Source: Bacteroidota bacterium (lineage in GTDB: Bacteria; Bacteroidota; Rhodothermia; Rhodothermales; JANQRZ01). From it: a DNA stretch of 62,446 nucleotides. Both the position numbers and the translations under genes were made by a program. Shown one piece after another: positions 1 to 62,446 of this stretch. Numbering within the stretch: position 1 is the first letter of the stretch; each line of letters starts with the position of its first letter. The stretch covers positions 1 through 62,446 of the forward strand of contig JBCDKT010000021.1 in assembly GCA_038746285.1 (NCBI GenBank). The letters are read 5' to 3'. Below the pieces are notes generated by a model. That model saw only the letters and a program-made list of their open reading frames with translations. It did no database searches and was not told where the DNA came from.

Positions 1-68
1 CGAAAAATATTACTATAAAACATTAATATAATATTATTATAAGAATATAATTATCAAATATATACAAC
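1..68. other. Extremely AT-rich stretch at the left edge
   Basis: Almost every base is A or T, in a region otherwise about two-thirds GC. It lies beyond the terminator of the minus-strand gene that follows. No reading frame or clear repeat is visible. On the minus strand it gives the weakly T-rich tail after the terminator hairpin. Confidence 0.6.
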
Positions 69-106
69 TAAGGGGCCTCGCCGGCGTCAGCCGACAAGGC
101 CCCTTA
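69..106 (-). terminator. Hairpin terminator of the secreted PA-domain gene
   Basis: A perfect 10-bp stem (TAAGGGGCCT at 69-78, AGGCCCCTTA at 97-106) encloses a second 4-bp stem (CGGC/GCCG). It sits 56 bp after the stop codon of the minus-strand gene and is followed on that strand by AT-rich DNA. It could act in both directions. Confidence 0.7.
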
Positions 107-161
107 AGTCAGACCCAGTGTGGAGCACGCACGCGGCGTGCCGCACCGAGGCCAGGCTGTG

Positions 162-1826
162 CTAGCGCACGACCGTGACCTGCTCGCTGAGCTGCGTCGC
201 ACCGGCCGTGAGGCGGTAGACGTAGACCCCGCTCGGCAGGCTGGCCGCGTCGAACTCGACCGTCTGCAGGCCGGCCTGGCGGACGCCGTCGATGAGCGTG
301 GCGACCTCGCGGCCGAGCACGTCGTAGACCACGAGGCTCACATCCTGTGCCGTCGGGAGGTCGAAGCCGATTGTCGTCTTGGACGAGAACGGGTTCGGGT
401 AGGCCGACTCGAGGCGGAACGTGCCCGCCTGCGTCGTCTCCTCAACGTCCACAGTGAACATCCGAGCTTCGGTCGCATTGGCGAAGAGCTCTGCCTCCGT
501 CGTGCCCGCTACGTAGGCGAACCGAACCGTCACACTAGCCCCTGCGCCAATGTCGTACGGACCCGTACCGGTGACGGCAGCCCGCTCAGCCGGGTCACCG
601 ATAGGCGAATTATCTCCTGTGAGTGCCGCGAAGAGCTGATCGTCGTCGGCTGTGGTAGCGTCTGTGCTGTACCCGGAGAGCCCATCTACGCCGATGGCTG
701 TCACACCGTAATACTGGGTCATGGTGTCGTCGAAGACGTAGGGCAGAGCCAGGTCTTCGTTGTAGCCTCCGGAATCATTCTGAGAAGCTCCGGGATCAGA
801 CCCAGGCGGAGGGTCATCGGCATCCACGATGTCCCAGTCGGCAAAGATGCCGATGTAGGCGTCGTCGATAGCGCTGCCTGATGTGTTTCGCACTTCGAGC
901 TCAACGATCACGAAGGAATCTCCTGTGCGCGAGTACGAGCGCTGCGTTACGCTCACACCCAGTTCCTCCGAATCATACGACGTAGTAAAGCCCTGATCGA
1001 AAGGATCGGGGAGGCTACCGATAGGTGCCACGTCTGCTACGTTCACAAACTCCGGTGCTGCCCCCGTGTAAGGGTTGGTGTTGACAATGCCCCCCTGTGC
1101 GACGAGCACGCTGCTCACGAAAAGACCGCCCTGGGTGGTGTCGTCCTGGACGATGAAGGCGAACGGCTCTCCATCACCCTCGGCAGCGAAGTTAGCGTTC
1201 GAACCGAGGAAGCCGTAGTCGTAGACGCTGAAGACGATCTCACCCGTTTCATGCGTCCCCACCGTGGAGGGCGGGGGAGGGAAGACCTGAGGCGTGATGT
1301 TGATCGGGACGATCGTTACGTTTGAACCGAACTTAGTTTCCACGGTGAGGGCATCGCGGACGGTCATCGTGACGGCAGTCGCTGGTATGGTGCATTCCAA
1401 CGGATCGCAGTCGCCGCCAAAGTTGGGAACATCGTCGACGGTGCTGCCGATGATGACCGCAGCCGCACCGGCCGCCGAAGCTCCTCTGACCTTCGTGGAG
1501 AACTGGCAGGAGCCGCGGTAGATGAGGACGATGTTGCCCTCCACCTCCTCAGGGTTGTCGATGGACGGGACGAACCCAAGCGGATCGGCGTCCGGGTTGT
1601 CTGGGTCCTCGGCGCAGCCGATGTCGGGCTCGGCGAGTACGATGGGGAGCGGGCCGACGTTAGTGTCCTCCTCGAAGGCAGTACCGAAACTGATCCCGTA
1701 CGAGGCGTACGTATCGCCGCCTTCAACAACAACGTTGAGGCTGTCGCTCGAGTCCTGCGCGAAGGCGGAGGACGGAGCCAGAACTAGCGCGAGGAGTGCG
1801 ATTAGGCAGTAGCGCAAGGTTTTCAT
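162..1826 (-). CDS. Secreted protein with protease-associated (PA) domain and Por sorting tail
   Basis: A 554-residue exported protein. Residues 1-23 form a clear signal peptide ending AFAQ. Around residues 80-175 there is a PA-like segment (VEGNIVLIYRGSCQFSTKV, then AAGAAAVIIG), a fold usually inserted in secreted proteases and receptors. The middle has beta-rich repeats with no protease motif that I can see. The last 80 residues are a type-A Por (type IX) secretion sorting domain: YPNPF, then VYDVLGREVATL, then LPSGVYVYRL. It is probably delivered to the cell surface. The substrate is unknown. Its base composition is more uneven than that of neighbouring housekeeping genes. Confidence 0.8.
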   Translation of the reverse strand: MKTLRYCLIALLALVLAPSSAFAQDSSDSLNVVVEGGDTYASYGISFGTAFEEDTNVGPLPIVLAEPDIGCAEDPDNPDADPLGFVPSIDNPEEVEGNIVLIYRGSCQFSTKVRGASAAGAAAVIIGSTVDDVPNFGGDCDPLECTIPATAVTMTVRDALTVETKFGSNVTIVPINITPQVFPPPPSTVGTHETGEIVFSVYDYGFLGSNANFAAEGDGEPFAFIVQDDTTQGGLFVSSVLVAQGGIVNTNPYTGAAPEFVNVADVAPIGSLPDPFDQGFTTSYDSEELGVSVTQRSYSRTGDSFVIVELEVRNTSGSAIDDAYIGIFADWDIVDADDPPPGSDPGASQNDSGGYNEDLALPYVFDDTMTQYYGVTAIGVDGLSGYSTDATTADDDQLFAALTGDNSPIGDPAERAAVTGTGPYDIGAGASVTVRFAYVAGTTEAELFANATEARMFTVDVEETTQAGTFRLESAYPNPFSSKTTIGFDLPTAQDVSLVVYDVLGREVATLIDGVRQAGLQTVEFDAASLPSGVYVYRLTAGATQLSEQVTVVR

Positions 1827-1975
1827 AACGAATTGCGTTGGTTAGTGGTGTTGACGGTCGTGCCCTTTGCCTCGTCTCTTTACTCGGGTCGCGCTGGAGT
1901 TGGGGGGAAGAGGGGGTTTGTAACAGGGCAACAGCGCGATTATACGGGCTTCCGGGACGAAGACGCAACCTTTTT
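1827..1975. other. Intergenic region upstream of the PA-domain gene
   Basis: It separates the start of the minus-strand PA-domain gene from the tail of the broken DUF4130 gene. I see no good TAnnTTTG box and no reading frame with coding character. Confidence 0.4.
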
Positions 1976-2365
1976 TTACGCGTCCGGCTCGCGGGTGTGC
2001 TCACCCTTTGCCCATGTCCTGGTCTTTGCCCGTGTCCTGGTCGCCTCGGTCTCGCTCTGCATCTCGGTCAGCGAAGGCCAGTACCGGCGCGGCACATGCT
2101 GGAGCTGAAGACGAGGGTTAGATCTCTCTGGAATCGTGACCGCTCGGAAGTACGTCTGCCACATCCGCTGGAACGCATACCCCTCTTCGGCGCGAGGCGC
2201 AGAGGCGTCCGCCGGCACCGGAGCGAAGCGTCTCCCCGCCGCGTCGTGGACGAGGGCGTAGCCCCGGTGCCGGTCTACGATGGCCCACTGCATCGCCGGG
2301 TAGCGCGGCGAAGTGCTCGCCGATGAGCGGGAGCACGTTAGTGGGGCGCTCGCGTGTTTTGCGGA
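1976..2365 (-). pseudogene. Frameshifted, truncated DUF4130 (TIGR03915-type) gene
   Basis: On the minus strand one frame reads RERPTNVLPLIGEHFAA and stops matching at about 2305. The match resumes in another frame as RYPAMQWAIVDRHRGYALVHD and continues through FQRMWQTYFRAVTIPERSNP and LQHVPRRYWPSLTEM. These are characteristic of the DUF4130 family, which normally works beside a radical-SAM protein. Joining the two parts needs about two extra bases near 2303-2309, next to the GCGCGG run. The N-terminal half of the family is missing beyond about 2365, and no radical-SAM partner is nearby. I read this as a decaying remnant; a sequencing error could explain the shift but not the missing N-terminus. 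Confidence 0.7.
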
Positions 2366-2546
2366 GCGGTTTGGCAGAGCAGACACCTCGGCGAGGCGTC
2401 CCTACCCCGCCATCTCCAGTGGGGCTATCTCCGGTAGGGCGCGCTCGGCGAGCGCGCCGTTGCACCGGACCTCAGCGCAACGTGCCCTATCGCCGCGAGG
2501 TACCGGTCCTCGGTACGCGGAGCAGCCACTCGGCATCGGCCTGGTT

Positions 2547-2698
2547 GACGGCGATGGAAGAAGGGAGACGGCGATGGAAGAAGGGAAAGGGGGAAGATGC
2601 AACACGGACCGCTCTCCTCCACTCTACCATCTTCTATCCTTCTCTACCATCTTCTATCCTTCTGGTCGAGACAGAGCGCGATGGCTTCGCTACCTTTC
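2547..2698 (+). repeat. Promoter-array element F (20-bp units in both arms)
   Basis: Two tandem copies of GACGGCGATGGAAGAAGGGA (2547-2586) are followed, after a spacer, by two copies of CTCTACCATCTTCTATCCTT (2622-2661). Then comes a core with the box TACCTTTC (2691-2698) just before hemG. The layout (purine arm, pyrimidine arm, box) resembles the other array elements in this window, although here the box lies after the pyrimidine arm. Confidence 0.65.
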
Positions 2699-2708
2699 CT
2701 TCTACACC

Positions 2709-4073
2709 TTGCTCTCCACGCCTATCGTCCCCCTCACCCCACACATCGCCGTCGTCGGCGGCGGCATCAGCGGCCTCGCTGCCGCGTGGCGGCTGCGCGA
2801 GCGCGGAGCAGCGGTCACGCTCTTCGAGGCACAGGGTGAGACCGGCGGGGTGATCCGCTCGGTCCACCGCGACGGGTTCCTCGTGGACGAGGGCCCGAAC
2901 ACGCTCGTGGCCCGGTCGCAACGCGTGGTGAACACCCTAGCGGCACTCGGACTGGACGAGCAGCAGGTCTGGGCGAGCGAGGCAGCGAAGGCGCGCTACG
3001 TGGTCCGCGGTGGCAGGCTCGTTCCGGTCCCGACGTCGCCGCGCAGCTTCGCCACGACCCCGCTGCTCTCGGCGCGGGCCAAGCTCCGCCTGCTCGCCGA
3101 GCCGTTCGTCCGAGCTGGCACCGACGAGGACGAGTCGCTGGCCTCGTTCGTCCGCCGCCGCCTCGGGGCCGAGGTGCTCGACTACGCGGTCAACCCGTTC
3201 GTGGCGGGCGTCTGGGCGGCCGCTCCGGAGCGGCTCGCGGTGCGCCACGCCTTCCCGGCCCTGCACGCGATGGAGCGCGAGCGTGGCTCGCTCGCGCGCG
3301 GCCTCGTCCACCGGATGCGTACCCGCCCCCCCGGACCACGCCTCTCGGCGCGCCCGTTCTCCTTCGCTGGCGGCGCGCAAGCCCTCCCCGACGCCTTCGC
3401 CCACCGCCTCGGCGATGCCGTCCGGTTGCAGACCTCAGTCACCGGGCTGGAGCGCACGGGCGAAGGCTGGACGTTGACGACCCGAGCGGACGGCGGGGAG
3501 CGCGAGGGCCGGTTCGACGGCGTCGTGTGGGCCGCCCCGCTGGACCGGCTGCCGGAGATTGAAGCCGGGCGGGCCGTGCCGCCGGTGTCCCACTCCGCCG
3601 TCTCAGTCCTCGCGCTCGGCTTCCGCCGCGCCGACGTGGCGCACCCCCTCGACGGGTTCGGCGTCCTCATCCCGGAGCGCGAGCCGTTCCGCCTCCTCGG
3701 CGCGCTGTTTTCCTCGACCCTCTTCTCGAACCGCGCACCCGAGGGCCACGTCCTCCTCACCTGCTTCGCCGGCGGCACCCGGCACGCGGCCGACGCGCTG
3801 CTCCCGACCGACGACCTCGTGGCGCTCGCCCTCCGCGACCTGGGCACGCTCCTCGGCGTGCGCGGCGATCCGGTGTTCGTCCACCGGAAGCGGTGGGACC
3901 GGGCGATCCCGCAGTACGACACCGACTACGACCGCGTACTCGGCACCCTCAGCCACCTCGAAGCTGCGAATCCCGGTCTGCACTTCGCGGGCAACACGCG
4001 GGGCGGCATCTCGGTGGGCGACGCGCTCGAGACCGGCCTCGAGGCCGCCGACCGGCTAGCAGGTGCCGGCTGA
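2709..4073 (+). CDS. hemG: Protoporphyrinogen oxidase (HemG/HemY type)
   Basis: FAD-dependent oxidase that converts protoporphyrinogen IX (or coproporphyrinogen III) to the porphyrin in haem synthesis. The N-terminal dinucleotide-binding fold reads VGGGISGLAAAWRLRERGAAVTLFE, followed by GGVIRS and the typical DEGPNTL. The C-terminus has the FAD-contacting NTRGGISVGDALETG. About 454 residues fits the family. No ATG lies in frame close upstream, so I chose the TTG at 2709, eighteen residues before the glycine motif; the start is uncertain because it is only about 10 bases from the promoter-like box. Its end overlaps the convergent gene by 18 bases. Confidence 0.88.
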   Translation: MLSTPIVPLTPHIAVVGGGISGLAAAWRLRERGAAVTLFEAQGETGGVIRSVHRDGFLVDEGPNTLVARSQRVVNTLAALGLDEQQVWASEAAKARYVVRGGRLVPVPTSPRSFATTPLLSARAKLRLLAEPFVRAGTDEDESLASFVRRRLGAEVLDYAVNPFVAGVWAAAPERLAVRHAFPALHAMERERGSLARGLVHRMRTRPPGPRLSARPFSFAGGAQALPDAFAHRLGDAVRLQTSVTGLERTGEGWTLTTRADGGEREGRFDGVVWAAPLDRLPEIEAGRAVPPVSHSAVSVLALGFRRADVAHPLDGFGVLIPEREPFRLLGALFSSTLFSNRAPEGHVLLTCFAGGTRHAADALLPTDDLVALALRDLGTLLGVRGDPVFVHRKRWDRAIPQYDTDYDRVLGTLSHLEAANPGLHFAGNTRGGISVGDALETGLEAADRLAGAG

Positions 4074-4757
4074 GCCGCCGAAGGCGAGGTACTGCAACAG
4101 TTTCCGCTTGGCCACCGGAAGGATCGTCGCCTCGACGGGAAAGTCGAGGTCGGTGGCGAGGCGGTAGGTGGCCGGAGCCGGCAGGTCGGGGTGCTCGGCG
4201 ACGAGGCGCTGCTTGAGGTCGTGCGCCTGCGCGTCCGCCGAGGCCGTCCCGACCGCCGCCGTGCGGAGGCTGCGGAAGCGCTCGTCGTGGCGCGTGAAGA
4301 TGGACACCGCGTAGCGAAGAATGCGTACCACGCCACTGTCGGGGACGAGCAGGTACCCCTCGTCCTGGTACGACGGCACGATCCCGACGGCCTCGACCTC
4401 GGTGTGCTCGTCCACGAAGTCGAAGATGGCCCGTCCTTCCTCGATCACCTCCTCGACGAGCGGCGAGGCCCACGCGATCAGGGTCTCAAAAAGAAACGCA
4501 GGCTCATCCATCGGCTCGTAGCGCAGCGTGCCCTGGTTCAGATCGATACCGGTGATCTGGCCGCGCCCGCGCAGCGCGTCCGACCCGTCCGCGACTTCCT
4601 GCATCGCCTCGTGGAGGTGAATCAGGTCGGCGAGGTGCGGATAGACGGCGTTTTCGCCGAACGCGCGGCGGGCTTCCTGGAGGCCGTGAAGCACCCGGTA
4701 GCGGGTGGATTCTTCGTCATGGGCGCCGGTGAACAGCGCGAGGTCAAGCGCGGGCAT
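4056..4757 (-). CDS. Conserved hypothetical protein, 233 residues
   Basis: I do not recognise a family. The protein is soluble, acidic, without signal peptide or membrane segments. It starts MPALDLALFTGAHDEESTRY and contains VDEHTEVEAVGIVPSYQDEGYLL. The repeated aromatic and acidic pattern suggests one compact domain. The end overlaps hemG tail to tail by 18 bases. A box reading TACCTTCG on the minus strand (4822-4815) lies about 58 bases before the start, which supports expression. Confidence 0.65.
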   Translation of the reverse strand: MPALDLALFTGAHDEESTRYRVLHGLQEARRAFGENAVYPHLADLIHLHEAMQEVADGSDALRGRGQITGIDLNQGTLRYEPMDEPAFLFETLIAWASPLVEEVIEEGRAIFDFVDEHTEVEAVGIVPSYQDEGYLLVPDSGVVRILRYAVSIFTRHDERFRSLRTAAVGTASADAQAHDLKQRLVAEHPDLPAPATYRLATDLDFPVEATILPVAKRKLLQYLAFGGSAGTC

Positions 4758-4814
4758 GGCACGCGAGGGCTGGTGACTGCTTCACCGAACCTTTGCAAAT
4801 TGCCTGCCATTGTC

Positions 4815-4822
4815 CGAAGGTA
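4815..4822 (-). promoter_or_regulatory. -7 promoter box TACCTTCG
   Basis: It matches the TAnnTTTG-like box seen before many genes here, and lies 58 bases upstream of the hypothetical gene. It also sits just beyond the stop of glyS on the same strand. Confidence 0.45.
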
Positions 4823-4828
4823 CGGCCT

Positions 4829-6268
4829 CTATTCCTCGTCTGGCTGCCACTCGGCGATACGGTCGGCGATGTAGCGGCGGGCGTTGTCGGCCGGGATGCG
4901 CTCCTGCACCATCGAGTCGCGGTCGCGGATCGTGACGGTCTGGTCCTCGAGCGTGTCGCCGTCGACGGTGAGGCAGAACGGGGTGCCGATCTCGTCCTGC
5001 CGCCGGTAGCGCTTGCCGACGGAGCCTTTCTCGTCGTAGAAGACGTTGAACTGCCGGCGGAGGTCGTCCTCGATCCGGTGCGCCACGTCGGGCATGCCTT
5101 CCTTCTTAACGAGCGGGAAGACGGCGGCGGTGTAGGGCGCGATTTCCGGGTGGAACTTGAGCACCGACCGCTTCGCGCCGTCCACTTCTTCTTCGCGGTA
5201 GGCGTCGCAGAGGACCATCAGGATCGTCCGGTCGAGGCCGACGGAGGTCTCGACGACGTAGGGCACGAAGCGCTCCTGGCTCTGCGGGTCGAAGTATTCC
5301 ATCTTCTTGCCGCTGAACTCCTGGTGCCGGGCGAGGTCGTAGTCGGTGCGGCTGTGGATGCCCTCGACCTCCTGCCAGCCCATTGGGAAGGCGTACTGCA
5401 CGTCCTGGGCGGCGTCGGCGTAGTGGGCGAGCTTCTCGTGCTGGTGCCAGCGCAGCTTCGAGGCGCGCACGCCGAGGCCGAGGTGCCAGTCCATCCGCTT
5501 CTGGCTCCATGCTTCGTACGCCGGCATCTGCTCGCCGGGCTTGACGAAGTACTGCATCTCCATCTGCTCGAACTCGCGCATCCGAAACACGAACTGCCGC
5601 GCCACGATCTCGTTGCGGAACGCCTTGCCGATCTGCGCGATGCCGAACGGGACCTGGAGGCGGGCCGTCTCGCGGACGTTCTGGTACTGGACGAAGATGC
5701 CCTGCGCGGTCTCGGGCCGGAGGTAGACCTTGCTCTCGGAGTCGGCCGCGGGGCCGATGTGGGTCTCGAACATCAGGTTGAACTGCCGCACGTCGGTCCA
5801 GTCGAACGCGCCGGAGTCGGGGCTGCGGATCTCCTCGTCCATGATGACGGCGTGGAGCGCGCCCGACGGGTCGTCGGCGTTGAGAGCGTCCACGAGCCGG
5901 TCGTAGACGGCGTCGGCACGGTCGTCCTTGCCCTTCTTGCGGAGCTTCGCGATGTGACCCTCGATGAGCTGGTCGGCGCGGTAGCGCATCTTCGAGGCCT
6001 TGTCGTCGATCAGCGGATCGCTGAAGGCGTCGACGTGGCCCGACGCTTTCCACACCGTCGGGTGCATCAGGATCGCCGCGTCGATGCCCTCGATGTTGTC
6101 GTGCCGGTAGACCATCGCGCGCCACCACCGCTCGCGGACGTTGCGCTTGAGCTCGACGCCGAGCGGGCCGTAGTCGTAGACGGCCGAGAGGCCGCCGTAG
6201 ACCTCGGAGGACTGGAAGATGAAGCCGCGCCGCTTGGAGAGCGAAACGATCGTGTCGAGGTCGGGCAT
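4829..6268 (-). CDS. glyS: Glycyl-tRNA synthetase, dimeric class II
   Basis: It charges tRNA-Gly with glycine. The N-terminus, LDTIVSLSKRRGFIFQSSEVYGG followed by DYGPLGVELKRN, is diagnostic of the alpha2 enzyme. Class II motifs follow: LRPETAQGIFVQYQNV, then PFGIAQIGKAFRNEI and MREFEQMEMQYF. The C-terminus has the anticodon-binding segment (VAHRIEDDLRRQ, DEIGTPFCLTVD). ATG at 6268 gives 479 residues, normal for the family; the longer upstream reading frame runs through repeat DNA and is rejected. A TACCTTCT box (6306-6299, minus) lies about 30 bases upstream. Confidence 0.97.
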   Translation of the reverse strand: MPDLDTIVSLSKRRGFIFQSSEVYGGLSAVYDYGPLGVELKRNVRERWWRAMVYRHDNIEGIDAAILMHPTVWKASGHVDAFSDPLIDDKASKMRYRADQLIEGHIAKLRKKGKDDRADAVYDRLVDALNADDPSGALHAVIMDEEIRSPDSGAFDWTDVRQFNLMFETHIGPAADSESKVYLRPETAQGIFVQYQNVRETARLQVPFGIAQIGKAFRNEIVARQFVFRMREFEQMEMQYFVKPGEQMPAYEAWSQKRMDWHLGLGVRASKLRWHQHEKLAHYADAAQDVQYAFPMGWQEVEGIHSRTDYDLARHQEFSGKKMEYFDPQSQERFVPYVVETSVGLDRTILMVLCDAYREEEVDGAKRSVLKFHPEIAPYTAAVFPLVKKEGMPDVAHRIEDDLRRQFNVFYDEKGSVGKRYRRQDEIGTPFCLTVDGDTLEDQTVTIRDRDSMVQERIPADNARRYIADRIAEWQPDEE

Positions 6269-6298
6269 GGGGTAGGGTTCGGGATGAGGAGGGGGGCT

Positions 6299-6306
6299 AG
6301 AAGGTA
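6299..6306 (-). promoter_or_regulatory. -7 promoter box of glyS
   Basis: TACCTTCT on the minus strand is followed by a pyrimidine-rich leader with no Shine-Dalgarno sequence before the glyS ATG. Confidence 0.5.
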
Positions 6307-6323
6307 GACGAGCGGCCCGAACC

Positions 6324-6463
6324 GGAGTGGGGAGAATGGATGGAAGAGCGGAAGGGGTCAGGCGCGGAAGAAAGGAAGAGGGCGTTGGCGCAGAGCACAA
6401 CGGCCTCGCTACCTTTCTCAGCTTTCCTGCGCTCTTCCGCTCTTCCGCTCTTCCGCTCTTCCG
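6324..6463 (+). repeat. Promoter-array element G (8-bp units, self-complementary arms)
   Basis: A purine-rich arm contains GGAAGAGCGGAAG (6342-6354). The core carries TTGGCGCAG and the box TACCTTTC (6410-6417). The other arm is four copies of CTCTTCCG (6432-6463). The 13-base segment of the first arm is exactly complementary to 6434-6446, so the element can fold. Both flanking genes are on the minus strand, so the box faces no start codon. Confidence 0.7.
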
Positions 6464-6473
6464 CTCCTGAAGC

Positions 6474-7634
6474 TCACCCCGCCACTGCCTCGATGGCCGC
6501 GCGCAGCGGGTCGAGGCGGAGGCGACCCTCGTAACGCTCGCCGTTGACGAACAGGGCCGGCGTGCCGTCGACGCCGCTGCGGACACCGCTCTTGAAGTCG
6601 GCCCGGACGCGGTCGGCGAAGGCGTCGGTGTCGAGGTGCTCGCGGAAGGCGTCGAGGTCGAGGCCGAGGCCGGCGGCGAGGGCGTCGATGCGGTCGTCGC
6701 TGAGGGCGTCCTGGTGGGCGATCAGGGCGTCGTGCATGGCCCAGAACTGGCCCTGTGCCCCGGCGGCTTCGGCGGCTTCGGCCGCGCGCTGCGCGTGTGC
6801 GTGGACGCGGACGAGCGGGTAGTGCCGGTAGGCGGCGAGGAGGTCGTCCCGCTCGTCGAGCAAGGTGTCGAGGAAGCCGTGGACGCGGGCGCAGTAGGGG
6901 CACTCGAAGTCGCCGTACATCAGGACCGTCACGGCCGCGTCGTCCGGGCCGCGCCGGTGGTCGCGGTCGCTGACGGGGAGCGCGAGGCGGCGGCGCTCCT
7001 GAACCGGCACGCCCTGCCCGTCCGAGGGGCGGCTGACGACGAGCGCGCCGTCGCCGGTCTCGGCGCGCTCGGCCCCGCGGCCGAGGAGGCCCGCGAGGCC
7101 GTCGGCCCCGGCGTAGCGGCGGAGCATCCACACCTCGGGGATGACCTCGGCGACGATCTCGCCCCGGTCGAACATCCGCACGACTGCGCTCTCGGAAGCC
7201 ACGACGGCGACGGCCCCGGTGCGGAGCGTGATCGAAGCCCCGGCCATGTGGCGGCTCCCGAGGCCCATCGGGATGTCGACGCCGTCGGAGGAGGCGTCGA
7301 TGTAGCGGGCGGCCGAGACGGCGACCCCGTCGTCGGTCACGACGAACCCGCCGTCGAGCTGGGCGAGCTCTTTGACCGTCTCGCGGAAGGCGGGGTCGGC
7401 GACGCGGCGGGCCTCGTCGGGGTGGCCGAGGAGCGGGTCGAGGACGAGCGGTCGGCTGTGGGCGAGCACGGCCTCGGTATCCCCGACCACGAAGAGGGTC
7501 CCGATCTTGCGCCCCTCGCGTCCCTCGCGGGCGATCTCGACGGCGAGCGAGAGGACGGCTTCGAGCGTGTCCTGGTTGACGCCGCTCCGGCCGGAGCAGA
7601 CGTCGCGGAGGGCGTCGGGGTTGGGCGTCTGCAT
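6474..7634 (-). CDS. Diadenylate cyclase (DisA_N) fused to a DsbA-like thioredoxin domain
   Basis: Residues about 20-170 are a diadenylate cyclase (DAC) domain, which makes the second messenger c-di-AMP from two ATP: GRKIGTLFVVGD, LDPLLGHP, LDGGFVV (DGG at 94-96) and PMGLGSRHMAGASIT (RHM at 128-130). The common motifs are DGA and RHR, so two positions deviate. Residues about 230-386 are a DsbA/Thioredoxin_4 domain: YGDFECPYC (redox pair C245, C248), DALIAHQDALSDD, and the cis-proline loop GTPALFVNG. There is no signal peptide or membrane segment, so both halves should be cytosolic. A linker of about 60 residues joins them without any gap in reading. I know of no characterised enzyme with this arrangement. 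ATG at 7634; a TAACTTCT box lies about 35 bases upstream. Confidence 0.85.
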   Translation of the reverse strand: MQTPNPDALRDVCSGRSGVNQDTLEAVLSLAVEIAREGREGRKIGTLFVVGDTEAVLAHSRPLVLDPLLGHPDEARRVADPAFRETVKELAQLDGGFVVTDDGVAVSAARYIDASSDGVDIPMGLGSRHMAGASITLRTGAVAVVASESAVVRMFDRGEIVAEVIPEVWMLRRYAGADGLAGLLGRGAERAETGDGALVVSRPSDGQGVPVQERRRLALPVSDRDHRRGPDDAAVTVLMYGDFECPYCARVHGFLDTLLDERDDLLAAYRHYPLVRVHAHAQRAAEAAEAAGAQGQFWAMHDALIAHQDALSDDRIDALAAGLGLDLDAFREHLDTDAFADRVRADFKSGVRSGVDGTPALFVNGERYEGRLRLDPLRAAIEAVAG

Positions 7635-7665
7635 GGGCGGGCGGCTGGCGTGATTGGCTGAGGCC

Positions 7666-7673
7666 AGAAGTTA
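7666..7673 (-). promoter_or_regulatory. -7 promoter box of the cyclase-DsbA fusion gene
   Basis: TAACTTCT on the minus strand, 32 bases before the ATG. Its upstream side is directly abutted by the palindromic element at 7678-7818. Confidence 0.4.
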
Positions 7674-7825
7674 GATAACCCAAGTTGCGTGGTACAACTC
7701 CGAGAGGGCTACCACCCCGGACCGCAGACGGCAGACCGCCGGTTCCGGCACCCACGGCGGTCTGCCGTCCGTCGTCTGCGGTCCACCGGCACGGCGAGCG
7801 AATAGGGCACAACTTGGGTTAGATA
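7671..7825. mobile_element. MITE-like hairpin element with 7-bp direct repeats
   Basis: TTAGATA occurs at 7671-7677 and 7819-7825 as a direct repeat. Just inside are inverted ends ACCCAAGTTG (7678-7687) and CAACTTGGG (7810-7818). In the middle, a 22-base arm (7719-7740) pairs with 7756-7784 apart from a 7-base bulge. The arms contain GACGGCAGAC and GTCTGCCGTC, similar to the repeats around the four-helix-bundle gene at 21.6 kb. It has no coding capacity. Confidence 0.6.
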
Positions 7826-7935
7826 CAGGCGACGTGCCGCGTGCAGGCAAGGGTGGCCCCCTACACGCAGAGTCTCCGGCTTAGTTCGACCGAGGAGGGC
7901 GCGATGCGATCTTCCCACGCAGCGCCCGCCGCCCT

Positions 7936-7942
7936 TATTTTC
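7936..7942 (+). promoter_or_regulatory. Possible -7 box of the carotenoid operon
   Basis: TATTTTC lies about 75 bases before the cruF ATG in otherwise GC-rich DNA, followed by a C-rich leader. No -33 TTG is at good distance. Confidence 0.35.
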
Positions 7943-8017
7943 ACCGTCCCCCGAAACCCCGCGGACCCGGCCTCGTCGCTCCCTGCCCAACCGCCTGGCC
8001 GCCCCGCCTCCCGCCCG

Positions 8018-8884
8018 ATGCCCACGCCTCCGCCCCGCACCGCCTCGACGCACCGGCTGTTCCTGCTCTGCCTCGCCCTCTTCGCCGGGTCGATCCTGTT
8101 CAGCGTGGCGGGGACCGTGCTGCTGAACTTCTTCCCGGCCCAGGCGGGCGTCGCGCTCGGCTGGATCGCCGCCAACCTCGGCCTGGACCTCGACGCACTC
8201 ATCAAGGGGCCGACGTGGGTCTACATGGCCCTCCTGCCGGTGCTCTCCCTCCTGCTCTACCTGCCGGACCTCGGGTGGACGCGCTCCGTCCTCTTTCTGC
8301 TCTGGGGCAGCGCCATCGGGGCCGTCGCCGAACTCCTCGGGACGCAGACCGGCTTCCCCTTCGGAGCCTACACCTACGGCGACTACCTCGGCGCGAAGCT
8401 CGCCGGGCACGTACCGTGGTTCATCCCGCCCTCGTGGTACGCCGTCGCGATCATCGCCTACGACCTCGCCCGGCGGATGAAGGTCGGGACGACGGCGACG
8501 ATCGTCTGGGGCGCGGTCTTCATGGTGCTCTGGGACGTGGCGCTGGACCCGGCAATGAGCAAGGCATTCCCGTTCTGGACGTACGAGACCGAGGGCATCT
8601 TCTTCGGGATGCCGCTCTCGAACTGGGCCGGCTGGTTCGTGACCTCGCTCCTGATCGTGTGGGGCTTCGACCGGCTCCTCGGCGGGCTGCAGTCGGCACC
8701 GGCGTGGGCCCCGACGCTCTATGCGCTGAACGTGATCTTCCCCGTCCTGATCTGTCTGCTCTACGGCCTGCCGCTGGCCGGGCTGATCGGCCTCGTCGCG
8801 CTCGGCGTTGCCCTCGCTGTAGTCGGGAGCCGAGGTGGGCGGCTGCTGCCGACGCGGTCCGCGCCGGAGGTGGCGCGCGTATGA
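8018..8884 (+). CDS. cruF: CruF-type carotenoid hydratase (membrane protein)
   Basis: A 288-residue protein with about seven membrane segments, matching the DUF422/CruF carotenoid hydratase family (1',2'-hydration of the psi end group of lycopene-type or bacterioruberin carotenoids). Family patterns visible: GAVAELLGTQTGFPFGAYTY, then PWFIPPSWYAVA and WDVALDPAMS. ATG at 8018 is used; longer reading upstream crosses non-coding DNA. The stop overlaps the crtB start (ATGA), showing translational coupling. With crtB, an acyltransferase and a glycosyltransferase downstream, it fits synthesis of an acylated carotenoid glycoside such as salinixanthin; the product is inferred. Confidence 0.88.
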   Translation: MPTPPPRTASTHRLFLLCLALFAGSILFSVAGTVLLNFFPAQAGVALGWIAANLGLDLDALIKGPTWVYMALLPVLSLLLYLPDLGWTRSVLFLLWGSAIGAVAELLGTQTGFPFGAYTYGDYLGAKLAGHVPWFIPPSWYAVAIIAYDLARRMKVGTTATIVWGAVFMVLWDVALDPAMSKAFPFWTYETEGIFFGMPLSNWAGWFVTSLLIVWGFDRLLGGLQSAPAWAPTLYALNVIFPVLICLLYGLPLAGLIGLVALGVALAVVGSRGGRLLPTRSAPEVARV

Positions 8885-9888
8885 CGGCCCGCGTCCCATC
8901 GCCCCCCCTACCGCCGACGGGCCGCGCGAGCCGGGCCGAGGAGGACCGCTACCTGTGGCAGGCGTTCCACCACCACTCGCGCACGTTCTCGCTCGCCACG
9001 CGCCTGCTCCCGTCGCGGGTCCGCCTGCCGGTGGCGACGCTCTACCTCTACTGCCGGACCGTCGACTCGATTGCCGACGAGCGGGTGCTGGAGGCCAGCC
9101 CGGCCCAGGCCCTGGCCGACCTCGCCGAGGCCCAGCAGCACCTCGACCGCACGCTCGCGGGCGACCCGCCGGACCTGCTGCTCTGGCGCCGGCTCGCCGA
9201 GGTCCACGACCGCTTCGACCTCCGGCCGGGGCCGCTCTACGAACTCCTCGACGGGGCCGCCTGGGACCTGGAGGACCGGGGGATCGCCGACATGGACGAC
9301 CTCATCGCCTACTCGGAGCGCGTGGCCGGGAGCGTCGGGGCGATGATGCTGCCGTTTCTCGTGGAGCGCCGCCGTGACGCCGACGGGCTGGAGCCGGCGG
9401 CGCGGGCGCTCGGCAACGCGATGCAGCTGACGAACATCCTCCGCGACGTGGGCGAGGACCTCGAACGGCTCGGCCGGATCTACCTACCGGACGACCTCCT
9501 GCGCCGCTTCGGCGTCACCCGCGCCGGCCTGCTGGGCATTGTCCGCAACGGGCACGAGCCGGGGGGCACCTACGCCGCCCTGCTGGAGTCGGTCATGGCC
9601 GCTGCCGAGCGGCTCTACGACGAGGCCGAGGCGGGCATTGCGGTGCTCCCCCGGCAGTCGCGCCTCGGCATCACGGCGGCGGCGCGGATGTACCGCGAGA
9701 TCATGAACGAGGTCCGGGCCGCGCACTACGACAACCTCCGCCAGCGCGGCATCGTCCCGCTCCGGCGCAAGCTGCGGCTGGTCGTGCAGGACGGCTATGC
9801 CACGCGCCGCGCGCGCCTGATCGGCAGCGCCGCGCACCGGTTCGGGGCCAGCGGGGCGCTCCAGCAGGCTACCGAGACAGACGCATGA
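8881..9888 (+). CDS. crtB: Phytoene synthase
   Basis: It condenses two geranylgeranyl diphosphates to phytoene, the committed step to carotenoids. The 335-residue protein has the squalene/phytoene synthase fold. The first metal-binding region reads YLYCRTVDSIADE; the usual first aspartate of the DDxxD-type motif is replaced by V here. The second is NAMQLTNILRDVGEDLERLGR. YCR and the C-terminal Y-EI segment are also present. It overlaps the upstream cruF and the downstream acyltransferase by ATGA, so all three are one operon. Confidence 0.93.
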   Translation: MTARVPSPPLPPTGRASRAEEDRYLWQAFHHHSRTFSLATRLLPSRVRLPVATLYLYCRTVDSIADERVLEASPAQALADLAEAQQHLDRTLAGDPPDLLLWRRLAEVHDRFDLRPGPLYELLDGAAWDLEDRGIADMDDLIAYSERVAGSVGAMMLPFLVERRRDADGLEPAARALGNAMQLTNILRDVGEDLERLGRIYLPDDLLRRFGVTRAGLLGIVRNGHEPGGTYAALLESVMAAAERLYDEAEAGIAVLPRQSRLGITAAARMYREIMNEVRAAHYDNLRQRGIVPLRRKLRLVVQDGYATRRARLIGSAAHRFGASGALQQATETDA

Positions 9889-10604
9889 CCTCGGGCGGCC
9901 CGGTCGGCAAGCGGGTGGCCGTCTGGGCGGTCTCGCGGCTCATCGAGCGCTCGCTGCGGTCCGACTTCCGCCGCGTCGTCTGGCTCGGGCCGAAGCCCTG
10001 GACGGACGGTACGCTCGACCCGGAGCGGCCGCTCGTCCTCTACACGAACCACCACAGTTTCTTCGATGGCTACCTGCTGTGGCTGCTCACCCGCCGCGTC
10101 CTCGGCCGCCCGCCGATGCTGTGGATGAACGAGTGGGAGCGCGTCCCGCTCTTCGGGCCGCTGGGCGCGCTGCCGTTCCCGCCGGACGACCCGCGCCGCC
10201 GCCTCGCCACGATCCGCGAGACGGCCCGCCGCCTCCGCGCGCACCCGCCTCCGGTCTTTCTGTACTTCCCCGAGGGCGAACTCGGCCCGCCGGACGCCGG
10301 GCTGGCCGCGTTCCCCCCGGAGCGCTTCACCCGGCTCGCGCGCTTCTTCCCCGACGCCGTGCAGTGGTGGCCGGTCGGCCTCCGGGTGACGTGGTGGGGC
10401 GAGGACCGGCCGACGGCGCTCATGACGGGCGGCGCGCCGCACGACGCCCCCGACGGCGGCGAGCATGCCCGGCTCGGGCATACGCTGGACGCGCTGCGCG
10501 GCGTTACCCCCGGCGACGGGGAGGTACTGCTCGACGGCACGCCAAGCGCCGACGAGCGATGGGATTTATCTTTGCTCGCCCCCCTGCTCCGACGCTGGAC
10601 CTGA
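9885..10604 (+). CDS. PlsC-like acyltransferase in the carotenoid operon
   Basis: A 239-residue glycerolipid-type acyltransferase. The catalytic NHxxxxD motif is YTNHHSFFDGY, and the substrate-binding motif appears as FLYFPEGELGPP. The ATGA overlap with crtB places it in the same transcript. In this setting it most likely attaches a fatty acid to a carotenoid glycoside (salinixanthin has an acylated glucose), rather than making phosphatidic acid. That role is inference; a general phospholipid role cannot be excluded. There are no obvious membrane spans. Confidence 0.8.
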   Translation: MTSGGPVGKRVAVWAVSRLIERSLRSDFRRVVWLGPKPWTDGTLDPERPLVLYTNHHSFFDGYLLWLLTRRVLGRPPMLWMNEWERVPLFGPLGALPFPPDDPRRRLATIRETARRLRAHPPPVFLYFPEGELGPPDAGLAAFPPERFTRLARFFPDAVQWWPVGLRVTWWGEDRPTALMTGGAPHDAPDGGEHARLGHTLDALRGVTPGDGEVLLDGTPSADERWDLSLLAPLLRRWT

Positions 10605-10680
10605 GAGACGATACCGTGACGCGCGAGGTCGAGCGCTACACCAAGCCCGCCCGCACTCCGTTCCACGCACCCCGCCCCGC

Positions 10681-11319
10681 ATGACGCTGCTCCTCGCCCT
10701 GCTTCTGACGGTGCCCCTTCCCGACAGCTTGCCCAGCACGCCGCCCGATACGCTCGCCAGCCTGTACGCGCACAACGACTCCGACGGACTGGTGCGCCTG
10801 CACGGCAGCGCGGTCCGCAGCTTGAGCGACGACCTGCTCTACCGCTACCGGCTCTACCCGCTCACGCTCGACGCGCAGTACCTCGACGATCTCCCGGAGG
10901 AGAACGCCTGCGCGACGGCCCAGGACTTCGCGCTGCTGTCCGCGCTCTGGGCCTACCGGGCGGGCGAGGCCCCGCCGTGGAAGATGCCTGTCTACGGCAT
11001 CCGCTCCGACGCCCTGCTCGACCGCGCGCGCGCCCTCGACCCGGACGACCCCTACGTCCTCCTCGTCGCCGGCCAGTCGATGCTCTACCGGCCGAGGATC
11101 TTCGGGCGAAGCCCCGAGAAAGCGCTCGAACTCTTCGAGCGGCTGCGCGGGATCGTGCGGTCGCGCTCGGTGCCGGGCCTCTCCCCGTTCGAGCCCGAGG
11201 TCTGGTTCTGGTACACGCTCCGCGTCCTCGGCCGCCCGAACACGGACCGCGTGCGCGACCGCCTGCTCGCTCAGGGCCCGCCCCCGCTCTTCCACCAGTT
11301 CCTGACCGACCCACCGTAG
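10681..11319 (+). CDS. Exported TPR-like protein of unknown function
   Basis: A 212-residue protein starting MTLLLALLLTVPLPDS, a short signal-peptide-like leader. The middle has helical repeats (ALLDRARALDPDDPYVLLVAGQ, KALELFERLRGIV) resembling tetratricopeptide pairs. It contains no catalytic motif. It follows the acyltransferase by 76 bases on the same strand and precedes the glycosyltransferase, so it may be part of the cluster. Confidence 0.65.
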   Translation: MTLLLALLLTVPLPDSLPSTPPDTLASLYAHNDSDGLVRLHGSAVRSLSDDLLYRYRLYPLTLDAQYLDDLPEENACATAQDFALLSALWAYRAGEAPPWKMPVYGIRSDALLDRARALDPDDPYVLLVAGQSMLYRPRIFGRSPEKALELFERLRGIVRSRSVPGLSPFEPEVWFWYTLRVLGRPNTDRVRDRLLAQGPPPLFHQFLTDPP

Positions 11320-11330
11320 CACCTTCGGTG

Positions 11331-11448
11331 CGGAATGGGAGGAATGGGGAGAACGGGCGGAATGGGAAGCAGCGTCAGCGCGCTGCGCGGATGTCTCGGT
11401 AACTTTCGTGCCTTTTATTTCCACTCCTCCCACTCCTCCCACTCCTCC
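11331..11448 (+). repeat. Promoter-array element A (9-bp units)
   Basis: A purine-rich arm (GGAATGGGAGGAATGGGGAG, then GGGCGGAATGGGAAG) is followed by a core with the box TAACTTTCG (11400-11408). Three copies of CACTCCTCC follow (11422-11448), 23 bases before the glycosyltransferase start. Same order of parts as elements B and D. Confidence 0.7.
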
Positions 11449-11471
11449 CGGCCCGCCCGGCCCTGCCCGGC

Positions 11472-12542
11472 ATGCTTGTCCTCGGTGGCCTCCACGCCGT
11501 CTTCCTGAGCATCCTCGCGGTCAACCTCGCCTACTTGTGGCGGACGAAGCGCGCTCGCCTGGCCCCCAGCCCGCTGCCGCGGGTGTCGGTGCTGATCCCG
11601 GCACGGAACGAGGCCGACAACCTCCGCCGACTGCTTCCGACGCTGCGCGCGCAGGACTACCCGGACTTCGAGGTGATCGTCTACGATGACGGGTCGGAGG
11701 ACGAGACGGCGGCGGTGATCGACGCGTTTGGGGTTCGGAAGATGCAGGGCGACGGGCCGCCGCCGGGCTGGGTCGGGAAGGTCCACGCGCTCTACCAGGC
11801 CACGCGCGAGGCGAGCGGCGAGGTCTACCTCTTCCTCGACGCCGACGCCGCGCTGAAGGGTGAGGGTGCGCTCCGCCGCCTCGTGGAGCGCTGGGCGGCG
11901 GCCGAGGCGAAGGCGGGCGAGGTGGGGGCCTTCGTGAGCGGCCTGCCCCACCTGCGCGGTGGCGGGCTGCTGCTGACGAGCCTCGTCCCGTTTGCGATCC
12001 TGACGGCGCTCCCCCTCCCGCTCACCCCGCGCACGACCTCACCGTCGCTGGCCTCGCTCAACGGGCAGTGCTGGCTCGTCGGGGCCCGCGCCTACCACCG
12101 GCACGAGCCGCACGCGGCGATGCCGGACGAGGTGCTGGAGGACGTGAACATCGGGCGCTACCTCAAGGCGAAAGGCATGCGCGCCGTCTTCCGCGACCTT
12201 CACGACGATCTCGAAGTGTGGATGTACCGGAGCCTGCCCGACGCGTGGGCGGGGTTCCGGAAAAACGCCTACCTGCTCCAGGGGGGTACCCCGCTCCGGT
12301 TCGCTGCCGCCCAAGCCTTTTTCTGGAGCGTCTTCGTCCTGCCGCCGCTCGTCTCGCCCTGGTTTCTGGTCTCGCTCTACGCCCTCAAAGTCGGTACAGA
12401 CACCTACAGCCGCTTCCCCCTTCAGGTCCGCCTGCTCGCTCCGGTCTCGCTCCTCCTCGGCGGCCTCCTGCCGTTCGACTCCGCCCTCGGCCACTGGCGC
12501 GGGACGGTCCGCTGGAAAGACCGGGTGGTCGGTGGACGGTGA
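11472..12542 (+). CDS. Family 2 glycosyltransferase, CruG/CrtQ-like
   Basis: A 356-residue membrane glycosyltransferase. After one N-terminal membrane helix comes the GT-A fold: VSVLIPARNEADNLRRLL, VYDDGSEDET, FLDADAAL (DxD), and EDVNIGRYLK. Three hydrophobic segments close the C-terminus. In a cruF-crtB neighbourhood this matches the enzyme that adds a sugar to the hydroxylated carotenoid end (CruG-like). The next gene, pyrF, is separated by repeat element B. The pathway role is inferred from context. Confidence 0.82.
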   Translation: MLVLGGLHAVFLSILAVNLAYLWRTKRARLAPSPLPRVSVLIPARNEADNLRRLLPTLRAQDYPDFEVIVYDDGSEDETAAVIDAFGVRKMQGDGPPPGWVGKVHALYQATREASGEVYLFLDADAALKGEGALRRLVERWAAAEAKAGEVGAFVSGLPHLRGGGLLLTSLVPFAILTALPLPLTPRTTSPSLASLNGQCWLVGARAYHRHEPHAAMPDEVLEDVNIGRYLKAKGMRAVFRDLHDDLEVWMYRSLPDAWAGFRKNAYLLQGGTPLRFAAAQAFFWSVFVLPPLVSPWFLVSLYALKVGTDTYSRFPLQVRLLAPVSLLLGGLLPFDSALGHWRGTVRWKDRVVGGR

Positions 12543-12546
12543 GGCG

Positions 12547-12709
12547 GAGGACAGAGGACAGAGGACAGAGGACAGAGGACAGAGGACAGAGGACAGAGGA
12601 CAGAAAGGTAGGCGCGGAGCGCGAGGGGGTCGGTAAATTTCTGGGCTTTTCTTCCCACTCCTCCCACTCCTCCCACTCCTCCCACTCCTCCCACTCCTCC
12701 CACTCCTCC
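12547..12709 (+). repeat. Promoter-array element B (8 x 7-bp, core, 6 x 9-bp)
   Basis: Eight perfect copies of GAGGACA (12547-12602) start right after the glycosyltransferase stop. The core carries GCGCGAGGGGGTCGG, the box TAAATTTC (12634-12641) and GGGCTTTTC. Six perfect copies of CACTCCTCC (12656-12709) end five bases before the pyrF start codon. The 7-mer is the motif of the inverted repeats at 21.56-22.03 kb. Confidence 0.8.
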
Positions 12710-12714
12710 CGCCC

Positions 12715-13524
12715 TTGTCCTTCACCGCCCGCCTTCGCGCGGCCCAAGCCGCCACCCGCTCCCGCGTCTGCGTCGGGCTCGACCCCGATCCGGCCCGGCT
12801 GCCGCAGCCGCTCCGCGGCCGCCCGCTCGCCGAAGCCGTGCTCGCCTTCAACCGCGCGATCATCGAGGCGACAGCGGACGTGGCGTGCGCCTACAAACCA
12901 AACCTCGCGTTCTACGAGGCGCTCGGGGCCGACGGGTGGCGCGTCTTCGAGCAGACCGTCCGCGCCGTCCCCGGCGACCGGCTCGTGATCGCTGACGCCA
13001 AACGGGGCGACATCGGCAACACGGCGCGGATGTACGCCCACGCGTTCTACGAGCGGGCCGAGGCCGATGCCGTGACCGTCTCGCCGTACATGGGAAGCGA
13101 GTCGATCACTCCGTTCCTGGAGACCGAGGGCCGGTGCGCTTTCGCGCTCGTCGCCACCTCCAACCCGAGCGGGGCGGAGGTGCAGGACCTGGTGGCCGGC
13201 GGCGAGCCTGTCTACCGGTACGCGGCACGGCTTGCGGTCGAGGCCGCCGCGGACCGGCCGGGCGAGGCCGGGTTCGTGGTCGGGGCGACGCGGCCTGCGC
13301 TGCTGGTCGAGTTGCGCGCAGCCTATCCCGAGGTGCCGTTTCTGGTCCCTGGCGTCGGCGCACAGGGCGGCGATGCGGTAGCGGTTGTCGATGCGGCAGG
13401 CGCAGGACCGCTGCTCGTGAGCAGCAGCCGGGGCATCCTCTACGCCTCCGACGGCGAGGACTTCGCGGAGGCTGCTCGGCACGCGGCCCTCGGCCTGCGC
13501 GACGCGCTCGGCATCTCTGCGTAA
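12715..13524 (+). CDS. pyrF: Orotidine 5'-phosphate decarboxylase, type 2
   Basis: Last step of UMP synthesis: decarboxylation of OMP. The 269-residue barrel has CVGLDPDP at the first strand, YKPNLAFYEALG, and the catalytic DAKRGDIGNT (K and D network). The C-terminal phosphate site reads LVPGVGAQGGD and VSSSRGILY. These are typical of the longer type 2 form. The start is a TTG at 12715 directly after the pyrimidine array; no Shine-Dalgarno sequence exists, so initiation likely relies on an unstructured leader. Confidence 0.93.
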   Translation: MSFTARLRAAQAATRSRVCVGLDPDPARLPQPLRGRPLAEAVLAFNRAIIEATADVACAYKPNLAFYEALGADGWRVFEQTVRAVPGDRLVIADAKRGDIGNTARMYAHAFYERAEADAVTVSPYMGSESITPFLETEGRCAFALVATSNPSGAEVQDLVAGGEPVYRYAARLAVEAAADRPGEAGFVVGATRPALLVELRAAYPEVPFLVPGVGAQGGDAVAVVDAAGAGPLLVSSSRGILYASDGEDFAEAARHAALGLRDALGISA

Positions 13525-13721
13525 TGTTGCGAGCGAGAAGGCTGCAGCCTGATCCTGCACAAAATACGGGACAGATATATACCATACGCGCAAACCATTT
13601 CGCAGACGGTGTAGGCGGAGCGAATGGGCTGCTTTTTATGAAGTACTTGTGAACCTATTAAAAATGTGGTACCATATTGCGTGGCATCTTCGCTACCCTC
13701 CACCACTAGCCGGTGAAACCC
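13525..13721. other. AT-rich leader of the subtilase gene
   Basis: Lower GC than the flanking genes, with TATATACC and TATTAAAAATG. A box-like TACCCTCC lies at 13694-13701, about 20 bases before the candidate ATG at 13722. No gene is visible. Confidence 0.45.
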
Positions 13722-13742
13722 ATGCGTCCTGCTCGCTTAGTT

Positions 13743-13750
13743 CTCTCTCT
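13743..13750 (+). repeat. (CT)4 tract controlling the subtilase signal-peptide frame
   Basis: Four CT units follow the candidate start ATG at 13722. With four units the ATG frame (MRPARLVLSL...) is out of phase with the protease by one base. One extra CT restores one frame that gives a full signal peptide. This is the arrangement of a slipped-strand switch. Confidence 0.55.
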
Positions 13751-16700
13751 TGACCTTGTCTGCCCTTCTTATCGACGCGGGCGACGCGCACGCGCAGAAT
13801 CGCCTCACGCTCAAAGGCTCTGAGGTTCGCCTTGTCGGCGGCACCTGGTACCACTACACCGGCGGTCAGCAAGGCGACCTCGCGCTCCTCGACCGCATCA
13901 TCGTCCGTCTCCAGAATGGGGCGACCCCGACGCAATCCGCCGTCGACCATGTGGTCGGGAGCAGTGGAGTCGATCTCATCGAATCGCCTCTGCCGGGGAA
14001 CTACTTCGTCCTGAGCGTAGACACGACGGCGCACAACCCGCTCGTCGTTGCGGCCGACCTCTCGGCGCACTCGTCCGTCGAGGAAGTCATCTTCAACGGA
14101 CAAGGCTCCGTCATGGGCGCGAGTCCGGGGGGCGTAGCGGGGAGCGTGGACCCCGTAGCCGACGTGCTTGCCGGTCCCGCTACCGGCAACCGAGGCAACC
14201 CCTGCACGAGCGGGTTCATCCCGAGCGATCCGCTCTGGGACAGCGGCGGCATCGACGTGGACGGCGACGGCATCGGCGACGGGCAGTGGAACCTGTGCGA
14301 GATCCGCATGCCCGAGGCGTGGGGCGTCACGACCGGCGAGCCGGAGGTCGTCGTCGGCATTATCGACTCGCCCGCCGACTACAACCACGTCGATCTCGTC
14401 GGCGGGTTGTGGACGAACCCGTTCGAGGCGAACGGGCAAAGCGGCGTGGACGACGGCGACGCAAACGACTGCATCGACGACCTGAACGGCTGGGACTTCG
14501 GCAATGTAGGGGCCTTCAATGGGTGCCCAGGCGACGCCGACCCCTCCAACATCGGCGACCCCGACTTCGACGGCGAGGATCACGGGACCGCTTCGGCCGG
14601 TGTAGCCCTCGCCCGAACCAACAACGCCGTCGGTGGGAGCTTCGAGGGCATGGCCGGCATCGCCGGCGGCAACGGTGACCCCGGCACGGGCGCGGAGTAC
14701 ATGGTCATCGCGCAGTACTACCGCTCCGGTATGCCCGGCGACCTCAGAACGGACGCCGAGTCCATCGCCCGCGGCATCCAGTACGCTGCGGAGACGGGCG
14801 CGGATGTGATCTCGATCACCTCGGGGTTCATGACGAACTACAACTTCTTCCCTCTCGCCGTCAACTTGGCGGAGACGCTCGGCGTGGTCGTCGTCGCTTC
14901 GGGAGGCAACGTTCGGGGGAGCTACGAGCGCCTCTACTATCCGGCGGCCTATCCGACCGTGCTCGCTGTGGGGGCCACGCTGTTCACCGACGAGCGGTGG
15001 CCAGGCAGTTCGGTCGGGGACAGCGAACCCAGCGGGAACGGTGACGATGAGTCCTTCGTGCTCGACGTGACGGCTCCGGGCGGAGAGAGGAGCATCATCT
15101 CGACGGACCCGACCGGCGACTCCGGCACGAACTCGGGTGACTATCTCACGTCGAGTAGTGAGCTTTATGCCGGAACCTCGGCTTCGGCGCCCCACGTCGT
15201 GGGCGTGGCCGCGCTCGTCCGTTCGATCAACCCCTCACTCACGGCGCTCCAGGTTCGGGAGATTCTCCGCCTCACCGCCGACCCCGACGAGTGCGTCGAG
15301 GTAGACCCCGATTACGACGAGGGGCAGGAGTGCGGCTACGGCCGCGTCGACGCCTACGAAGCGCTCAAAGCCACACTGGAACGATTCGGCGGCAGCCCGC
15401 AGGCGGATCTCTTGATTCCGGCCGGCGAGACGTGGGACTTCGGCGACGTGGAGGTCGCGTTCGCGCCGGGGGCGCGGCTCACCGTGGAAGGGACGCTCAA
15501 CGCGAGCGGAACGACCTTTGACGCGGACGACACGAGCCAGGGCTGGGAGGGGCTGCGCGTCGAACTTGACGGTGAAGCCAACTTGTCCGCCGGGTCCGTA
15601 CTCCGGGATGTGCAGAGCTACGGCGGCGCGGCGGTCTATGTCTACGGCGATTTCACCCTCGACAACTCCGACATCATTGGCAGCCCGCTCGGGCTGACCG
15701 CCAGCGGCATCTTCGCCTCGGGCGCAAGCGCGTTCGTCCGGGTGAAGAACGAGAGCGAGATTTTCGACCACGAGGGCGACGGCGTCTACGCCACGAGCGG
15801 TGCCTACGTGTACATCGAGGACAGCTTTGTCAGGGACAATGCGGACGGCGGGGTAAAGGCGACGCTGGCCGATGTCTTACTCTACGACAGTGTTGTCCGG
15901 GACAACGCGGGAGGCTACGGCGCGGAGGCCGTCTACTACGGCAGTGTCTCCTTCGGCTTCTTCTCCGGCCCCTACCCCGCACCGCCGCAGAACAACGACC
16001 TCGCCGACAACGCGGCCGGCACGCTCCTGGCTAACTACCGCGCCGACATCGCGGCGGGAAACAACGGGCGCTTCGAGCAGAACAACTTCCTCCGCACCGG
16101 GAGCGAGCTCCACGCCAAGGCCCGGACCGACTCCGACGTGCGGGCGCGGTGCAACTACTGGGGCAGCGCCTCGGGGCCGAACCTCGCCTTCGTGGACACC
16201 GACGCGTCGAGCACCTACACCTACCAGCCGTTCCTCACGGCTCCCGGGGGCATCTGTGACCTCGCTCAAAGCAGCCGGGGCTCCTCCCCTGCCGGCGGCT
16301 CCTCCCTCGCCGGCGGTACGCCGCTCATCGAACTGGAAGGCCCCGAGCAGGTGCCGGCGATGGTATGGGAAGCGCTCGGTCTGGCCGACACCGGGCAGAC
16401 CGAGGCCGCCTTCCTTCTGCTCATGAGCGCGGTAGAGACGGCGGCGACGCCGGAGGCAGCGGCGCGCGCCTACGCGGCGCTCACACGGCTGGCACGGCGC
16501 GGCCCCTCGGAGGGCCTGGCGGGGTTCCTGCACGAGCGGAGCCAGGACGAGAGCGAGCGGCCGTGGGCGCTCTCGGCGCTCGTGGAGGTCCAGCGTGCCG
16601 AAGGCGAGACCGAGGGAGCAGGGGTCTCAGCTTCGGCGCTGACGGCGGAGTACGCCGGGACGGAGCACGCCCTGTTCGGGTGGGCCGCGCGCCACCGCGA

Positions 16701-17169
16701 GGCCGTAGAGACCGGGGACGTAGCGGCGGCGACGGCGGCGCTCGACGCGGCCGTGGCGGCGTGGCCCGAGCACGAGGCGACGGCGATGATGCAGCGCGAG
16801 CACACGGTCTGGCTGGGCACAGGCGACGGCGGCGGGCGCGGTGCAGTCACCGACGGCACGAGTAGCCCGTGGGCCCGTGCGGGATCGGCGCGTGCTGAGA
16901 CGGCGTTGTACCCGGCCTACCCGAACCCGTCGTCGGGGCGCGTGACGCTCCCGCTGGTGCTGGGCGAGGACGCCGAGGCACGCGTGGAGGTCTTCGACGT
17001 GCTAGGCCGCCGCGTAGCGCTCCTCCACGACGGACCGCTGGCGGCCGGGCGCCACGCGCTCGCCCTCGACGGGGCGGTCCTCCCGGCCGGGGTCTACGTC
17101 GTCCGCGCCACGGTCGGAGGTCCCGGCGAGGCACGGCAACTGACGCGCCGCGTGAGCCTCGTCCGCTGA
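13750..17169 (+). CDS. Secreted subtilisin-like protease with beta-helix and Por sorting tail
   Basis: A large S8 serine protease. Counting from the TTG at 13750 (1139 residues), the catalytic triad is D206 (VVVGIIDSPADYNHVDL), H278 (EDHGTASAG) and S477 (YAGTSASAPHVVG). Residues about 560-820 form a right-handed beta-helix-like repeat region, then a helical stretch. The last 80 residues are a Por sorting domain (YPAYPNPSSGRV, VFDVLGRRVALL, LPAGVYVVR). The annotated TTG gives only the end of a signal peptide (TLSALLIDAGDAHAQ). A better start, ATG 13722, is out of frame by one base; see the CT tract. The gene is therefore off, weakly expressed from TTG, or affected by a sequence error. Confidence 0.88.
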   Translation: MTLSALLIDAGDAHAQNRLTLKGSEVRLVGGTWYHYTGGQQGDLALLDRIIVRLQNGATPTQSAVDHVVGSSGVDLIESPLPGNYFVLSVDTTAHNPLVVAADLSAHSSVEEVIFNGQGSVMGASPGGVAGSVDPVADVLAGPATGNRGNPCTSGFIPSDPLWDSGGIDVDGDGIGDGQWNLCEIRMPEAWGVTTGEPEVVVGIIDSPADYNHVDLVGGLWTNPFEANGQSGVDDGDANDCIDDLNGWDFGNVGAFNGCPGDADPSNIGDPDFDGEDHGTASAGVALARTNNAVGGSFEGMAGIAGGNGDPGTGAEYMVIAQYYRSGMPGDLRTDAESIARGIQYAAETGADVISITSGFMTNYNFFPLAVNLAETLGVVVVASGGNVRGSYERLYYPAAYPTVLAVGATLFTDERWPGSSVGDSEPSGNGDDESFVLDVTAPGGERSIISTDPTGDSGTNSGDYLTSSSELYAGTSASAPHVVGVAALVRSINPSLTALQVREILRLTADPDECVEVDPDYDEGQECGYGRVDAYEALKATLERFGGSPQADLLIPAGETWDFGDVEVAFAPGARLTVEGTLNASGTTFDADDTSQGWEGLRVELDGEANLSAGSVLRDVQSYGGAAVYVYGDFTLDNSDIIGSPLGLTASGIFASGASAFVRVKNESEIFDHEGDGVYATSGAYVYIEDSFVRDNADGGVKATLADVLLYDSVVRDNAGGYGAEAVYYGSVSFGFFSGPYPAPPQNNDLADNAAGTLLANYRADIAAGNNGRFEQNNFLRTGSELHAKARTDSDVRARCNYWGSASGPNLAFVDTDASSTYTYQPFLTAPGGICDLAQSSRGSSPAGGSSLAGGTPLIELEGPEQVPAMVWEALGLADTGQTEAAFLLLMSAVETAATPEAAARAYAALTRLARRGPSEGLAGFLHERSQDESERPWALSALVEVQRAEGETEGAGVSASALTAEYAGTEHALFGWAARHREAVETGDVAAATAALDAAVAAWPEHEATAMMQREHTVWLGTGDGGGRGAVTDGTSSPWARAGSARAETALYPAYPNPSSGRVTLPLVLGEDAEARVEVFDVLGRRVALLHDGPLAAGRHALALDGAVLPAGVYVVRATVGGPGEARQLTRRVSLVR

Positions 17170-17250
17170 GGCGGGTCCGTTGAACCTCTCGGCGGGGCTG
17201 CCGGCCTGAGCGCTGGCGGCTCCGCTTCGCCTTCCACCCAGAGTTCCCCA

Positions 17251-18690
17251 ATGACTACTCGTTGCAACCTTTCATGCTGCGCCCGCGCCGTGGTGCTCCC
17301 TCTCGCCGCCGCGCTGGTGGCGTCCGCGCTAGTAATGGCTCCACCCGTGCGCGCGCAGCCGACGGGGGACTCGCTCGCCTGGGAGCTCGTCGGCGAGCCC
17401 CTGGAGGCGCGGGGGCTGTTCGCCGCCGGCCTCGGAGACGGCCTCGCCCCGGCGGTCTACGCCAACGGCGACGACGGCCTCTTCGTGATCCGCCCCGGCG
17501 AGGCCGACTGGACGCTCCTCGCCCCGCGCGGCGACCTCCGCGCGAACCGGAGCATTTTTGTCTCGCGCGCGGGCACCTTCCTGGCCGGCAGTGGCAGCAG
17601 CATCCAGCGCTCGACCGACGACGGGCAGACCTGGGCCAGAGTCCTTGACGGCGGCTACGTCGCGCCGGTCTACACCCCCGAGGGCGCTCTCGTCACCGGC
17701 CTCGACGGCGACCCCGAGGACACCGTCGCGCGCTCGACCGACGACGGCCTCACCTGGACCGAGATCGACATGGCCCCCTCGCTCGGCACGCGCTTCCTCC
17801 CGATCACGTTCGCGGGTCTGCCAGCCTCGGGCGCGCAGCCCGGGGGCGTGCTGGTGGCCGGCGGCAACGGCGGGCTGGCCTACTCCGCGGACGACGGGCT
17901 GTCGTGGCAGGCGACGAACGTGTTCGGGACGTTCGCCTTCCGGGCGTCTTCGGTCGTGCGCGCCCCGTGGGGCGGCTCGGCCCCTGGGCGCGGGACGCTC
18001 TACGCCGCGGTCAACGACTTCTCGGCTCCGGGCATCGGCGAGGTCTGGGAGAGCACCGACGGCACCGTGTGGCAGCGCGTGGGGCTGGTGCCGGGGACCG
18101 ACTCCTTCGGGGCGCTGCTCGTGGCGGTAGCGGACGATGAGGTAGGAGAGGTGCTCTTTGGGATGTACCTGACCGAGCGGGAGGACCTGCAGGTGTACCG
18201 CTCGGTCGACCGAGGACAGACGTGGGTGGGCACCGGCAAGATCGAGGCCGAGGAGCTGGTGGGCAACCCGGTCAAGATGAACGACCTGGTCGTAGGTCCG
18301 GAGGGGCGGCTGTGGCTGGGGATGGACCAGGGCACGGGCGGCCCAGGTCTGACGGGCGGGGTGTTCCGGACGGTCGAGCCGGTGTTCGTGGTATCGAGCG
18401 AGGAGGAGCCGGAGCCGGGAAAGCGGGGCGTTGAGCTCGGGGCACCCTACCCGAACCCGGTGACGGGGAAGGCCACGGTCGCGCTCACGCTCCCTACTGC
18501 CGCTGAGGTCTCGGTTACAGTTTTCGACGTGCTCGGTCGTCGAGTCTCGGTACTCGCGGACGGACGTTTGGAGACGGGTCAGCACCGGATGGACTTCGAC
18601 GCTTCAGTCTTGCCGTCGGGCGTTTATCTGGTACGGGCCACCGTGAATGACAGGCGTGCCCTGACGCAGCGCTTGACGGTGATCCGATGA
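17251..18690 (+). CDS. Secreted BNR/sortilin-type beta-propeller with Por sorting tail
   Basis: A 479-residue exported protein with signal peptide (RAVVLPLAAALVASALVM, cleavage near VRAQ). It has repeated Asp-box motifs such as STDDGQTW, STDDGLTW, YSADDGLSW, STDGTVW and SVDRGQTW, which mark seven-bladed propellers of the BNR/VPS10 kind. It ends with a Por sorting domain (YPNPVTGKATV, VFDVLGRRVSVL, LPSGVYLVRA). No catalytic residues of a sialidase are evident. It lies 81 bases after the subtilase and is a tandem paralogue of the next gene. Confidence 0.82.
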   Translation: MTTRCNLSCCARAVVLPLAAALVASALVMAPPVRAQPTGDSLAWELVGEPLEARGLFAAGLGDGLAPAVYANGDDGLFVIRPGEADWTLLAPRGDLRANRSIFVSRAGTFLAGSGSSIQRSTDDGQTWARVLDGGYVAPVYTPEGALVTGLDGDPEDTVARSTDDGLTWTEIDMAPSLGTRFLPITFAGLPASGAQPGGVLVAGGNGGLAYSADDGLSWQATNVFGTFAFRASSVVRAPWGGSAPGRGTLYAAVNDFSAPGIGEVWESTDGTVWQRVGLVPGTDSFGALLVAVADDEVGEVLFGMYLTEREDLQVYRSVDRGQTWVGTGKIEAEELVGNPVKMNDLVVGPEGRLWLGMDQGTGGPGLTGGVFRTVEPVFVVSSEEEPEPGKRGVELGAPYPNPVTGKATVALTLPTAAEVSVTVFDVLGRRVSVLADGRLETGQHRMDFDASVLPSGVYLVRATVNDRRALTQRLTVIR

Positions 18691-18701
18691 GCGGTGATCC
18701 G

Positions 18702-20072
18702 ATGAGACGGCTGCTTTCGCTGGTGGTCGGGGCGCTTCTCGCGGGCGCCCCGACCACCACCCCGTGCGCGCTCGCGCAGGAACCGCTTACCGTCCAGGCT
18801 GACACGCTCGTTTGGAAGCAGGTCGGAACGCTACTCGATATGGGAGGGCTATTCTTCGATGGCGACACCCTCTACGTCTCGGGGATCGGTAATCCCATTC
18901 ATGTACTTCGTCCCGGTGATGCCGACTTCGCAGAAGCATTTTCCTCAGGTATATATGGTAAAGACATCATTATTACGTCCAAGCGCACCATATGCATTCT
19001 GACGATCATAGGAGCTAGCGGTTTGGACTGTTTCGACTGGGCTCAAACGTGGTACGGAGAGCAGGAAGATGCCTTCACCCTCCCCGTCGCCACTCCCGAA
19101 GGTGCACTCCTTCTCGGCACCCGTGGCAGCGCCTCTGACGGCGGACGCCTCGCCGCACGCTCCACCGACGACGGCGCAACCTGGACCTCCCAGGGCCTCG
19201 GCGAGGGTACCGACGGTCTCGGCACCACGAACCTCGTCGTCATCCCGCCTTCGCCCGACTTCCCGGCAGGCCGCATCGTCGCCACCGGCTTCGGCGGCAT
19301 CGCCTACTCCGACGACGACGGGCGCTCGTGGCAGCCTACCGCGCTCTACGGTGGCCTCGCCTACGCCGCGTGGTCGTCCGCCCGCATCCCGGCCGGCCCC
19401 TACGCCGGACGCCTCCTCGTCGTCGTCGAGCGCGGGCAGCCCGGCGGCGAACCGACGGGCCTCTACGCCTCGCCCGATGGCGCAGCGTGGAGCCGGATCG
19501 GGGACATCCCCGGCGGCGGCGCACGCGGGGCCGAGCTGCTCGCGGTCCCCGACGGGGCGGTCTACGTCTACCAGAGCAACACCGACGGATGGCCCGTCTG
19601 GCGCTCGATGGACGGCGGTCAGTCGTGGGCGAACCTCGGCCCGGTGTGGACCGAGTGGCCGGCCGAGCCACGCGAGATCGTCGTCGGGCCGGACGGTCGG
19701 CTGTGGGCGGCGTGCTCGGGCGGCGGGTTCGCGGGCTTCGACGGGGGCGTCTTCCGCACGGTGCTCCCGGCGGTGTCGGCGGAGAACGGACCGGCGGAGA
19801 CGAGAAAGCCGGTCGCTGAGTTGCTGCCGAGCTACCCGAACCCGTCGGATGGGACGGTGACGCTGCCGCTCGTGCTCGGCACCGCTGCCGAGGTCCGGGT
19901 CACGGTCTTCGACGTGCTCGGGCGCGAGGTGGCCGTGCTCCATGAGGGGCCGCTCGCGGCGGGCGAGCACCGGCTGCAGTTCGTGAAGGCCGGGCTGTCC
20001 GCCGGGGTCTACCTCGTCCGAGCCGAGGGGTCCGGGGTAGCGGTCTCGCGGCGGCTTACGGTGCTGCGCTGA
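18702..20072 (+). CDS. Paralogous BNR-type secreted protein with Por sorting tail
   Basis: 456 residues, same architecture as its upstream neighbour: signal peptide (MRRLLSLVVGALLAGAP, ending ALAQ), Asp boxes (STDDGATW, YSDDDGRSW, SMDGGQSW), Por tail (YPNPSDGTVTL, VFDVLGREVAVL, LSAGVYLVRA). A 15-base direct duplication, CGGTGATCCGATGAG, spans the junction with the previous gene and creates two ATGs (18687 and 18702); I prefer the second, which begins the signal peptide. Bases about 18940-19050 are clearly AT-richer (GIYGKDIIITSKRTICILTI) than the rest, where the paralogue has a different segment. Confidence 0.8.
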   Translation: MRRLLSLVVGALLAGAPTTTPCALAQEPLTVQADTLVWKQVGTLLDMGGLFFDGDTLYVSGIGNPIHVLRPGDADFAEAFSSGIYGKDIIITSKRTICILTIIGASGLDCFDWAQTWYGEQEDAFTLPVATPEGALLLGTRGSASDGGRLAARSTDDGATWTSQGLGEGTDGLGTTNLVVIPPSPDFPAGRIVATGFGGIAYSDDDGRSWQPTALYGGLAYAAWSSARIPAGPYAGRLLVVVERGQPGGEPTGLYASPDGAAWSRIGDIPGGGARGAELLAVPDGAVYVYQSNTDGWPVWRSMDGGQSWANLGPVWTEWPAEPREIVVGPDGRLWAACSGGGFAGFDGGVFRTVLPAVSAENGPAETRKPVAELLPSYPNPSDGTVTLPLVLGTAAEVRVTVFDVLGREVAVLHEGPLAAGEHRLQFVKAGLSAGVYLVRAEGSGVAVSRRLTVLR

Positions 20073-20153
20073 AGCCCTGCGGGCAGCCTTCCCGCCTGAG
20101 GTTATGCAGGGCGTCGGCGTGCGTCTACCTGGGCTCACGCTCCCGACCTCGCC

Positions 20154-21599
20154 ATGCCTGCCGTCCTCGAACCGCCGCCCGTCGCCTACCACGACGCCTC
20201 GGGCGACCTTCTCATCACGCTTCACGAGCCGGACGCGCGCGTCGAGCACGTCCCCGAGGCGGTCATCCAGGACCTCTGGCAGCACCTCCGCTTCCGCCAC
20301 GCCGACCTCCGCACGTCCGAGAGCGTCCCGGTCGAGGTCTGGCACCCCGGCGCGCTCAACACCGACGCCGGACCGGACTTCTCCGGGGCGCGGCTCCGCA
20401 TCGGCGACCTCGCGTGGTCGGGCGACGTGGAGGTACACCGCACCTCGGGCGAGTGGGTCCTGCACCGGCACGACGAGGACCCGCGCTACGACCGGGTCGT
20501 ACTCCACGTCACGCTCGTCGCGGACCGCCACACGGGCCGCCTGCGCCGCAGCGACGGCACGGTGCTTCCCGAGGTCGTCCTCTACCCGCGCCTCCAGGAC
20601 TCGCTCCGCGCCCTCCTCCACCGCTTCTACGCGACGCCGACGCGCGGCCTACCGTGCGCGGCCCACTGGCCGGACGCGCCCGAAGCGCTGCGCCGCGACC
20701 TGATCCGGGCCTACGGTCATGCGCGCCTCGCCGCCCGCCGCGACGCCCTCGCCGACGCGTTTCTGACTACCCCCGATCTCGACCAGCTCCTCTACGAGCG
20801 CACCCTCCGCGCCCTCGGCTACGCCAAGAACGCCGACCCGATGGAGCGCCTCGCCCGGCGCGTCCCGCTCCGCCGGCTCCGCACGCTCACCGACCTCCGC
20901 GACGCCGAGGCGCTGCTCTTCGGGGGGGCGGGGCTGCTGCCCGCCTCGGGGATCGAAGACCGGGAGACGGAGGCCTACGTGGACGGCCTGCGCGACCGCT
21001 TCGAGCGGCTGACGGCAGACGAGCCGGTCCGCCCGATGCTGGCGACGGCCTGGACCCGCGCCCGGCTCCGCGCGCCCAGCCTCCCGGCGCGTCGCATCGC
21101 CCAGGCCGCGGCGCTCGCTGCTCCCGGCGGCCTCCTTCACCGGGACCCTGTCGCCTACCTCGTCCACGCCCTGCAGTCCGAGCAGACGGCCGCCGCGCTC
21201 CGCCAAGCCCTCACCGGTGCCGCACCGTCCGCCTTCTGGACGACGCACGTCCGGCTCGACCGCCCCTGCAAACCGATGTCATCCTCCATCGGCCGGAGGC
21301 GGGCCGAGGCCATCCTCGTCAACGCCGTCTTCCCGGTCCTCCTGCTCTGGGCCGAGCAGACGGGCGACACGCCGCTCGAAGCCCGCGTGACGGATCTCTA
21401 CCGGCAGCTCCCCGCCGCCAGCGACGAGGTCACGCGCCACTACGAGCGCCTCGGCACGAAGCCCGCGAACGCGCTCGAAGCCCAGGGGCTGCACCAGCTC
21501 TACCGCACCCGCTGCGCCGATGGCCGCTGCCTGGCGTGCTCGGTCGGGCAGTGGGTGCTTTCAGAGGACGGCAGACGGAGAACAGAGGACGGAGGATAG
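20154..21599 (+). CDS. DUF2851 family protein
   Basis: A 481-residue protein of the Bacteroidota family DUF2851, recognised by NTDAGPDFSGARLRIGDL, WSGDVEVHRTSGEW, HDEDPRYDRVVLHVTLV and the C-terminal cysteine cluster CADGRCLACSVG. Function unknown; residues resembling a nuclease core (D, E-H) are present but I cannot prove it. The last dozen residues (SEDGRRRTEDGG) are encoded by the left inverted repeat of the next element, whose sequence also supplies the stop codon, so the native C-terminus has been replaced. Confidence 0.82.
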   Translation: MPAVLEPPPVAYHDASGDLLITLHEPDARVEHVPEAVIQDLWQHLRFRHADLRTSESVPVEVWHPGALNTDAGPDFSGARLRIGDLAWSGDVEVHRTSGEWVLHRHDEDPRYDRVVLHVTLVADRHTGRLRRSDGTVLPEVVLYPRLQDSLRALLHRFYATPTRGLPCAAHWPDAPEALRRDLIRAYGHARLAARRDALADAFLTTPDLDQLLYERTLRALGYAKNADPMERLARRVPLRRLRTLTDLRDAEALLFGGAGLLPASGIEDRETEAYVDGLRDRFERLTADEPVRPMLATAWTRARLRAPSLPARRIAQAAALAAPGGLLHRDPVAYLVHALQSEQTAAALRQALTGAAPSAFWTTHVRLDRPCKPMSSSIGRRRAEAILVNAVFPVLLLWAEQTGDTPLEARVTDLYRQLPAASDEVTRHYERLGTKPANALEAQGLHQLYRTRCADGRCLACSVGQWVLSEDGRRRTEDGG

Positions 21600-22034
21600 A
21601 TGATGCGCAAAGCACTGAGGCATTTTTCAGAGTTGAGGATGTACCGAGCGGCTTTTGATCTCCAACGGAGTGTCTTCGAGCTAACGAAGCAGTTCCCCCG
21701 AGAGGAGCGGTATGCGCTGACCGATCAGGTGCGTCGCTCGTCGCGCTCCGTGGGTGCCAAAATCGCCGAGGCGTGGCACAAGCGACGCTACAAGGCCCAC
21801 TTCGTCAGCAAGCTCTCCGACGCGGACGCCGAGCTCGCCGAGACCGAGCATTGGATACAGACCGCTCGGGACTGTGGCTACATCACAGCCGGCGAAGCTG
21901 CTGCTCTCGAAAGCCAAAGCCGGGGCGTGGGTCGGATGCTCGGAGCTGCCATGCGCGACGCCAGGAAATGGTGCCCGGCTCCGTAACTTGTTCAGCCTTC
22001 GTCTGTCTTCTGTCCTCCGTCCCCTGTCCTCTGA
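21560..22034 (+). mobile_element. Inverted-repeat cassette carrying a four-helix-bundle gene
   Basis: The left end reads TTCAGAGGACGGCAGACGGA (21560 on); the right end, read on the minus strand from 22034, is TTCAGAGGACAGGGGACGGA. The outer ten bases are identical and the next about 20 are similar (GAGGACGGAGGAC-type). The gene at 21600-21986 fills the inside. The GAGGACA/GAGGACG units equal those of the gene-less arrays at 12.55 and 50.47 kb. No target duplication is clear. Confidence 0.6.
21600..21986 (+). CDS. Four-helix-bundle protein, 23S rRNA IVP/S23 family
   Basis: A 128-residue protein of the family first found encoded inside 23S rRNA intervening sequences (TIGR02436, related to bAvd of diversity-generating elements). 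Family marks: MYRAAFDLQRSVFELTKQFPREERYALTDQVRRSSRSVGAKIAEAW, then KLSDADAELAETEHWI and GYITAGEAAALE. It forms a positively charged pentameric barrel in known members. There is no rRNA here: it lies between DUF2851 and an ABM-domain gene, its ATG follows the upstream stop TAG directly, and inverted repeats flank it. The biological role of such free-standing copies is unknown. Confidence 0.85.
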   Translation: MMRKALRHFSELRMYRAAFDLQRSVFELTKQFPREERYALTDQVRRSSRSVGAKIAEAWHKRRYKAHFVSKLSDADAELAETEHWIQTARDCGYITAGEAAALESQSRGVGRMLGAAMRDARKWCPAP

Positions 22035-22038
22035 ACCC

Positions 22039-22359
22039 GTGCTCATCCGCACCGTCCGCATGACCTTCCGCCCGGATGCCGTCGAGGACTTCCTGGCGAT
22101 GTTCGACGGGGTCGCGCCGCAGATCCGGGCCGTCCGTGGGTGCCGGTATCTCGAACTGTGGCGGGACGCGCGCTTCCCGAACATCCTCACCACCTACAGC
22201 CACTGGGAGAGCGCCGACGCGCTCGACGCCTACCGGCAGAGCGACCTCTTCCGCTCGACCTGGGCGACGACCAAGCAGTGGTTCGCCGCCCCGACGGTCG
22301 CGCACAGCCAGCACGTCCAGGCCGAACCGATTGAACCCGCGGCTACAGCGCCAGCTTGA
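22039..22359 (+). CDS. ABM/dabb-like small monooxygenase-fold protein
   Basis: A 106-residue protein with the ferredoxin-like antibiotic biosynthesis monooxygenase fold: VRMTFRPDAVEDFLAMFD, VRGCRYLELWRD, TTYSHWESADALDAYRQSDLF. A GTG at 22039 is chosen since it opens the first beta strand; it lies five bases after the right inverted repeat. Substrate unknown. The 3' end overlaps the convergent TonB receptor gene by 17 bases. Confidence 0.75.
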   Translation: MLIRTVRMTFRPDAVEDFLAMFDGVAPQIRAVRGCRYLELWRDARFPNILTTYSHWESADALDAYRQSDLFRSTWATTKQWFAAPTVAHSQHVQAEPIEPAATAPA

Positions 22360-24361
22360 GCCCGGCCTGCAGCGCCCGCCCCGGCCCCGGCAGGCCGAGC
22401 TGGGGCAGCACGACCGCGTCGGTGAGGTTGTTGACGCGCGCGAAGACCTCGGCGGAGACGGCGCGCACCGAGAGCCGGTATCCGACCCGCAGGTTGAGCA
22501 CGAGCGACGGGTCGAGCCGGACGAAGCGGCCCCGGTCGGCCGAGTAGGCCACGCCGGTGTAGACGGCCTCGGCCGTCGCGCCCAGGCCGCGCCCCGAGGT
22601 GTAGGTCGCCGCGAGGCGGCCGATGGCTTCGGGCTTCTCGGAAAGGCGCGTGCCGGTGCCGTCCTCCTCGAAGCCGCGCACGTCCATCACCGTCAAGTGC
22701 CCGTCGAGCCGAACCCGCGCGAGCGGCCGCACGGCACCCGCGACCTCGACTCCGAGAATCCGGCTGCGGCCCAGGTTGACGCGCTGCCGGAACTCGGTAC
22801 CCTCGAGGACCACGTCGCGCTGGTCGATCGTGTCGTCGGTAGCGTTGACGAAGAGGGTAGCCTCGCCCGAGACCACCTCGCCCTCGTGGCGCACGCCGGC
22901 CTCGGCGAGAAGGGACGACTCGGGGCGGAGGTCGGGGTTGAGCGCGAAGCGGCCGAGGCCGTCGTCGAGGAGTTCGCGCGGCGTCGGGAAGCGGGTCTTC
23001 CGGCCGGAGGCGGCGCGCAGGCTCCAGGCTGCACTGAGCCGGTAGACCGAGCCTGCCGTCAGCCCGTAGTCGACGAGCGGATCGCGCTCGGGCGCGTCGT
23101 CCGTGGCCGGCGTCGAGAGCCAGTCGAGGCTCGCGCCGCCGGTGAGCGTGAGGCGAGGGAGCGGGCTGCCTTCGGCCTCGACGCCGAAGCTGCCCGTCGT
23201 CTGGTCGAACCGGCGGCGCGGCGCGCGCTCCCCGCCCTCGAGGTCCACGTCGCGCTGCCGGTGGGTCGAGCCGAGGACGCTCGCGGCGAGGCGGAGCGTG
23301 ACCGGCGCGAACCGGTGCTCCAGCGTGCCCCGCGTCCCGAGCGTCAGGTCCTCGTCCTCCTGGCGCTCGCGGAGGTCGGCGTAGGCCACGCCGCCGAACT
23401 GGTCGATCTCCTGCCGGAACCGGCTCCCCCAGACGGACCCGCGAAAAGACGTGCGCGGCCCGATCTGGTTCTCCGATTTGAGGATCGCCATCGACATGCG
23501 CCAGGTCGGGTAGCGCCAGAAGCGGACGCGGCGCTCGTCGGGGTCGCGGTGGCCTTCGGGCGCGATACCCTTCTCGCTGTCCACATGCAGCACCGACAGG
23601 CCGATCCGGGCGGCGGGCGACGGCTCGAACGCGAACCGGGCGAACCCGTTGGCGAGGCGGTAGTCGGTGTTGGTGCGGACGCCGCCCGCGGGCTGACTGA
23701 AAATGAGTCCTGCCTCGGCGAGGTCGCCCGGCACCGCGAAGCCGTCGCGGCGAGCGTAGCTCCCGGCGGCGACCCACGAGAACGGGCCACGCCGGCCGAG
23801 GTGCGTCGCCGTCCCCTGGCCGAAGCCTTCCGACCCGCTCTGGCCGGTGACCTCGGTGAAGAGCCCCTCGCCGCCGAGGCCGCGCGAGGTCATGTTGACG
23901 GCCCCGCCAAGCACGTTCGCGCCCCACAGCACCGACGGCACTCCCTTCGCCACCGTCACGCCGCCGATGACGCTCGCCGGGAGGAGCGAGAGGTCGATGC
24001 GGTTGTCCCACGGGATGTTGAGCAGGGCACCGTCGAAGAACAGCGCGACCTGCCGCTCGCCGGCGGCGCGGAGGTAGACGAGCGTTTCGCCGCGCGAGTT
24101 GGTCTGGACGTGCGCCGCGGGGACGAGCCGTGCGAGGTCCGACACGCTCGGCGCGTCGAGGCGGTCGATGGCGGCGACCGGGATGCGCTGGAGCGTCGAG
24201 GGCGACGCCGGGCGCTCCGCCACCCTGCCGCCGACTACGACCTCGCCGAGGTCATACTCCCGCAGCGAGTCCGCCGGGGCCTGGGCGAAGGCGGCTGCGC
24301 TCGTTACCAGAAGGACACACCCTATCCACCATGCGCAACAGTTAGTCGGTACGGGAAGCAC
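22343..24361 (-). CDS. TonB-dependent outer membrane receptor
   Basis: A beta-barrel receptor for active uptake of an unidentified ligand. After a signal peptide (WWIGCVLLVTSAAAFAQ) come the TonB box region (LREYDLGEVVVGGR), the plug domain (DAPSVSDLARLVPA, GGVTVAKGVPSVLWGANVLGGAVNMTS), and a barrel ending FARVNNLTDAVVLPQLGLPGPGRALQAGLKLAL with a BtuB-like C-terminus. A GTG at 24361 gives a short leader before the hydrophobic core; an ATG at 24451 is also in frame. A perfect TAGCTTTG box lies 330 bases upstream. I looked for a cobalamin riboswitch in the leader and did not find one. Confidence 0.88.
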   Translation of the reverse strand: MLPVPTNCCAWWIGCVLLVTSAAAFAQAPADSLREYDLGEVVVGGRVAERPASPSTLQRIPVAAIDRLDAPSVSDLARLVPAAHVQTNSRGETLVYLRAAGERQVALFFDGALLNIPWDNRIDLSLLPASVIGGVTVAKGVPSVLWGANVLGGAVNMTSRGLGGEGLFTEVTGQSGSEGFGQGTATHLGRRGPFSWVAAGSYARRDGFAVPGDLAEAGLIFSQPAGGVRTNTDYRLANGFARFAFEPSPAARIGLSVLHVDSEKGIAPEGHRDPDERRVRFWRYPTWRMSMAILKSENQIGPRTSFRGSVWGSRFRQEIDQFGGVAYADLRERQEDEDLTLGTRGTLEHRFAPVTLRLAASVLGSTHRQRDVDLEGGERAPRRRFDQTTGSFGVEAEGSPLPRLTLTGGASLDWLSTPATDDAPERDPLVDYGLTAGSVYRLSAAWSLRAASGRKTRFPTPRELLDDGLGRFALNPDLRPESSLLAEAGVRHEGEVVSGEATLFVNATDDTIDQRDVVLEGTEFRQRVNLGRSRILGVEVAGAVRPLARVRLDGHLTVMDVRGFEEDGTGTRLSEKPEAIGRLAATYTSGRGLGATAEAVYTGVAYSADRGRFVRLDPSLVLNLRVGYRLSVRAVSAEVFARVNNLTDAVVLPQLGLPGPGRALQAGLKLAL

Positions 24362-24470
24362 AGGCAGAGCGATAGGGAGTCGGTGAGAACGGGCTGGGCG
24401 GACGGCGCAAAAACTGTGCGCGGCCTTCGTCACAAACGCGGGGGCGTCCACGCTTCAACCCCCGACACTC

Positions 24471-24540
24471 GTCATCCCCGCGAAGGCGGGGACCCACAGG
24501 CGAAGCAGCCGGTGGATCCCGGATCAGGGTCCGGGATGAC
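24471..24540. repeat. REP-type palindromic repeat (GTCATCCC...GGGATGAC)
   Basis: Seventy bases bounded by GTCATCCC and GGGATGAC, each end with its own hairpin (CCCCGCGAAGGCGGGG; CCCGGATCAGGGTCCGGG). The right-hand 26 bases are identical to a piece of the 164-bp element at 55.6 kb. It lies in the transcribed leader of the receptor gene. Confidence 0.7.
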
Positions 24541-24691
24541 TGTCATTCAAGGAGTGGAAGTCATCGAGCACAGCGTCAGCGGAGAAACGGCCTCGTCGGT
24601 TGTGCGAATGCCATTCTCTACCAGCTAAACGAGAGAGACAGCGTTGAGAGTACCCGAGAACAGAGCCGGGTGCACACCCAAAGCCGGGGGC

Positions 24692-24699
24692 GCAAAGCT
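24692..24699 (-). promoter_or_regulatory. Consensus -7 box TAGCTTTG
   Basis: A perfect match to Bacteroidota TAnnTTTG on the minus strand, pointing to the TonB receptor gene. A TTG occurs nine bases upstream, too close to be a standard -33 element. Confidence 0.5.
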
Positions 24700-24821
24700 A
24701 CGCCTGACTCAACGCCGCCCCGGGGCAATCTCGTGTCCCAACGCACGTTCTGCTGCTGCTCGCCTTCGTTGTATGTTCGCCTCTTCTATTCCTCAGTCGC
24801 CAGCCGCCGCTCGTCACCCCC

Positions 24822-27800
24822 ATGAGTGAGCACAGCCGACAGCTTCTCGACGCCCTGCGCGTGCGTCTCGCGCACGCCCGCCGCCGCGTGCTTGGGGCCG
24901 ACCTCCTCTTCGGGCTCGCTCTCACGCTCGGCGTCCTCGCCGCCGCGCTCGGCCTCGGGGCGGCGCTCGAAGCCGGGTTGTGGATGGGGACGGCGGCGCG
25001 GCTGCTGTTCTACGTCGCCTTCCTCCTCGCGGCGCTCGGCCTTGTCGGGGCGTTCGTCGTCCGGCCGCTCCTGGTGTATTTCGGGGTGCTGCCCGGCCTC
25101 GGGGACGAGGCCCTCGCCGCGCGCATCGGGAAGCGCTTTCCCGAAGTCTCGGACCGGCTGACGAACCTCCTCGACCTCGCGGGCGGGCGCGCGACCGACG
25201 CCCCGGCCCCGCTCCTCGACGGGGCCGTGCAGGCCCTCGGGCGCGCCATCGAGCCGGTCCCCATCGAACGCGTCGAGGACACGCGCCCGGCCAAGCGGAC
25301 CGCTCCGTTCGCCGCCGTGCCGCTGATGGGCCTCGCCCTCTTCGGCCTCTTCGCCCCGGCAACGTTCACCGGGGCCGTTCAGCGCCTCTTCTCCCCGACC
25401 GAGACGTTCGCGCCGCCCGCGCCGTTCAGCCTCGTCGTCGCACCGGGCGACACCGAGATCGTGCGCGGGACCGACCTCACGGTCGAGGTCCGGGCGCGGG
25501 GCCGGGCCGTCCCGCGCGAGGCGACGCTCTGGCTCGGCCGCGTGGGCGAAGAGCGCGCCGACCGGGTCCGCCTCCTCGCCGACTCGTCGGGCACCTTCCG
25601 GCATATGGTCACGAACGTCCGCGAGTCGGTCCGCTACCGCGTCGAGGCCGCGCCGGTGGAGACCGACTGGTTCACGGCGACGGTCGTGGCGCGCCCGACG
25701 GTGCAGGCGCTGAGCGTCACCGCGACGCCGCCGCGCTACACCCGCCTCGCGCCACAGCGCCTCGCCCCGAACGTCGGCGACGTGATCGGGCTGCCGGGGA
25801 CCGAGGTCGCGCTCTCCGCCCGCATCGGCGGCGTCGCCATCGACTCGGCGCGCGTGGTCTTTGATGATGGGACCTCGGTGCGCCTCGACCTCGACGGCGA
25901 GGCGGCGACGGGCAGCTTCCGGCTGCGCCGCGAGGGGACCTACCGCCTCGTCCTCCACGGCACGAACGGCTTCACGAACGCCGACCCGATCTCGTACACC
26001 CTCCAGCTCCTCTCCGACGCCGCCCCGCAAATCCGCCTCCTCGAACCCGGCGCGGACGTGGACCTGAACGAGGCACTCCAAACGAGGGTCGCGGCGCAGA
26101 TCACCGACGACTTCGGCTTCGCCCGGCTCCGGCTCTTCTGGCGCGCGGACGAGTCCGGTTTTGAGGCCGAGGACGCCCCGGACTTCGCCCCCATCGACCT
26201 CCCCATCGCTGAGCCGCGCCTGCTCGACCAGGACGTGGCCTACCCGTGGCTCCTCCGCAGCGTCGCGCCCGGCCTCGCGCCCGGCGACGTGGTCGAGTAC
26301 TACCTGCAAGTCTGGGACAACGACGCCGTCGCGGGCTACAAGTCGGCCCGCACGCCGACCTTCACGCTCCGCTTCCCGTCGCTCGCCGAGCAGTACGACC
26401 AGCTCGACGAGACCGGCGGCGACACCGAGGAGGGCCTGGAAGAGCTACGCCGCGACGCCGACGAGACGCGCGAGCAGTTCGAGGAGCTGCGCGACGAGCT
26501 GCGCCGCAAGCAGGACGCCGACTGGGAGGACCGCCGCCAGCTCGACAACCTCATGGAGCGCCAGCAGAACCTCGACGAGCAGATCGAGCAGGGGGCCGAG
26601 CAGATGCAGGAGCTCCTCGACCAGATGCGCGAGAACGACCTCGTCTCCGAGGAGACGCTGCGGCAGTACGAGGAGATGCAGCGCGTCATGGAGGAGGTCG
26701 CCACGCCCGAGTTGATGGAGGCGCTCCAGAAGCTCCAGGAGGCGATGGAGAACCTCGACCTCCCGCAGATGATGGAGGCAATGGAGGACTTCGAGTTCAA
26801 CGAGGAGCAGTTCCGCGAGCGGATCGAGCGCGCGCTCGACCTCCTCGAAAAGCTCCAGGCCGCACAGAAGCTCGACGAGGCCGCGAAGCGCGCCGAGGCC
26901 CTCGCCGAGCAGGAGGAAGCCTTGCGGGAGCAGACCGGGACGCTCCAGGAGCAGCAGGAGAACGGCGACCTGAGCGCCGAGGAGTCGCAGGCCGAGCAGG
27001 ACCGCCTCGCCGAGGAGCAGCAGCGCGCCCAGGAGGAGGCCGCGGCGCTGGAGCAGCTGATGAAGGAGGTCCAGGAGCAGCTAGAGGGGATGAAGAACGC
27101 GCCCCAGGACGCGCAGGAGCAGATGCAGGAGGCCGCCGAGCAGATGCAAGAGATGCAGGAGCAGATGCAGGAGAACCAGCAGCAGTTGCAGCAGAACCAG
27201 CTCCAGGACGCGCAGGAGGGCCAGCAGCAGATGCAGCAGCAGATGCAGCAGATGAGCCAGCAGATGCAGAGCATGCAGCAGCAGATGTCCGGCCAGCAGC
27301 AGCAGGTCAACCTCGCCGGCCTCCGCCGCGTCCTCGACGACGTGCTCACGCTCTCCTACGAGCAGGAGTCGCTCCGCGCCGAGACCGCCGGCCAGCGCGC
27401 CGACAGCCCGACGCTCCGGCCGAGCGCCTCGCAGCAGGTCGAACTCTCGGCCGGCCTCGCTACGGTCAGCGACTCGCTCCGCAGCCTCGCCCGCGAGGTC
27501 CCGCAGATGGACGTCGAGATCCAGAAGCGCGCCGGCGAGGCGCTCCGCGAAATGGGCGCGTCGGTTTCCGAACTCACCGAGCGCCGCGTCCCGCAGGCCG
27601 CCGGGCACCAGAAGGCGTCGATGACCTCGCTGAACGACCTCGCGCTGCTGCTCTCGGACCTGATGGATCAGATGCAGAACCCGAGCCAGGGCCAGGGGCA
27701 GGGCTCGCCCTCGATGCAGCAGATGATGCAGCAGCTCCAGCAGATGTCCGGCCAGCAGCAGCAGCTCAACCAGCAGATCCAGCAGATGCTGAACGACCGC

Positions 27801-28265
27801 CAGGGCGAGCGCCTGTCGCAGGACCAGCAGGGCCGGATGCAGCAGCTACGCCAGCAGCAGGAAGCGCTCCGGCAGCAGCTCGAAGAGATGGCCCAGAACC
27901 CGAACCTCGACAGCCAGGGCCGGAGCCAGCTCCAGCGCATCGCCGAGGAGATGGAGGAGGCCGCCCGCCGGATGCAGGACGGGCGGATCGACCGCGAACT
28001 CCGCGAGCGGCAAGAGAACATCCTCACCCGCCTCCTCGAAGCGCGCGAGTCGATCAACCAGCGCGGCAAGAAGCGTGAGCGCAAGAGCCAGACCGGCCAG
28101 GACCGCCCGCCCGACGCCCCCGACGCGCTCCCCGAGCAGGACGAGATCGACCGCCTCCGCCGCGACCTGATCCGGGCGCTCGAGAGCGGCTACGCGCCGG
28201 ACTACCAGGAGCTCATCAAGCGCTACTTCGACCTCCTCCAGCAGCGCAACAGCTCAGGCTCGTGA
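24822..28265 (+). CDS. DUF4175 family giant membrane protein with Gln/Glu-rich coiled coils
   Basis: 1147 residues. The N-terminus has two or three membrane spans (VLGADLLFGLALTLGVLAAALGLG, LLFYVAFLLAALGLVGAFVV, then FAAVPLMGLALFGLF). Residues 190-510 are beta-rich Ig-like parts (VTATPPRYTRLAPQRL is a family mark). Residues about 520-1147 are almost entirely helical, built of Q, E, M and L (many QQQM and EQMQE runs), predicted as long coiled coils. This is the DUF4175 architecture of Bacteroidota. Function unknown; an envelope role is likely. An IS sits 12 bases after the stop. Confidence 0.8.
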   Translation: MSEHSRQLLDALRVRLAHARRRVLGADLLFGLALTLGVLAAALGLGAALEAGLWMGTAARLLFYVAFLLAALGLVGAFVVRPLLVYFGVLPGLGDEALAARIGKRFPEVSDRLTNLLDLAGGRATDAPAPLLDGAVQALGRAIEPVPIERVEDTRPAKRTAPFAAVPLMGLALFGLFAPATFTGAVQRLFSPTETFAPPAPFSLVVAPGDTEIVRGTDLTVEVRARGRAVPREATLWLGRVGEERADRVRLLADSSGTFRHMVTNVRESVRYRVEAAPVETDWFTATVVARPTVQALSVTATPPRYTRLAPQRLAPNVGDVIGLPGTEVALSARIGGVAIDSARVVFDDGTSVRLDLDGEAATGSFRLRREGTYRLVLHGTNGFTNADPISYTLQLLSDAAPQIRLLEPGADVDLNEALQTRVAAQITDDFGFARLRLFWRADESGFEAEDAPDFAPIDLPIAEPRLLDQDVAYPWLLRSVAPGLAPGDVVEYYLQVWDNDAVAGYKSARTPTFTLRFPSLAEQYDQLDETGGDTEEGLEELRRDADETREQFEELRDELRRKQDADWEDRRQLDNLMERQQNLDEQIEQGAEQMQELLDQMRENDLVSEETLRQYEEMQRVMEEVATPELMEALQKLQEAMENLDLPQMMEAMEDFEFNEEQFRERIERALDLLEKLQAAQKLDEAAKRAEALAEQEEALREQTGTLQEQQENGDLSAEESQAEQDRLAEEQQRAQEEAAALEQLMKEVQEQLEGMKNAPQDAQEQMQEAAEQMQEMQEQMQENQQQLQQNQLQDAQEGQQQMQQQMQQMSQQMQSMQQQMSGQQQQVNLAGLRRVLDDVLTLSYEQESLRAETAGQRADSPTLRPSASQQVELSAGLATVSDSLRSLAREVPQMDVEIQKRAGEALREMGASVSELTERRVPQAAGHQKASMTSLNDLALLLSDLMDQMQNPSQGQGQGSPSMQQMMQQLQQMSGQQQQLNQQIQQMLNDRQGERLSQDQQGRMQQLRQQQEALRQQLEEMAQNPNLDSQGRSQLQRIAEEMEEAARRMQDGRIDRELRERQENILTRLLEARESINQRGKKRERKSQTGQDRPPDAPDALPEQDEIDRLRRDLIRALESGYAPDYQELIKRYFDLLQQRNSSGS

Positions 28266-28277
28266 CGCGCGAGCGGG

Positions 28278-29173
28278 CTCAGAAGCTGTTTGGGGAACGG
28301 CTGAGTTGAAGCTGCGAGCGTCCGTCAGCGTCTGACGAGGCCTACCTCACCAGACGCCCGGATCCATGCGCTCACGACGCTATGGCTCCGACCGGCGAGG
28401 CGAGATCGCCCGCCACGGACGCTCAGTGGGAAGTTATCGCTCCACGGTTCACAGGTCGCAGACCCGCCAAGCACCACCCTCGACGCATCCTCGACGCGTT
28501 GCTCTACCTCGCCAGGACGGGCTGCCAGTGGCGCTACCTCCCCGACTCCTACCCGCCCTGGCAGACCGTCTACTACCACCTCCGGCAGTGGATCGCAAAG
28601 GGCTGGTTGACCGGCACCGTCCATCATCTGCGTCGCCTCGTCCGCCGGAGGGCCGACCGCGACGCGAGCCCGTCGGCCGCTATCATTGACAGCCCGTCGG
28701 TCAAGACGATCTGCCACGGTAGCGAGCGCGGCTTCGACAGCGGCAAGCGCGTCAAGGGCCGCAAGCGACACATCCTCACCGACACGCTCGGACTTCTGCT
28801 CGGCGTGCTCGTCCATGAGGCTGGCGGCAACGATAGTCAGTACGCACCGCACCTGCTCGACCGCGTCCAGGGGGAGGTGCCGCGCTTGGAGGTCATCTTC
28901 GCTGACCAGGGCTACCGCTACACGCCTGCGGGGCTGATCTGGCGTGTGTTCGGGTGGTTGTGGCGCATCGTGGAGCGCGAGCCGGGTCAGCGTGGATTTG
29001 TGGTCTTGCAGAAGCGGTGGGTGGTCGAGCGGACGTTCGCGTGGCTCGGCAACTACCGCCGCTTGTCGAGGGACTACGAGGTGTTACCAGCCGTAAGTGA
29101 GGCTATGATTCAGCTGAGCGCCGTCCGGCTTATGGTTCGGCGTCTCGCGTAGCTTCACCAAACAGCTTCTGAG
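28278..29173 (+). mobile_element. Intact IS5-family insertion sequence, 896 bp
   Basis: Terminal inverted repeats match at 19 of 20 bases: CTCAGAAGCTGTTTGGGGAA on the left, CTCAGAAGCTGTTTGGTGAA read inward from the right. One intact transposase gene fills the element. I could not identify a target duplication. It sits between the convergent 3' ends of the DUF4175 and BMC vertex genes, disrupting neither. Confidence 0.88.
28382..29152 (+). CDS. IS5-family transposase (DUF4096 + DDE domain)
   Basis: 256 residues, full length. The N-terminal DUF4096 region reads TDAQWEVIAPRF and LDALLYLARTGCQWRYLP. The DDE nuclease is complete: AIIDSPSVKT (first D), VKGRKRHILTDTLGLLLGVLVH, VIFADQGYR (second D), and WVVERTFAWLGNYRRLSRDYE (E). 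No frameshift or stop is present, so the copy may be active. ATG at 28382. Confidence 0.93.
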   Translation: MAPTGEARSPATDAQWEVIAPRFTGRRPAKHHPRRILDALLYLARTGCQWRYLPDSYPPWQTVYYHLRQWIAKGWLTGTVHHLRRLVRRRADRDASPSAAIIDSPSVKTICHGSERGFDSGKRVKGRKRHILTDTLGLLLGVLVHEAGGNDSQYAPHLLDRVQGEVPRLEVIFADQGYRYTPAGLIWRVFGWLWRIVEREPGQRGFVVLQKRWVVERTFAWLGNYRRLSRDYEVLPAVSEAMIQLSAVRLMVRRLA

Positions 29174-29197
29174 AACACCAGTGCTGCAACAACTCGA

Positions 29198-29485
29198 TCA
29201 GGCATCTCTGGACTCTTGCAGGTTCACCTCGTCCACGACGCCGACAATCGTAGCGTCGGTGGCGGTGAGGTCATTCGGGGGGCGGAACGGAATGGCGGCC
29301 TCGGCGCTCGTGACGTAGATCACGCGGTCGCCCGGCCCGGCGTCCACGGTGTCGAGCGCGGCGATGGCGCTGCCCTTCGGGGTGCCGTCGAAGCGGAGCG
29401 GCTGGACGAGCAGCATCCGCTTGCCCTCCAGCGACGGGTCCTTCCGCGTCGCCCACACGCTCCCGATGACGTGACCGAGTTTCAT
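29198..29485 (-). CDS. EutN/CcmL-type microcompartment vertex protein 1
   Basis: A 95-residue BMC pentamer protein: MKLGHVIGSVWATRKDPSLEGKR, then LDTVDAGPGDRVIYVTSAEAAI and ATIVGVVDEVNL. Such proteins cap the corners of icosahedral bacterial microcompartments. It is paired with a second copy upstream, but no BMC hexamer protein or encapsulated enzyme is in the window. The stop codon lies next to a sequence resembling the end of the 164-bp CTAG element. Confidence 0.88.
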   Translation of the reverse strand: MKLGHVIGSVWATRKDPSLEGKRMLLVQPLRFDGTPKGSAIAALDTVDAGPGDRVIYVTSAEAAIPFRPPNDLTATDATIVGVVDEVNLQESRDA

Positions 29486-29521
29486 TCGCTGATTCGCTGA
29501 ATGAGTGATTGGCTGATTGTG
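29486..29521. repeat. Short degenerate array between the two BMC vertex genes
   Basis: CATTCGCTGATTCGCTGAATG then AGTGATTGGCTGATTG: related 7-9 base units (GATTCGCTG, GATTGGCTG). It lies in the leader of the downstream minus-strand gene, as other arrays here do. Confidence 0.4.
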
Positions 29522-29523
29522 GT

Positions 29524-29817
29524 TCAGCCGCTGAGCGCGGCGACCGCCTCTTCGTCTACGTCGAGTCGGTCGACGATCGCCATGATGACGGCGTCGACGG
29601 GCTTGCCCTGGGTCAGCTCGGTCTGCCGCCCGCTGGAGCCCTGGGCGACGAGCACGACCTCGCCGACGCCCGCCCCGACGGAGTCCACGGCGACGACAAA
29701 GTTCGCCTTCTCCTCCAGGTCCAGCCCGACTTCGCGGACGATCTGAAACGTCATGCCGACGGTCTGCTCGTCCTTGCGCGTGGCCCAGACGGTGCCGATG
29801 ACTTTGCCGAGCAGCAT
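29524..29817 (-). CDS. EutN/CcmL-type microcompartment vertex protein 2
   Basis: A 97-residue paralogue of the next gene: MLLGKVIGTVWATRKDEQTVGM, VAVDSVGAGVGEVVLVAQGSSGR (the G-S-S pore-loop region), AVIMAIVDRLDVDEE. It is transcribed with vertex protein 1, 38 bases apart. The leader on the minus strand contains an array of CACTCG/TTCGACAC units. Two different vertex subunits without shell hexamers is unexpected. Confidence 0.88.
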   Translation of the reverse strand: MLLGKVIGTVWATRKDEQTVGMTFQIVREVGLDLEEKANFVVAVDSVGAGVGEVVLVAQGSSGRQTELTQGKPVDAVIMAIVDRLDVDEEAVAALSG

Positions 29818-29861
29818 GTGTCGAGTGAAGAGTTACGAGTGTCGAATGGCGAGTGGGCAGG

Positions 29862-30266
29862 TTAGCGCTCGCCTGCAGGAACGAGGGCGAGGGTGCAGCG
29901 GCTGACGCAGACGAGCTTGCCGGCCTCGTCGGCGATGCGGACCTGCCAGACCTGCGTGGTGCGGCCCGCGTGGAGGCGCTCGCCGACGGCGCGGAGCGTG
30001 CCGGTCTGCACCGGCCGGATGTGGTTCGCGTTGATCTCCAGGCCGAAGGCTACCTTCTCCGGCAGGACGCTCGCCGTGCCGCCGACGCTCGCGACGGTCT
30101 CGGCCAGGACCACGCTCGCACCGCCGTGGAGATAGCCGAGCGGCTGGTGGTGGTCCGGCGTCACGGGCATCGTCGCCACCACACGTTCGGCCTCGATCTG
30201 CTCGAAGGCGATGCCGAGCACGTCGGCGAGGCCGGCGGTGCCGGAGAACGATTCGGGAACTGGCAT
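29862..30266 (-). CDS. PaaI/YdiI-type hotdog thioesterase
   Basis: A 134-residue acyl-CoA thioesterase: MPVTPDHHQPLGYLHGGASVVLAETVAS is the hotdog active-site helix with HGG, followed by EINANHIRPVQTGTLRA. It resembles 1,4-dihydroxy-2-naphthoyl-CoA thioesterase (MenI/YdiI), but the specificity is not provable from sequence. The ATG at 30266 is preceded by a TACCTTCC box (30296-30289) 23 bases upstream. Confidence 0.82.
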   Translation of the reverse strand: MPVPESFSGTAGLADVLGIAFEQIEAERVVATMPVTPDHHQPLGYLHGGASVVLAETVASVGGTASVLPEKVAFGLEINANHIRPVQTGTLRAVGERLHAGRTTQVWQVRIADEAGKLVCVSRCTLALVPAGER

Positions 30267-30288
30267 GGGCGGGGCGGTGGCGGACGCC

Positions 30289-30296
30289 GGAAGGTA
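30289..30296 (-). promoter_or_regulatory. -7 promoter box of the thioesterase gene
   Basis: TACCTTCC on the minus strand, followed by a GC-rich leader without Shine-Dalgarno sequence. Confidence 0.5.
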
Positions 30297-30305
30297 CGCC
30301 TGTGC

Positions 30306-30467
30306 GGTGAGACGGTGGACGGTGAGACGGTTAGCGCGAAGCGCGAGGGTCTCAGTAGTTTTCCCGGCTTTTCTTTCCACTCCTCTCACTCCTCTCACTC
30401 CTCTCACTCCTCTCACTCCTCTCACTCCTCTCACTCCTCTCACTCCTCTCACTCCTCCCACTCCTCC
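30306..30467 (+). repeat. Promoter-array element C (10 x 9-bp), facing no + strand gene
   Basis: A purine-rich arm (GGTGAGACGGTGGACGGTGA) leads to a core GCGCGAGGGTCTCAG with the box TAGTTTTC (30356-30363) and GGCTTTTC. Then come eight CACTCCTCT and two CACTCCTCC units (30378-30467), ending five bases from the stop codon of the minus-strand kinase gene. The core aligns with element B, but the genes on both sides are on the minus strand. Confidence 0.8.
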
Positions 30468-30472
30468 CAACC

Positions 30473-32413
30473 TCAGACCGGCGCGCCCAGCCTCTCGGCG
30501 TTCCCTACGGGCGGTCTAGCGGCCGTGTCCAGGTGCGGCAGCCGGACGGTGAACGTGGAGCCGGTGCCCTTCGCGCTCTGGACCTCGATCGTCCCGCCCA
30601 TCAGGTCCACGAGACGCTTCGTGATGGCGAGGCCGAGGCCGGTGCCCTCGTGCGAGCGCTCCATGCCGGTCGACTCCTGCTTGAAGCTGTCGAATAGCTG
30701 CGGCAGGAACGCTTCGCTGATGCCGATGCCGGTGTCGCTGACGCGGAGCACGGCGGCGTCCGGCTCGTCGTCGACCTCGGCGACGACCTCGCCTTGCTTC
30801 GTGAACTTGATGGCGTTGCCGATCAGGTTGACGCAGATGCGGTGGAGGCAGTCGGGGTCGGCCGAGGCCCAGACGCCGGGCGTCGCCTCGAAGAGCGCGA
30901 GGCGGAGGCCTTTGCCAAGCGCGAGGGGCCGGAGCACGCTGATCGCGTCGGCCACCTCGTCGGCCACCTCGACCGGCTCGGGCTGCGGGTGCAGCGCCCC
31001 GGCCTCGATCCGCGCCATGTCCAGCACCGAGTTGATCGTGCCGAGCAGGCGGATGCCGGCCCGGCCCATCGTCTCGACCATCTCCCGGTGCTCGCCTTCG
31101 AGTTCGCCGGTGAGCACCTGCGCCGAGCCGATGATCCCCGTCAGCGGCGTGCGGATCTCGTGGCTCATGTTGGCGAGGAAGTTGGACTTCAGCCGGCTCA
31201 CCTCCTCGGCCTGCTCCTTCGCGCGGATCAGCTCCGCCTCGAAGAGCTTCTGCTGCGTCATGTCTTTGGCCAGGCACACGATGCCCTGCACCTCGCCCTC
31301 GTCCCCGGTCATCGCGGCGGCCGAGAACGCGACGGGCAACTCGGCCCCTTCGCGCTGCTGGAGTACGGTCTCGCGGTTGCCCGAGTGGCCGCGCCGCAGC
31401 ACGTCGCCGAGCAGGGTGTCCGTCTCCACAACCCCGCCGGCAAAGACGAACCCGAGGGGACGCCCGATGAGCATCTCCTTCTCGTAGCCCAGCGTGTCCA
31501 CGACGGCGTCGTTCACCATCTGGATGAATCCGTCCTCGGAGACCACGAAGAGCGGGTCTGCCATCGAGTGGAGGATGGTGTCGAGGTAATGCTTCGAGAC
31601 CGTCGTCTGGCTGAGCGCCTCGGCCATCGTGTTGAAGGCCCCGGTGAGCGCGCCGACCTCGTCGTCCGAGCGCACGTCGAGCTGGAAGTCGAGGTCGCCG
31701 CGCCCGATCCGCTCGGTGGCTTTCATGAGCGAGAGGATGGGCGCGGAGATCGAGTTGGCGATGAGGATGCCGAGGACGAGTGTCATCCCGATGGTGAGCA
31801 GCACCGCGACGAAGAGCATGCGGTCGGCGCGGGCGAGGTGGGCGCGGACCGCCTCGGTCTCGGTCTTGAAGGCGAGGTCCACGCGGTTCCGGTACTGCGT
31901 CAGCGGCGGCAGCATCGCCTTCTGGACGTGCGGGGTGACGGTCTCGGCGAGGAACGCCCGGGCCTGACTAGGCCGCTGGGTGGTGAGGTCGATCAGCCGC
32001 TCGGCGTGCTGCTGGTAGGTGCTGAAGCCGAGGCCGAGTTCGTCGATCCACGCGAGGCGGTCGCTGGCCTCGTCGAGGTCCTCCCCGCGGCCCCATGCCT
32101 CGGCGCGGGCGCGCGTCGCGGAGACCACGGATCGCCCCTGCGCGAGCTGCTGCTCGAACCGGAGGAGCGCCGTGCGGAGCGCCTTCGCCGAGACCTCGCT
32201 GCGCCGCGCCACCAGTTCCCCTGCCAGCGCCTGGCTCTCCCGCAGGGCCAGCGTCATTTCGATGGCGTGGTTCGTCTCCGAGGCCGCCCCCTCGCTGAGC
32301 TGGAGCACGCCGTACTCCACCCGGCTGTTCATCACTTGTGCCACATATCCCACACACCCCACGAGTAGGGCAACGAGTGCGAATCCGAGAAGGAGCTTTT
32401 GGTAGAGTTTCAT
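30473..32413 (-). CDS. Membrane sensor histidine kinase (sensor-HAMP-PAS-HisKA-HATPase)
   Basis: 646 residues. Membrane helix 1 (LLLGFALVALLVGCVGYVA), a helical extracytoplasmic sensor (about 30-210), membrane helix 2 (MLFVAVLLTIGMTLVLGILIA), HAMP (SISAPILSLMKATERIGRGDLDF), PAS (about 280-400), HisKA with phospho-acceptor H in FLANMSHEIRTPLTG, and HATPase_c (NLIGNAIKF, DTGIGI, GTGLGLAITKRL). No receiver domain or adjacent response regulator, so the partner is elsewhere. It is a two-component kinase; the signal is unknown. Confidence 0.93.
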   Translation of the reverse strand: MKLYQKLLLGFALVALLVGCVGYVAQVMNSRVEYGVLQLSEGAASETNHAIEMTLALRESQALAGELVARRSEVSAKALRTALLRFEQQLAQGRSVVSATRARAEAWGRGEDLDEASDRLAWIDELGLGFSTYQQHAERLIDLTTQRPSQARAFLAETVTPHVQKAMLPPLTQYRNRVDLAFKTETEAVRAHLARADRMLFVAVLLTIGMTLVLGILIANSISAPILSLMKATERIGRGDLDFQLDVRSDDEVGALTGAFNTMAEALSQTTVSKHYLDTILHSMADPLFVVSEDGFIQMVNDAVVDTLGYEKEMLIGRPLGFVFAGGVVETDTLLGDVLRRGHSGNRETVLQQREGAELPVAFSAAAMTGDEGEVQGIVCLAKDMTQQKLFEAELIRAKEQAEEVSRLKSNFLANMSHEIRTPLTGIIGSAQVLTGELEGEHREMVETMGRAGIRLLGTINSVLDMARIEAGALHPQPEPVEVADEVADAISVLRPLALGKGLRLALFEATPGVWASADPDCLHRICVNLIGNAIKFTKQGEVVAEVDDEPDAAVLRVSDTGIGISEAFLPQLFDSFKQESTGMERSHEGTGLGLAITKRLVDLMGGTIEVQSAKGTGSTFTVRLPHLDTAARPPVGNAERLGAPV

Positions 32414-32601
32414 CGGTGGTCGTTTGGCTGGGTCGCGCTCCTCGGGCTGCGCCAGCGCCCGCCGCTCAGGAGCGCCGCCGGCAGTTCTGTGGCGATGCGT
32501 TTGGTCAAGCCAGCACGACGACCCGCAGGGATATTAAAGAGAGACCGGCGGGGTAGGAAGGAACCACCGGGGGGTAAAAAATGCCTCCCGGCTTCCAGGC
32601 T
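32414..32601. other. Intergenic region between kinase and small hypothetical gene
   Basis: It contains the kinase leader. On the minus strand, GGCATTTTTTACC follows the stop of the small gene, a possible terminator tail with only a poor hairpin (GCCT/AGGC). Nothing else is visible. Confidence 0.35.
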
Positions 32602-32841
32602 CTAGTCGGTCATCCGCCGGTCCCACCACACGAGCATTCCCTCTTCCGAGCGGCCGAGCGGTGCTCCGGCATCGCAGTACTCGGTCCAGAGCATCGTGCG
32701 AATCTGCGCCGTATAGGCAGGTTCACCGTCGGTCAGGCGTAGAATCCGGCTGGTCATGCGCACTCGGCTAGACTCGGCGGCGGACGGTTCAAAGGCGGAA
32801 AGGGCGGCGGAGTCGGGCATGGAGTCGGGAAGCTGGTTCAT
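32602..32841 (-). CDS. Small hypothetical protein, 79 residues
   Basis: No family recognised. The C-terminal part (VRMTSRILRLTDGEPAYTAQIRTMLWTEYCDAG, MLVWWDRRMTD) is rich in aromatic and charged residues and looks like a real small domain; the first 25 residues are low-complexity. ATG at 32841 preferred over 32868. It stands alone between the kinase and the oxoamine synthase. Confidence 0.45.
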   Translation of the reverse strand: MNQLPDSMPDSAALSAFEPSAAESSRVRMTSRILRLTDGEPAYTAQIRTMLWTEYCDAGAPLGRSEEGMLVWWDRRMTD

Positions 32842-33204
32842 TGTCGAGAGGCGGATCCCTAATTCCATGCCAGTCCCTCGATTTGTCTCGACGGACAGGC
32901 TGTTTTAGTCGACGAAAACGACATGCTGCTCGACAGACGCCGGAATCTGGCGCAGTGCGTTACACTTTTGCCGGCGCATGATACCTTCTGTACCATCGTT
33001 ATGCAACCCAAAAAAGACGGATCCGCTAAGTGCTTGTTTAACCAACTTATGAAATGGATACGCACAATATTTATTGCGCAAGGGATCTTTTTGCGCCATA
33101 ATGTGCGTTTATCCACAAGCATCTGCTACTCTCTAGGTCGCCAACCAGGAATGTCCCAGCAGGGCTCAACGGGACATCCCTGCCCACCCCCACCTCCTGG
33201 TCCT
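32842..33204. other. AT-rich leader of the alpha-oxoamine synthase gene
   Basis: 363 bases, lower GC than surroundings. It contains TACCTTCT (32982-32989) and TATTTATTGCGC, possible promoter parts, but far from the start. Reading frames on both strands look non-coding. Confidence 0.4.
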
Positions 33205-34587
33205 ATGAGCAACTCCAGCATCACGGGCGGCACTGCGCCGTTCGAACACGAGGATATTGAACATCTCGACTTGAGTGAGATGATGCAGCGGGCAAAGCCC
33301 ATGCACCTCACCGACCGGGCCAAGTTCTTCTCAGCATGGATCCGCGGGCTCCACCAGCGCGGTGGCAGTCTCCACCTCCGCCCCATCGGCTCGGTCACCG
33401 ACCGCATCACGACGGTCGGAAACCACCACACGGATGCGATGCATCCGATGCTGATGTTCGGCTCGAACTCGTACCTCGGGCTGATGTCGCACCCCTACGT
33501 GCGGCAGAAGATGAAAGATGCTATCGACGAATACGGTGTCGGCGTCAGTGGATCACCCCTGCTCAACGGGCGCGGCGCGCTCCACATCGAACTCGAAGAG
33601 CGGATCGCGGCGCTCAAAGGCACCGAGGACGCGCTCCTCTTCCAGAGCGGCTACGGGGCCAACGTGGGGATGCTCTCGCTCCTCGCCGGCCGCCACGACT
33701 ACATTCTCTCCGACAAGCTCGGCCACGCGTCGTTCCGGGATGGCATGAAGATGAGCGACGCGCGCACTCGCACGTTTGCGCACAACGACGTAGAGGACTT
33801 GGAGCGCGTGCTCGACCGCCTCGCCGACCGCACCGGCGAAGCCTTCGTCGGCGTCGAGGGCGTCTACTCGATGGACGGCGACATGGCACCGCTCGACGCT
33901 ATCGCCCCGATCTGCCGCAAGCACGGCGCGTTCCTGATCGTCGACGACGCGCATGGTACCGGCGTCACCGGGCCGGGCGGCAGCGGCAGCGCCTCCCACT
34001 TCGGCGTCACGGACGAGGTGGACATCATCATGAGCACGTTCTCGAAGACGTTCGGCGTGACCGGCGCGGCGGTCTGCACGACCCGCCCCATCGCGGACTG
34101 GATGCGCTACTACGCGCGCAGCTACGTCTTCTCCTCGTCCCTCCCGCCAGCCTCTGTCGCCGCTGTCCTCGGCGGCCTCGACGTGATGGAGCGCGAGCCG
34201 GAGCGCGTCGAGCGCCTGCACCACCTGATGGCCTACATGGCGCGCGGCCTGCGTCAGATCGGGTTCAGCCTGCCCGAGCCGGAGTCCGCCATCATCGCGC
34301 TGCGCACGCCGGAAGGGCTCCCCATCCGCGAAGCGATCGTCGAGCTGAACCAGAAGGGCGTCTTCCTGAACTCCATCGAGTACCCGGCGGTACCGCCCCA
34401 CGAGGAGCGCTTCCGCATTAGCCTGATGGCGACACATACGGAGGGCGACATCGACCGCTTCCTGGAGATTTTCGCCCCGGTGTGGGACAAGTACGCCCCG
34501 GCGGAGCACCGGCTGAGCCGCTCCGGCCCGGCCAACCTCCCGCTGTCCGGCGACGGCCAAGCAGGACCCGAGCCCAATCTCTCCTAG
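33205..34587 (+). CDS. Alpha-oxoamine synthase (KBL/SPT/BioF family)
   Basis: PLP enzyme that condenses an amino acid with an acyl-CoA. 460 residues, start ATG 33205 (MSNSSITGG). Family marks: FGSNSYLGLMSHPYV, GSPLLNGRGALHIELE, DDAHGTGVTG (D-x-H for PLP), and STFSKTFGVTGAAV with the Schiff-base lysine. The N- and C-terminal extensions are longer than in BioF. Candidates are serine palmitoyltransferase or cysteate fatty acyltransferase, which starts sulfonolipid (halocapnine) synthesis in Salinibacter relatives. No bio genes are adjacent. The substrate is unproven. Confidence 0.87.
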   Translation: MSNSSITGGTAPFEHEDIEHLDLSEMMQRAKPMHLTDRAKFFSAWIRGLHQRGGSLHLRPIGSVTDRITTVGNHHTDAMHPMLMFGSNSYLGLMSHPYVRQKMKDAIDEYGVGVSGSPLLNGRGALHIELEERIAALKGTEDALLFQSGYGANVGMLSLLAGRHDYILSDKLGHASFRDGMKMSDARTRTFAHNDVEDLERVLDRLADRTGEAFVGVEGVYSMDGDMAPLDAIAPICRKHGAFLIVDDAHGTGVTGPGGSGSASHFGVTDEVDIIMSTFSKTFGVTGAAVCTTRPIADWMRYYARSYVFSSSLPPASVAAVLGGLDVMEREPERVERLHHLMAYMARGLRQIGFSLPEPESAIIALRTPEGLPIREAIVELNQKGVFLNSIEYPAVPPHEERFRISLMATHTEGDIDRFLEIFAPVWDKYAPAEHRLSRSGPANLPLSGDGQAGPEPNLS

Positions 34588-35738
34588 ACAAAGGACTGGC
34601 CCGCGCAGGTGAACGCTGCCCCGAAGTGGGCGGCGACGCTTGCCGCATGGTCGGCGAAGGTAGCACGGAGTCCGAGGTCTCGGCTCCCCCTTCCCCTCTC
34701 CCAGAGCAGGAGCGGGACGTACTCGCGGGTGTGGTCGGTGCCGGGAAAGCACGGGTCGTTGCCGTGGTCGGCGGTGAGGACGAGCCGGGCGGCGTCAGGC
34801 AGCGCGTCCATCAGCGCGGGCAGCGCCCGGTCGAAGGCTTCGAGGGCGCGGGCGAACCCGGCGGGATCGTTGCGGTGCCCGTAATGCTGGTCGAAGTCGA
34901 CGAGGTTGGTCCAGACGAAGGTGCGCGCTGTGCCGGAGCGGATCGCGTCGAGCGTGCGCGCGACCCCTTCGCTGTTGTTCTCGGTCTCGACGACCTCGTC
35001 GAAGCCCACGTCGCCGAACAGGTCGCCGATCTTGCCGACGGCGACAGTGCGGACCCCGTTGCCTTGCAGCGCCTCCTGCACCGTGAGGCCGGACGGCGCG
35101 AGCGAGAAGTCCTTGCGCTCGGCCGAGACACGCTCCCACGCGCCGGCCTCGCCCACGAACGGGCGGGCGATGACGCGCCCGACGGCGTGCTCGCCGACGC
35201 AGACCTCGGTGCGCGCCGTGCGGCAGAGGGCGTAGAGTTGCTCCAGCGGGAGCACGTCTTTGTGCGCCGCCACCTGGAAGACGCTGTCGGCGGAGGTGTA
35301 GAGGACTGGGTGCCCGGTGCGCCGGTGTGCCTCGCCGAACGCGTCGATGACGGCAGTGCCGGAGGCAGGCTTGTTCGCCAGCACGCCCGCACACCCCGTC
35401 GCCTCCAGAAACCGCGCGACGAGGTCGGGCGGAAAGCCGCCAGGGTAGGTTGGGAACGGCTCGGCGAGGTGGAGGCCTGACAATTCCCAGTGGCCCGTCG
35501 TGGAGTCCTTGCCGGCCGAGACCTCAGTCATGCGGCCGAACGAAGCGAGCGGCTGGTCGGCGGGCGGGACCCCGCTCAGCGGGGCGATGCAGCCGAGGCC
35601 GAGTTGGGCGAGGTTAGGTAAGTCGGGGCGAGCCTCCGCGCAGACGTGGCCGAGGGTGTGGCTCCCGGCATCCCCGTAGCGCTCGGCGTCGGGCTGCGCG
35701 CCGATGCCCACCCCGTCGAGCACGATCGTCACGAACAT
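34584..35738 (-). CDS. deoB: Phosphopentomutase
   Basis: Interconverts (deoxy)ribose 1- and 5-phosphate in nucleoside salvage. 384 residues of the alkaline phosphatase superfamily: VTIVLDGVGIGAQPDA with metal ligand D, SAGKDSTTGHWEL with catalytic T, VWTNLVDFDQHYGHRNDP, and LTADHGNDP...GTDHTREYVPLL. Convergent with the oxoamine synthase (4-base overlap of stop codons). Confidence 0.95.
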   Translation of the reverse strand: MFVTIVLDGVGIGAQPDAERYGDAGSHTLGHVCAEARPDLPNLAQLGLGCIAPLSGVPPADQPLASFGRMTEVSAGKDSTTGHWELSGLHLAEPFPTYPGGFPPDLVARFLEATGCAGVLANKPASGTAVIDAFGEAHRRTGHPVLYTSADSVFQVAAHKDVLPLEQLYALCRTARTEVCVGEHAVGRVIARPFVGEAGAWERVSAERKDFSLAPSGLTVQEALQGNGVRTVAVGKIGDLFGDVGFDEVVETENNSEGVARTLDAIRSGTARTFVWTNLVDFDQHYGHRNDPAGFARALEAFDRALPALMDALPDAARLVLTADHGNDPCFPGTDHTREYVPLLLWERGRGSRDLGLRATFADHAASVAAHFGAAFTCAGQSFV

Positions 35739-35748
35739 TCAGACGCCG

Positions 35749-37023
35749 TCAGCCGATTACGTGATGCTCCTCGGCCGCGAGGGCTTCCTGGAGCGCGTTG
35801 GCAGCGTCGGCGCGGAGCGCGTCGGCGTCGCGGTGCTGCGGCGTGAGGCGGGCGATGCCCGTCACGAGCGGCAGCCCCTCGGCGCCGGCGCGGGCGCGGA
35901 CGCGGGCGGCCCAGGCCTCGATGCCTTCGTCTGCCTGGGCGAGAAACACCCCGGCCATGAGTTCGCCGAAGCGCTCGACGCGAGCGCCGCGGCTCACGTC
36001 TTCGAGGTGGCGCAGTAGCACGCGCTCGGCCTCAGCCACGGCCTCCGGCCCCTGCTGGTCGACGCGCTCGGCGTCGGACTGGTAGACGAGTGCGAGCGCG
36101 AGCGGGCGCTCCAGGTCGCGGGCGCGCCCCATCTCCTCGGCGATGATCGAGCGGCGGGTGGGGACCGCGGAGGGCGCGGCCTCCTCCGGCTCGGCGAGCA
36201 TCGCCCCGAGCAACCCGGCGTACTGCGTGAGCAGCCCGCGCTGGCGCTCGGTAAAGCCCTTGTGGTCCGGCCCGAGGTCCGCCACGAGGTGTACCGGGCC
36301 ATCGTCGAGGTCGCAGACGGGGAGGACAGCGCTGCCGCCGAGCGGGACGGGGCGTCTGTAGTGCGGCATCGCGCGCAGCAGCGGGTCGTCGGCACCGAGC
36401 ACCGTCAGCGACGGCGAGGGGAGGATCGCATCGAGGAACGCGTTGCCTGCCGGGAAGCGCCCGTCGCGCCGGGCGGCCGGGTTGTGCGAGAGGGCCGCTT
36501 CGAGTGTCGTGCCGGAGGCATCGGTCGAGAAGAGGGCGACGGTCTGGACGTCGGTGGCGGCCCAGAGCGCGCGCAGGAGCGACGTGATGGCCGTCGGCGA
36601 GTGGGTGCGCCAGAACGGCGAGTCCTCGCGCGCGTCGAGCACAGGCGGCGGTGCCGTTTCGGGCCGGCGGGCCGGGGGACGCCGCTCCGGGAGGGGGCCG
36701 TCCTCGGGCGTCGCGGCTGCCCCGCCGGAGACCTCGACCTCCTCGGCCGGTTCGCTGTCCGGCTCCGCGGCCGGCGGGGCCTGGCCTTTAGGCCGGATGT
36801 TCGAGATGCCGAGCGAGCGCATTTCCTCCTCGCGCGTGGGAATCGATGCCTCCCGCTGCTGGGCCGCAGCCCGGCGGCGGCGGCGGCGGCCGGCCAGAAC
36901 GAGAAGGGTGAGGAGCGCGAGTGCGAGGAGGGCGGTGCCGATGCCCAGAAGCCAGACGTTGTCCATCAGGTACCCCAGCGTGGCCGCGATCACAGCGAGC
37001 GCAGGGGTAAATACCCGGGCCAT
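35749..37023 (-). CDS. Membrane protein with GAF and degenerate GGDEF-like domain
   Basis: 424 residues: two membrane helices (residues about 5-50), an arginine-rich stop, a proline/acid-rich linker (to about 135), a GAF-like domain (ITSLLRALWAATDVQTVALFSTD), and a C-terminal region shaped like a GGDEF domain (AEEMGRARDLERPLALALVYQSD, RFGELMAGVFL, GIARLTPQHRDADALRADAANALQEA). The GGDEF signature is replaced by RFGEL, so cyclase activity is unlikely. It lies 10 bases upstream of deoB. The start MARVF at 37023 follows a TAGATTCT box. Confidence 0.75.
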   Translation of the reverse strand: MARVFTPALAVIAATLGYLMDNVWLLGIGTALLALALLTLLVLAGRRRRRRAAAQQREASIPTREEEMRSLGISNIRPKGQAPPAAEPDSEPAEEVEVSGGAAATPEDGPLPERRPPARRPETAPPPVLDAREDSPFWRTHSPTAITSLLRALWAATDVQTVALFSTDASGTTLEAALSHNPAARRDGRFPAGNAFLDAILPSPSLTVLGADDPLLRAMPHYRRPVPLGGSAVLPVCDLDDGPVHLVADLGPDHKGFTERQRGLLTQYAGLLGAMLAEPEEAAPSAVPTRRSIIAEEMGRARDLERPLALALVYQSDAERVDQQGPEAVAEAERVLLRHLEDVSRGARVERFGELMAGVFLAQADEGIEAWAARVRARAGAEGLPLVTGIARLTPQHRDADALRADAANALQEALAAEEHHVIG

Positions 37024-37114
37024 AGTGCGTTGCGCTGACCGTGCGTAGAAAGAGAGGAGATGCCAGAATCTACCGGTGCCCCCGCTCAAAGTCAACTGAA
37101 GCCCTAACCTCTAT

Positions 37115-38329
37115 CTATACCGCCTCGGCATAGCCCTCGGGCACCGGCACGAACGTCGGCGCGCCCGTCGGGAGCGTGGCGATGCCAGGCGGTAGGTCGA
37201 TGGCGGGCAGCGCGAGCGCCGGAGTCTCATCGCCGATTGGGTTCGGCTCGGCCCAGAGGTCGCCGCGCGTGCTTTCGAGCACGACGTGGTCGCCTGCCCG
37301 CCCGCGCACGTAGTCCCGCGTCAGCGGCACCTTGCCGAAGGGCGTGTCGAGGACGTAGGTCGGCACGGCGAAGCCGGAGGTATGGCCGCGCAGGCCGCGC
37401 ATGAGCGCCATCCCGGTCTCGATGGGCGTGCGGAACGCGGCGGTCCCGCCGATGAGTTGGGCCTGGTAGACGTAGTACGGCCGCACCCGCATCGCCACGA
37501 GCCCTTCGACGAGCGCTTTCATCGTGGCGAGGTCGTCGTTGATGCCGCGCATGAGCACGCTCTGGTTGCCGACCGGCACGCCGGCCTCGGCGAGTCGGGC
37601 GCACGCTTCGGCGGCCTCGGGGGTGAGTTCCTTCGGGTGGTTGAAGTGGGTGTTGAGCCAGACCGGGTGGTGCTCGCGGAGGAGGTCGCACAGGTCGGCG
37701 GTGATGCGGAACGGGAGCGTCACCGGCAGCCGCGAGCCGAGGCGGATGACCTCGATGTGCGGGATCGCCCGGAGCCGGCCGAGCAGCCAGCCGAGGTTTT
37801 TCTCGTTGAAGACCAGCGGGTCGCCGCCGGTCAGGAGCACGTCCCGGATCTCAGGGTGCGCCGCGAGGTAGTCGATCGCCGTGCCGAGTTCGTCCTTTCG
37901 CATCATGAAGTCCGCGTCGCCGACCATCCGCTTGCGGAGGCAGTAACGGCAGTAGATGGCGCACTCGGCGGTGACGCAGAACGCGACGCGGTCGCGGTAG
38001 TTGTGGATCAGGTTCTTGACCGGCGAGTGCTCGACCTCGCCGAGCGGGTCTGCCACGCCGACGATGTCCGGGGCCATCTCGCTCATCTTCGGAACGACCT
38101 GACGCCGCACGGGGCAGTCGGGGTCGAGCGGGTCCATCAGGCTCGCGTAGTAGGGCGTGATGTTCCAGCGGAAGATGTCGCGCGTCGCCTCGACTGCCTC
38201 CAGTTCGTCGTCGGTCGGGCAGACGTACTGCCGGAGCGAAGCCTCGTCGTGGATGCGGTGGCGCATCTGCCAGCGCCAATCGGTCCAGCGCCGCGTGTCG
38301 AGTGTCGGATGTCGAGTCTCGGGGAGCAT
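37115..38329 (-). CDS. kamA: Lysine 2,3-aminomutase-family radical SAM protein
   Basis: Radical SAM/PLP enzyme converting L-lysine to beta-lysine (or, in EpmB, acting on EF-P). The [4Fe-4S] motif is CAIYCRYCLRKR; downstream are DVLLTGGDPL, SRLPVTLPFR, NTHFNHPKEL and YYVYQAQLIGGTAAFRTPIETG with PLP contacts. 404 residues from ATG 38329; about 13 N-terminal codons derive from a CACTCGA-type repeat, so M at WQMRH may be the original start. Same-strand run with a zinc ribbon and ATP-grasp ligase upstream. A role in beta-lysine-derived solutes is inference. Confidence 0.85.
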   Translation of the reverse strand: MLPETRHPTLDTRRWTDWRWQMRHRIHDEASLRQYVCPTDDELEAVEATRDIFRWNITPYYASLMDPLDPDCPVRRQVVPKMSEMAPDIVGVADPLGEVEHSPVKNLIHNYRDRVAFCVTAECAIYCRYCLRKRMVGDADFMMRKDELGTAIDYLAAHPEIRDVLLTGGDPLVFNEKNLGWLLGRLRAIPHIEVIRLGSRLPVTLPFRITADLCDLLREHHPVWLNTHFNHPKELTPEAAEACARLAEAGVPVGNQSVLMRGINDDLATMKALVEGLVAMRVRPYYVYQAQLIGGTAAFRTPIETGMALMRGLRGHTSGFAVPTYVLDTPFGKVPLTRDYVRGRAGDHVVLESTRGDLWAEPNPIGDETPALALPAIDLPPGIATLPTGAPTFVPVPEGYAEAV

Positions 38330-38378
38330 CGGGCGAAATCTGTAGGGGCGAACGGCGTTCGCCCGCGCCGGGTCTGCG

Positions 38379-38621
38379 TCAAGGCTGGCCGTCCATGTTG
38401 GGGTAGCGCCGGAAGGCCTGCAGCACGGCCGGCGCGCGTGTCGTCTCGAAGGCCTCGCCGCAGCGTCCGCACCGGAAGGTAATCTCCCGGGGCTGCGCCG
38501 AGATGCCATTGAAGAAGTTGAGCCACCCGCCGAGGCCGTAGCGCATGTCGGGCCGGGCGAAGTGGTGGTAGCGGTCGTGCCCGCACCGGCAGGTCGGGCG
38601 CTGAGTCGGGGTCGTGCTCAT
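38379..38621 (-). CDS. Small zinc-ribbon protein
   Basis: 80 residues with two cysteine pairs, CRCGHDRYHHF and FRCGRCGEAFE, likely binding one zinc. No family name. It lies 33 bases after the ATP-grasp gene and 49 before kamA, in the same direction, so probably co-transcribed. Confidence 0.65.
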   Translation of the reverse strand: MSTTPTQRPTCRCGHDRYHHFARPDMRYGLGGWLNFFNGISAQPREITFRCGRCGEAFETTRAPAVLQAFRRYPNMDGQP

Positions 38622-38654
38622 AGTCTAGCCTACGCCGCAAGAGATAGCTGGATT

Positions 38655-39647
38655 CTACCCGACGCCGAGCCGCCGCAGCCCGCGCCCGAGCACGCCCGCG
38701 AGGAAGTCGGGGTAGGCCTGACCGGCGAGATCGGCGATGATGGCGAACGTGCCGTCCGGGGCGAAGGTCGGAAGCGGGTTGATCTCGATGAACCACGGCT
38801 CCCCGCCAGGGTCCACGCGGAAATCGAGGCGGGCAAAGTCGAGGCACTCGAGGGCGTCGTAGACGCGGAGCGAGAGATCGTGGAGGCGCGCTTCGAGGTC
38901 CGCGTCGAGCGCGCCGAGGTCGTAGTCAAACGGGGCCGAGGGGTCGTCGTAGCGCTCCAGGGCGTGGAGCCCGATGCCGGTCCGGCGCTCCGTCGCCCGC
39001 TGCATCGCCGGCAGCGCCTCGCCCGGATTGCCGACGACGGCGACCGTGAACTCACTGCCCTCGACAAACCGCTCGACGAGCACGTCTTGCCGGTAAAGCC
39101 GCACCTGGCGCCCGACCTCGGCGCGGAGCGCGTCCGCGTCGTCGCACCGGCTCGACAGCGCGATGCCCTTCGCGGTCCCCTCGTAGCGCGGCTTGGCGAA
39201 GACCGGAAACGGCGGCAGGTCCGCCTCGCCGATCTCGGCGGCGCTCGCCACGACCCGCCAGTCGGGCGTCGGCACGGCGGCGGCGCGGGCGAGGGTTTTG
39301 GTGAGCGCCTTGTCGAGCGAGACGGAGAGCGTGAGGGCGTCGGAGCCGAGGCAGGGGACGCCGGCCAGTTCGAGCAGGACCGGCGCGTGGGCCTCGCGGT
39401 TGCGGCTTCCGTAGCTCTCAGCGATGGTGACGGCCGCGTCGAGATCGGGTAGCCCCTCTCCCATCGCCCGCAGCAGTGCCCGCGCCGAGCCGACGCGGAC
39501 CGGCCTGTGCCCGAGCGCCCGCACGGCGGCTTCGAGCGCGGCGACCGTAGCCTCGGGTTCGTACTCGGCGTCCCAGTCCGGCGGCGCGTCCGGCGGCGGT
39601 GCCGCGTCGCCGAAGCGGTCGAAGACGAGGCCGACGCGAAGGCTCAT
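38655..39647 (-). CDS. D-alanine-D-alanine ligase-like ATP-grasp protein
   Basis: 330 residues, ATP-grasp ligase joining a carboxylate to an amine. Marks: PVFAKPRYEGTAKGIALSSRCD (ATP-binding lysine loop), VLVERFVEGSEFTVAVVGN, and the metal site DFRVDPGGEPWFIEINPLPTF. It departs from true Ddl in the N-terminal domain and lies in a non-cell-wall neighbourhood, next to kamA, so a dipeptide-like product from beta-lysine is possible. The start overlaps the previous gene by ATGA. Confidence 0.8.
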   Translation of the reverse strand: MSLRVGLVFDRFGDAAPPPDAPPDWDAEYEPEATVAALEAAVRALGHRPVRVGSARALLRAMGEGLPDLDAAVTIAESYGSRNREAHAPVLLELAGVPCLGSDALTLSVSLDKALTKTLARAAAVPTPDWRVVASAAEIGEADLPPFPVFAKPRYEGTAKGIALSSRCDDADALRAEVGRQVRLYRQDVLVERFVEGSEFTVAVVGNPGEALPAMQRATERRTGIGLHALERYDDPSAPFDYDLGALDADLEARLHDLSLRVYDALECLDFARLDFRVDPGGEPWFIEINPLPTFAPDGTFAIIADLAGQAYPDFLAGVLGRGLRRLGVG

Positions 39648-40540
39648 GAGCGCGTGCGCCGCCGCTCCGCTGCTCCCGTGCGCTCCTCTTCGTCCGGCAG
39701 CGCGTCGAGGTCGAGTTGTGGCTCGCTGGCGCGAGCCCGCTGCCCGACTGGTGCGCTCTCCTGGTCCGTCTCAGTGTGCTGGCCCGCCGCGCTGCTCCGC
39801 GCAGCGTCCTGAAACACCTGTCCGATGTCTGAAGCGATTTCCTTTAGCCCGCTCATCTTTTTCTCGCGCCACCCTTTGTCTAATCGGGTGACGACCGGTG
39901 CACCCGCCCCGGTCATGACGCCCGTAATCCCGAGCAGCGTGAGGAAGAACATGGCCGTGCTGCCGGTGGCTTTGAGGGCGAAGGCCGCGGCGATGACGCC
40001 AAGCACGAGGCCAATCACCGCCGCGTAGGCGATCCCCTCGACCTTCGGCGAGGCCGTCCCGACACGCTGCGAGAGAAGCAGCCGCAGCCCGCCCTCGCGC
40101 TCGCTCACCGAGATGAGTGTCTGCACGCCGAGGCTGCTCGTGTGCGACCACTCGTGCGCCCGCCCGACCCGCTGCACGTCGCCGGAGGTGCCTTGTCCAT
40201 ACATCGAGCCGCCGCTCAGCCCGAAGCGCTGCCGCAGCAGGTTGACCGTGTCTTCCCACGCCTCAGGCGTGAACGGCGCGTCGATCCGGCGCTCCACGAC
40301 GACGTGCGTGTCCGTCCGTGTCTCGGTCTCGGCGGCGTTCCGGCGGCCAGTGCGGACCTCGTCGGCGGCGCGGCGGAGGTAGTCTGGCTCGAGACCGACT
40401 TCGGCACCGAGGCGTTCGAGGTCCGTGAGGGTGAGGCCGTGCTCGCGGGCCTCGCGACGCTCGGCGTCCTCAGCCTGCTGCTCGGAAGCGCGGCGGACGA
40501 TCTCGCGGACCTCGTCCTCGGTGAAGCGGCGGTCGGGCAT
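39644..40540 (-). CDS. Membrane protein with SHOCT-like N-terminus, paralogue 1
   Basis: 298 residues. The N-terminus (DRRFTEDEVREIVRRASEQQAEDAERREAREHGLTLTDLERLGAEVGLEPDYLRRAADEV) is a helical module seen in bacterial membrane proteins. Then a soluble beta domain and two or three membrane spans (IAYAAVIGLVLGVIAAAFAL, MFFLTLLGITGVMTGA). The C-terminus ends RRRTRS, like paralogue 2. Function unknown. 13 bases after paralogue 2. Confidence 0.75.
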   Translation of the reverse strand: MPDRRFTEDEVREIVRRASEQQAEDAERREAREHGLTLTDLERLGAEVGLEPDYLRRAADEVRTGRRNAAETETRTDTHVVVERRIDAPFTPEAWEDTVNLLRQRFGLSGGSMYGQGTSGDVQRVGRAHEWSHTSSLGVQTLISVSEREGGLRLLLSQRVGTASPKVEGIAYAAVIGLVLGVIAAAFALKATGSTAMFFLTLLGITGVMTGAGAPVVTRLDKGWREKKMSGLKEIASDIGQVFQDAARSSAAGQHTETDQESAPVGQRARASEPQLDLDALPDEEERTGAAERRRTRS

Positions 40541-40553
40541 GGAGTGGGTGGCG

Positions 40554-41393
40554 TCAGGAGCGCGTGCGCGTGCGCTCGGTAGTGCCCGCCGCGTCGCTTG
40601 CGTCGGGCAGGGCGTCGAGATCGATCCGTGCCGCCGGAGCCTTTTCCCGATTGGCCTCCGAGGGCGCGGAGATCGTCGCAGGCGCGGCACTCCGGGCAAC
40701 GAGTTCGAGCCGGTCGAGGACGCCGTCGAATTCCTCTGTCTGCTTTCCGTTCCAGTAGCCGAGCCAGCCGCGCGTGACGCCGGCGAAGCCGAGCGCCATG
40801 CTCACCATCATCGCAGCCGGGACCCATAAGTCTGGGTTGTCACCGGCGACAAAGAGGACGAAAAACATGATAGCCGTCGCCGCGCTGACACCGGCCGCGA
40901 TGCCGAATCCTTTCGCCGTCTCCCGGACGGACTTGCGGAGCGTGGCCCGCGTCGTGCCCTCGCCGGTCGGCTCCAGGGTGAGCCGCATCGCGGTGCCGGT
41001 GTTGCTGCTCGTGCGCTTGACGGCCGTCCACTCGCGCATCTCGCCGATCTGCCCGATGCTCCCGTCGTCGTCGAACGTGCGCCGGACCTCGGCAACCATC
41101 TGCGCCCACGCCTCGTCGGAGACCGGCCCCGGCAGGATCCGCGTGCGCTCGACCTCGGTCGGTGCGCCGAGAAACGTGGGCACGTCCCTCGGCGGCGCGG
41201 CGACCAGCTCGCGGGCCGCCGCCGCGACGTGCGCCGGGTCGATGCCGGAGGCGGCCCCGATCTCCTGCAACTCGGCGAGCGTGAGCTGGTCCCGGCTCGC
41301 GGCCTCGGCGCGCTGCGCCTCTTCCTGCCGCTTCGCCGCCCGCTCGAAGATGGCGTGCAGTTCGTCCTGGCTGTAGCGTCGCTCGTCGGTCAT
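40554..41393 (-). CDS. Membrane protein with SHOCT-like N-terminus, paralogue 2
   Basis: 279 residues, same plan as paralogue 1: helical N-terminus (YSQDELHAIFERAAKRQEEAQRAE, LTLAELQEIGAASGIDPAHVAAAARELV), beta domain, two membrane spans (VSAATAIMFFVLFVAG, PAAMMVSMALGFAGVT), tail ERTRTRS. ATG at 41393; a TAGTTTGG box at 41421-41414 marks the likely operon promoter, 20 bases upstream. Confidence 0.75.
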   Translation of the reverse strand: MTDERRYSQDELHAIFERAAKRQEEAQRAEAASRDQLTLAELQEIGAASGIDPAHVAAAARELVAAPPRDVPTFLGAPTEVERTRILPGPVSDEAWAQMVAEVRRTFDDDGSIGQIGEMREWTAVKRTSSNTGTAMRLTLEPTGEGTTRATLRKSVRETAKGFGIAAGVSAATAIMFFVLFVAGDNPDLWVPAAMMVSMALGFAGVTRGWLGYWNGKQTEEFDGVLDRLELVARSAAPATISAPSEANREKAPAARIDLDALPDASDAAGTTERTRTRS

Positions 41394-41413
41394 GCCTATC
41401 GCGCTGAACTGCG

Positions 41414-41421
41414 CCAAACTA
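41414..41421 (-). promoter_or_regulatory. -7 box of the five-gene operon to kamA
   Basis: TAGTTTGG on the minus strand, 21 bases before the first ATG. The genes from here to kamA are all on the minus strand, with gaps of -4 to 49 bases. Confidence 0.45.
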
Positions 41422-41433
41422 CGACCGGGCCTC

Positions 41434-42255
41434 TCAGGCGGCGACGCGCTCCAGCACGGCCTGCCGCTTGCCGAGCTGCGTCGAGGCGAACATCAGCAGG
41501 TCGGTCGCGGTCAGGCCGAACGGGTCCGTCTCGCCGCCGTAGGGCGCGAAGTAGTCGCCGAGCGTCCCGACGACGAGGTCGAAGAGCGCCTCGGCCTCGG
41601 CCTCCATCACCTCGCGCAGCGCCGCGTCGCGCCCGAAGGCGTCGCCGAGCACGTCGAGGCCGAAGGCGACGTGGCGGGCCTCGTCGCGCTGCACAAGCCG
41701 GATACCCTCGACGAGGCCGGGCATGATGCCTCGGCTCTCGAAGATCTCGTAGAAGCCGTGGTAGCCCGTCTCGGCGAGCATGCCCTCGATGAAGACGTGG
41801 TATGTGGTGACCGCGCGGACGATCGCCCGGTCGGAGCCGTCGCTGAGTACGGCGTCGAGGCGCTGAGGCAGGACGCGCTCGAAGAGTTCGGCGTGCGAGG
41901 GGCCGGTGTAGGCGTCGAGGTCTACGTCGCCCGCGACCTCGGTGAGCCAGCGGCGGAAGAACTCGGCGTGCTTGGTCTCCTCCCAGATCTGCGAGGCGAG
42001 GAACGCGCACGCTGCGTCCTGGCCGGGGCGGCGGCGGAGGGCGACGAAGAGCGGGGCGAGGTCCGAGGCGACGGCCTCTTCGCCGCCGAGGAACAGCGCG
42101 CAGGCGCGGATGGTCGCGTCGCGCTCGGCCGCGGTGAGGCCCTCCCAGTCGTGGATGTCCTGGTCGAGGTCAATGTGCTGTGGGTTCCAGGCGAGCTTCT
42201 TAGCTTTCTGGTAGCGCCGCCAGTGGCCGGCGCTGGAGGAGGGCTCGATCTGCAT
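41434..42255 (-). CDS. R2-like ligand-binding oxidase (R2lox)
   Basis: 273-residue ferritin-fold oxidase with a Mn/Fe site, a relative of ribonucleotide reductase R2. Metal ligands visible: E59 (LGGEEAV), E93 and H96 (WEETKH), E157 (VFIEGMLAETG), E192 and H195 (RDEARH). V62 and Y152 are at the places that form the Val-Tyr crosslink in studied R2lox. No ribonucleotide reductase large subunit is adjacent, which supports the R2lox call. The natural substrate is not known for the family. Confidence 0.88.
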   Translation of the reverse strand: MQIEPSSSAGHWRRYQKAKKLAWNPQHIDLDQDIHDWEGLTAAERDATIRACALFLGGEEAVASDLAPLFVALRRRPGQDAACAFLASQIWEETKHAEFFRRWLTEVAGDVDLDAYTGPSHAELFERVLPQRLDAVLSDGSDRAIVRAVTTYHVFIEGMLAETGYHGFYEIFESRGIMPGLVEGIRLVQRDEARHVAFGLDVLGDAFGRDAALREVMEAEAEALFDLVVGTLGDYFAPYGGETDPFGLTATDLLMFASTQLGKRQAVLERVAA

Positions 42256-42353
42256 AGCGTTCCGTGGTATGTCCGAGGCATAACATACGCCGACCGGACC
42301 CAGAACGCAGCGGCGGCCCCGAAAACGCGCCGCCGCTGCGCTGGCCGTGCTTG

Positions 42354-44597
42354 TCAGCGCAGCCGGGTGATCTGCTGCGTCCGCACCTGCTCGCCGGCCT
42401 CCAGCCGCACCAGGTACACGCCCGCCGCCAGGTCCGTCGCGTCGAAGCTCGCCGCGTGCCGCCCCGCCTCCATCTCGCTGTCGGCGAGCACGGCCACAGT
42501 GCGCCCGAGCACGTCGTAGACGGCGAGGCGCACCGCCGCCGCCTCCGGCAGCGCGAAGCCGACCGTCGCCCGCCGGGCGAACGGGTTCGGGTAGGCCGGG
42601 GCGAGCGCCACCTTGTCCGGTAACGTCGTACTGGACGCTTCCACATCTGCCGCAGAGCTTGCCGCGGCGGCGAGGGCGTCCAGGCTACCGGTCTGCCAGT
42701 CGGCGAGCGTCATCGCACCGCCGCGCGCGGCCGCCGCCAGCTTCTCGAACCCTACCGCCGCCTGCGCCACGACCACGTCCGGGAAGGTGCCCAGCCGCAC
42801 GAGCGCCGTGTAATCGCCCTCGGGTGCCCGCGCCGGAACGTTCCCTTGCAGCATTACCGGACCGACGTTCGCCCCGGCCGGAAGCGTGATCGCGCGCGGT
42901 CCGTCGACCGGGCCAAACACGTTGCCGTTCGGCAGCAGCGCCACCACCCAGGCGTCGACCGCCTGCGCCGCCGCGCCTTCGTTGGCGAGGCGCAAGTTGT
43001 AGCTGAGCGTTCCGCCCTCGGCCGCAATCGTGACCGGCTCGCCCATCGCGCCGGCGCGCGCTTCGAGGCCGTCCGAGACGCGCTCGAAGGCCCCGATGTC
43101 CACGCCGAGGCCGTCCACGCGCGGGTTGCCGGCGAAGTCGAGCGAGAGCGGCTCGTTCGTGTTGCCGTCGCCGTCGAGGTCGGCGGTGTCGTCGGGGAGC
43201 ATGGTCTGGTTGCCCTCGTCGACGGCGGGCGAGGCGGCGAGGAGCGTGAGGTCGTCGTCGAGCGTGCCGGCGATGCCGTCGGGCCCGTCAGCATCTGTGA
43301 AGAGCGGATCGGCGACGAAGTTACCGCCTTCGTTGACGATCTCCCCCTCCCGGATACCTTGCCCAGTCTCGACGCCTTGAACGAGGCTACTGCGGAAAGT
43401 GCCTTCCGCGCCCCGGTCCGAGAGAAAGACTCCGGGCCCGCGCTCTGCTTCGTTGTCCCAAAAGATGACGTTGTCGTAGAAGGACTGCGTCGAACTGTCT
43501 ATCGTGTTCCCATTCGCTGCGACCCCGCCACCGTCCGAGGCGCTATTGCCGTAGAACGTGACGTTTGAGAACGAAGCCCTCACGCCGCCACTGCCTGGTA
43601 CGTCCAGATATACGCCGCCACCGATCCCATTAATTCCGTTAGCCTCGTTGCCAGAAAAGAGGGCATTCACGAAGAGAGGCTGTATTCCCCCCCCACCTCG
43701 TATGTAGACTGCGCCGCCCGTATCTGCGCTGTTGCCATAGAAATGCACGTTGGTAAACGAAGGGGCTGGCTCTCCCTCCGAGAAGCCGCCATTTAGGTAG
43801 GCGGCTCCCCCGTTCCTAGACGCGGTGTTGCCTAGAAACACTACGTCGATAAACGAGAGTTGGAACAGGACTCCTGAGCTAGCACGGACGGCGCCGCCTC
43901 CGTCCTGATTGCCCATCCCCGATGCTCTGTTCCCCGCGAAGACCACATCTTCGAGAACGGGTCGCTCGAAAACAAACGTACTGGAGGAGAAGTCGGCTGC
44001 TCCACCCTCGTCTGCGCTGTTGCCAGCGAAGACAAGCTGGCTCAGCCGGATCACACAGCTTTCCCCGTCTATGGTAGATCTATAGAGAAGTCCACCCCCT
44101 GCCCCACCTACGGCATTCCCTCCTCGGATCGTGAAGCCGTCGAAGACGACCGTGACCTCTGGTTGGTCACGTGTGCAGTCCGTGACATCGGTCATGCGCA
44201 CGACGTGAAAGCTGTTCTCGTCGTTGCCCACGAAGTCGGGACCGTCGTTCCCAGCGAGGTCGCCCGAGAGCACGGTCTCGAAGAGGTCAGGGTCACGCTG
44301 CATGGGCGTGCCGCCGCCAGTCGGAAAACCGCCGAAGATGTTCACGCGGCTCGGGATGACAAAAGATTCCTCGCGGTCCCCAGTGCTGCTTGGCGTGTAG
44401 GTACCCTCGGCAACGGCGATTTCGTCACCGCTGGCGGCAACGGAGAGGGCGTCCTGGAGGTCGGTGAAGGCGTCGGCCCACGAGGAACCGTCGCCCGCTC
44501 CGGTTGCGCTCTGGTCCACGAAGATCGTGGGCTGCCCCAGGGTAGGCGACGCGAGAAGTCCGAGAGTGAGTGCGATGATGGAGCAGAGTCGGTACAT
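42354..44597 (-). CDS. Secreted right-handed beta-helix protein with Por sorting tail
   Basis: 747 residues. Signal peptide (YRLCSIIALTLGLLASPTLGQ), then a parallel beta-helix of the Chlamydia-POMP/choice-of-anchor type: VNIFGGFP, many F-GNSA-GGA repeats (VFAGNSADEGGA, FLGNTASRNGGA, FYGNSADTGGA, FSGNEANG). ASPAVDEGNQ and VDIGAFE mark the end of the helix at about residue 520. An Ig-like domain follows, then a Por tail (YPNPFARRATV, VYDVLGRTVAVL, LAAGVYLVRL). A surface adhesin or polysaccharide-binding role is likely. Bases 43.5-44.2 kb have lower GC than the flanks. Confidence 0.82.
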   Translation of the reverse strand: MYRLCSIIALTLGLLASPTLGQPTIFVDQSATGAGDGSSWADAFTDLQDALSVAASGDEIAVAEGTYTPSSTGDREESFVIPSRVNIFGGFPTGGGTPMQRDPDLFETVLSGDLAGNDGPDFVGNDENSFHVVRMTDVTDCTRDQPEVTVVFDGFTIRGGNAVGGAGGGLLYRSTIDGESCVIRLSQLVFAGNSADEGGAADFSSSTFVFERPVLEDVVFAGNRASGMGNQDGGGAVRASSGVLFQLSFIDVVFLGNTASRNGGAAYLNGGFSEGEPAPSFTNVHFYGNSADTGGAVYIRGGGGIQPLFVNALFSGNEANGINGIGGGVYLDVPGSGGVRASFSNVTFYGNSASDGGGVAANGNTIDSSTQSFYDNVIFWDNEAERGPGVFLSDRGAEGTFRSSLVQGVETGQGIREGEIVNEGGNFVADPLFTDADGPDGIAGTLDDDLTLLAASPAVDEGNQTMLPDDTADLDGDGNTNEPLSLDFAGNPRVDGLGVDIGAFERVSDGLEARAGAMGEPVTIAAEGGTLSYNLRLANEGAAAQAVDAWVVALLPNGNVFGPVDGPRAITLPAGANVGPVMLQGNVPARAPEGDYTALVRLGTFPDVVVAQAAVGFEKLAAAARGGAMTLADWQTGSLDALAAAASSAADVEASSTTLPDKVALAPAYPNPFARRATVGFALPEAAAVRLAVYDVLGRTVAVLADSEMEAGRHAASFDATDLAAGVYLVRLEAGEQVRTQQITRLR

Positions 44598-44621
44598 GAC
44601 AGGTGCAGGTTGGTAAGAAAC

Positions 44622-44654
44622 AAAAAGCCCCGCGTGCAGCCTAAGCACGCGGGG
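44622..44654 (-). terminator. Rho-independent terminator of the dienelactone hydrolase gene
   Basis: On the minus strand CCCCGCGTGC, loop of 7, GCACGCGGGG, then CTTTTTGTTTC: a perfect 10-bp stem and T-run, 66 bases after the stop codon. Confidence 0.88.
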
Positions 44655-44719
44655 TTATGATAGGGGTGCGAGGTCGGAAATCCAAGGGGAGGCGGCGCAG
44701 CCGTGCGGCTACCTCTGGC

Positions 44720-45580
44720 TCACTCGCCGCGCTGACCGCTGCGCAGGTGCTCGTCGAAGAAGGCGAGCGTCCGCGCCCACGCGTCCTCGGCGGCCTCGGC
44801 GTCGTAGCGCTCGCCCGACGGGTTGGCGAAGGCGTGGCCCGCGCCCTCGTAGACCTCGATCTGGGCGTCCTTCCCGAGGTCGGCGAGCACGGTCTCAAAC
44901 TCCCGGACGCTCTCGACGGGGATGCCCTGGTCTTCGGCCCCGAAGATGCCGAGGATCGGCATGTCGAGCGCGGCGAGGCGGTCGCGGTCGGTAATGAGGC
45001 GGCCGTAGTAGATGACCGTCGCGCCGATGTCGTCCGGCATCGCAAGCGCGGTGCGGAGCGACCAGGCCCCGCCGAAGCACCACCCAATCACCCCGACCTC
45101 GCCGACACCTTCCTGCGTGACGAGGTAGTCGTAGGCCTGGCGCAGGTTGTCGGTCAGCATAGCCTCGCGCTCCATCGCCGCGCTCATCAGGCGGCGGGCG
45201 TCTCCTGCGTCCTCGGCGATCTCGCCGCCGTAAAGGTCGACCGCGAGCGCGACGTAGCCTTCGTCGGCGAAGCGCTTCGCCATGGTCTGGATGTTGTCGT
45301 TGAGGCCCCACCACTCCTGGATCACGATCAGGCCCGGCAGCGGCTCTTCGGCCTCGGTGGTCTTGTTGGTGTCGGGGCGGGCGAGGAAGCCGGTGACGGA
45401 CTCGCCGCCGACGCTCGCGTAGACCGGGCGGCCCGTGATGACATCGTCGGCGATGGCGGCGGCGATGGGGGTGGCGACGGGCGACTCGCCCGCGTGCTCG
45501 CGCGACATGGCCTCGCCGTAGTTGTCGTCGGTGCAGCCGGTGGCGAGAAGCACGAGGGAAAAGAGGAAGAGCAGGCGCAT
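44720..45580 (-). CDS. Dienelactone hydrolase-family lipoprotein
   Basis: 286-residue alpha/beta hydrolase. The N-terminus is a lipoprotein signal (FLFSLVLLATGC), so it is anchored to a membrane outside the cytoplasm. The family nucleophile is the cysteine in VIGWCFGGAW; other marks are IQEWWGLND, the acid in GAEDQGIP and the histidine in EGAGHAFANP. The substrate (a lactone or ester) is unknown. Divergent promoter region with the kinase-like gene to the right. Confidence 0.87.
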   Translation of the reverse strand: MRLLFLFSLVLLATGCTDDNYGEAMSREHAGESPVATPIAAAIADDVITGRPVYASVGGESVTGFLARPDTNKTTEAEEPLPGLIVIQEWWGLNDNIQTMAKRFADEGYVALAVDLYGGEIAEDAGDARRLMSAAMEREAMLTDNLRQAYDYLVTQEGVGEVGVIGWCFGGAWSLRTALAMPDDIGATVIYYGRLITDRDRLAALDMPILGIFGAEDQGIPVESVREFETVLADLGKDAQIEVYEGAGHAFANPSGERYDAEAAEDAWARTLAFFDEHLRSGQRGE

Positions 45581-45611
45581 GGCGGTGGGGAGGTTGGAGG
45601 AGCGTAGGACG

Positions 45612-45646
45612 GGAAGATACCGGGACGCACCGCCGCCCTATCTTCC
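45612..45646. promoter_or_regulatory. Divergent pair of -7 boxes (TATCTTCC on both strands)
   Basis: TATCTTCC on the minus strand (45619-45612) faces the hydrolase gene; TATCTTCC on the + strand (45639-45646) faces the next gene. Each lies 32-40 bases from its start codon. Both are followed by pyrimidine-rich leaders. Confidence 0.6.
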
Positions 45647-45685
45647 TCGCTTCTGCCCGTCCTCGCTTCCGTTCTTCTACCGCCC

Positions 45686-46312
45686 GTGAGCGATTCGCCC
45701 CCCCTGATCTCCTACGCCGCCGAGCTCAAGCGCAAGGCGATCCACCTCGGCGCGCTCGTGCTGCCGGCGGGCATTCTCGTCCTCGGGCGGACGGTCGCGC
45801 TGTGGCTCCTCGGGCCGCTGGCTACCCTCGCCCACGTGGCCGACGTGCTGCGGGTGCGCGTCCACGCCGTCCACCGGCTCATCACCTGGCTCTTCGAGCC
45901 GATCATGCGGCCCGAGGAGCAGCCCCCGTTCGGCGGACCGGTGGTCGTCAACGGGGCGACGTGGATGTGCGTCTCGGCGGCGCTGTGCGCGTTCTTCTTT
46001 CCCGAGCCGGTCGCGGCCTCGGCCCTGGCGATGCTGATGGTGGGCGACGGCGCAGCGGCAGTCGTCGGGCGGCGCTACGGGCGAACGCGCTACCCGTTCT
46101 CGCCGAAGTCAGTCGAGGGCTCGGTAGCGTTCTTCGTGACGGGGTTTCTGGCGGCGATCCCGTTCGGCGTGCTCCCCGAGGACGGCGTGGCGCTGCCGGC
46201 CCTGGCGGTCGGCGCTGCAACGGCCGCGGTCGTGGAGGCGCTCCCAGTCCCGCTCAACGACAACGTCCGCGTGCCGCTCGTGGCCGGGGCGGTGATGCTG
46301 CTGCTTGGTTAG
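45686..46312 (+). CDS. Phytol/dolichol kinase-like membrane protein
   Basis: 208 residues, five to six membrane spans. The family pattern of CTP-dependent polyprenol kinases (SEC59/VTE5) is visible: ELKRKAIHLGALVLP at the N-terminus, then MVGDGAAAVVGRRYGRTRYPFSPKSVEGSVAFF and the C-terminal VVEALPVPLNDNVRVPL. It may recycle phytol or phosphorylate a lipid alcohol. The start is GTG at 45686. Confidence 0.82.
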   Translation: MSDSPPLISYAAELKRKAIHLGALVLPAGILVLGRTVALWLLGPLATLAHVADVLRVRVHAVHRLITWLFEPIMRPEEQPPFGGPVVVNGATWMCVSAALCAFFFPEPVAASALAMLMVGDGAAAVVGRRYGRTRYPFSPKSVEGSVAFFVTGFLAAIPFGVLPEDGVALPALAVGAATAAVVEALPVPLNDNVRVPLVAGAVMLLLG

Positions 46313-46389
46313 GGCCGCCGGGTGGTGCCAGCCCTCGGGTGACCACATGGGGTCGCCCCTACGGGTAGGCGCGGCGTGCGACAGCGGGG

Positions 46390-46397
46390 TACCTTCT
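46390..46397 (+). promoter_or_regulatory. -7 box of the lipase gene, with short pyrimidine repeats
   Basis: TACCTTCT is followed by CTGTCCGCTGTCCTCCGTCT, a degenerate GTCCTCC array (complement of the GAGGAC unit), about 45 bases before the GTG start. Confidence 0.5.
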
Positions 46398-46441
46398 CTC
46401 TGTCCGCTGTCCTCCGTCTTCCGTCCTCTGCTCCCCGAACC

Positions 46442-47308
46442 GTGCTCGACTCCCTCTCCCGCCGCGCCGAGCGCCTCGCCCGCCGGGCCGTCGAGCTGGT
46501 GCCGTTTCCGCAGCCGCCGCTCGTGCGGACGCGCTACCCGGTGGTGCTGATGCACGGCTTCGGGGCGCTGGCGAACCTGATGCAGGGTGGCGTGCTCCAC
46601 GCCGAGGCGATGCACCTGCGCGGGCACGGCCTCCTCGCCTACGCCCCCCACGTCAACCCCTACGACACGATCAGCGTCCGCGCCCGCGCCTGGGCCGACC
46701 GCCTCGACGCCGTCCTCGCCGAGACTGGATCCGCGAAGGTCAACCTCATCGCGTTCTCCTCGGCAGGCCTCGACGCGCGCTACCTGATCGGCAGCCTCGG
46801 GCGCGCGGCCCACGTCGCGTCGCTCGTCACGGTCTCGACGCCGCACCGGGGCAGCTCGATTGCCGACTACGTGTTCTCCCGGCCGGAGCGGCTGCGGACC
46901 TGGGCCGTCGCGGTGATGGACTTCGTCGGGCGCGCCGCCTACGAGATCGAGGCTCCCAACACGGAAGACGCCCTGCACGAACTGACGCCGATGTTCGTCA
47001 ACGGCACCTTCAACCCGGCCCACCCCGACCACCCGGACATCTACTACGCCTCCTGGGCCGGCCGCGCCGGGCGCGGGACTGACGCGCCAATCTACCCGCC
47101 GCTGATCGTCCCGAACCGGATTCTCTACGCCCAGGCCGGCGTGAACGACGGCCTCGTCGCGGTCGAGAGCGCGACGTGGGGTGACTTCCGCGGCGTGCTC
47201 GACGCGGACCACGCCCGGCAGGTCGGCCTCCGCCTCGCCCCCGGCGACTTCGAGTCGAAAGACTTTTACCTGGACGTGGCCCGCGACCTCGGCGAGCGGG
47301 GGTGTTAG
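46442..47308 (+). CDS. Triacylglycerol lipase-like alpha/beta hydrolase
   Basis: 288 residues. It resembles family I bacterial lipases: YPVVLMHGFGALANL (oxyanion region), NLIAFSSAGLDARYLI with nucleophile serine in place of the usual GHSQGG, TVSTPHRGSSIAD, and a late GVNDGLVAVESATWG (acid) with DADHARQVG (histidine). No signal peptide, so likely intracellular or exported another way. GTG at 46442 preferred. Confidence 0.82.
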   Translation: MLDSLSRRAERLARRAVELVPFPQPPLVRTRYPVVLMHGFGALANLMQGGVLHAEAMHLRGHGLLAYAPHVNPYDTISVRARAWADRLDAVLAETGSAKVNLIAFSSAGLDARYLIGSLGRAAHVASLVTVSTPHRGSSIADYVFSRPERLRTWAVAVMDFVGRAAYEIEAPNTEDALHELTPMFVNGTFNPAHPDHPDIYYASWAGRAGRGTDAPIYPPLIVPNRILYAQAGVNDGLVAVESATWGDFRGVLDADHARQVGLRLAPGDFESKDFYLDVARDLGERGC

Positions 47309-47328
47309 GAGCGATGCGCCTGCGGCGC

Positions 47329-47454
47329 GGAGTGGGAGGAAGGGGGAGAACGGGCGGAATGGGAAGAAGGAACGTCAACGCAAAGCGCGAGGGCCTAATT
47401 AACTTCCTCGGCTTTCCTTTCCACTCCTCCCACTCCTCCCACTCCTCCCACTCC
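47329..47454 (+). repeat. Promoter-array element D (9-bp units, complementary arms)
   Basis: The left arm has GGAGTGGGAGGA (47329-47340), exactly complementary to TCCTCCCACTCC (47425-47436). The core reads GCGCGAGGGCCTAAT with the box TAACTTCC (47400-47407) and CGGCTTTCC. Three CACTCCTCC units follow (47422-47448). A second box, TACCTTCC (47470-47477), stands closer to the start of yqgE. Confidence 0.78.
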
Positions 47455-47505
47455 CACCCTTCCCCGCCCTACCTTCCGCTCTTTCCGACTCCTCACTATC
47501 CCTCG

Positions 47506-48054
47506 ATGGACCTCGCCCCCGGCGTCCTCCTCGTGGCCGAGCCGGCCCTGCTCGACCCCAACTTCCGGCGGTCGGTCGTCCTGATCTGCGACCACAACGC
47601 CGACGGCTCGTTCGGGCTGATCCTCAACCGGCCGACCGAGTTCCGCCTACCCGACGTGCTCGACGAGCCAGTCGGGATGGAGCACCTGCTCTACTTCGGC
47701 GGGCCGGTGCAGACCGACACGCTGCACTACCTCCACCCTTACGCCGACGAGGTGGAGCACGCCGTCTCCGTCCTCGACGGCGTCGGCTGGGGCGGTCCGT
47801 TCGACGTGATCGTGGAGCAGGTCCGCAGCGGCGCGCTCGACGGCGACGCGCTCCGCTTCTTCGTCGGCTACGCTGGTTGGGGCGACGAGCAGCTCGCGGA
47901 GGAGGTCGGCGAGGGCAGTTGGGTGGTGCTCCCGGCCTCGGCCGCGCGGGTGTTCGAGGACGACCCGGCGGTGCTTTGGCGCGAGATCATGCGCGACCTC
48001 GGCGGCGAGTACGCGCTCCTCTCGAACTACCCGGACGACCCGCAGATGAATTAG
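47506..48054 (+). CDS. YqgE/AlgH family protein (DUF179)
   Basis: 182 residues, the conserved bacterial UPF0301 family: PGVLLVAEPALLDPNFRRSVVLICDHNADGSFGLILNRP, then YFGGPVQTDTLHYLH, FFVGYAGWGDEQLAEEVGEGSWVVLPA, LWREIMRDLGGEYALLSNYPDDPQ. Function not settled. ATG at 47506. A TACCTTCC box lies 29 bases upstream. Confidence 0.93.
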   Translation: MDLAPGVLLVAEPALLDPNFRRSVVLICDHNADGSFGLILNRPTEFRLPDVLDEPVGMEHLLYFGGPVQTDTLHYLHPYADEVEHAVSVLDGVGWGGPFDVIVEQVRSGALDGDALRFFVGYAGWGDEQLAEEVGEGSWVVLPASAARVFEDDPAVLWREIMRDLGGEYALLSNYPDDPQMN

Positions 48055-48110
48055 GCGGGGAAGAGCGAAGGACCGAACGAGCGGAAGATTTCGGAGGTCA
48101 TGGTCCCGCC

Positions 48111-48118
48111 TATCTTCC
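48111..48118 (+). promoter_or_regulatory. -7 box of the MscS-like gene
   Basis: TATCTTCC, followed by a pyrimidine-rich leader with CGCTCCTTCC and CGCTTCCGCTCC units, 37 bases before the GTG start. Confidence 0.5.
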
Positions 48119-48154
48119 CTGCTTTCGCTCCTTCCCGCTTCCGCTCCTACAAAC

Positions 48155-48733
48155 GTGGACCCGCTCGTCGTCGAAGAGGTTGTCAACACGGAGTTGCTGC
48201 TGCGCGGGGGCGTGACGGCAGGCGTCGCGGTGTTCGTCGTCGTGGTGCTGGCCGTGCTCAAGGCGTTGATCGTCCGGTTCGTCCGGGCGCGGCAGATGCA
48301 CCAACTGCGCGGGCGGTTCGTCTACCGGGTGGCGCGTGTCTTCACGGTCATCTTCGCGGGCTTCGTCCTGGCCTACGTGTGGGGCTTCGACCCGGAGAAG
48401 CTGTGGGTGCTCATGACCGGCTTCTTCGGTCTCGTCGCGATTGGCTTCTTCGCGGTGTGGAGTCTGCTCTCGAACGTCATCGCCGGGGTGTTCCTCTTCC
48501 TCTCGGACCCGTTCAAGATCAGCGACGAGATCGAGGTGCCGAGCGACGACCTCGCCGGGAAGGTGCTCGACATCCGCCCGCTGTTCGTGGTGCTGGAAGA
48601 GCCGGGCGGGCACACGCTCTACGTCCCCAACAGCCTCCTCTTCCAGAAGTCATTCCGCCGCGTCGATGTCGCCGCCCGGGGCCGCGAAGAGGAGAGCGCG
48701 GAACCTCCCGAAGTACCCGAGTCAGCCGACTAG
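48155..48733 (+). CDS. Small MscS-type mechanosensitive channel protein
   Basis: 192 residues. Three membrane spans, the third being the pore-lining type (GLVAIGFFAVWSLLSNVIAGVFLFLSDPFKISDEIEV), then a short beta domain ending at PNSLLFQKSF. The C-terminal part of full MscS is missing, a known short form. Starts with GTG at 48155. Confidence 0.82.
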   Translation: MDPLVVEEVVNTELLLRGGVTAGVAVFVVVVLAVLKALIVRFVRARQMHQLRGRFVYRVARVFTVIFAGFVLAYVWGFDPEKLWVLMTGFFGLVAIGFFAVWSLLSNVIAGVFLFLSDPFKISDEIEVPSDDLAGKVLDIRPLFVVLEEPGGHTLYVPNSLLFQKSFRRVDVAARGREEESAEPPEVPESAD

Positions 48734-48759
48734 CCGCTATCTCCGGAGGATCGTACGGC

Positions 48760-48791
48760 TTGGCATCGCTGGACGCGTGCCCGTACTTTTG
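48760..48791 (+). promoter_or_regulatory. Promoter of the toxin-antitoxin pair
   Basis: TTG (48760-48762) and a perfect TACTTTTG -7 box (48784-48791), 21 bases apart, 24 bases before the antitoxin ATG. This is the best match to the Bacteroidota promoter consensus in the window. Confidence 0.6.
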
Positions 48792-48815
48792 CGGGACAAC
48801 GCAGCCGTTTTAGCC

Positions 48816-49028
48816 ATGAGTGTTCAAGAGATTCAAGCAGCCATCGAGGCCCTGCCCCACGCCGAGCAGTCCGAACTGTTCGAGCGGCTCGACGCGTACC
48901 GGCAGCAGCAAGACTTCGACGACTGGGACCGGCAGATGCAGGCTGACGCAGAGGCCGGAGCGTTCGACGAACTGATTAAGCAGGCGAAAGAGGAGCACCG
49001 GACTGGAAGGACCACACCGCTACCGTGA
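48816..49028 (+). CDS. Putative antitoxin, addiction-module type
   Basis: 70 residues. MSVQEIQAAIEALPHAEQSELFERLDAY is a short helical motif typical of small antitoxins; the C-terminus is acidic, as toxin-neutralising tails are. It overlaps the toxin gene by four bases (GTGA). No DNA-binding ribbon-helix-helix could be confirmed. Confidence 0.7.
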   Translation: MSVQEIQAAIEALPHAEQSELFERLDAYRQQQDFDDWDRQMQADAEAGAFDELIKQAKEEHRTGRTTPLP

Positions 49029-49285
49029 CGCACCACGCCTCGTCGAGCTTTTGGTACCACTACCGCCGGTTGCCAGACGAGGTGCAGCGTCCTGCGGATA
49101 AGAACTTCCGCTTGCTAGAGAACAACCCGTACCATCCATCGCTGCACTTCAAGAAAATCCATGCCGCACTGTGGTCGGCGCGGGTAGGACGCGGGTACCG
49201 GGCCATCGCTACGCCGGACGACGGCGACTTTCTCTGGCTCTGGATCGGTCCGCACGCAGCGTACGACCGCCTGCTGAAGCGATAG
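49025..49285 (+). CDS. RelE/ParE-superfamily toxin
   Basis: 86 residues. The fold marks are FWYHYRRLPDEVQRPADKNFRLLENNPYHPSLHFKKI, then SARVGRGYRAIATPDDGDFLWLWIGPHAAYDRLL, typical of RelE/HigB/YafQ-like mRNA interferases. It is translated from GTG, coupled to the antitoxin. A promoter with the full consensus precedes the pair. Confidence 0.8.
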   Translation: MTHHASSSFWYHYRRLPDEVQRPADKNFRLLENNPYHPSLHFKKIHAALWSARVGRGYRAIATPDDGDFLWLWIGPHAAYDRLLKR

Positions 49286-49286
49286 G

Positions 49287-50459
49287 TCACGCGCCGCGCA
49301 TCCGGCCGACGACCGTCGCGAGCTGCTCGGCGGCGAAGTCGAGGTCGGCCTCGGTCGTGCCGTGCCCGAGCGAGAAGCGGACGGTCGCGTTGGCGGTCTC
49401 GCGAGGAACGTCGAGGGCGCGGAGGACGTGGCTCGGCTCGACGGCCCCACTCGCGCAGGCGCTGCCGCTGGAGACGTGGACGCCCGCCACGTCGAGTCCG
49501 AGGAGGAGCATCTCGCCGTCGAGTGCCCGGCCGTCCACCGGCGGGAACGAGACGTTGAGGATGTGCGGCGCGCTGTCGCCCGGGCTGTCACCTACCGGCG
49601 TATTGAACCGGACGGTCTCGCCGAACGCGTCACGTACCGCTCCGGCTAGCCGGTCGCAGAGCGCGGTCAGCCGTTTTCGCTCCACCTCGGCCATCTCAGC
49701 GGCGAGGGCCAGCGCTTCAGCCAAGCCAACCACGGCAGCGACGTTCTCGGTCCCCCCGCGCCGCCGCCGCTCCTGCGACCCGCCGACGACGAGCGGCGCG
49801 AACGGCGTCCCGGTGCGGACCCAGAGCACGCCCGCGCCCTTCGGCCCGTAGACCTTGTGCGCCGAGAGCGAGAGCAGGTCCACACCGAGATCGTTCACGT
49901 CGAGCGGGTACAGGCCGGCTGCCTGCACCGCGTCGGTGTGGAACGGGACGCCGCGTGCGCGGCAGACGGCGGCGATCTCACGGACCGGGCTGAGGGTGCC
50001 GAGTTCGTTGTTGACCGCCATGACCGAGACGAGCCCGGTCTCGTCGGTGATGGCCTCGGCGATCTGGTCCGCCGTTACGGCCCCGCTCGGCGACGGGGTG
50101 AGGATGGTGACGGGGTGCCCGGCGTCGCGGAGGGCTTCGGCGGGACGGAGGATGGCTTCGTGCTCGGCGGCACCCGTGACGAGGCCCGGCCCGCGCCGGT
50201 CGGGGGCGGTGAGGACGCCGCGCAGGGCCGCGTTGTCGGCCTCGGTCCCGCCGCTCGTGAAGATGACCTCGCCCGGCTCCGCCCCGAGGATCCCGGCCAC
50301 GCGCTCGCGCGCCGACTCTACCGCGAAGCGCGCCCGCCGCCCGAGGGCGTGGACCGACGACGCGTTGCCGTAGTGCTCGCGGAGGTACGGCAGCATCGCG
50401 TCGAGCACGCGCTCGTCGAGCGGCGTCGTCGCGGCGTGGTCGAGGTAGACGGAGGGCAT
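49287..50459 (-). CDS. Cysteine desulfurase (IscS/NifS family)
   Basis: Releases sulfur from cysteine as enzyme persulfide for Fe-S clusters and thiolated products. 390 residues. YLDHAATTPLDERVL, FTSGGTEADNAAL, LSLSAHKVYGPKGAGVLWVR with the PLP lysine, and the flexible loop VSSGSACASGAVEPSHVL with the catalytic cysteine. No IscU or SUF genes are adjacent. The start codon lies five bases from the repeat array K, whose TAATTTCC box is its likely promoter. Confidence 0.95.
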   Translation of the reverse strand: MPSVYLDHAATTPLDERVLDAMLPYLREHYGNASSVHALGRRARFAVESARERVAGILGAEPGEVIFTSGGTEADNAALRGVLTAPDRRGPGLVTGAAEHEAILRPAEALRDAGHPVTILTPSPSGAVTADQIAEAITDETGLVSVMAVNNELGTLSPVREIAAVCRARGVPFHTDAVQAAGLYPLDVNDLGVDLLSLSAHKVYGPKGAGVLWVRTGTPFAPLVVGGSQERRRRGGTENVAAVVGLAEALALAAEMAEVERKRLTALCDRLAGAVRDAFGETVRFNTPVGDSPGDSAPHILNVSFPPVDGRALDGEMLLLGLDVAGVHVSSGSACASGAVEPSHVLRALDVPRETANATVRFSLGHGTTEADLDFAAEQLATVVGRMRGA

Positions 50460-50507
50460 CAGCCGGAGGACGGAGGACGGAGGACGGAGGACGGAGGACG
50501 GAAATTA
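50460..50507 (-). repeat. Promoter-array element K (5 x 7-bp GGAGGAC)
   Basis: Read on the minus strand: box TAATTTCC (50507-50500), five copies of GTCCTCC (50499-50465), GGCTG, then the start codon of the cysteine desulfurase. The 7-mer is the same as in the cassette repeats at 21.6 kb. Confidence 0.78.
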
Positions 50508-50660
50508 GCGGTCATACTCGGCAGCGTCGTTCGCTTCGGTTCTTTCCATCGCTCTTTCTCGCGCGCCGGGCTTATCATCCTCTCGGACCCCACCGACCCT
50601 ATAAGTCGTACACATATTCCCTCTCGGTTCACCCCCGCACCTCTACCCTCACCACGTTTT

Positions 50661-52010
50661 ATGGACAAGCTCGTCATCCAGGGCGGCCACCCGCTCACCG
50701 GTACGATCCACGTCGGCGGCTCGAAGAATACGGCGCTCCCGCTCATGGCCGCCGCCGTCCTCGCCGACGGCACCACCACGCTCCACAACATGCCCGTCCT
50801 GCGCGACGTGCACACCTTCGCCAACGTCCTCCGCGTCTCCGGCTGCGTGGTCGAGTACAAGCCCGACGCCGACCCCTCGACACCGGACTCGATGGTGATC
50901 GACGCGACGCGCGTGGACCATCCCGAGTCGCCCTACGACCTCGTCAAGAAGATGCGGGCGTCGTTCTACATGCTCGGCGCGCTCCTCGGGCGCTGCGGCG
51001 AAGCCCGCGTCTCGATGCCCGGCGGCTGCGCATGGGGCCCCCGGCCGGTGGACCTGCACCTCGAAGGCATGAAAGCACTCGGGGCCGAGATCGAACTCGA
51101 CCGGGGCGACGTGGTGGCGAAGGCACCCGGTGGGCGGCTCCAAGGCGGGCGCTTCCGGTTCGACCCCGTCTCGGTCGGGGCGACGATCAACGTGACGCTG
51201 GCTGCGGTCATGGCCGAGGGCGAGACGGTCCTCGAAAACGTCGCTACCGAGCCGGACGTGGTCGTCTTCGGCGAGATGCTCCGGCAGATGGGGGCCCGGA
51301 TCGACGGCCTCGGGACGAAGACGATCACGATCCAGGGCGTGGAGCGGCTCGACCCGGTCACGTTCTGGAACTGCCCGGACCGGATCGAGCTCGGCACCTA
51401 CATGATCGCCGCCGTGATGGCGAGCGAGCCGGGCTCGACCTTCCGCATCACCGGCGCTCGCGCCGACCATCTCGGCGACGCCTTCCCCGAGGCCTTCCGC
51501 AAGACGGGGGCCGACTTCTCGGTCGAGCCCGAGGCCGAAGGACCGCACGAGGTCGTGACGGTGACCGTTCCCGAGACGATCCAGCCTGTCGACATCGTCA
51601 CCGCCCCCTACCCCGGATTTGCGACGGACCTCCAGGCACAGTGGACGGTGATGATGACCCAGGCCGAGGGCACGGCGACCGTCACCGACACGATCTACAC
51701 CGACCGCTTCAAGCACATCCCCGAACTGAACCGGATGGGGACCAACTGCTCGGTCGCGGACAACAAGGTGGTGGTCCAGGGACACGGCCGCAATGGCATC
51801 AGTGGGACGACGGTGATGAGCACGGACCTCCGCGCGAGCGTCTCGCTCGTCCTGGCCGGCCTCGTGGCGAAGGGGCAGACCGACGTGCTCCGGGTCTACC
51901 ACCTCGACCGCGGCTACGAAGACCTCGAAGGCAAGCTCTCGAAGGCCGGCATCGCCATCGAGCGCGTCGCCTACGACGAGTTCGCCGAGGACGCTGAGCC
52001 CGTCGCCTAA
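50661..52010 (+). CDS. murA: UDP-N-acetylglucosamine 1-carboxyvinyltransferase
   Basis: First committed step of peptidoglycan synthesis, adding enolpyruvate to UDP-GlcNAc. 449 residues: IQGGHPLTGTIHVGGSKNTALPLMAAAVL, the catalytic cysteine in MPGGCAWGPRPVDLHLEGM (the fosfomycin-sensitive residue), and TDLQAQWTVMMTQAEG. The DNA between array K and the ATG (about 150 bases) is pyrimidine-rich and holds CATATTCCC; no clear box. ATG at 50661. Confidence 0.96.
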   Translation: MDKLVIQGGHPLTGTIHVGGSKNTALPLMAAAVLADGTTTLHNMPVLRDVHTFANVLRVSGCVVEYKPDADPSTPDSMVIDATRVDHPESPYDLVKKMRASFYMLGALLGRCGEARVSMPGGCAWGPRPVDLHLEGMKALGAEIELDRGDVVAKAPGGRLQGGRFRFDPVSVGATINVTLAAVMAEGETVLENVATEPDVVVFGEMLRQMGARIDGLGTKTITIQGVERLDPVTFWNCPDRIELGTYMIAAVMASEPGSTFRITGARADHLGDAFPEAFRKTGADFSVEPEAEGPHEVVTVTVPETIQPVDIVTAPYPGFATDLQAQWTVMMTQAEGTATVTDTIYTDRFKHIPELNRMGTNCSVADNKVVVQGHGRNGISGTTVMSTDLRASVSLVLAGLVAKGQTDVLRVYHLDRGYEDLEGKLSKAGIAIERVAYDEFAEDAEPVA

Positions 52011-52049
52011 CGCGGAACCGGGCCTGGGGCGGGGCGGTTGCTCCGCCCC

Positions 52050-53840
52050 ATGTCGCTCGCGAGCCCGTCGTCTCCCGCCGAAACGTCCCGCCGTCCGCCT
52101 CCGCTCGGGCGGATGCTGCGGCGCATCCTCGGCTACGCGCGGCCCTACGGGCGGCGGCTCGCGGCGGCGCTCCTGCTCTCGGTCCTCGGTTCGCTCACGG
52201 CGCTCGTCATCCCGCTCGGGCTGCGCGCGCTGATCGACGCCGTCTTCCAGAACGGCGACCGGGGGATGCTCGACACCCTCGCGCTCGCGCTCCTCGCGCT
52301 CTTCCTCGTCCAGACGCTCCTCAGCTTCGTCGGGTGGTACTGGATGGCGTGGGTCGGCGAGCGCATCATCGCGGACCTCCGGCGGCAGGTCTACACGCAC
52401 CTCCACCGGCTCGGGCTGCGGTTCTACACCGGCAGCCGCGTCGGCGAGATCACCTCGCGGCTGACGAACGACGTGGGCAAGCTCCAGTCGGCGGTGACGA
52501 ACGACCTGAGCCAGCTCGTAGCGCAGGTACTGACGCTCGTCGGGTCGGTGGCGCTGATGCTGGTCCTCAACTGGCGGCTCTCGCTCGTCGTCTTCGCCAC
52601 GGTTCCGGTCGTGACGCTGATGGCGCGGCACTTCGGGGCGATCGTCCGGCGCTACGCCCGCGCCATCCAGGACCGCCTCGCCGAGACGACGGCGATTGCC
52701 GAGGAAGCCCTCGCAGCGGTGCGCGTCGTGAAGGCGTTCGCCCGCGAGGACTACGAGACCGACCGCTACGGCGCGGCCGTCGAGGACCTCTTCGGGACGG
52801 CGCGGCGGCAGGCGCTCATCAGCTCGGCCTTCTGGTCGGTCGTCGGGCTGCTGTTCCTCAGCGGGCTGGTCGTCATCTTCTGGTACGGCGGGGTCGAGGT
52901 CCTCGCGGGTCGGCTCACGGCGGGCGACCTCGTGGCGTTCATCTTCTACGCGTTCTCGATTGCCCAGAGCGTCGGCGTGCTCTCGCGGCTCTACACCTCG
53001 TACTCGTCGGCGGCGGGCGCATCCGAGCGGGTCTTCGAGCTCCTCGATACCGAGCCGGAGATCGAGAGCGCGCCTGGGGCGAAGCCGCTCCCGCCGCTCC
53101 GGGGCGAGGTCGCCTTCGACGACGTGACCTTCGGCTACGACGACGGGCCGCCCGTGCTGCGCGACGTGTCGTTCCGCGTGCGGCCCGGCCAGACCGTCGC
53201 GCTCGTCGGGCCGAGCGGGGCCGGCAAGACGACGCTCATGAACCTCATCCCTCGACTCTACGACCCCGACCTCGGGGCGGTCCGCCTCGACAGGCACGAC
53301 CTGCGCGACGTGACGGTGCTCTCGGTGCGCGGCCAGATCGGCCTCGTGTCGCAGGAGATCCAGCTCTTCGGTGCCTCGATTGGCGAGAATATCCGCTACG
53401 GGCGGCTAGACGCGACCGACGACGAGGTCCGCGCCGCCGCCGAAGCTGCGAACGCTGCCGCCTTCATCGAGGCCCTGCCGGGCGGCTACGCGACCGCCGT
53501 CGGCGAGCGCGGCGTCAAGCTCTCCGGCGGCCAGCGCCAGCGCGTTGCGATTGCCCGCGCCCTCCTCAAAGACCCTCGCATCCTCCTCCTCGACGAGGCC
53601 ACGAGCGCGCTCGACTCCGAAAGCGAAGCGCTCGTGCAGGAGGCGCTCGACCGCCTGCTCGACGGCCGGACGGCGTTCGTCATCGCCCACCGCCTCGCGA
53701 CCGTCCGCGACGCCGACCGCATCCTCGTGCTCGACGCAGGCCGGATCGTGGAAGACGGTACCCACGCCGACCTCACCGCCCGCGACGGCCTCTACCGCCG
53801 CCTCGCCGACCTCCAGTTCCGCGAGACCGTGGAGGCGTGA
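52050..53840 (+). CDS. ABC-type lipid/multidrug exporter (MsbA-like)
   Basis: A 596-residue half-transporter: six membrane helices in the first 340 residues, then the ATPase with GPSGAGKTTLMNLI (Walker A), LSGGQRQRVAIARALL (signature), ILLLDEATSALDSESE (Walker B) and IAHRLAT (H-loop). It works as a homodimer; MsbA-type lipid A core export or drug export is possible. The ATG at 52050 is used; the TTG at 52038 is also in frame. Confidence 0.9.
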   Translation: MSLASPSSPAETSRRPPPLGRMLRRILGYARPYGRRLAAALLLSVLGSLTALVIPLGLRALIDAVFQNGDRGMLDTLALALLALFLVQTLLSFVGWYWMAWVGERIIADLRRQVYTHLHRLGLRFYTGSRVGEITSRLTNDVGKLQSAVTNDLSQLVAQVLTLVGSVALMLVLNWRLSLVVFATVPVVTLMARHFGAIVRRYARAIQDRLAETTAIAEEALAAVRVVKAFAREDYETDRYGAAVEDLFGTARRQALISSAFWSVVGLLFLSGLVVIFWYGGVEVLAGRLTAGDLVAFIFYAFSIAQSVGVLSRLYTSYSSAAGASERVFELLDTEPEIESAPGAKPLPPLRGEVAFDDVTFGYDDGPPVLRDVSFRVRPGQTVALVGPSGAGKTTLMNLIPRLYDPDLGAVRLDRHDLRDVTVLSVRGQIGLVSQEIQLFGASIGENIRYGRLDATDDEVRAAAEAANAAAFIEALPGGYATAVGERGVKLSGGQRQRVAIARALLKDPRILLLDEATSALDSESEALVQEALDRLLDGRTAFVIAHRLATVRDADRILVLDAGRIVEDGTHADLTARDGLYRRLADLQFRETVEA

Positions 53841-53841
53841 C

Positions 53842-54072
53842 GGTGGGACGGAGGACGGTGGGACGGAGGACGGTGGGACGGAGGACGGTGGGACGGAGGA
53901 CGGTGGGACGGAGGACGGTGGGACGGAGGACGGTGGGACGGAGGACGGTGGCGCGTTGCGCGGCGGCCTCAGTACCTTGATAGGCTCTGCTTTTGACACC
54001 CTCACACCCTCACACCCTCACACCCTCACACCCTCACACCCTCACACCCTCACACCCTCACACCCTCACACC
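53842..54072 (+). repeat. Promoter-array element E (7 x 15-bp, core, 9 x 8-bp)
   Basis: Seven perfect GGTGGGACGGAGGAC units (53842-53946) begin one base after the ABC transporter stop. The core has GCGCGGCGGCCTCAG and the box TACCTTGA (53973-53980). Nine perfect CTCACACC units (54001-54072) end one base before the ATG of the cyclophilin gene. Confidence 0.85.
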
Positions 54073-54073
54073 G

Positions 54074-54553
54074 ATGGCTTCTTACTCTGCCCCTCACGCC
54101 ATGCAGATCGACCCGGACCAATCCTACCGGGCCACGATCGACACCGACAAGGGCACGATCGAGATCGAACTCCATCCCGAGCACGCACCCAAGACCGTCA
54201 ACAACTTCGTCGCCCTCGCGCGCGACGGGTTCTACGACGGGCTGACGTTCCACCGCGTGATCGCCAACTTCATGATCCAGGGCGGCGACCCCGACGGCAC
54301 CGGGCGCGGCGGGCCGGGCTACACCTTCGAGGACGAGGTCCAGGGCAACCCGCTCCAGCATGAGACCGGCTCGCTCTCGATGGCGAACGCCGGGCCGAAC
54401 ACGAACGGCAGCCAGTTCTTCATCACGCACGCGCCGCAGCCCCACCTCAACGGCCGCCACACCGTCTTCGGCTCGGTCACCGAGGGCCAGGACGTGGTCG
54501 ACGCCATCGAGCAGGGCGACCGGATGAAAGCGGTGACGATCACCGAAGGGTAA
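54074..54553 (+). CDS. Cyclophilin-type peptidyl-prolyl isomerase
   Basis: 159 residues. [59 protein letters not shown] is the cyclophilin signature with catalytic arginine (FHRVI) and the Q-GG loop; [20 protein letters not shown] completes the pocket. No signal peptide, so cytoplasmic. The first nine residues before MQIDPDQ may not be native; M at 54101 is an alternative start. The ATG follows the array immediately. Confidence 0.93.
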
Positions 54554-54575
54554 CCGCCCCTGCATCTCTACACTC

Positions 54576-54610
54576 GGGAGGACGTACCGCACAGTGCGTC
54601 CTCCTGTTTT
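54576..54610 (+). terminator. Terminator of the cyclophilin gene
   Basis: GGAGGACG (54577-54584) pairs with CGTCCTCC (54597-54604), loop of 12, followed by TGTTTT. It lies 23 bases after the stop and just before the CPBP gene. Confidence 0.8.
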
Positions 54611-54615
54611 GCGCG

Positions 54616-55422
54616 ATGCCCACCGACTCCCTCCTTACCGATCCGACCGAGGTGCCGCTGCGCCCGGCGTGGCTAAATCAGCTTGGCCTCTCGCCTGACC
54701 GGCACGACTACCTCCGCTTCTCGCGCACGGCGACCTACGGCTTCCTCGCGGCGCTCCCGCTCCTCGTCGGCTACCACACGCTGATCCTGCTGGCGAACGG
54801 CGGGCAGGCCGGCGTCCGCGTCGGGGCCGAGGTCTGGATCACGCGGCTCCTCGCGGCCTTCGGGGCGACGGGGATGCTCGCGCTCGGCGCGGCGGTGCTG
54901 CTCGTCGGGGTCGGGGTGCTCTGGTGGGAGCGGAAGAAGGCGATCCCTGTCCGGCGGCGCTACCTGGGGATGATGGTCGCCGAGAGCGCCGTCTACGCCG
55001 TCGTGCTCGCCTTCACGATCGGCTGGTTCGTCGGCCTGCTGTTCGCCTTCGCGCCCGAGGCGATGGCGGCGCAGGTGGGGCGGCCGGACCGGTTTACGCT
55101 CGTCGCACTATCGCTCGGGGCGGGCATCTACGAGGAATTGGTCTTTCGGGTTATTCTGGTGGGCGGCCTGTTCCTGGCGCTGCACCGCCTCGCAGCGTGG
55201 AAGCGAGGGCGGGCGTACCTCGTCGCGGCGGTCGTCGGCGCGCTGATTTTCAGCGCGGTGCACTACACCGGGGCGCTCGGCGATCCGTTCGAGCTCTCGT
55301 CGTTCACGTTCCGGTTCCTGTTCGGCCTCGCGCTCAACGCCGTGTTCCTGGTCCGGGGCTTCGGCATCGCCGCGTGGGCGCACGCGCTCTACGACGTGCT
55401 CGTCGTCACCCTGCTGACGTAG
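54616..55422 (+). CDS. CPBP intramembrane metalloprotease (CAAX protease family)
   Basis: 268 residues with about eight membrane spans. The Abi/CPBP motifs are present: [14 protein letters not shown] (EExxxR), [11 protein letters not shown] (FxxxH), and [13 protein letters not shown] (HxxxD/N). It probably cleaves or modifies a membrane protein or peptide. ATG at 54616, just after the cyclophilin terminator. Confidence 0.85.
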
Positions 55423-55427
55423 CTCCG

Positions 55428-55574
55428 ATGGCCCACCGCAAGCCCCACCTCCCGACGAAGGTCTGCCCGGTCTGCAAGCGCCCGTTCGCGTGGCGCAAGA
55501 AGTGGGCGCGCGACTGGGAGCAGGTGGTCTACTGCAGCGAGCGCTGCCGGCGCAGCAAGCGCCAGAAACCCTAG
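55428..55574 (+). CDS. DUF2256 zinc-finger protein
   Basis: A 48-residue protein of family DUF2256, with zinc-binding pairs in [20 protein letters not shown] and [12 protein letters not shown]. It follows the CPBP gene by five bases. The stop codon TAG is part of the CTAG end of the adjacent 164-bp element, so the element sits exactly at the gene end. Confidence 0.88.
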
Positions 55575-55734
55575 TGCTGCGACAAGCTCCCGTTGACAGG
55601 TATGTCATCCTGAACTCGGTTCGGACCGCGCAGCAGCGGCGCAGCCCATCTACGGGCCACGCCCCAGATCCCGGATCAGGGTCCGGGATGACAAGGTGGA
55701 GCAACCTGTCCGTCTCAACGTGCCAGAGGACTAG
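55571..55734. mobile_element. 164-bp palindromic CTAG element, copy 1
   Basis: It begins CTAGTGCTGCGACAAGCTC and ends GTGCCAGAGGACTAG, imperfect inverted ends of about 30 bases, with internal hairpins (GTCATCC...GGGATGAC). Copy 2 at 60.17 kb has the same length and ends but a diverged middle. No coding capacity. Confidence 0.82.
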
Positions 55735-55746
55735 ACCCCGTACGCC

Positions 55747-56106
55747 ATGCACAAAGTCAACCTCGCTGCTGCTTTCGCCTCGTTCGAGGAGCACTGGTCG
55801 CCGCGCGTCGCGGCCGAGTTGAACGGGCAGCAGGTCAAGCTCGCCAAGCTGGAAGGCCCGTTCGTGTGGCACCGCCACGAAGACGAGGACGAGTTATTTC
55901 TCGTCGTGAAGGGCCGCCTCACCCTCCGGCTGCGCGACCGCGACATCGAGCTAGACGAGGGCGAGTTCGTCGTCGTCCCGCGCGGCGTCGAGCACTGCCC
56001 GGTCGCCGAGACCGAGTGCCACGTCCTGCTTTTCGAGCCCGCCTCGACGCTCAACACGGGCGCGGTCGAGAACGAGCGAACCGTCCGCCATCTCGAACGG
56101 CTCTGA
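55747..56106 (+). CDS. Small cupin-domain protein
   Basis: 119 residues, single cupin: FVWHRHEDEDELFLVVKGRLTLRL (metal ligands H, H, E) and GEFVVVPRGVEHCPVAE (H). This is the common mannose-6-phosphate-isomerase-like cupin. Substrate unknown. The start is 12 bases after the 164-bp element, so any native promoter was displaced or is supplied by the element. Confidence 0.87.
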   Translation: MHKVNLAAAFASFEEHWSPRVAAELNGQQVKLAKLEGPFVWHRHEDEDELFLVVKGRLTLRLRDRDIELDEGEFVVVPRGVEHCPVAETECHVLLFEPASTLNTGAVENERTVRHLERL

Positions 56107-56117
56107 GCCTCTCGAGG

Positions 56118-57971
56118 CTATAGTTTCCGCAGGATTACCTGGGCGTCATCGGCATGGGTGACGGCGGCGACGAAGGAGCGGTAGGCGTCGTAGTCCTCCG
56201 GAGGCAATCGAGGCGTCTGCACCTCGACGTGGCGGACGTACACGAGCCGGCCCTCACCGTCTGCCTCGACCGTCATCGCGTAGCGAGCAAACGGCGTCTC
56301 GACCTGCACCGGCTCGGGCAGCGCCTCGACCTCGTAGCCTGCCGGCAGCGCGAAGCGGACCGAGTCGGTGTCGGCAAAGGCATACCCGAGGTCGATGGGC
56401 TGGGTACGGTCCTCGAACGGCGGAGGGACCGCAGTCCAGCGCTCCGCGAGGTTGGGATGGAACAGGAGGCGGCTTCCGGCACGCGTCGCGTAGCGCGGCA
56501 CGGCGAAGGAGGACTCGACCGTGCCTTCGCCCTCGTCGAAGGCGACGTGTAGGCCTTCGGTCGGAAGGCCGAGGCGGCGAACCCACCACTCTTCTTGCTC
56601 CTGCGGGGAACGGGAAGCAATCACGTTCCGCAGCCGACTCAACTGATGGCCCGAGACGCGCATCGCGCTTCGCACCGTCGCCTGCCCGCCGGCGGAAAGC
56701 TGCACCGTCGCCTGACGAGTCTGCGCGTTCTCCGGCGCTGACCGGGCTGGCGTGCGCACGAGCCGCCCGCTGCCCGGCTCCGTGACGAGCGTCCACCGGT
56801 CCTCGCTGCCTGCGCCGAGGGTGCCGAACGGCGCGGTCTGGCTCGTGGCCTCTAGCCAGAGGTCGCCGTCGGGCAGGGGCACGTAGAGCACGACGTGGTT
56901 GAACGCGTTGCGTGGGAAGTCCGGCGCGAGGTCGGGGCGGTCGTGGCCGATGAGGGCCGGGTAGGCGGTCACGCCCGCCGCCTCGAGGAGCGCCGCGAGG
57001 TAGTTGGTGAGCGCCTTGCAATCGCCGTAGCGGCGCTCGTGGACATAGCTGGCCGGGAACGGCTGCCACCCCCCGATCCCGAGCTGGACGCTCACGTAGC
57101 GCGTGGTCTGCTGGAGATACCCGTAGACGAGGCGGGCGCGCTCGCGCAGGTCGTCCACGCCGCTGACGAGGCGGGCCACGTCGGCGGCGGCTTCCGGTGG
57201 GAGGTCGTCCCGCCCGTCGGCCAGAGTGTCGTACCAGTGCCCGAGGCCGGCCCACGAGTCCAGGCGCCCGGCGTGCCCGTCCATCGTGAACGCGTCGGTG
57301 GCGAGGTGAAGCACCGGAACCTGGTCGTACCAGGGCGGCCCGAGCGGCTCGTAGGTGAAGCCCGGGAACGCCCCGGACCACCGGAACGTGCGCCGCCGGC
57401 CCTCGGTGCTGACCTCCGGCTCGATCCCGAGCCGCTCCGGGAGGTAGCGCAGCGCAACGTCCTCCGGCACCTCCACGGTGAGCGACGCCAGCAGTACCGG
57501 GTGCTTGCCGCGCTGGGGCCGCCACGTCGGCCAGTTGAGCAGCCCCTCGTGCTCGACCTCGTACTCCCACACCACCGTGTACGGGTAGGCGTCGTGGTAG
57601 AGCCGCCCGACGCGGACGCGGTAGTCGTCGTAGAGCGAGAAGCTCGAGGTGGCGGGGTTGTCCTCCACGTCGCCGCGCCGCAGCTTGCGCAGGCGCTCGC
57701 CGTCAGCCCCGAGCACTTCCCCCTTCATCTTTTTCACGCGCCGGAACGAGTCGTAGCCGAGGGCCAGCACGCCGTACTCCTCCTGCCCTGCCGGACCGAA
57801 CACCTGCACCTCCCGGCGCACGGTCTCGTGGACCTTGCCCTCCTCGTCGAGAACGAGGTGCGTATCGTCCCGCAGCACGAGCGCGCCGTCGTCCGGCTGC
57901 GCTGCGGCGAGCGGCCCGAGCAGTGCGAAGACCAACCCAGCGGTTCCTAAGCAGCGCATCCCCTTACTCAT
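56118..57971 (-). CDS. DUF3857 transglutaminase-like exported protein, cysteine intact
   Basis: 617 residues with a signal peptide (CLGTAGLVFALLGPLAAAQ). DUF3857 region at about 30-220, then a transglutaminase-like core: YGDCKALTNYLAALLEAAGV with the catalytic cysteine, FNHVVLYVPLPDGDLWLEATS with H and D. The C-terminal beta domain is the family standard. Periplasmic or surface location; the substrate is unknown. It overlaps the upstream DUF3857 gene by eight bases. Confidence 0.85.
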   Translation of the reverse strand: MSKGMRCLGTAGLVFALLGPLAAAQPDDGALVLRDDTHLVLDEEGKVHETVRREVQVFGPAGQEEYGVLALGYDSFRRVKKMKGEVLGADGERLRKLRRGDVEDNPATSSFSLYDDYRVRVGRLYHDAYPYTVVWEYEVEHEGLLNWPTWRPQRGKHPVLLASLTVEVPEDVALRYLPERLGIEPEVSTEGRRRTFRWSGAFPGFTYEPLGPPWYDQVPVLHLATDAFTMDGHAGRLDSWAGLGHWYDTLADGRDDLPPEAAADVARLVSGVDDLRERARLVYGYLQQTTRYVSVQLGIGGWQPFPASYVHERRYGDCKALTNYLAALLEAAGVTAYPALIGHDRPDLAPDFPRNAFNHVVLYVPLPDGDLWLEATSQTAPFGTLGAGSEDRWTLVTEPGSGRLVRTPARSAPENAQTRQATVQLSAGGQATVRSAMRVSGHQLSRLRNVIASRSPQEQEEWWVRRLGLPTEGLHVAFDEGEGTVESSFAVPRYATRAGSRLLFHPNLAERWTAVPPPFEDRTQPIDLGYAFADTDSVRFALPAGYEVEALPEPVQVETPFARYAMTVEADGEGRLVYVRHVEVQTPRLPPEDYDAYRSFVAAVTHADDAQVILRKL

Positions 57972-59967
57972 CGCCCCCTGTCTCCTGTTCGGCGCTCAGC
58001 CCTTCAGGCTCCGTCCCCTCGGCCGTGACGGCCTGCTTCAGCACGACGCTTGCCTCGTCGGTAGCCACGACCCGGTCGAAAAAGGCCTTGAGGTCGCCGT
58101 AGAGGTTGGGCTCGAAGACGGGGCGCTTTATCTGCTGCTGGGCCCGGACCTGGAGCGTGTCGCCGGCCATCTCGACCGAGCGCTCGTACCCGCCGCCCCG
58201 GACCGGGAGCAGCAGCAGGGCTCGCTCCGGCATCTCGTCCACCGCAAAGCCTTCGGGGAGCGCGATGTCCGCCTGGTACGTCGAGACGAGCGGGTAGGCG
58301 AAGTCGACGGGGTAGGTCCGGCGGGCCAGCTTGAACGGGTTCTCGTCCGTTCGCATCGTCACGAGCGGGTTGACGAGCACGAGGTCGCCGACGCGCTGCG
58401 CGTACCCGGGCACGGTGAAGGCCACCTCGGCCACGAGGGGTCCGCCGTGCTCCTCCTGCCCCGTGACCGTGACCTCGCCGACCTCGGCTCCGGCCATGTC
58501 GTCCACGAGATGGTCTCGCGCGTAGCCTTCCGGGTCGAGGTCCTGGAGCTGATGCCGCGCGCGGAGACCGCTGTACCCGGCGCGCTCCGAGACGAGGGTG
58601 CCGGAGAGCGTGCCGTCCGGCGCGAGCGCCGCCTCGATGCGGACGTGATGCTCGCTCCGCTGCGGGCTCGCCGCGATCCACTCGGGCTGCTCGGCGACGA
58701 GCCACGCCTCCCCGCCGAGAACACCGACCGGGAGCATGTCCACCGGGCGGAACGGATCGGTGGCATCGAGGAGACGCCAGCGGCCCCCGAGCTTGACGGC
58801 GGCGGCCGTGTGGTTGAACTGCGAGACCAGCGGGTAGAGCCGGGTCACGCGCCCGTGCCCCCGCGTCGAGACCAGCGCCGGGGCGGCGTTCAGCCCGGCC
58901 TCGCGCAGCAGCGCCACGAGGAGCAGGTTGATCTCGGCCGAGGAGCCCCGCTTCGTCTCCATCACCTGCCCGAGGCGGCGCTCGGCGAAGACCCGGTAGG
59001 TGTCGTCCCAGACGACCGAGGTGCGCACGAAGTCGTAGAGGGCTTCGGCCTTCGCCGCAGCGTCCGTGAGGCCGCCGGTGAGGGCTTCGGCCTGGCGGCG
59101 CACGTCGCCGCCCGTCTGGAGCTTCCGCCCGAAGTCCCGGCTCTCGCCCAGTTCCTCGGCGAGCTGCGCCCACGTCTTGGTCACGCCCACGGCCCCGATG
59201 CCCGGCCGGTAGTACTCGGCCAGCTGGAAGTCGATCTTCTGGATGTGGTCTTCGAGGGTCGTCATGTACCGCTCTTCGCGGAGCGCGGGCACCTCCTCGG
59301 CCACCCAGCGGTAGATGTTGATGTCGCCGCTGGAGCGGATCCCCTCCTCTTTCGTGCGGACGGCGAACGGCTCGTTGCCCTGGGTGATGATGGTGTAGGC
59401 CAGGTCCTGCGGGTAGGTCATCCGCAGTTCGCTCACCAGGGTCGGCTCGTCGTCCTGGAAGTACCAGCGCGGCGTCCCAAACGGCGACTCGGCCTCGATG
59501 GTGTAGCGGAACTCGACGACGGCCCCCGGTTCGAGGGCGGGCAGTGTGAAGGTGATCCGGCGGCGGTCGCCTTCCAGGTCCTCCTCGAAGATGGAGCGCT
59601 TGTCCAGCTTCACGCGCCGCGTGCGGCCCCCCTCTTCCGGGACGAACGTCTGGCCCTTGACGCCGCGCACCCGCTGCCCGTCCCGGCCGGCGTAGTAGGT
59701 CAGCGAGACCGTAGCGAGGTCGTAGCCCGCCTCGGCCAGCAGCTTGACCCGGCGGTGCCGCTCGAACTTGACGCCCCAGTCGCTGCCCACCTCTATCGTC
59801 CCGTAGTCTCCGAGGATGACCGCCTGGGCATCGGGGTCGGCCGCGTACTCGGTCATCTGGAGGTGTTCGTCGGGGATGTCGCCCCACTTCATGGGGGCCG
59901 GTTGTGCGTGGGCCGCGAGGGCCAGAGTCAGGACCGCGCCCAGCGCGGTCAGGGAGCGAGCAAACAT
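57964..59967 (-). CDS. DUF3857 transglutaminase-like exported protein, cysteine replaced by serine
   Basis: 667 residues, signal peptide (TALGAVLTLALAAHAQ). DUF3857 domain (VEFRYTIEAESPFGTPRWYFQDDEP) and transglutaminase-like core with RGSSAEINLLLVALLREAGL, where the usual cysteine position is serine, and FNHTAAAVKLGGRWRLLDATDPF. It lacks the thiol, so may bind rather than cut. It forms an operon with the intact paralogue: a likely pair of partner proteins. Confidence 0.82.
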   Translation of the reverse strand: MFARSLTALGAVLTLALAAHAQPAPMKWGDIPDEHLQMTEYAADPDAQAVILGDYGTIEVGSDWGVKFERHRRVKLLAEAGYDLATVSLTYYAGRDGQRVRGVKGQTFVPEEGGRTRRVKLDKRSIFEEDLEGDRRRITFTLPALEPGAVVEFRYTIEAESPFGTPRWYFQDDEPTLVSELRMTYPQDLAYTIITQGNEPFAVRTKEEGIRSSGDINIYRWVAEEVPALREERYMTTLEDHIQKIDFQLAEYYRPGIGAVGVTKTWAQLAEELGESRDFGRKLQTGGDVRRQAEALTGGLTDAAAKAEALYDFVRTSVVWDDTYRVFAERRLGQVMETKRGSSAEINLLLVALLREAGLNAAPALVSTRGHGRVTRLYPLVSQFNHTAAAVKLGGRWRLLDATDPFRPVDMLPVGVLGGEAWLVAEQPEWIAASPQRSEHHVRIEAALAPDGTLSGTLVSERAGYSGLRARHQLQDLDPEGYARDHLVDDMAGAEVGEVTVTGQEEHGGPLVAEVAFTVPGYAQRVGDLVLVNPLVTMRTDENPFKLARRTYPVDFAYPLVSTYQADIALPEGFAVDEMPERALLLLPVRGGGYERSVEMAGDTLQVRAQQQIKRPVFEPNLYGDLKAFFDRVVATDEASVVLKQAVTAEGTEPEGLSAEQETGGDE

Positions 59968-60110
59968 GGGTCAGCAGGAGTAGAATGAATAGGGAGCCAT
60001 GTCGTGCCAGAGTATCTAGAGCCGTCGGGCGCGACGCGCGAAGATACTAGCGTGCCCGATAGGTTGCACATTCGTGGGACATCTTGCGCGCTCCCCGTGC
60101 TGCCGCCACA

Positions 60111-60140
60111 GAAAACGGCGCTCCGGGAGGCCGGAGCGCC
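60111..60140 (-). terminator. Terminator of the LysM gene, displaced by the CTAG element
   Basis: On the minus strand GGCGCTCCGG, loop CCTC, CCGGAGCGCC, then GTTTTCTG. It lies 188 bases after the LysM stop, with the 164-bp element inserted in between. Confidence 0.75.
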
Positions 60141-60167
60141 GCGTGGTGCCGTGCGAGGCGTCAGGAG

Positions 60168-60331
60168 CTAGTGCTGCGACAAGCTCACGCTGACAGGTGT
60201 GTCATCCTGAACGTGGTTCCCTGCGGGGAGGCTTCGCGTTCACGATCTCCAAGCCACGCCTTAGATCCCGGATCGGGGTCCGGGATGACAAGGTCGAGCG
60301 ACCTGTCAGTCTCAATGTGCCAGAGGACTAG
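60168..60331. mobile_element. 164-bp palindromic CTAG element, copy 2
   Basis: Same length and ends as copy 1 (CTAGTGCTGCGACAAGCTC...GTGCCAGAGGACTAG); the middle about 50 bases differ. Its right CTAG contains the TAG stop codon of the LysM gene. Confidence 0.82.
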
Positions 60332-60783
60332 GCCGCGTTCGGGATGCGGATCTTCTGGCCCGGGTAGATCTTGTCCGGGTCCTGGATGACCTCGCGGTTG
60401 GCCTCGAAGAGGTCCTTGTACTTCTGCGGGTCGCCGTAGAACCGGTCGGCGATCTTCGAGAGCGAGTCGCCGCTCTCGATCGTGTAGTACTGCGTCGCAG
60501 CTACGGGAGCGGCGGCCTCCTCACCAGCGATCTTCAGGTTATCGTCGTCCACGTAGCCGACGCCCTTGACGTTGCCTGCGATGAGGGCGGCTTTCTCCTT
60601 CACCGCCTGCGAGCGCGCGGTGCCGTGGAGTTCCACGCGCCCGTCCTTGAACATCACGCCGAGGTTGTCGATGCCGCTGCCGAGCTCGCTGCCCAGCTTC
60701 TCGCGGATGGCGTCGGCTTCGCCGCCTTCTTTGCCGCCGAAGAGGTTGTCGCCTGCGTCTTTGAGAAAATCGAGGAGTCCCAT
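60328..60783 (-). CDS. BON-LysM protein (Kbp/YgaU-like)
   Basis: 151 residues. BON-like domain (NLGVMFKDGRVELHGTARSQAVKEKAALIAGNVKGVGYVDDDNL) then LysM (YYTIESGDSLSKIADRFYGDPQKYKDLFEANREVIQDPDKIYPGQKIRIP). This is the layout of potassium-binding Kbp. It is cytosolic in E. coli. The last codon and stop are made by the CTAG element. Confidence 0.9.
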   Translation of the reverse strand: MGLLDFLKDAGDNLFGGKEGGEADAIREKLGSELGSGIDNLGVMFKDGRVELHGTARSQAVKEKAALIAGNVKGVGYVDDDNLKIAGEEAAAPVAATQYYTIESGDSLSKIADRFYGDPQKYKDLFEANREVIQDPDKIYPGQKIRIPNAA

Positions 60784-61016
60784 AAGGGTTTGGTGTCTGA
60801 GTTGAGGGGGGTGAGACGTGCGGAGGGCAAACGTGGGTGCCCTCGGGCGCGTTCCGCCGGGCGGGTAGGGCGCGTGTCCACCTGGCAGTCAGCTCCCGCC
60901 AACCAACCATACGTTTCTTCATTGTTTTAGTAATTTGCGTTTGACGGAAATTATGTGTATTGTGTGAAGCGCACCTCGTGTGTGCCTTTGCCTTCCCTCA
61001 CTCACACCCACTCACC
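60784..61016. other. Divergent promoter region before the right-edge secreted protein
   Basis: It includes an AT-rich part with TAATTTGC (60931-60938) and GTGTATTGTGTG, probably the promoter of the + strand gene. No gene found. Confidence 0.4.
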
Positions 61017-62446
61017 ATGTCCTACACCTCTCTACTCCGCTACGCGCTCCTGTGCGCGTTCGTCCTCGCTGGCTCCGGCCTCGCACAGGCCCAGCAGCTC
61101 GCACCGCGCGAAGCCGAGGCGCTTGGCCTGGAGCAGGCTACCGAGCGGTCCACTGAGACTTCGTTCGCCGCACGGGGCGGCCTTCAGGTGTGCGTCGACG
61201 ACGTACTGCTCATCGTTGACTCCGGCATCGACGGTGTCGCCGTTCACGACCCGGCCACCGGGGACCTTGTGAACCCCAGCTTCATCGCCGACCCCGACAA
61301 CCTGACCACGCCGAAGAACGCCATCGGCAACTTTGACGGCGACGGCATCTTCGTGATCGACCAACTCGAGGACGGCGTCTTTGAGTACGACTGCGACGGC
61401 AACTTCGTCGGCCTCTTCGCTCCGGCTGGCGGCGTCGACGTGTCGATCCTCGACAACGCCATCGGCATCACGATCAGCCCAGACGGGACTGAACTCTGGG
61501 CTACGGTCACCGGCAACACGAACCAGGACGCCGTCGCCCGCTTCGACCAAAGCGGCACCTACCTCGGTAACCTCGTTGCCAACGGGGCTGGCGGCGTGGA
61601 CGGCCCGTTCGACGTACTCGTGCGCGACAGCGACCTCCTCGTTCCAGCCATCAACACCGACGACGTTCACCAGTACGACCTCGCTGGCACCTTCCTGGGC
61701 ATCTTCCAGGAAGCAGCCTCGGCGCTCGACTTTCCGCAACAGGCCAACCTCGCCTCGAACGGCAACGTGCTCGTAGCCGGTTCCTTCGGGGCATCGGGCT
61801 ACTACGAGTACGACAGTGCGGGCATGGAGGTCGGGTTCTACAATGTGCAGGACGACATCCCGCGCGGCGTCTACGAACTGCCCAACGGCAACCTCCTCGT
61901 CACCGGCTCGACGTCGGGTGCGTTCACCGCAGAGATCACGCGCTCGAACATGCTCGTCCGCACGATCGGTACGGCGAACCAGTACATCGAGCTGTTCGAG
62001 GCTCCGGTCAGCGGCGACCCGATTGAGATCGACGCCTCGCCCGACTCGCAGTCTGCACCGCAGGGCGGGACTGCAGCCTTCGACTACTCGGTCACCAACA
62101 ACACAAACACAGCTCAGACCGGGGTCGTCTTCTACGAGGTCTTCCGCAACGGCCTCTCGGTCGCAGGGCCCATCCAGGTCGCCTCCGGCACCCTCCAGGC
62201 CGGCCAGACCATCGCCTCCGGCTTCGGCGTGAACGTCCCCGGCGGCGCACCGCTCGGGCTCTACAGCGTCGAGATCAGCGTCGGCCCGAGCAACGGCAAC
62301 GGGGTGGCCACCGACGCGGTCGCGGTCGAGGTCACCGGCAGCGCCCGCCCGGCAGGCTCCGCAACCACCTGGTCGCTGGCCGAGGCCCAGGCGTGGGACG
62401 CCGAAGACGCCCTCGGTGCCGCTGCCCGGACGGCTGAGCTCGCAGC
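61017..62446 (+). CDS. Secreted beta-propeller/Ig-like protein, cut by the window end
   Basis: At least 476 residues from ATG 61017, with no stop before the edge. Signal peptide (LLRYALLCAFVLAGSGLAQAQ), then NHL-like repeats such as GVFEYDCDGNFVGLFAP, VARFDQSGTYLGNLV, VHQYDLAGTFLGIFQ and YYEYDSAGMEVGFYN, indicating a propeller. Residues about 340-445 form an Ig-like domain like that of the 42.4-kb beta-helix protein (LPSG-type spacing, GLYSVEISVG). There that domain precedes a Por sorting tail, so one is expected just outside the window. Confidence 0.78.
   Translation, partial: MSYTSLLRYALLCAFVLAGSGLAQAQQLAPREAEALGLEQATERSTETSFAARGGLQVCVDDVLLIVDSGIDGVAVHDPATGDLVNPSFIADPDNLTTPKNAIGNFDGDGIFVIDQLEDGVFEYDCDGNFVGLFAPAGGVDVSILDNAIGITISPDGTELWATVTGNTNQDAVARFDQSGTYLGNLVANGAGGVDGPFDVLVRDSDLLVPAINTDDVHQYDLAGTFLGIFQEAASALDFPQQANLASNGNVLVAGSFGASGYYEYDSAGMEVGFYNVQDDIPRGVYELPNGNLLVTGSTSGAFTAEITRSNMLVRTIGTANQYIELFEAPVSGDPIEIDASPDSQSAPQGGTAAFDYSVTNNTNTAQTGVVFYEVFRNGLSVAGPIQVASGTLQAGQTIASGFGVNVPGGAPLGLYSVEISVGPSNGNGVATDAVAVEVTGSARPAGSATTWSLAEAQAWDAEDALGAAARTAELA

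Follow-up and report, generated by a model that had tools for sequence, protein, structure and literature searches.

Cyclic di-AMP (c-di-AMP) is a messenger that controls K+ and osmolyte balance, and to our knowledge few direct inputs to its synthesis are known. The window, the whole stretch of DNA analysed (62,446 nucleotides from a Bacteroidota bacterium), carries a gene that appeared to join a diadenylate cyclase (DAC) domain to a DsbA-like redox domain. This raises the question of whether the fusion is genuine, whether both of its active sites look functional, and whether it could connect c-di-AMP synthesis to the thiol redox state of the cell. The open-access papers searched contained no account of a DAC-thioredoxin fusion.

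A DAC domain and a DsbA-like domain in one reading frame

Pfam analysis of the predicted protein identified a DAC domain (PF02457, residues 35-159, E = 1.2e-14; 54.3 bits against a curated cut-off of 27) followed by a Thioredoxin_4 domain (PF13462, residues 224-383, E = 3.2e-19) that also matched DSBA (PF01323, residues 236-381, E = 2.6e-17). The DAC part begins at about residue 20. Using NCBIfam, the DAC half matched positions 121-269 of the archaeal DacZ family NF041371 (E = 4e-40) with a score of 137.8 bits, far under the DacZ cut-off of 430, and only the catalytic half of the family was matched. The original prediction of a cyclase and a CPYC-bearing Thioredoxin_4 domain in one frame without a signal peptide was borne out: DAC (DisA_N) and Thioredoxin_4 both matched in the one protein, inspection revealed no hydrophobic N-terminal segment, signal peptide or membrane segment, and the CPYC motif at C245/C248 and the DGG and RHM motifs were present as described. 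What it had missed were a cysteine at position 13, SES in place of SEE, the existence of RHM-bearing relatives and a fusion of the same domains in reverse order. The protein was not classed as a periplasmic DsbA oxidase because it has no export signal and its DsbA domain follows a domain that uses cytosolic ATP. We lean, together with the redox control set out below, towards a gene product that would be a diadenylate cyclase, soluble and cytosolic, carrying its own thiol-exchange module. The features of the gene are collected in Table 1.

Table 1. Features of the fusion gene, in window positions
Feature	Residues	Position	Strand	Basis
DAC-DsbA fusion gene, 386 aa		6474..7634	-	open frame, ATG, whole-length orthologues, purifying selection
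Cys13, sole Cys of the DAC half	13	7596..7598	-	invariant in 22/22 compact DACs
DAC domain, DacZ type, without PK_C-like N-terminal domain	35-159	7158..7532	-	Pfam, NCBIfam
DGG in place of DGA; ribose-contacting Asp kept	94-96	7347..7355	-	alignment
GSRHM, counterpart of GxRHR; phosphate-contacting Arg and His kept	126-130	7245..7259	-	alignment
SES, counterpart of SEE; metal-binding Glu replaced by Ser	147-149	7188..7196	-	alignment
Linker, variable and predicted disordered	174-219	6978..7115	-	pLDDT, identity
Thioredoxin_4/DsbA-like domain	224-383	6486..6965	-	Pfam, PDB relatives, pLDDT
CPYC redox motif	245-248	6891..6902	-	first Cys near-invariant in relatives
cis-Pro of thioredoxin fold (GTPALF)	359	6558..6560	-	position conserved in relatives

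The complete fusion was present in all three genomes examined from the family, which represent two genera (100, 86 and 81% identity). Nei-Gojobori analysis of the three orthologues gave dN/dS values of 0.06-0.21 for the DAC part and 0.14-0.28 for the DsbA part. Purifying selection thus acts on both halves, and the DAC half is the more conserved of the two.

Relatives of the cyclase half

We next consider where this type of cyclase occurs. A DAC match was found in 193 of the 195 genomes of the window's class; strong matches to NF041371 in the same 195 genomes were confined to the three family members, and the others were weak. The fusion resembles DacZ/CdaZ (NF041371) in the type of its DAC domain and is 39% identical to a Haladaptatus DacZ. 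In contrast to DacZ/CdaZ, it carries a redox domain at its C-terminus, together with RHM, DGG and Cys13, and lacks the PK_C-like N-terminal half. That N-terminal domain defines DacZ, so the fusion was not classed as DacZ. The longer DacZ architecture was seen in two genomes of the phylum of a Gemmatimonadaceae genome and in one of the myxobacterial phylum.

The nearest relatives were compact DACs of about 196 aa from Actinomycetota. In this phylum, surveyed as that of a Micromonosporaceae genome, 21 of the 286 genomes gave a DAC match. Twenty loci were read, of which 19 were compact and one was a long DacZ form. These 19 DACs share 60-67% identity, RHM, Cys13 and length with the DAC of the fusion. 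They differ from it in that most have no redox domain and DGA is kept, and two are joined to a DsbA-like domain in the opposite order. We found no family name for this compact, RHM-bearing clade. A myxobacterial-phylum genome encodes a single-domain DAC of 198 aa (L144; 57% identity, DGA, RHI), and an IMG/VR contig carries a partial compact DAC (L141; 58% identity, DGG, RHI). The latter contig has phage-terminase-like genes, with its DAC running into an HsdR-like fragment that is in a different frame, and is possibly chimeric. Relatives of the DAC half were not found in a Chloroflexota sample (201 genomes), in the phylum of genome G424 (349 genomes sampled) or in 56 other genomes of the class of genome G977. 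The phylum of the Gemmatimonadaceae genome yielded only distant DacZ forms that have the N-terminal half, phage records gave only chance-level matches, and no compact DAC was found on any plasmid record searched.

The CdaA, DisA and DACNG-DAC classes have the PF02457 catalytic domain in common with the fusion and differ in its partners, which are membrane helices, DNA-binding domains or DACNG/DACNH sensors. The fusion would work like a DAC with a sensory partner. The window's genome also encodes a strong DAC match (L001) that reads as CdaA by its hydrophobic N-terminal region; the fusion is therefore not necessarily the chief source of c-di-AMP. The class survey recorded two DAC matches each in the window's genome and in both family relatives. 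A third DAC protein of the window's genome, of about 591 aa with the Pfam architecture DACNG-DACNH-DAC, lies on contig C44 (9733-10071, + strand).

The same domains are joined in reverse order in Actinomycetota

Two actinobacterial genomes (L160/L152 and L161/L153) encode proteins of 373 and 369 aa with the order DsbA-DAC. Both keep CPYC and the equivalent of Cys13, and Pfam confirmed both domains in one of them; both genomes also encode a stand-alone compact DAC (L162, L163). The DAC tree places the two fusion groups in separate supported clades within an unresolved comb. In the DsbA tree the fusion types fall apart, and a common group is not the best tree and is not rejected (AU p = 0.276). 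Mainly because the domain order is opposite, two fusion events are the simplest reading, and the domain pair was probably fused twice.

An invariant cysteine in the cyclase and an intact-looking redox site

Alignment of the compact DACs revealed Cys13 in 22 of the 23 sequences with a readable N-terminus, the exception being the myxobacterial L144. In these 22 the DAC part has no other cysteine, and no other residue among the first 23 positions is invariant, the rest of this stretch being variable; Cys13 lies just ahead of the first long DAC helix. A lone cysteine makes an intradomain disulfide impossible, so Cys13 is likely to be S-thiolated or to enter an intermolecular disulfide or a mixed disulfide with CPYC. 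Cys13 is also found in compact DACs without a fused redox domain and, as it is absent from L144 as well, it may have another role.

The redox half has the profile match, the CXXC motif (CPYC) and the cis-Pro loop (GTP) of the DsbA/Thioredoxin_4 family, and its PDB relatives are 3gyk, BdbD and DsbA. CPYC is a glutaredoxin motif as well, and the fusion protein gave a weak GrxA match in NCBIfam. Stand-alone relatives of about 175 aa occur in bacteria and haloarchaea, as do relatives joined to NhaA, a Na+/H+ antiporter, or to formate/nitrite transporters (FNT). The best of these cytosolic relatives are 37-54% identical over the domain. They differ from the fusion in having a transporter partner or none, and their CPYC is frequently CPYS, CPWT or CPHS; the second cysteine is often Ser or Thr. 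The many monothiol relatives fit a role in the reduction of mixed disulfides. The redox site looks intact, and thiol-disulfide exchange is predicted. Among side observations, formate/nitrite transporters from two same-class genomes (L007, L010) carry a C-terminal DsbA-like domain in which CXXC is replaced by CVTS/CETS and the cis-Pro is missing (DTNNLF), which looks like a redox-dead copy, and a haloarchaeal plasmid (L132) has a DsbA-FNT gene with DoxX and VOC neighbours.

The fusion of this domain type to transporters as unrelated as NhaA and FNT, and the occurrence of monothiol and even Cys-less variants, would also suit a redox domain that is a protective or tethering module, keeping the enzyme reduced, folded or repaired without any signalling. 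We regard this explanation as doubtful: the same compact DAC has been fused in two orders in distant groups and has a dedicated invariant cysteine, both of which suggest a specific partnership.

The cyclase pocket departs from textbook motifs and looks intact

The full DGA, RHR and SEE motifs of diadenylate cyclases are not found in the fusion, which has DGG, RHM and SES. To weigh these changes we compared them with the ATP contacts of Listeria CdaA, which are made by the Leu of GALI, the Asp of DGA, Thr-Arg-His of GxRHR, and the Ser and Glu of SEE; the last R of GxRHR is not among them (PMC7288161). The aligned counterparts in the fusion are GTLF, D94-G-G, S127-R128-H129 and S147-E148-S149, and the ATP-contacting side chains compared are all kept (Asp94, Arg128, His129 and Ser147).

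All 22 compact DACs with Cys13, among them every one of the 19 actinobacterial sequences read, have M as the third letter of RHR; this letter is I in L144 and L141, and DacZ types show H, V, A or R. In place of the metal-binding Glu of SEE, the compact and DacZ-type proteins in the comparison carry Ser, Thr or Asp, and Ser is the residue in most of the DacZ types. Haloferax DacZ is an active archaeal enzyme that uses Mn only (PMC6741144). RHM being the norm of its clade, and an active enzyme being known among the DacZ types, neither RHM nor SES is an argument for a dead enzyme. RHM as a mark of decay was rejected. The original prediction had warned that the altered motifs might affect activity. 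Among the sequences compared, DGG is limited to the fusion lineage and the L141 metagenome contig; it is a genuine but conservative change. For RHM the warning is weakened, the motif being invariant in 22 compact DACs and its last position a non-contact one. In a second structure run, with the DAC domain alone and three alignment rows, the resulting model was of low confidence (mean pLDDT 56); all 50 of the Foldseek matches listed for it were DAC structures. The nucleotide pocket, as far as the alignment tells, is intact-looking.

A DAC half that has degenerated into an adenine-nucleotide sensor, binding ATP or c-di-AMP and controlling the redox domain, would account for the departure of all three motifs from the textbook, and the CdaA of the same genome could then supply c-di-AMP. 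This is unlikely: RHM and SES are common to stand-alone compact DACs or DacZ types that have no redox partner, and conservation is higher in the DAC half of the fusion than in its redox half.

A proposed thiol switch for c-di-AMP synthesis

The joining of the two domains in reverse order in a distant group, together with the invariant cysteine, makes the pair probably a redox switch for c-di-AMP. We judge it rather more probable than improbable, from comparison of sequences, that the fusion is a cytosolic c-di-AMP synthase under reversible thiol control at Cys13, with CPYC as the domain that handles this control. Two DAC domains would come together face to face and convert two ATP into c-di-AMP, and the metal used may be Mn instead of Mg. 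Cys13 would be a redox-sensitive thiol, S-thiolated or held in an intermolecular disulfide, and the tethered CPYC domain would make or, more likely, resolve this modification in the manner of a glutaredoxin. Oxidative or electrophile stress would alter c-di-AMP output and, in turn, K+ and osmolyte transport. For stand-alone compact DACs, a separate redoxin would take the part of the CPYC domain. The link between c-di-AMP and thiol redox state that the original prediction proposed has gained from the orthologues, the reverse fusion, the invariant cysteine and the gene context of relatives, and stays a prediction. That redox-domain relatives are fused to ion or acid transporters (NhaA, FNT) also speaks for the proposed switch. 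Points against it are the Gly of DGG, the loss of the metal-binding Glu, the neighbouring genes in the window and the presence of CdaA.

More tentatively, and short of what we would call probable, there may be a class of redox-gated diadenylate cyclases in at least two phyla, in which Cys13 would be the switch, a DsbA-like domain fused on either side or acting in trans would read and reset it, and c-di-AMP would report thiol or electrophile stress. A cyclase with an attached thiol-exchange domain, in two orders and with a single invariant cysteine, offers a concrete proposed route from redox stress to c-di-AMP, and draws attention to the compact clade.

The two halves are probably made as one protein

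The linker is the variable part of the protein, with 55-71% identity among orthologues compared with 89-95% in the DAC part. In the AlphaFold model, pLDDT is below 50 at residues 174-213 of the linker and mostly above 90 in the DsbA half; the DAC half is weakly modelled. A variable and disordered linker could permit the domains to exist as separate proteins, whether through an internal start or through cleavage of the linker, in which case the fusion would serve mere co-expression. The window gene does have a GTG at codon 209, the sole start-like codon of its linker. Across the three orthologues, however, this codon is GTG, GTC and GTT; both family relatives have a GTG two codons further on that the window gene lacks, and the linker of the reverse fusion L160 has no start codon. 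An internal start yielding two proteins is not conserved among the orthologues and was rejected. Separate translation of the two halves is unlikely on this comparison, and we give this explanation as a whole very little weight.

A chimeric assembly or frameshift artefact, for which one could point to at least one of the three family genomes being metagenome-assembled, has negligible probability and is excluded by whole-length orthologues with identical domain order in three assemblies from two genera, by neighbours conserved on the carotenoid-gene side in both relatives and at glyS in one, and by dN/dS values well below 1. For the other family relative, the stretch retrieved did not contain glyS. 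Two findings that the original prediction had named as speaking against it, a frameshift between the domains and homologues always encoded as two separate genes, were not borne out, the intact fusion being kept in 3/3 family genomes.

Gene context of the fusion and of its compact relatives

The window neighbours of the fusion gene are glyS and a carotenoid gene, neither of them a redox or K+ gene. Stand-alone actinobacterial compact DACs have the layout PNPOx, VOC, MhqD-related hydrolase, DAC, DUF924 and MFS efflux pump. Among the 17 loci with such a DAC we counted, on the DAC strand, VOC at 8, the hydrolase at 6, PNPOx at 7, DUF924 at 11 and MFS at 10. The hydrolase matches MhqD at E = 2e-48, under the equivalog cut-off. 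Genes of the MhqD/MhqO type are part of the responses to quinone and thiol-specific stress (PMC6798810) and have also been linked to aromatic degradation (PMC12673573). Given this second association, the context of the compact DACs is suggestive only in pointing to thiol/quinone stress. At its 3' end the compact DAC gene is abutted or overlapped by the DUF924 gene (L166, L170, L172 and others; 11/17 loci), and DUF924 is unmentioned in the open-access literature searched.

In the window itself, no Rfam family was found in the first 20 kb, and neither a sigma-70-like promoter nor a terminator was seen near the fusion gene. Directly downstream of the fusion gene towards glyS, short repeats resembling GCTCTTCC stand in tandem at positions 6434-6466. 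In the interval that separates the fusion gene from the carotenoid gene (7676-7821), a perfect 12-nt inverted repeat (TAACCCAAGTTG / CAACTTGGGTTA) flanks a 28-nt imperfect palindrome; the arrangement resembles a small element of mobile or REP type, or a pair of divergent control sites.

Follow-up and report, generated by a model that had tools for sequence, protein, structure and literature searches.

The intergenic DNA of a Rhodothermales bacterium harbours a dispersed family of non-coding elements, roughly 100-250 bp in size, in which a purine-rich arm, a 47-bp core and a pyrimidine-rich arm follow one another on one plan, the arms usually consisting of tandem arrays. Judged from synteny and strand skew, nearly all of these elements point against the direction of replication, irrespective of gene direction. 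Our preferred reading, to which we give about an even chance, is that they represent a dispersed, probably mobile element that takes one orientation relative to replication and whose arms are expanded and replaced by slippage.

A shared core in dispersed intergenic elements

The genome under study (G000) is a 4.08-Mb, 134-contig, 96.6%-complete draft, one genome of its species, and the window is one of its contigs in full (C21; 62,446 bp). The nearest relative compared, G001 (MAG JANQRZ), is a sister species of the same genus; a second relative is denoted G002. An earlier note on the window had described elements A, B, D and E as sharing one order of parts, with related layouts at C, F, G and K. 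The common order is real, and the core profile recovers a gapless 47-bp core in A, B, C, D, E and G (Table 1). Among the related layouts, C and G thus carry the full core, whereas F has a partial core and breaks the order because its pyrimidine array precedes the core, and K is an array only, which reads as a pyrimidine leader directly upstream of the minus-strand gene at 49287-50459. Tandem-repeat analysis (TRF) also bore out the unit lengths given there (7, 8, 9, 15 and 20 bp). Element B lies between a TGA immediately upstream and a start codon shortly downstream. Elsewhere in the window, long CAG-rich imperfect repeats (9, 12 and 21 bp; 27105-27885) occupy part of a large gene (24822-28265).

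Table 1 Features of the elements in the window and related sites elsewhere (window positions unless a contig or locus is named)
Feature	Position	Strand	Basis and remarks
B, upstream purine array (GAGGACA)8.3	12547..12604	+	TRF, 100% match
B, core, 47 columns, includes TAAATTTC	12609..12655	+	Core profile, 47.9 bits
B, downstream pyrimidine array (TCCCACTCC)6.4	12653..12710	+	TRF; stops 5 bp short of next start codon
A, hairpin GCACCTTCGGTGC (11319-11331) and purine arm	11319..11374	+	Sequence reading; hairpin variants
A, core	11375..11421	+	Profile, 36.8 bits
A, pyrimidine array (CCACTCCTC)3.2	11421..11449	+	TRF
C, purine arm CGGTGAGACGGTGGACGGTGAGACGG	30305..30331	+	Both neighbouring genes on minus strand
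C, core	30331..30377	+	Profile, 53.2 bits; missing at orthologous sites of two relatives
C, pyrimidine array (CACTCCTCT)9.9	30378..30466	+	TRF
D, hairpin GCGCCTGCGGCGC (47316-47328) and purine arm	47316..47374	+	Sequence reading; hairpin variants
D, core	47375..47421	+	Profile, 40.1 bits
D, pyrimidine array (CCACTCCTC)3.8	47421..47454	+	TRF
Conserved native -7 box CCCTACCTTCC	~47466-47476		3' of and outside Element D
E, purine array (GACGGTGGGACGGAG)7.5	53839..53951	+	TRF
E, core, divergent	53948..53993	+	Profile, 35.6 bits
E, pyrimidine array (ACACCCTC)9.6	53996..54072	+	TRF
G, purine-rich arm	6324..6384	+	Sequence reading
G, core	6385..6430	+	Profile, 42.4 bits; neighbours called minus strand
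G, pyrimidine array (CGCTCTTC)4.6	6430..6466	+	TRF
F, purine array 2547-2586, pyrimidine array 2622-2663, partial core 2672-2698	2547..2698	+	18-19 bits
K, purine array (CGGAGGA)5.6, without recognisable core	50464..50502	+	TRF
GGCGACC..GGTCGCCCCTAC module	L208, L210, L204 (G002); C82:10455, C15:33109, C35:24029 (G000)
Coreless arrays of sister species	L070:8733-8759; G001:C16:419515-419541; C2:172771-172852

The family is more numerous than the earlier note stated, and its proposal of a dispersed family on one plan holds across the genome. The 18-mer CCACTCCTCCCACTCCTC matches 117 times, against 0 for its reversed control, and about 40 distinct elements recovered by DNA search with both core and array follow one plan when set side by side. 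From 42 copies we derived a core of 47 columns, 7 of them invariant, in an alignment without internal gaps (consensus TTGGCGCGGAGCGCGAnGGnCTCGGTAACTTTCTCGGCTTTTCTTTC). Within the core lie a hairpin of the form GCGC-N3-GCGC, the promoter-like box TAnnTT and a further box, GGCTTTTCTT; hairpin, TAnnTT box and T-rich box contain the invariant positions, and the GCGC..GCGC stem is retained in 63 of 88 cores with a variable loop. The profile of this core, which draws on sequence only, exceeds 20 bits at about 115 places, an average density of about 28 elements per Mb, and 86 of 88 cores are intergenic by our own gene caller. Neither outcome that the earlier note named as counting against its proposal, a lack of further copies in the genome or cores aligning no better than shuffled intergenic DNA, was thus observed. 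Contigs C9, C19, C39, C85, C20, C58, C15 and C40 start, and C53, C25, C56, C43, C65 and C82 end, in or beside elements. As many contigs of this short-read assembly break inside elements, copy number and array length are probably underestimated.

Arms of fixed strand bias and changing units

We surveyed tandem arrays in 844 kb of the genome, chosen around cores rather than as a random sample. There, 100 intergenic arrays met the criteria, 76 of them within 40 bp of a core. Arrays upstream of a core were purine in 20 cases, pyrimidine in none and mixed in one; downstream, 53 were pyrimidine, none purine and two mixed. Strand bias is therefore kept despite the differences in unit, as had been claimed from the window, in 20/20 and 53/53 non-mixed arrays, respectively. 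Several of the other 24 arrays belong to cores that are diverged or cut by contig ends (for example, C4:44550/44677). Purines make up on average 0.74 of the 60 bp upstream of the core and 0.25 of the 60 bp downstream. The units vary widely between loci and are mostly perfect inside a locus. Subfamilies also exist in which copies at unrelated loci have core and arms in common, which fits the spread of whole elements.

Orientation relative to genes and replication

The elements are near random with respect to their neighbours: the downstream gene runs in the direction of the core in 44 cases and opposite to it in 33, and the upstream gene in 41 and 45, respectively, by our own gene caller, of which single calls may be wrong. 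The cores of C and G oppose both flanking genes as called here. Within contigs, by contrast, orientation is uniform in 29 of the 31 contigs with two or more cores, the two exceptions being weak matches; 123 of 128 same-contig pairs agree, a uniformity reached by none of 20,000 permutations. Gene orientation was rejected as its cause, because coding strands are balanced on both classes of contig and the flanking genes are near random.

The GC3 and AT3 skews of the genome itself are too weak and uninformative to indicate fork direction, and we therefore used synteny to G001, the skew of which is clear. The elements of the eight contigs that map to G001:C16 are all '+', and every one of the ten 50-kb bins there has a negative GC skew. 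Those of the seven contigs that map to G001:C2 and C20 are all '-'; of the 12 blocks there, 10 show a positive GC skew and all 12 a negative third-position AT skew. Assuming that orthologous segments replicate in the same direction in both species, elements run against the fork in 15/15 mapped contigs, on both replichores. One polarity also extends across contigs joined by split genes (ftsH, C20-C18; atpD, C88-C7), and housekeeping loci on element contigs lie mostly opposite to the elements, at about 10 to 4, a tendency only. The earlier note had set the layout relative to the start codon; this is not supported, as orientation ignores the adjacent gene and follows replication. Polarity against the fork whichever way genes point marks a dispersed family tied to replication, not simply the promoters of its neighbours.

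A change in the sign of GC skew at ~150-200 kb of G001:C23 is likely the origin. None of the element stretches maps within the 400 kb surrounding it (G001:C23:1-400000). Contigs C1 and C17 share gyrB/ftsZ and dnaA/rpsB with the sister-origin region and are devoid of cores scoring more than 20 bits; the surroundings of the inferred origin thus appear free of elements.

Such polarity could also arise if the cores were functional sites, bound or read by a factor of the fork or chromosome arm and kept in orientation by selection, with the arrays as slippage scars at a polar pause. The near-absolute polarity on both replichores, the element-free origin region and the equal conservation of the core whichever way the next gene points (co-oriented against opposed scores, p = 0.41) all agree with this account. 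KOPS and architecture imparting sequences are likewise replication-polar DNA motifs (PMC2680272, PMC5993296), but they are 8-bp motifs and not a 47-bp core in almost wholly intergenic copies. We consider the account unlikely, since the very few cores in the same-genus sister suit an essential function poorly and copies have arms, not just the core, in common.

Relation to native promoters

Counted away from elements, ordinary genes of the same genome carry TAnCTT 20-60 bp before their starts more often in sense than in antisense (96:37; 118:38 in G001), and native leaders are rich in pyrimidines. The core box TAnnTT, present in 43/44 of the cores co-oriented with the next gene and 28/33 of the opposed ones, matches this -7 box of ordinary genes, and in this respect resembles a Bacteroidota-type promoter, with its TAnnTTTG-like -7 box. 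The comparison of the core to a -7 box was thus well founded, and 'promoter-like' is a fair description. The core can probably start transcription, and it may drive the next gene where orientations agree.

These features would be expected if ordinary promoters, with leaders rich in pyrimidines, had arisen in situ, the arrays being slippage in existing purine or pyrimidine tracts with no mobility involved. Several sites lend themselves to this interpretation. Element E occupies the place of a native promoter region, and the leader CCTCACACC, also present in G001, lies within the pyrimidine array of E, which apparently grew from it. At K the period is equal and the unit differs (GGACGGA in G000 versus GGCAGAA in G001), and C66:3060 and C60:11759 likewise keep their layout with other units. 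Nevertheless, 33 of 77 cores face an opposed downstream gene with no change in score, a conserved native promoter box is left outside both C and D, a 47-bp core with a hairpin far exceeds a -7 box, and orientation is uniform by contig. As a full account, in-place evolution therefore strikes us as improbable, and the promoters of adjacent genes explain part of the story at most.

Comparison with relatives

Element C, which lies between a stop codon and a conserved -7 box on the minus strand, is cleanly absent in G001 and G002. Other element-sized insertions relative to G001 include C18:33646, C58:14481 and C4:5393, and the intergenic spacer is longer in G000 at 15 of 17 comparable sites. No target-site duplication was clear by eye in empty-site alignments, the flanks of which are ~18% diverged. 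At C66:3060, C60:11759 and C4:75292, the layout or promoter box was already in place in the sister species, so in-situ evolution contributes. The layout at C66:3060 is common to both species, with both arms replaced around a diverged core; together with K, this site supports at orthologous positions the proposal that array units are interchangeable.

The sister species has very few cores, and G002 has about seven diverged ones, some with their own arrays; at a further G002 site, GGTCAGTG and ACACCTCC arrays flank CCTCGGTACCTTTC. These comparisons indicate that the plan predates the species, that copy number rose in the G000 lineage and that units turn over fast. Among the genomes searched, the arm motif GGACAGAGGACAGAG occurs only in G000 and G002. 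Across the order outside the family, core matches are not clearly above noise, and those inspected in distant Rhodothermales (G053, L061, L065 and L067) look coding and are probably due to chance. The sister species also has spacer arrays of its own between genes, without a core (AATCAGCT, ATTAGCTG and CCAATCAC; Table 1).

Hairpins, candidate enzymes and known systems

Transposons of the IS200/IS605 and Tn7 types are known for an orientation that depends on the fork (PMC5371812, PMC6006769), and the elements resemble IS200/IS605 members in that orientation follows replication (PMC5371812), here in 15/15 contigs. REPs, in turn, are short, palindromic and extragenic (PMC6006769, PMC3116915, PMC5371812). 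The elements might accordingly be hairpins of REP/REPIN or MITE type, with the purine and pyrimidine arms pairing as terminal inverted repeats, given their polarity like that of lagging-strand transposons, the near complementarity of some arms (A and D) and the compensated pair between hairpins GCGCCTGCGGCGC and GCACCTTCGGTGC. But the arms of one element are no more complementary than arms of different elements (867 of 2,000 permutations at least as good), which indicates that no stem is maintained; the arms as a specific stem were rejected on this ground. Only short hairpins were found, rather than two inverted palindromes forming one long hairpin, and in place of terminal inverted repeats the arms vary independently of each other. 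No Y1 transposase (PF01797), whether a cognate RAYT or an IS200/IS605-type TnpA able to act in trans, was found in the 96.6%-complete assembly, and target duplications are not clear. We regard this explanation as very improbable. The elements differ from both IS200/IS605 and REP/REPIN-RAYT systems in the lack of a Y1 match and of a REP doublet hairpin and in having a core flanked by arrays of changing unit.

G002 has one Y1 transposase (L201). A different hairpin module, GGCGACC..GGTCGCCCCTAC, precedes some cores in both genomes (Table 1), and its complement begins GTAGGGGCGA, which is REP-like. Genes between close copies resemble ordinary housekeeping genes, as judged from sequence starts only. 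The single reverse transcriptase found in G000 (L202, C77:2632-3231) is an unlikely partner, as it adjoins genes reading like cas1 and cas2, with which it may form an RT-Cas1 CRISPR adaptation module.

BOX elements of Streptococcus pneumoniae are similarly small intergenic repeats with fixed modules and a variable-copy tandem module, but as described they have one boxB unit family, in contrast to the many unrelated units found here, and their strand bias is just 60.8% leading and mirrors coding bias (PMC3049150), whereas the orientation of the present elements is nearly absolute and gene-independent. Correia repeat enclosed elements of Neisseria are comparable as mobile non-coding repeats with promoter sequence; they are bounded by inverted repeats, and the published abstract mentions no purine/pyrimidine tandem arrays beside them (PMC2649163). 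In the open-access literature, we found neither a description from Rhodothermales nor the combination of fork-dependent orientation and a modular, tandem-array build with many units and no transposase found.

Model and implications

Under our preferred reading, that of a probably mobile element, copies would be inserted by events that sense the fork, through the discontinuous strand or the sliding clamp, and by a putative trans-acting enzyme; alternatively, a fork-linked function might maintain them. The arms would then expand, homogenize and change unit through replication slippage. Weighing against this reading are the absence of a Y1 match, the position of the only reverse transcriptase beside cas1/cas2-like genes, the housekeeping look of genes between close copies, the lack of a clear target-site duplication and the sites at which the sister species already shows the layout or a promoter box. 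More tentatively, the family may be selfish or functional DNA of a new class, in which a promoter-bearing core spreads in fork orientation without a recognisable transposase and actively seeds purine and pyrimidine arrays with units replaced over time; we incline against this stronger form.

Small dispersed repeats of near-absolute fork polarity, with no transposase found, would record how short DNA enters replicating chromosomes. The combination of a fixed strand rule with free units allows the birth of repeats and the replacement of their units to be measured at over 100 sites in one genome. Furthermore, should the core function as a promoter, the element also disperses promoters directed head-on at replication forks.

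What the first reader, a model, noticed from the sequence alone, without database searches (positions are those of the whole stretch)
21560..22034. Four-helix-bundle (23S-IVP) gene inside inverted repeats between protein genes
IVP proteins are known from 23S rRNA intervening sequences, where the gene is flanked by complementary arms that pair in the RNA. Here the same design (gene between inverted GAGGAC-type arms) stands in a protein-coding region, and its left arm supplies the C-terminus and stop codon of DUF2851. It may be an IVS-like mobile cassette living in mRNA.
Basis: partly seen in the sequence, partly recalled or inferred. Interest (0 to 1): 0.72.

Follow-up and report, generated by a model that had tools for sequence, protein, structure and literature searches.

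The report
Dispersed IVP genes inside heptad-repeat hairpins
A small gene known from inserts in ribosomal RNA also sits, in very many bacteria, between ordinary genes and inside a hairpin built of a 7- or 8-letter repeat that differs at every site; related species show the same sites empty or holding a bare hairpin, so this looks like a widespread mobile element that has not been described as such.

Summary
An IVP gene (PF05635, 21600-21986) lies between 44-nt inverted arms (21560-21603 / 21992-22035), from the DUF2851 stop codon to 4 nt before the ABM start. What recurs is the design, not the sequence. The own genome has 11 IVP genes. Arms built of degenerate 7-8-nt tandem units occur at most of them, at about half of the order's loci, and at 72% of 74 loci from many phyla (>99th percentile of controls). 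In 78 armed loci period-7 self-match is 0.57 versus 0.26, and the 5' arm is G-rich in 74; the unit differs from locus to locus. Sister genomes have IVP-free sites, mostly bare stop/start overlaps or short spacers, sometimes a bare hairpin with other units. The nearest IVP (sister species) sits at a different locus, which lacks IVP here. Bare hairpins are common here (12 in 315 kb) and absent from 400 kb of IVP-free genomes. Both arms change together at one site between species. Best reading: a mobile IVP/hairpin element, an out-of-rRNA relative of 23S IVSs with REPIN-RAYT-like architecture. Arms pair in predicted RNA, but arm mismatches do not support selection for sense-RNA pairing. Mobility route and IVP function are inferred; RNase III processing is untested.

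The parts
21560..21603 (+). left (5', G-rich) arm of degenerate GGACRGA-type heptads; supplies C-terminus and stop codon (21597-21599) of DUF2851
   Evidence: inverted repeat; period 7 self-match 0.65; sequence
21600..21986 (+). IVP gene, 128 aa (23S_rRNA_IVP PF05635; weaker bAvd match)
   Evidence: solved relatives 2gsc and 2rld, five chains each
21992..22035 (+). right (3', C-rich) arm, ends 3 nt before the GTG start of ABM (22039)
   Evidence: sequence
20154..21599 (+). DUF2851 gene (PF11013), upstream neighbour
   Evidence: orthologs with no IVP behind them in G001 and G002
22039..22359 (+). ABM monooxygenase-like gene (PF03992), downstream neighbour
6346..6466 (.). bare hairpin (no IVP), octad GAGCGGAA units
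7714..7782 (.). bare hairpin, heptad GACGGCA units
48052..48149 (.). bare hairpin, octad units, fills the space between a stop codon (48054) and the next start (48155)
12549..12604 (+). single-sided tandem array of GGACAGA, same unit as the IVP arms

Best explanation
This is one copy of a dispersed element whose core is a hairpin of degenerate 7- or 8-nt tandem units (5' arm G-rich, 3' arm C-rich). In some copies an IVP gene occupies the loop; in others the hairpin is bare. Arms plus IVP arrive together in tight spacers between genes, often running from the stop codon of one gene to the start of the next. Shown: gene-plus-arms design across phyla; the unit differs per locus; empty sites in sister genomes; relocation of the closest IVP; both arms changing together at one site; bare hairpins of the same unit families in the same genome. 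Inferred: the element moves as a folded single strand (DNA at the fork, or RNA) with polymerase and joining enzymes borrowed from the host; the pentameric IVP, a bAvd relative without recognised catalytic motif, binds its own hairpin and promotes copying or insertion; unit drift by strand slippage and arm-to-arm copying keeps arms complementary while erasing their sequence.
For: Design. Generality: 72% of 74 loci from many phyla exceed the 99th percentile of same-contig controls; own pair beats every cross-locus pair in row and column at 32 of 74 broad and 17 of 53 order loci, about 0.5 expected. Period 7 0.574 vs 0.262, 5' arm G>C 74 of 78 (P 1e-17). Empty sites without arms: G001 for the L015, L013, L014, L016, L017 and L009 sites, G002 for L010 and L013. 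Relocation: sister IVP L078 (69% identical) lies at STAS|purA in G001; G000 has a plain terminator there, and G001 has no IVP at DUF2851|ABM. Bare hairpins: 12 in 315 kb of G000, 0 in 400 kb of IVP-free genomes (P 5e-5). Arm families shared by IVP copies and bare hairpins. Co-turnover at one site: hemL, acrB, pheS-pheT.
Against: No target-site duplication or exact ends could be read (nearest comparisons too diverged). No catalytic protein in the element. Homology between the best paralog pair L011/L016 stops inside the arms, so arms do not travel as fixed sequence. Random stretches of G012 and G014, which have IVP genes, held no heptad tracts. Only about half of loci in the own order pass the strict arm test.
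Confidence: 0.6

Rival explanations
1. RNA cassette of the 23S-IVS type: the arms pair in the operon mRNA, RNase III cuts the stem and removes the IVP segment, so insertion is tolerated and regulates the neighbours.
For: The arms pair in minimum-energy and centroid folds, z -3.43. Same design as the Coxiella IVS, excised by RNase III in vitro (PMC4990558). Many copies lie inside operons, stop to start.
Against: G.U-compatible mismatches for the sense RNA are fewer than the reverse type (101 vs 153). Copies antisense to both neighbours exist at hemL and pheS-pheT. No expression data.
Confidence: 0.3
2. Hairpins come first: intergenic heptad hairpins are independent repeats and IVP genes land in their loops, as 23S IVSs sit in tips of rRNA helices.
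For: The same spacer carries a bare hairpin in one species and IVP in another (L118, G002 L241, acrB, pheS-pheT, EcsC|Der). Unlike IVP subtypes occupy the same spacer (L089 vs L110/L116).
Against: Most sister-species sites are bare with no hairpin. Bare hairpins are absent from IVP-free genomes sampled. Hairpin units in the empty species differ from the IVP arms.
Confidence: 0.3
3. The heptads are simple slippage satellites and inverted pairing around IVP genes is incidental.
For: One-sided arrays of the same units are common. Heptad repeats are known to be abundant in bacteria (PMC4679880).
Against: Within-locus complementarity far above same-contig and cross-locus controls. Polarity 74 of 78.
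Confidence: 0.05

Closest known systems
23S rRNA intervening sequence with IVP/S23 ORF (Leptospira, Coxiella)
   Same: IVP gene between complementary arms that pair in RNA
   Different: Lies between protein genes; arms are 7/8-nt tandem units, unique per locus; many copies per genome; bare-hairpin forms
REPIN-RAYT system (PMC3116915)
   Same: Gene next to inverted copies of a dispersed intergenic hairpin; hairpins lacking the gene outnumber those with it; lineage-specific hairpin families
   Different: No RAYT/HUH transposase; stems are degenerate tandem repeats; up to 11 gene copies in one genome, some moved between loci
Transposon/MITE pairs
   Same: Full copies and gene-less copies sharing terminal inverted repeats
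   Different: No transposase, no target duplication seen, terminal repeats defined by period rather than sequence
Heptameric repeats: TAACTGA of Beggiatoaceae (PMC4679880), STRR of cyanobacteria
   Same: Intergenic 7-nt tandem repeats, lineage-specific
   Different: Described as direct repeats; that paper does not mention S23 or intervening sequences
Avd of diversity-generating retroelements
   Same: Same fold family (bAvd match)
   Different: No reverse transcriptase or template/variable repeats sought or seen at this locus

Membership tests
23S rRNA IVS | located in a 23S rRNA gene | tested here: not met
   Lies between DUF2851 and ABM; no 23S motifs in the loci studied; no LSU rRNA recovered in this assembly
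23S rRNA IVS | complementary terminal arms | tested here: met
23S rRNA IVS | encodes IVP/S23 protein | tested here: met
   PF05635 2.1e-30
23S rRNA IVS | excised by RNase III | not testable with these tools
   needs RNA experiments
REPIN-RAYT | Y1 HUH transposase (RAYT) beside the hairpins | tested here: not met
   only PF05635/bAvd in the element
REPIN-RAYT | dispersed intergenic hairpins of the same family as those beside the gene | tested here: met
IS element / MITE | target-site duplication | tested here: inconclusive
   flanks too diverged to place ends exactly
IS element / MITE | change of place between related genomes | tested here: met
   window IVP vs L078; bare sites in G001
Diversity-generating retroelement | reverse transcriptase with template and variable repeats | not tested
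   no gene of that kind next to the IVP; genome not searched for it

The most novel reading that the evidence does not exclude
A very widespread class of mobile element, without transposase, whose ends are defined by a repeat period (7 or 8 nt) and strand polarity rather than by sequence, with a four-helix-bundle protein as its only gene; 23S rRNA intervening sequences are then one special landing place of this class.
Probability: 0.4. Interest if true: 0.92.

Novelty: new variant of a known kind. Interest (0 to 1): 0.77.

Why it matters
IVP/S23 is one of the common uncharacterised bacterial protein families and the origin of 23S intervening sequences is an old open question. A shared rule (hairpin of period 7/8, G-rich 5' arm, unit private to each locus) across phyla ties the dispersed genes, the rRNA inserts and the intergenic heptad repeats together, and gives direct tests: does IVP bind its own unit, and do hairpins move or change only where IVP is present?

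Tried and rejected
Orientation link of polarity: rejected, because a hairpin with a G-rich 5' arm looks the same on both strands. Selection on sense RNA through G.U pairs: not supported. Fixed terminal repeats carried between paralogs: not supported. IVP copies as pieces of rRNA: no 23S motifs in the loci. Insertion only into pre-existing hairpins: contradicted by bare sister sites, though not excluded everywhere. 23S IVS in this genome: untestable, no LSU recovered. Literature: eight searches found no description of heptad arms at IVP genes; the library is open-access only.

Full report
Check. The arms are 44 nt, 77% complementary, and run from inside the DUF2851 gene to 4 nt before the GTG of the ABM gene. 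The protein matches PF05635 (2.1e-30) and bAvd. The solved relatives 2gsc and 2rld each have five chains, which fits the pentamer I recall for this family and for Avd (own knowledge).

Own genome. Eleven PF05635 genes lie on eleven contigs. Their flanks show the same design with different arm sequence: GGCTGTT (L009), GTTTATG (L010), GGACAGA (window), GGGCGAGT (L011), GTGGTCC (L014), an octad with TGATTGG (L017) and others. Seven of eleven loci have their own left/right pair as the best in the row of the cross-locus matrix. L018 and L012 have no good second arm.

Order and phyla. Relatives show the same. A scan of 84,980 species genomes gave 80 classic IVP loci, from Bacteroidota, Planctomycetota, Acidobacteriota, Desulfobacterota, Chloroflexota, Gammaproteobacteria and others. 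With 260-nt flanks, 72% of 74 broad loci, 50% of 42 order loci and 45% of 11 own loci exceed the 99th percentile of displaced pairs from the same contigs. Against cross-locus pairs, the own pair wins its row and column at 32 of 74 and 17 of 53 loci, with about 0.5 expected each. In 78 armed loci self-match at shift 7 is 0.574 (shift 14: 0.544) against 0.262 in controls, and the left arm has more G than C in 74 (P 1e-17). Some loci use period 8. Because a hairpin reads the same from both strands, the polarity belongs to the hairpin and not to the direction of the gene.

Empty sites. In the sister species G001 the DUF2851|ABM spacer has no IVP but a heptad-like hairpin with other units; G002 has only a short hairpin there. 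At the other own IVP sites G001 is mostly bare: TGATG overlap of two ABC permease genes (L015 site), ATGA-type overlap of recJ/moeA (L013), 6 nt (L014), overlap (L016), 9 nt (L017), 11 nt (L009). G002 is bare at the L010 and L013 sites and has a bare hairpin at L015. So at most sites arms exist only with IVP, and the unit begins at the stop codon and ends near the next start.

Relocation. The tree puts the window IVP next to L078 of G001 (support 96/72, 69% identity). L078 sits between STAS and purA. In G000 that spacer holds a plain terminator and no IVP. In G001 the arms of L078 and the bare hairpin at DUF2851|ABM share the opening TTCCAGCGGGCA and GGCAG-type units, that is, one unit family with and without the gene. 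L011 and L016 are close paralogs (74% DNA identity) at unrelated sites; their homology stops inside the arms.

Bare hairpins. In 315 kb of G000 there are 12 IVP-free hairpins with period 7 or 8 and loops under 60 nt. There are none in 400 kb from six IVP-free genomes (P 5e-5). Three are in the window. Their units match IVP arms of the same genome: GGACAGA, GAGCGGAA, GGGCGAGT, TGATTGGG. The doubled unit GGACAGA occurs 97 times in G000, 5 in G001, 7 in G002 and 0 in six others; GAGCGGAA 76, 4, 38 and 0. GGTTCGG is not amplified. One-sided arrays also exist. Random stretches of G012 and G014 had no heptad tracts, so bare hairpins are not abundant in every IVP genome.

Turnover. At sites with both flanks conserved both arms change together. 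The hemL site has GGCTGTT in G000 and GGTTCGG in G002. At acrB, G014 and G054 have IVP with AACGTTG arms, while G024 and G033 have an identical bare hairpin of other units. At pheS-pheT, G024 and G047 have IVP with CGAATTT arms, G014 and G054 a bare CGTATTG hairpin. At EcsC|Der the IVP is intact in G024, decayed in G014 and G054, and replaced by a bare hairpin in G033.

Mechanism. The arms pair in the predicted RNA of the window copy, as in 23S IVSs that RNase III removes (PMC4990558). But arm mismatches show fewer sense-strand G.U pairs than the mirror class (101 against 153; by locus 18 against 34, P 0.04), and antisense copies exist, so selection for sense-RNA pairing has no support here. 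I favour a hairpin-based mobile element. The architecture is that of REPINs and RAYTs (PMC3116915), but without their transposase. How it moves, what IVP does and whether RNase III acts are inference or unknown. No description of heptad arms at IVP genes turned up in the open-access library.

Noticed in passing
window 6346-6466, 7714-7782, 48052-48149: Three IVP-free period-7/8 hairpins in the window; the last fills exactly a stop-to-start spacer.
   Followed up: yes
window 12549-12604 and 50470-50498: One-sided tandem arrays GGACAGA and GGACGGA, the unit family of the IVP arms, with no inverted partner.
   Followed up: partly
window 46385-46425: A lone C-rich arm (TCTGTCCGCTGTCCTCCGTCTTCCGTCCTC) just before a GTG start.
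   Followed up: no
L162 (Planctomycetota) flanks of the IVP match at 2860-3177: Extremely long, nearly perfect GTGGACG heptad arms around an IVP gene (score 156 against a control maximum of about 17).
   Followed up: no
L250 (G001, L010 site): A different dispersed repeat (TGTCATCCTGAGCGCAGCGAAG...GGGATGAC) fills the same operon spacer where G000 has the IVP cassette.
   Followed up: no
L243 and L245 (G002): A second intergenic palindrome family (GGGGCRCAGCRYGCYGTGCCCC type) in spacers that carry IVP in G000.
   Followed up: no
all armed loci: Arm mismatches lean towards A in the left arm against C in the right arm (A.C on the sense strand, G.U on the antisense strand), 153 to 101; unexplained.
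   Followed up: partly
L089, L110, L116: The same spacer holds IVPs of different subfamilies in different genomes, suggesting hotspots.
   Followed up: partly
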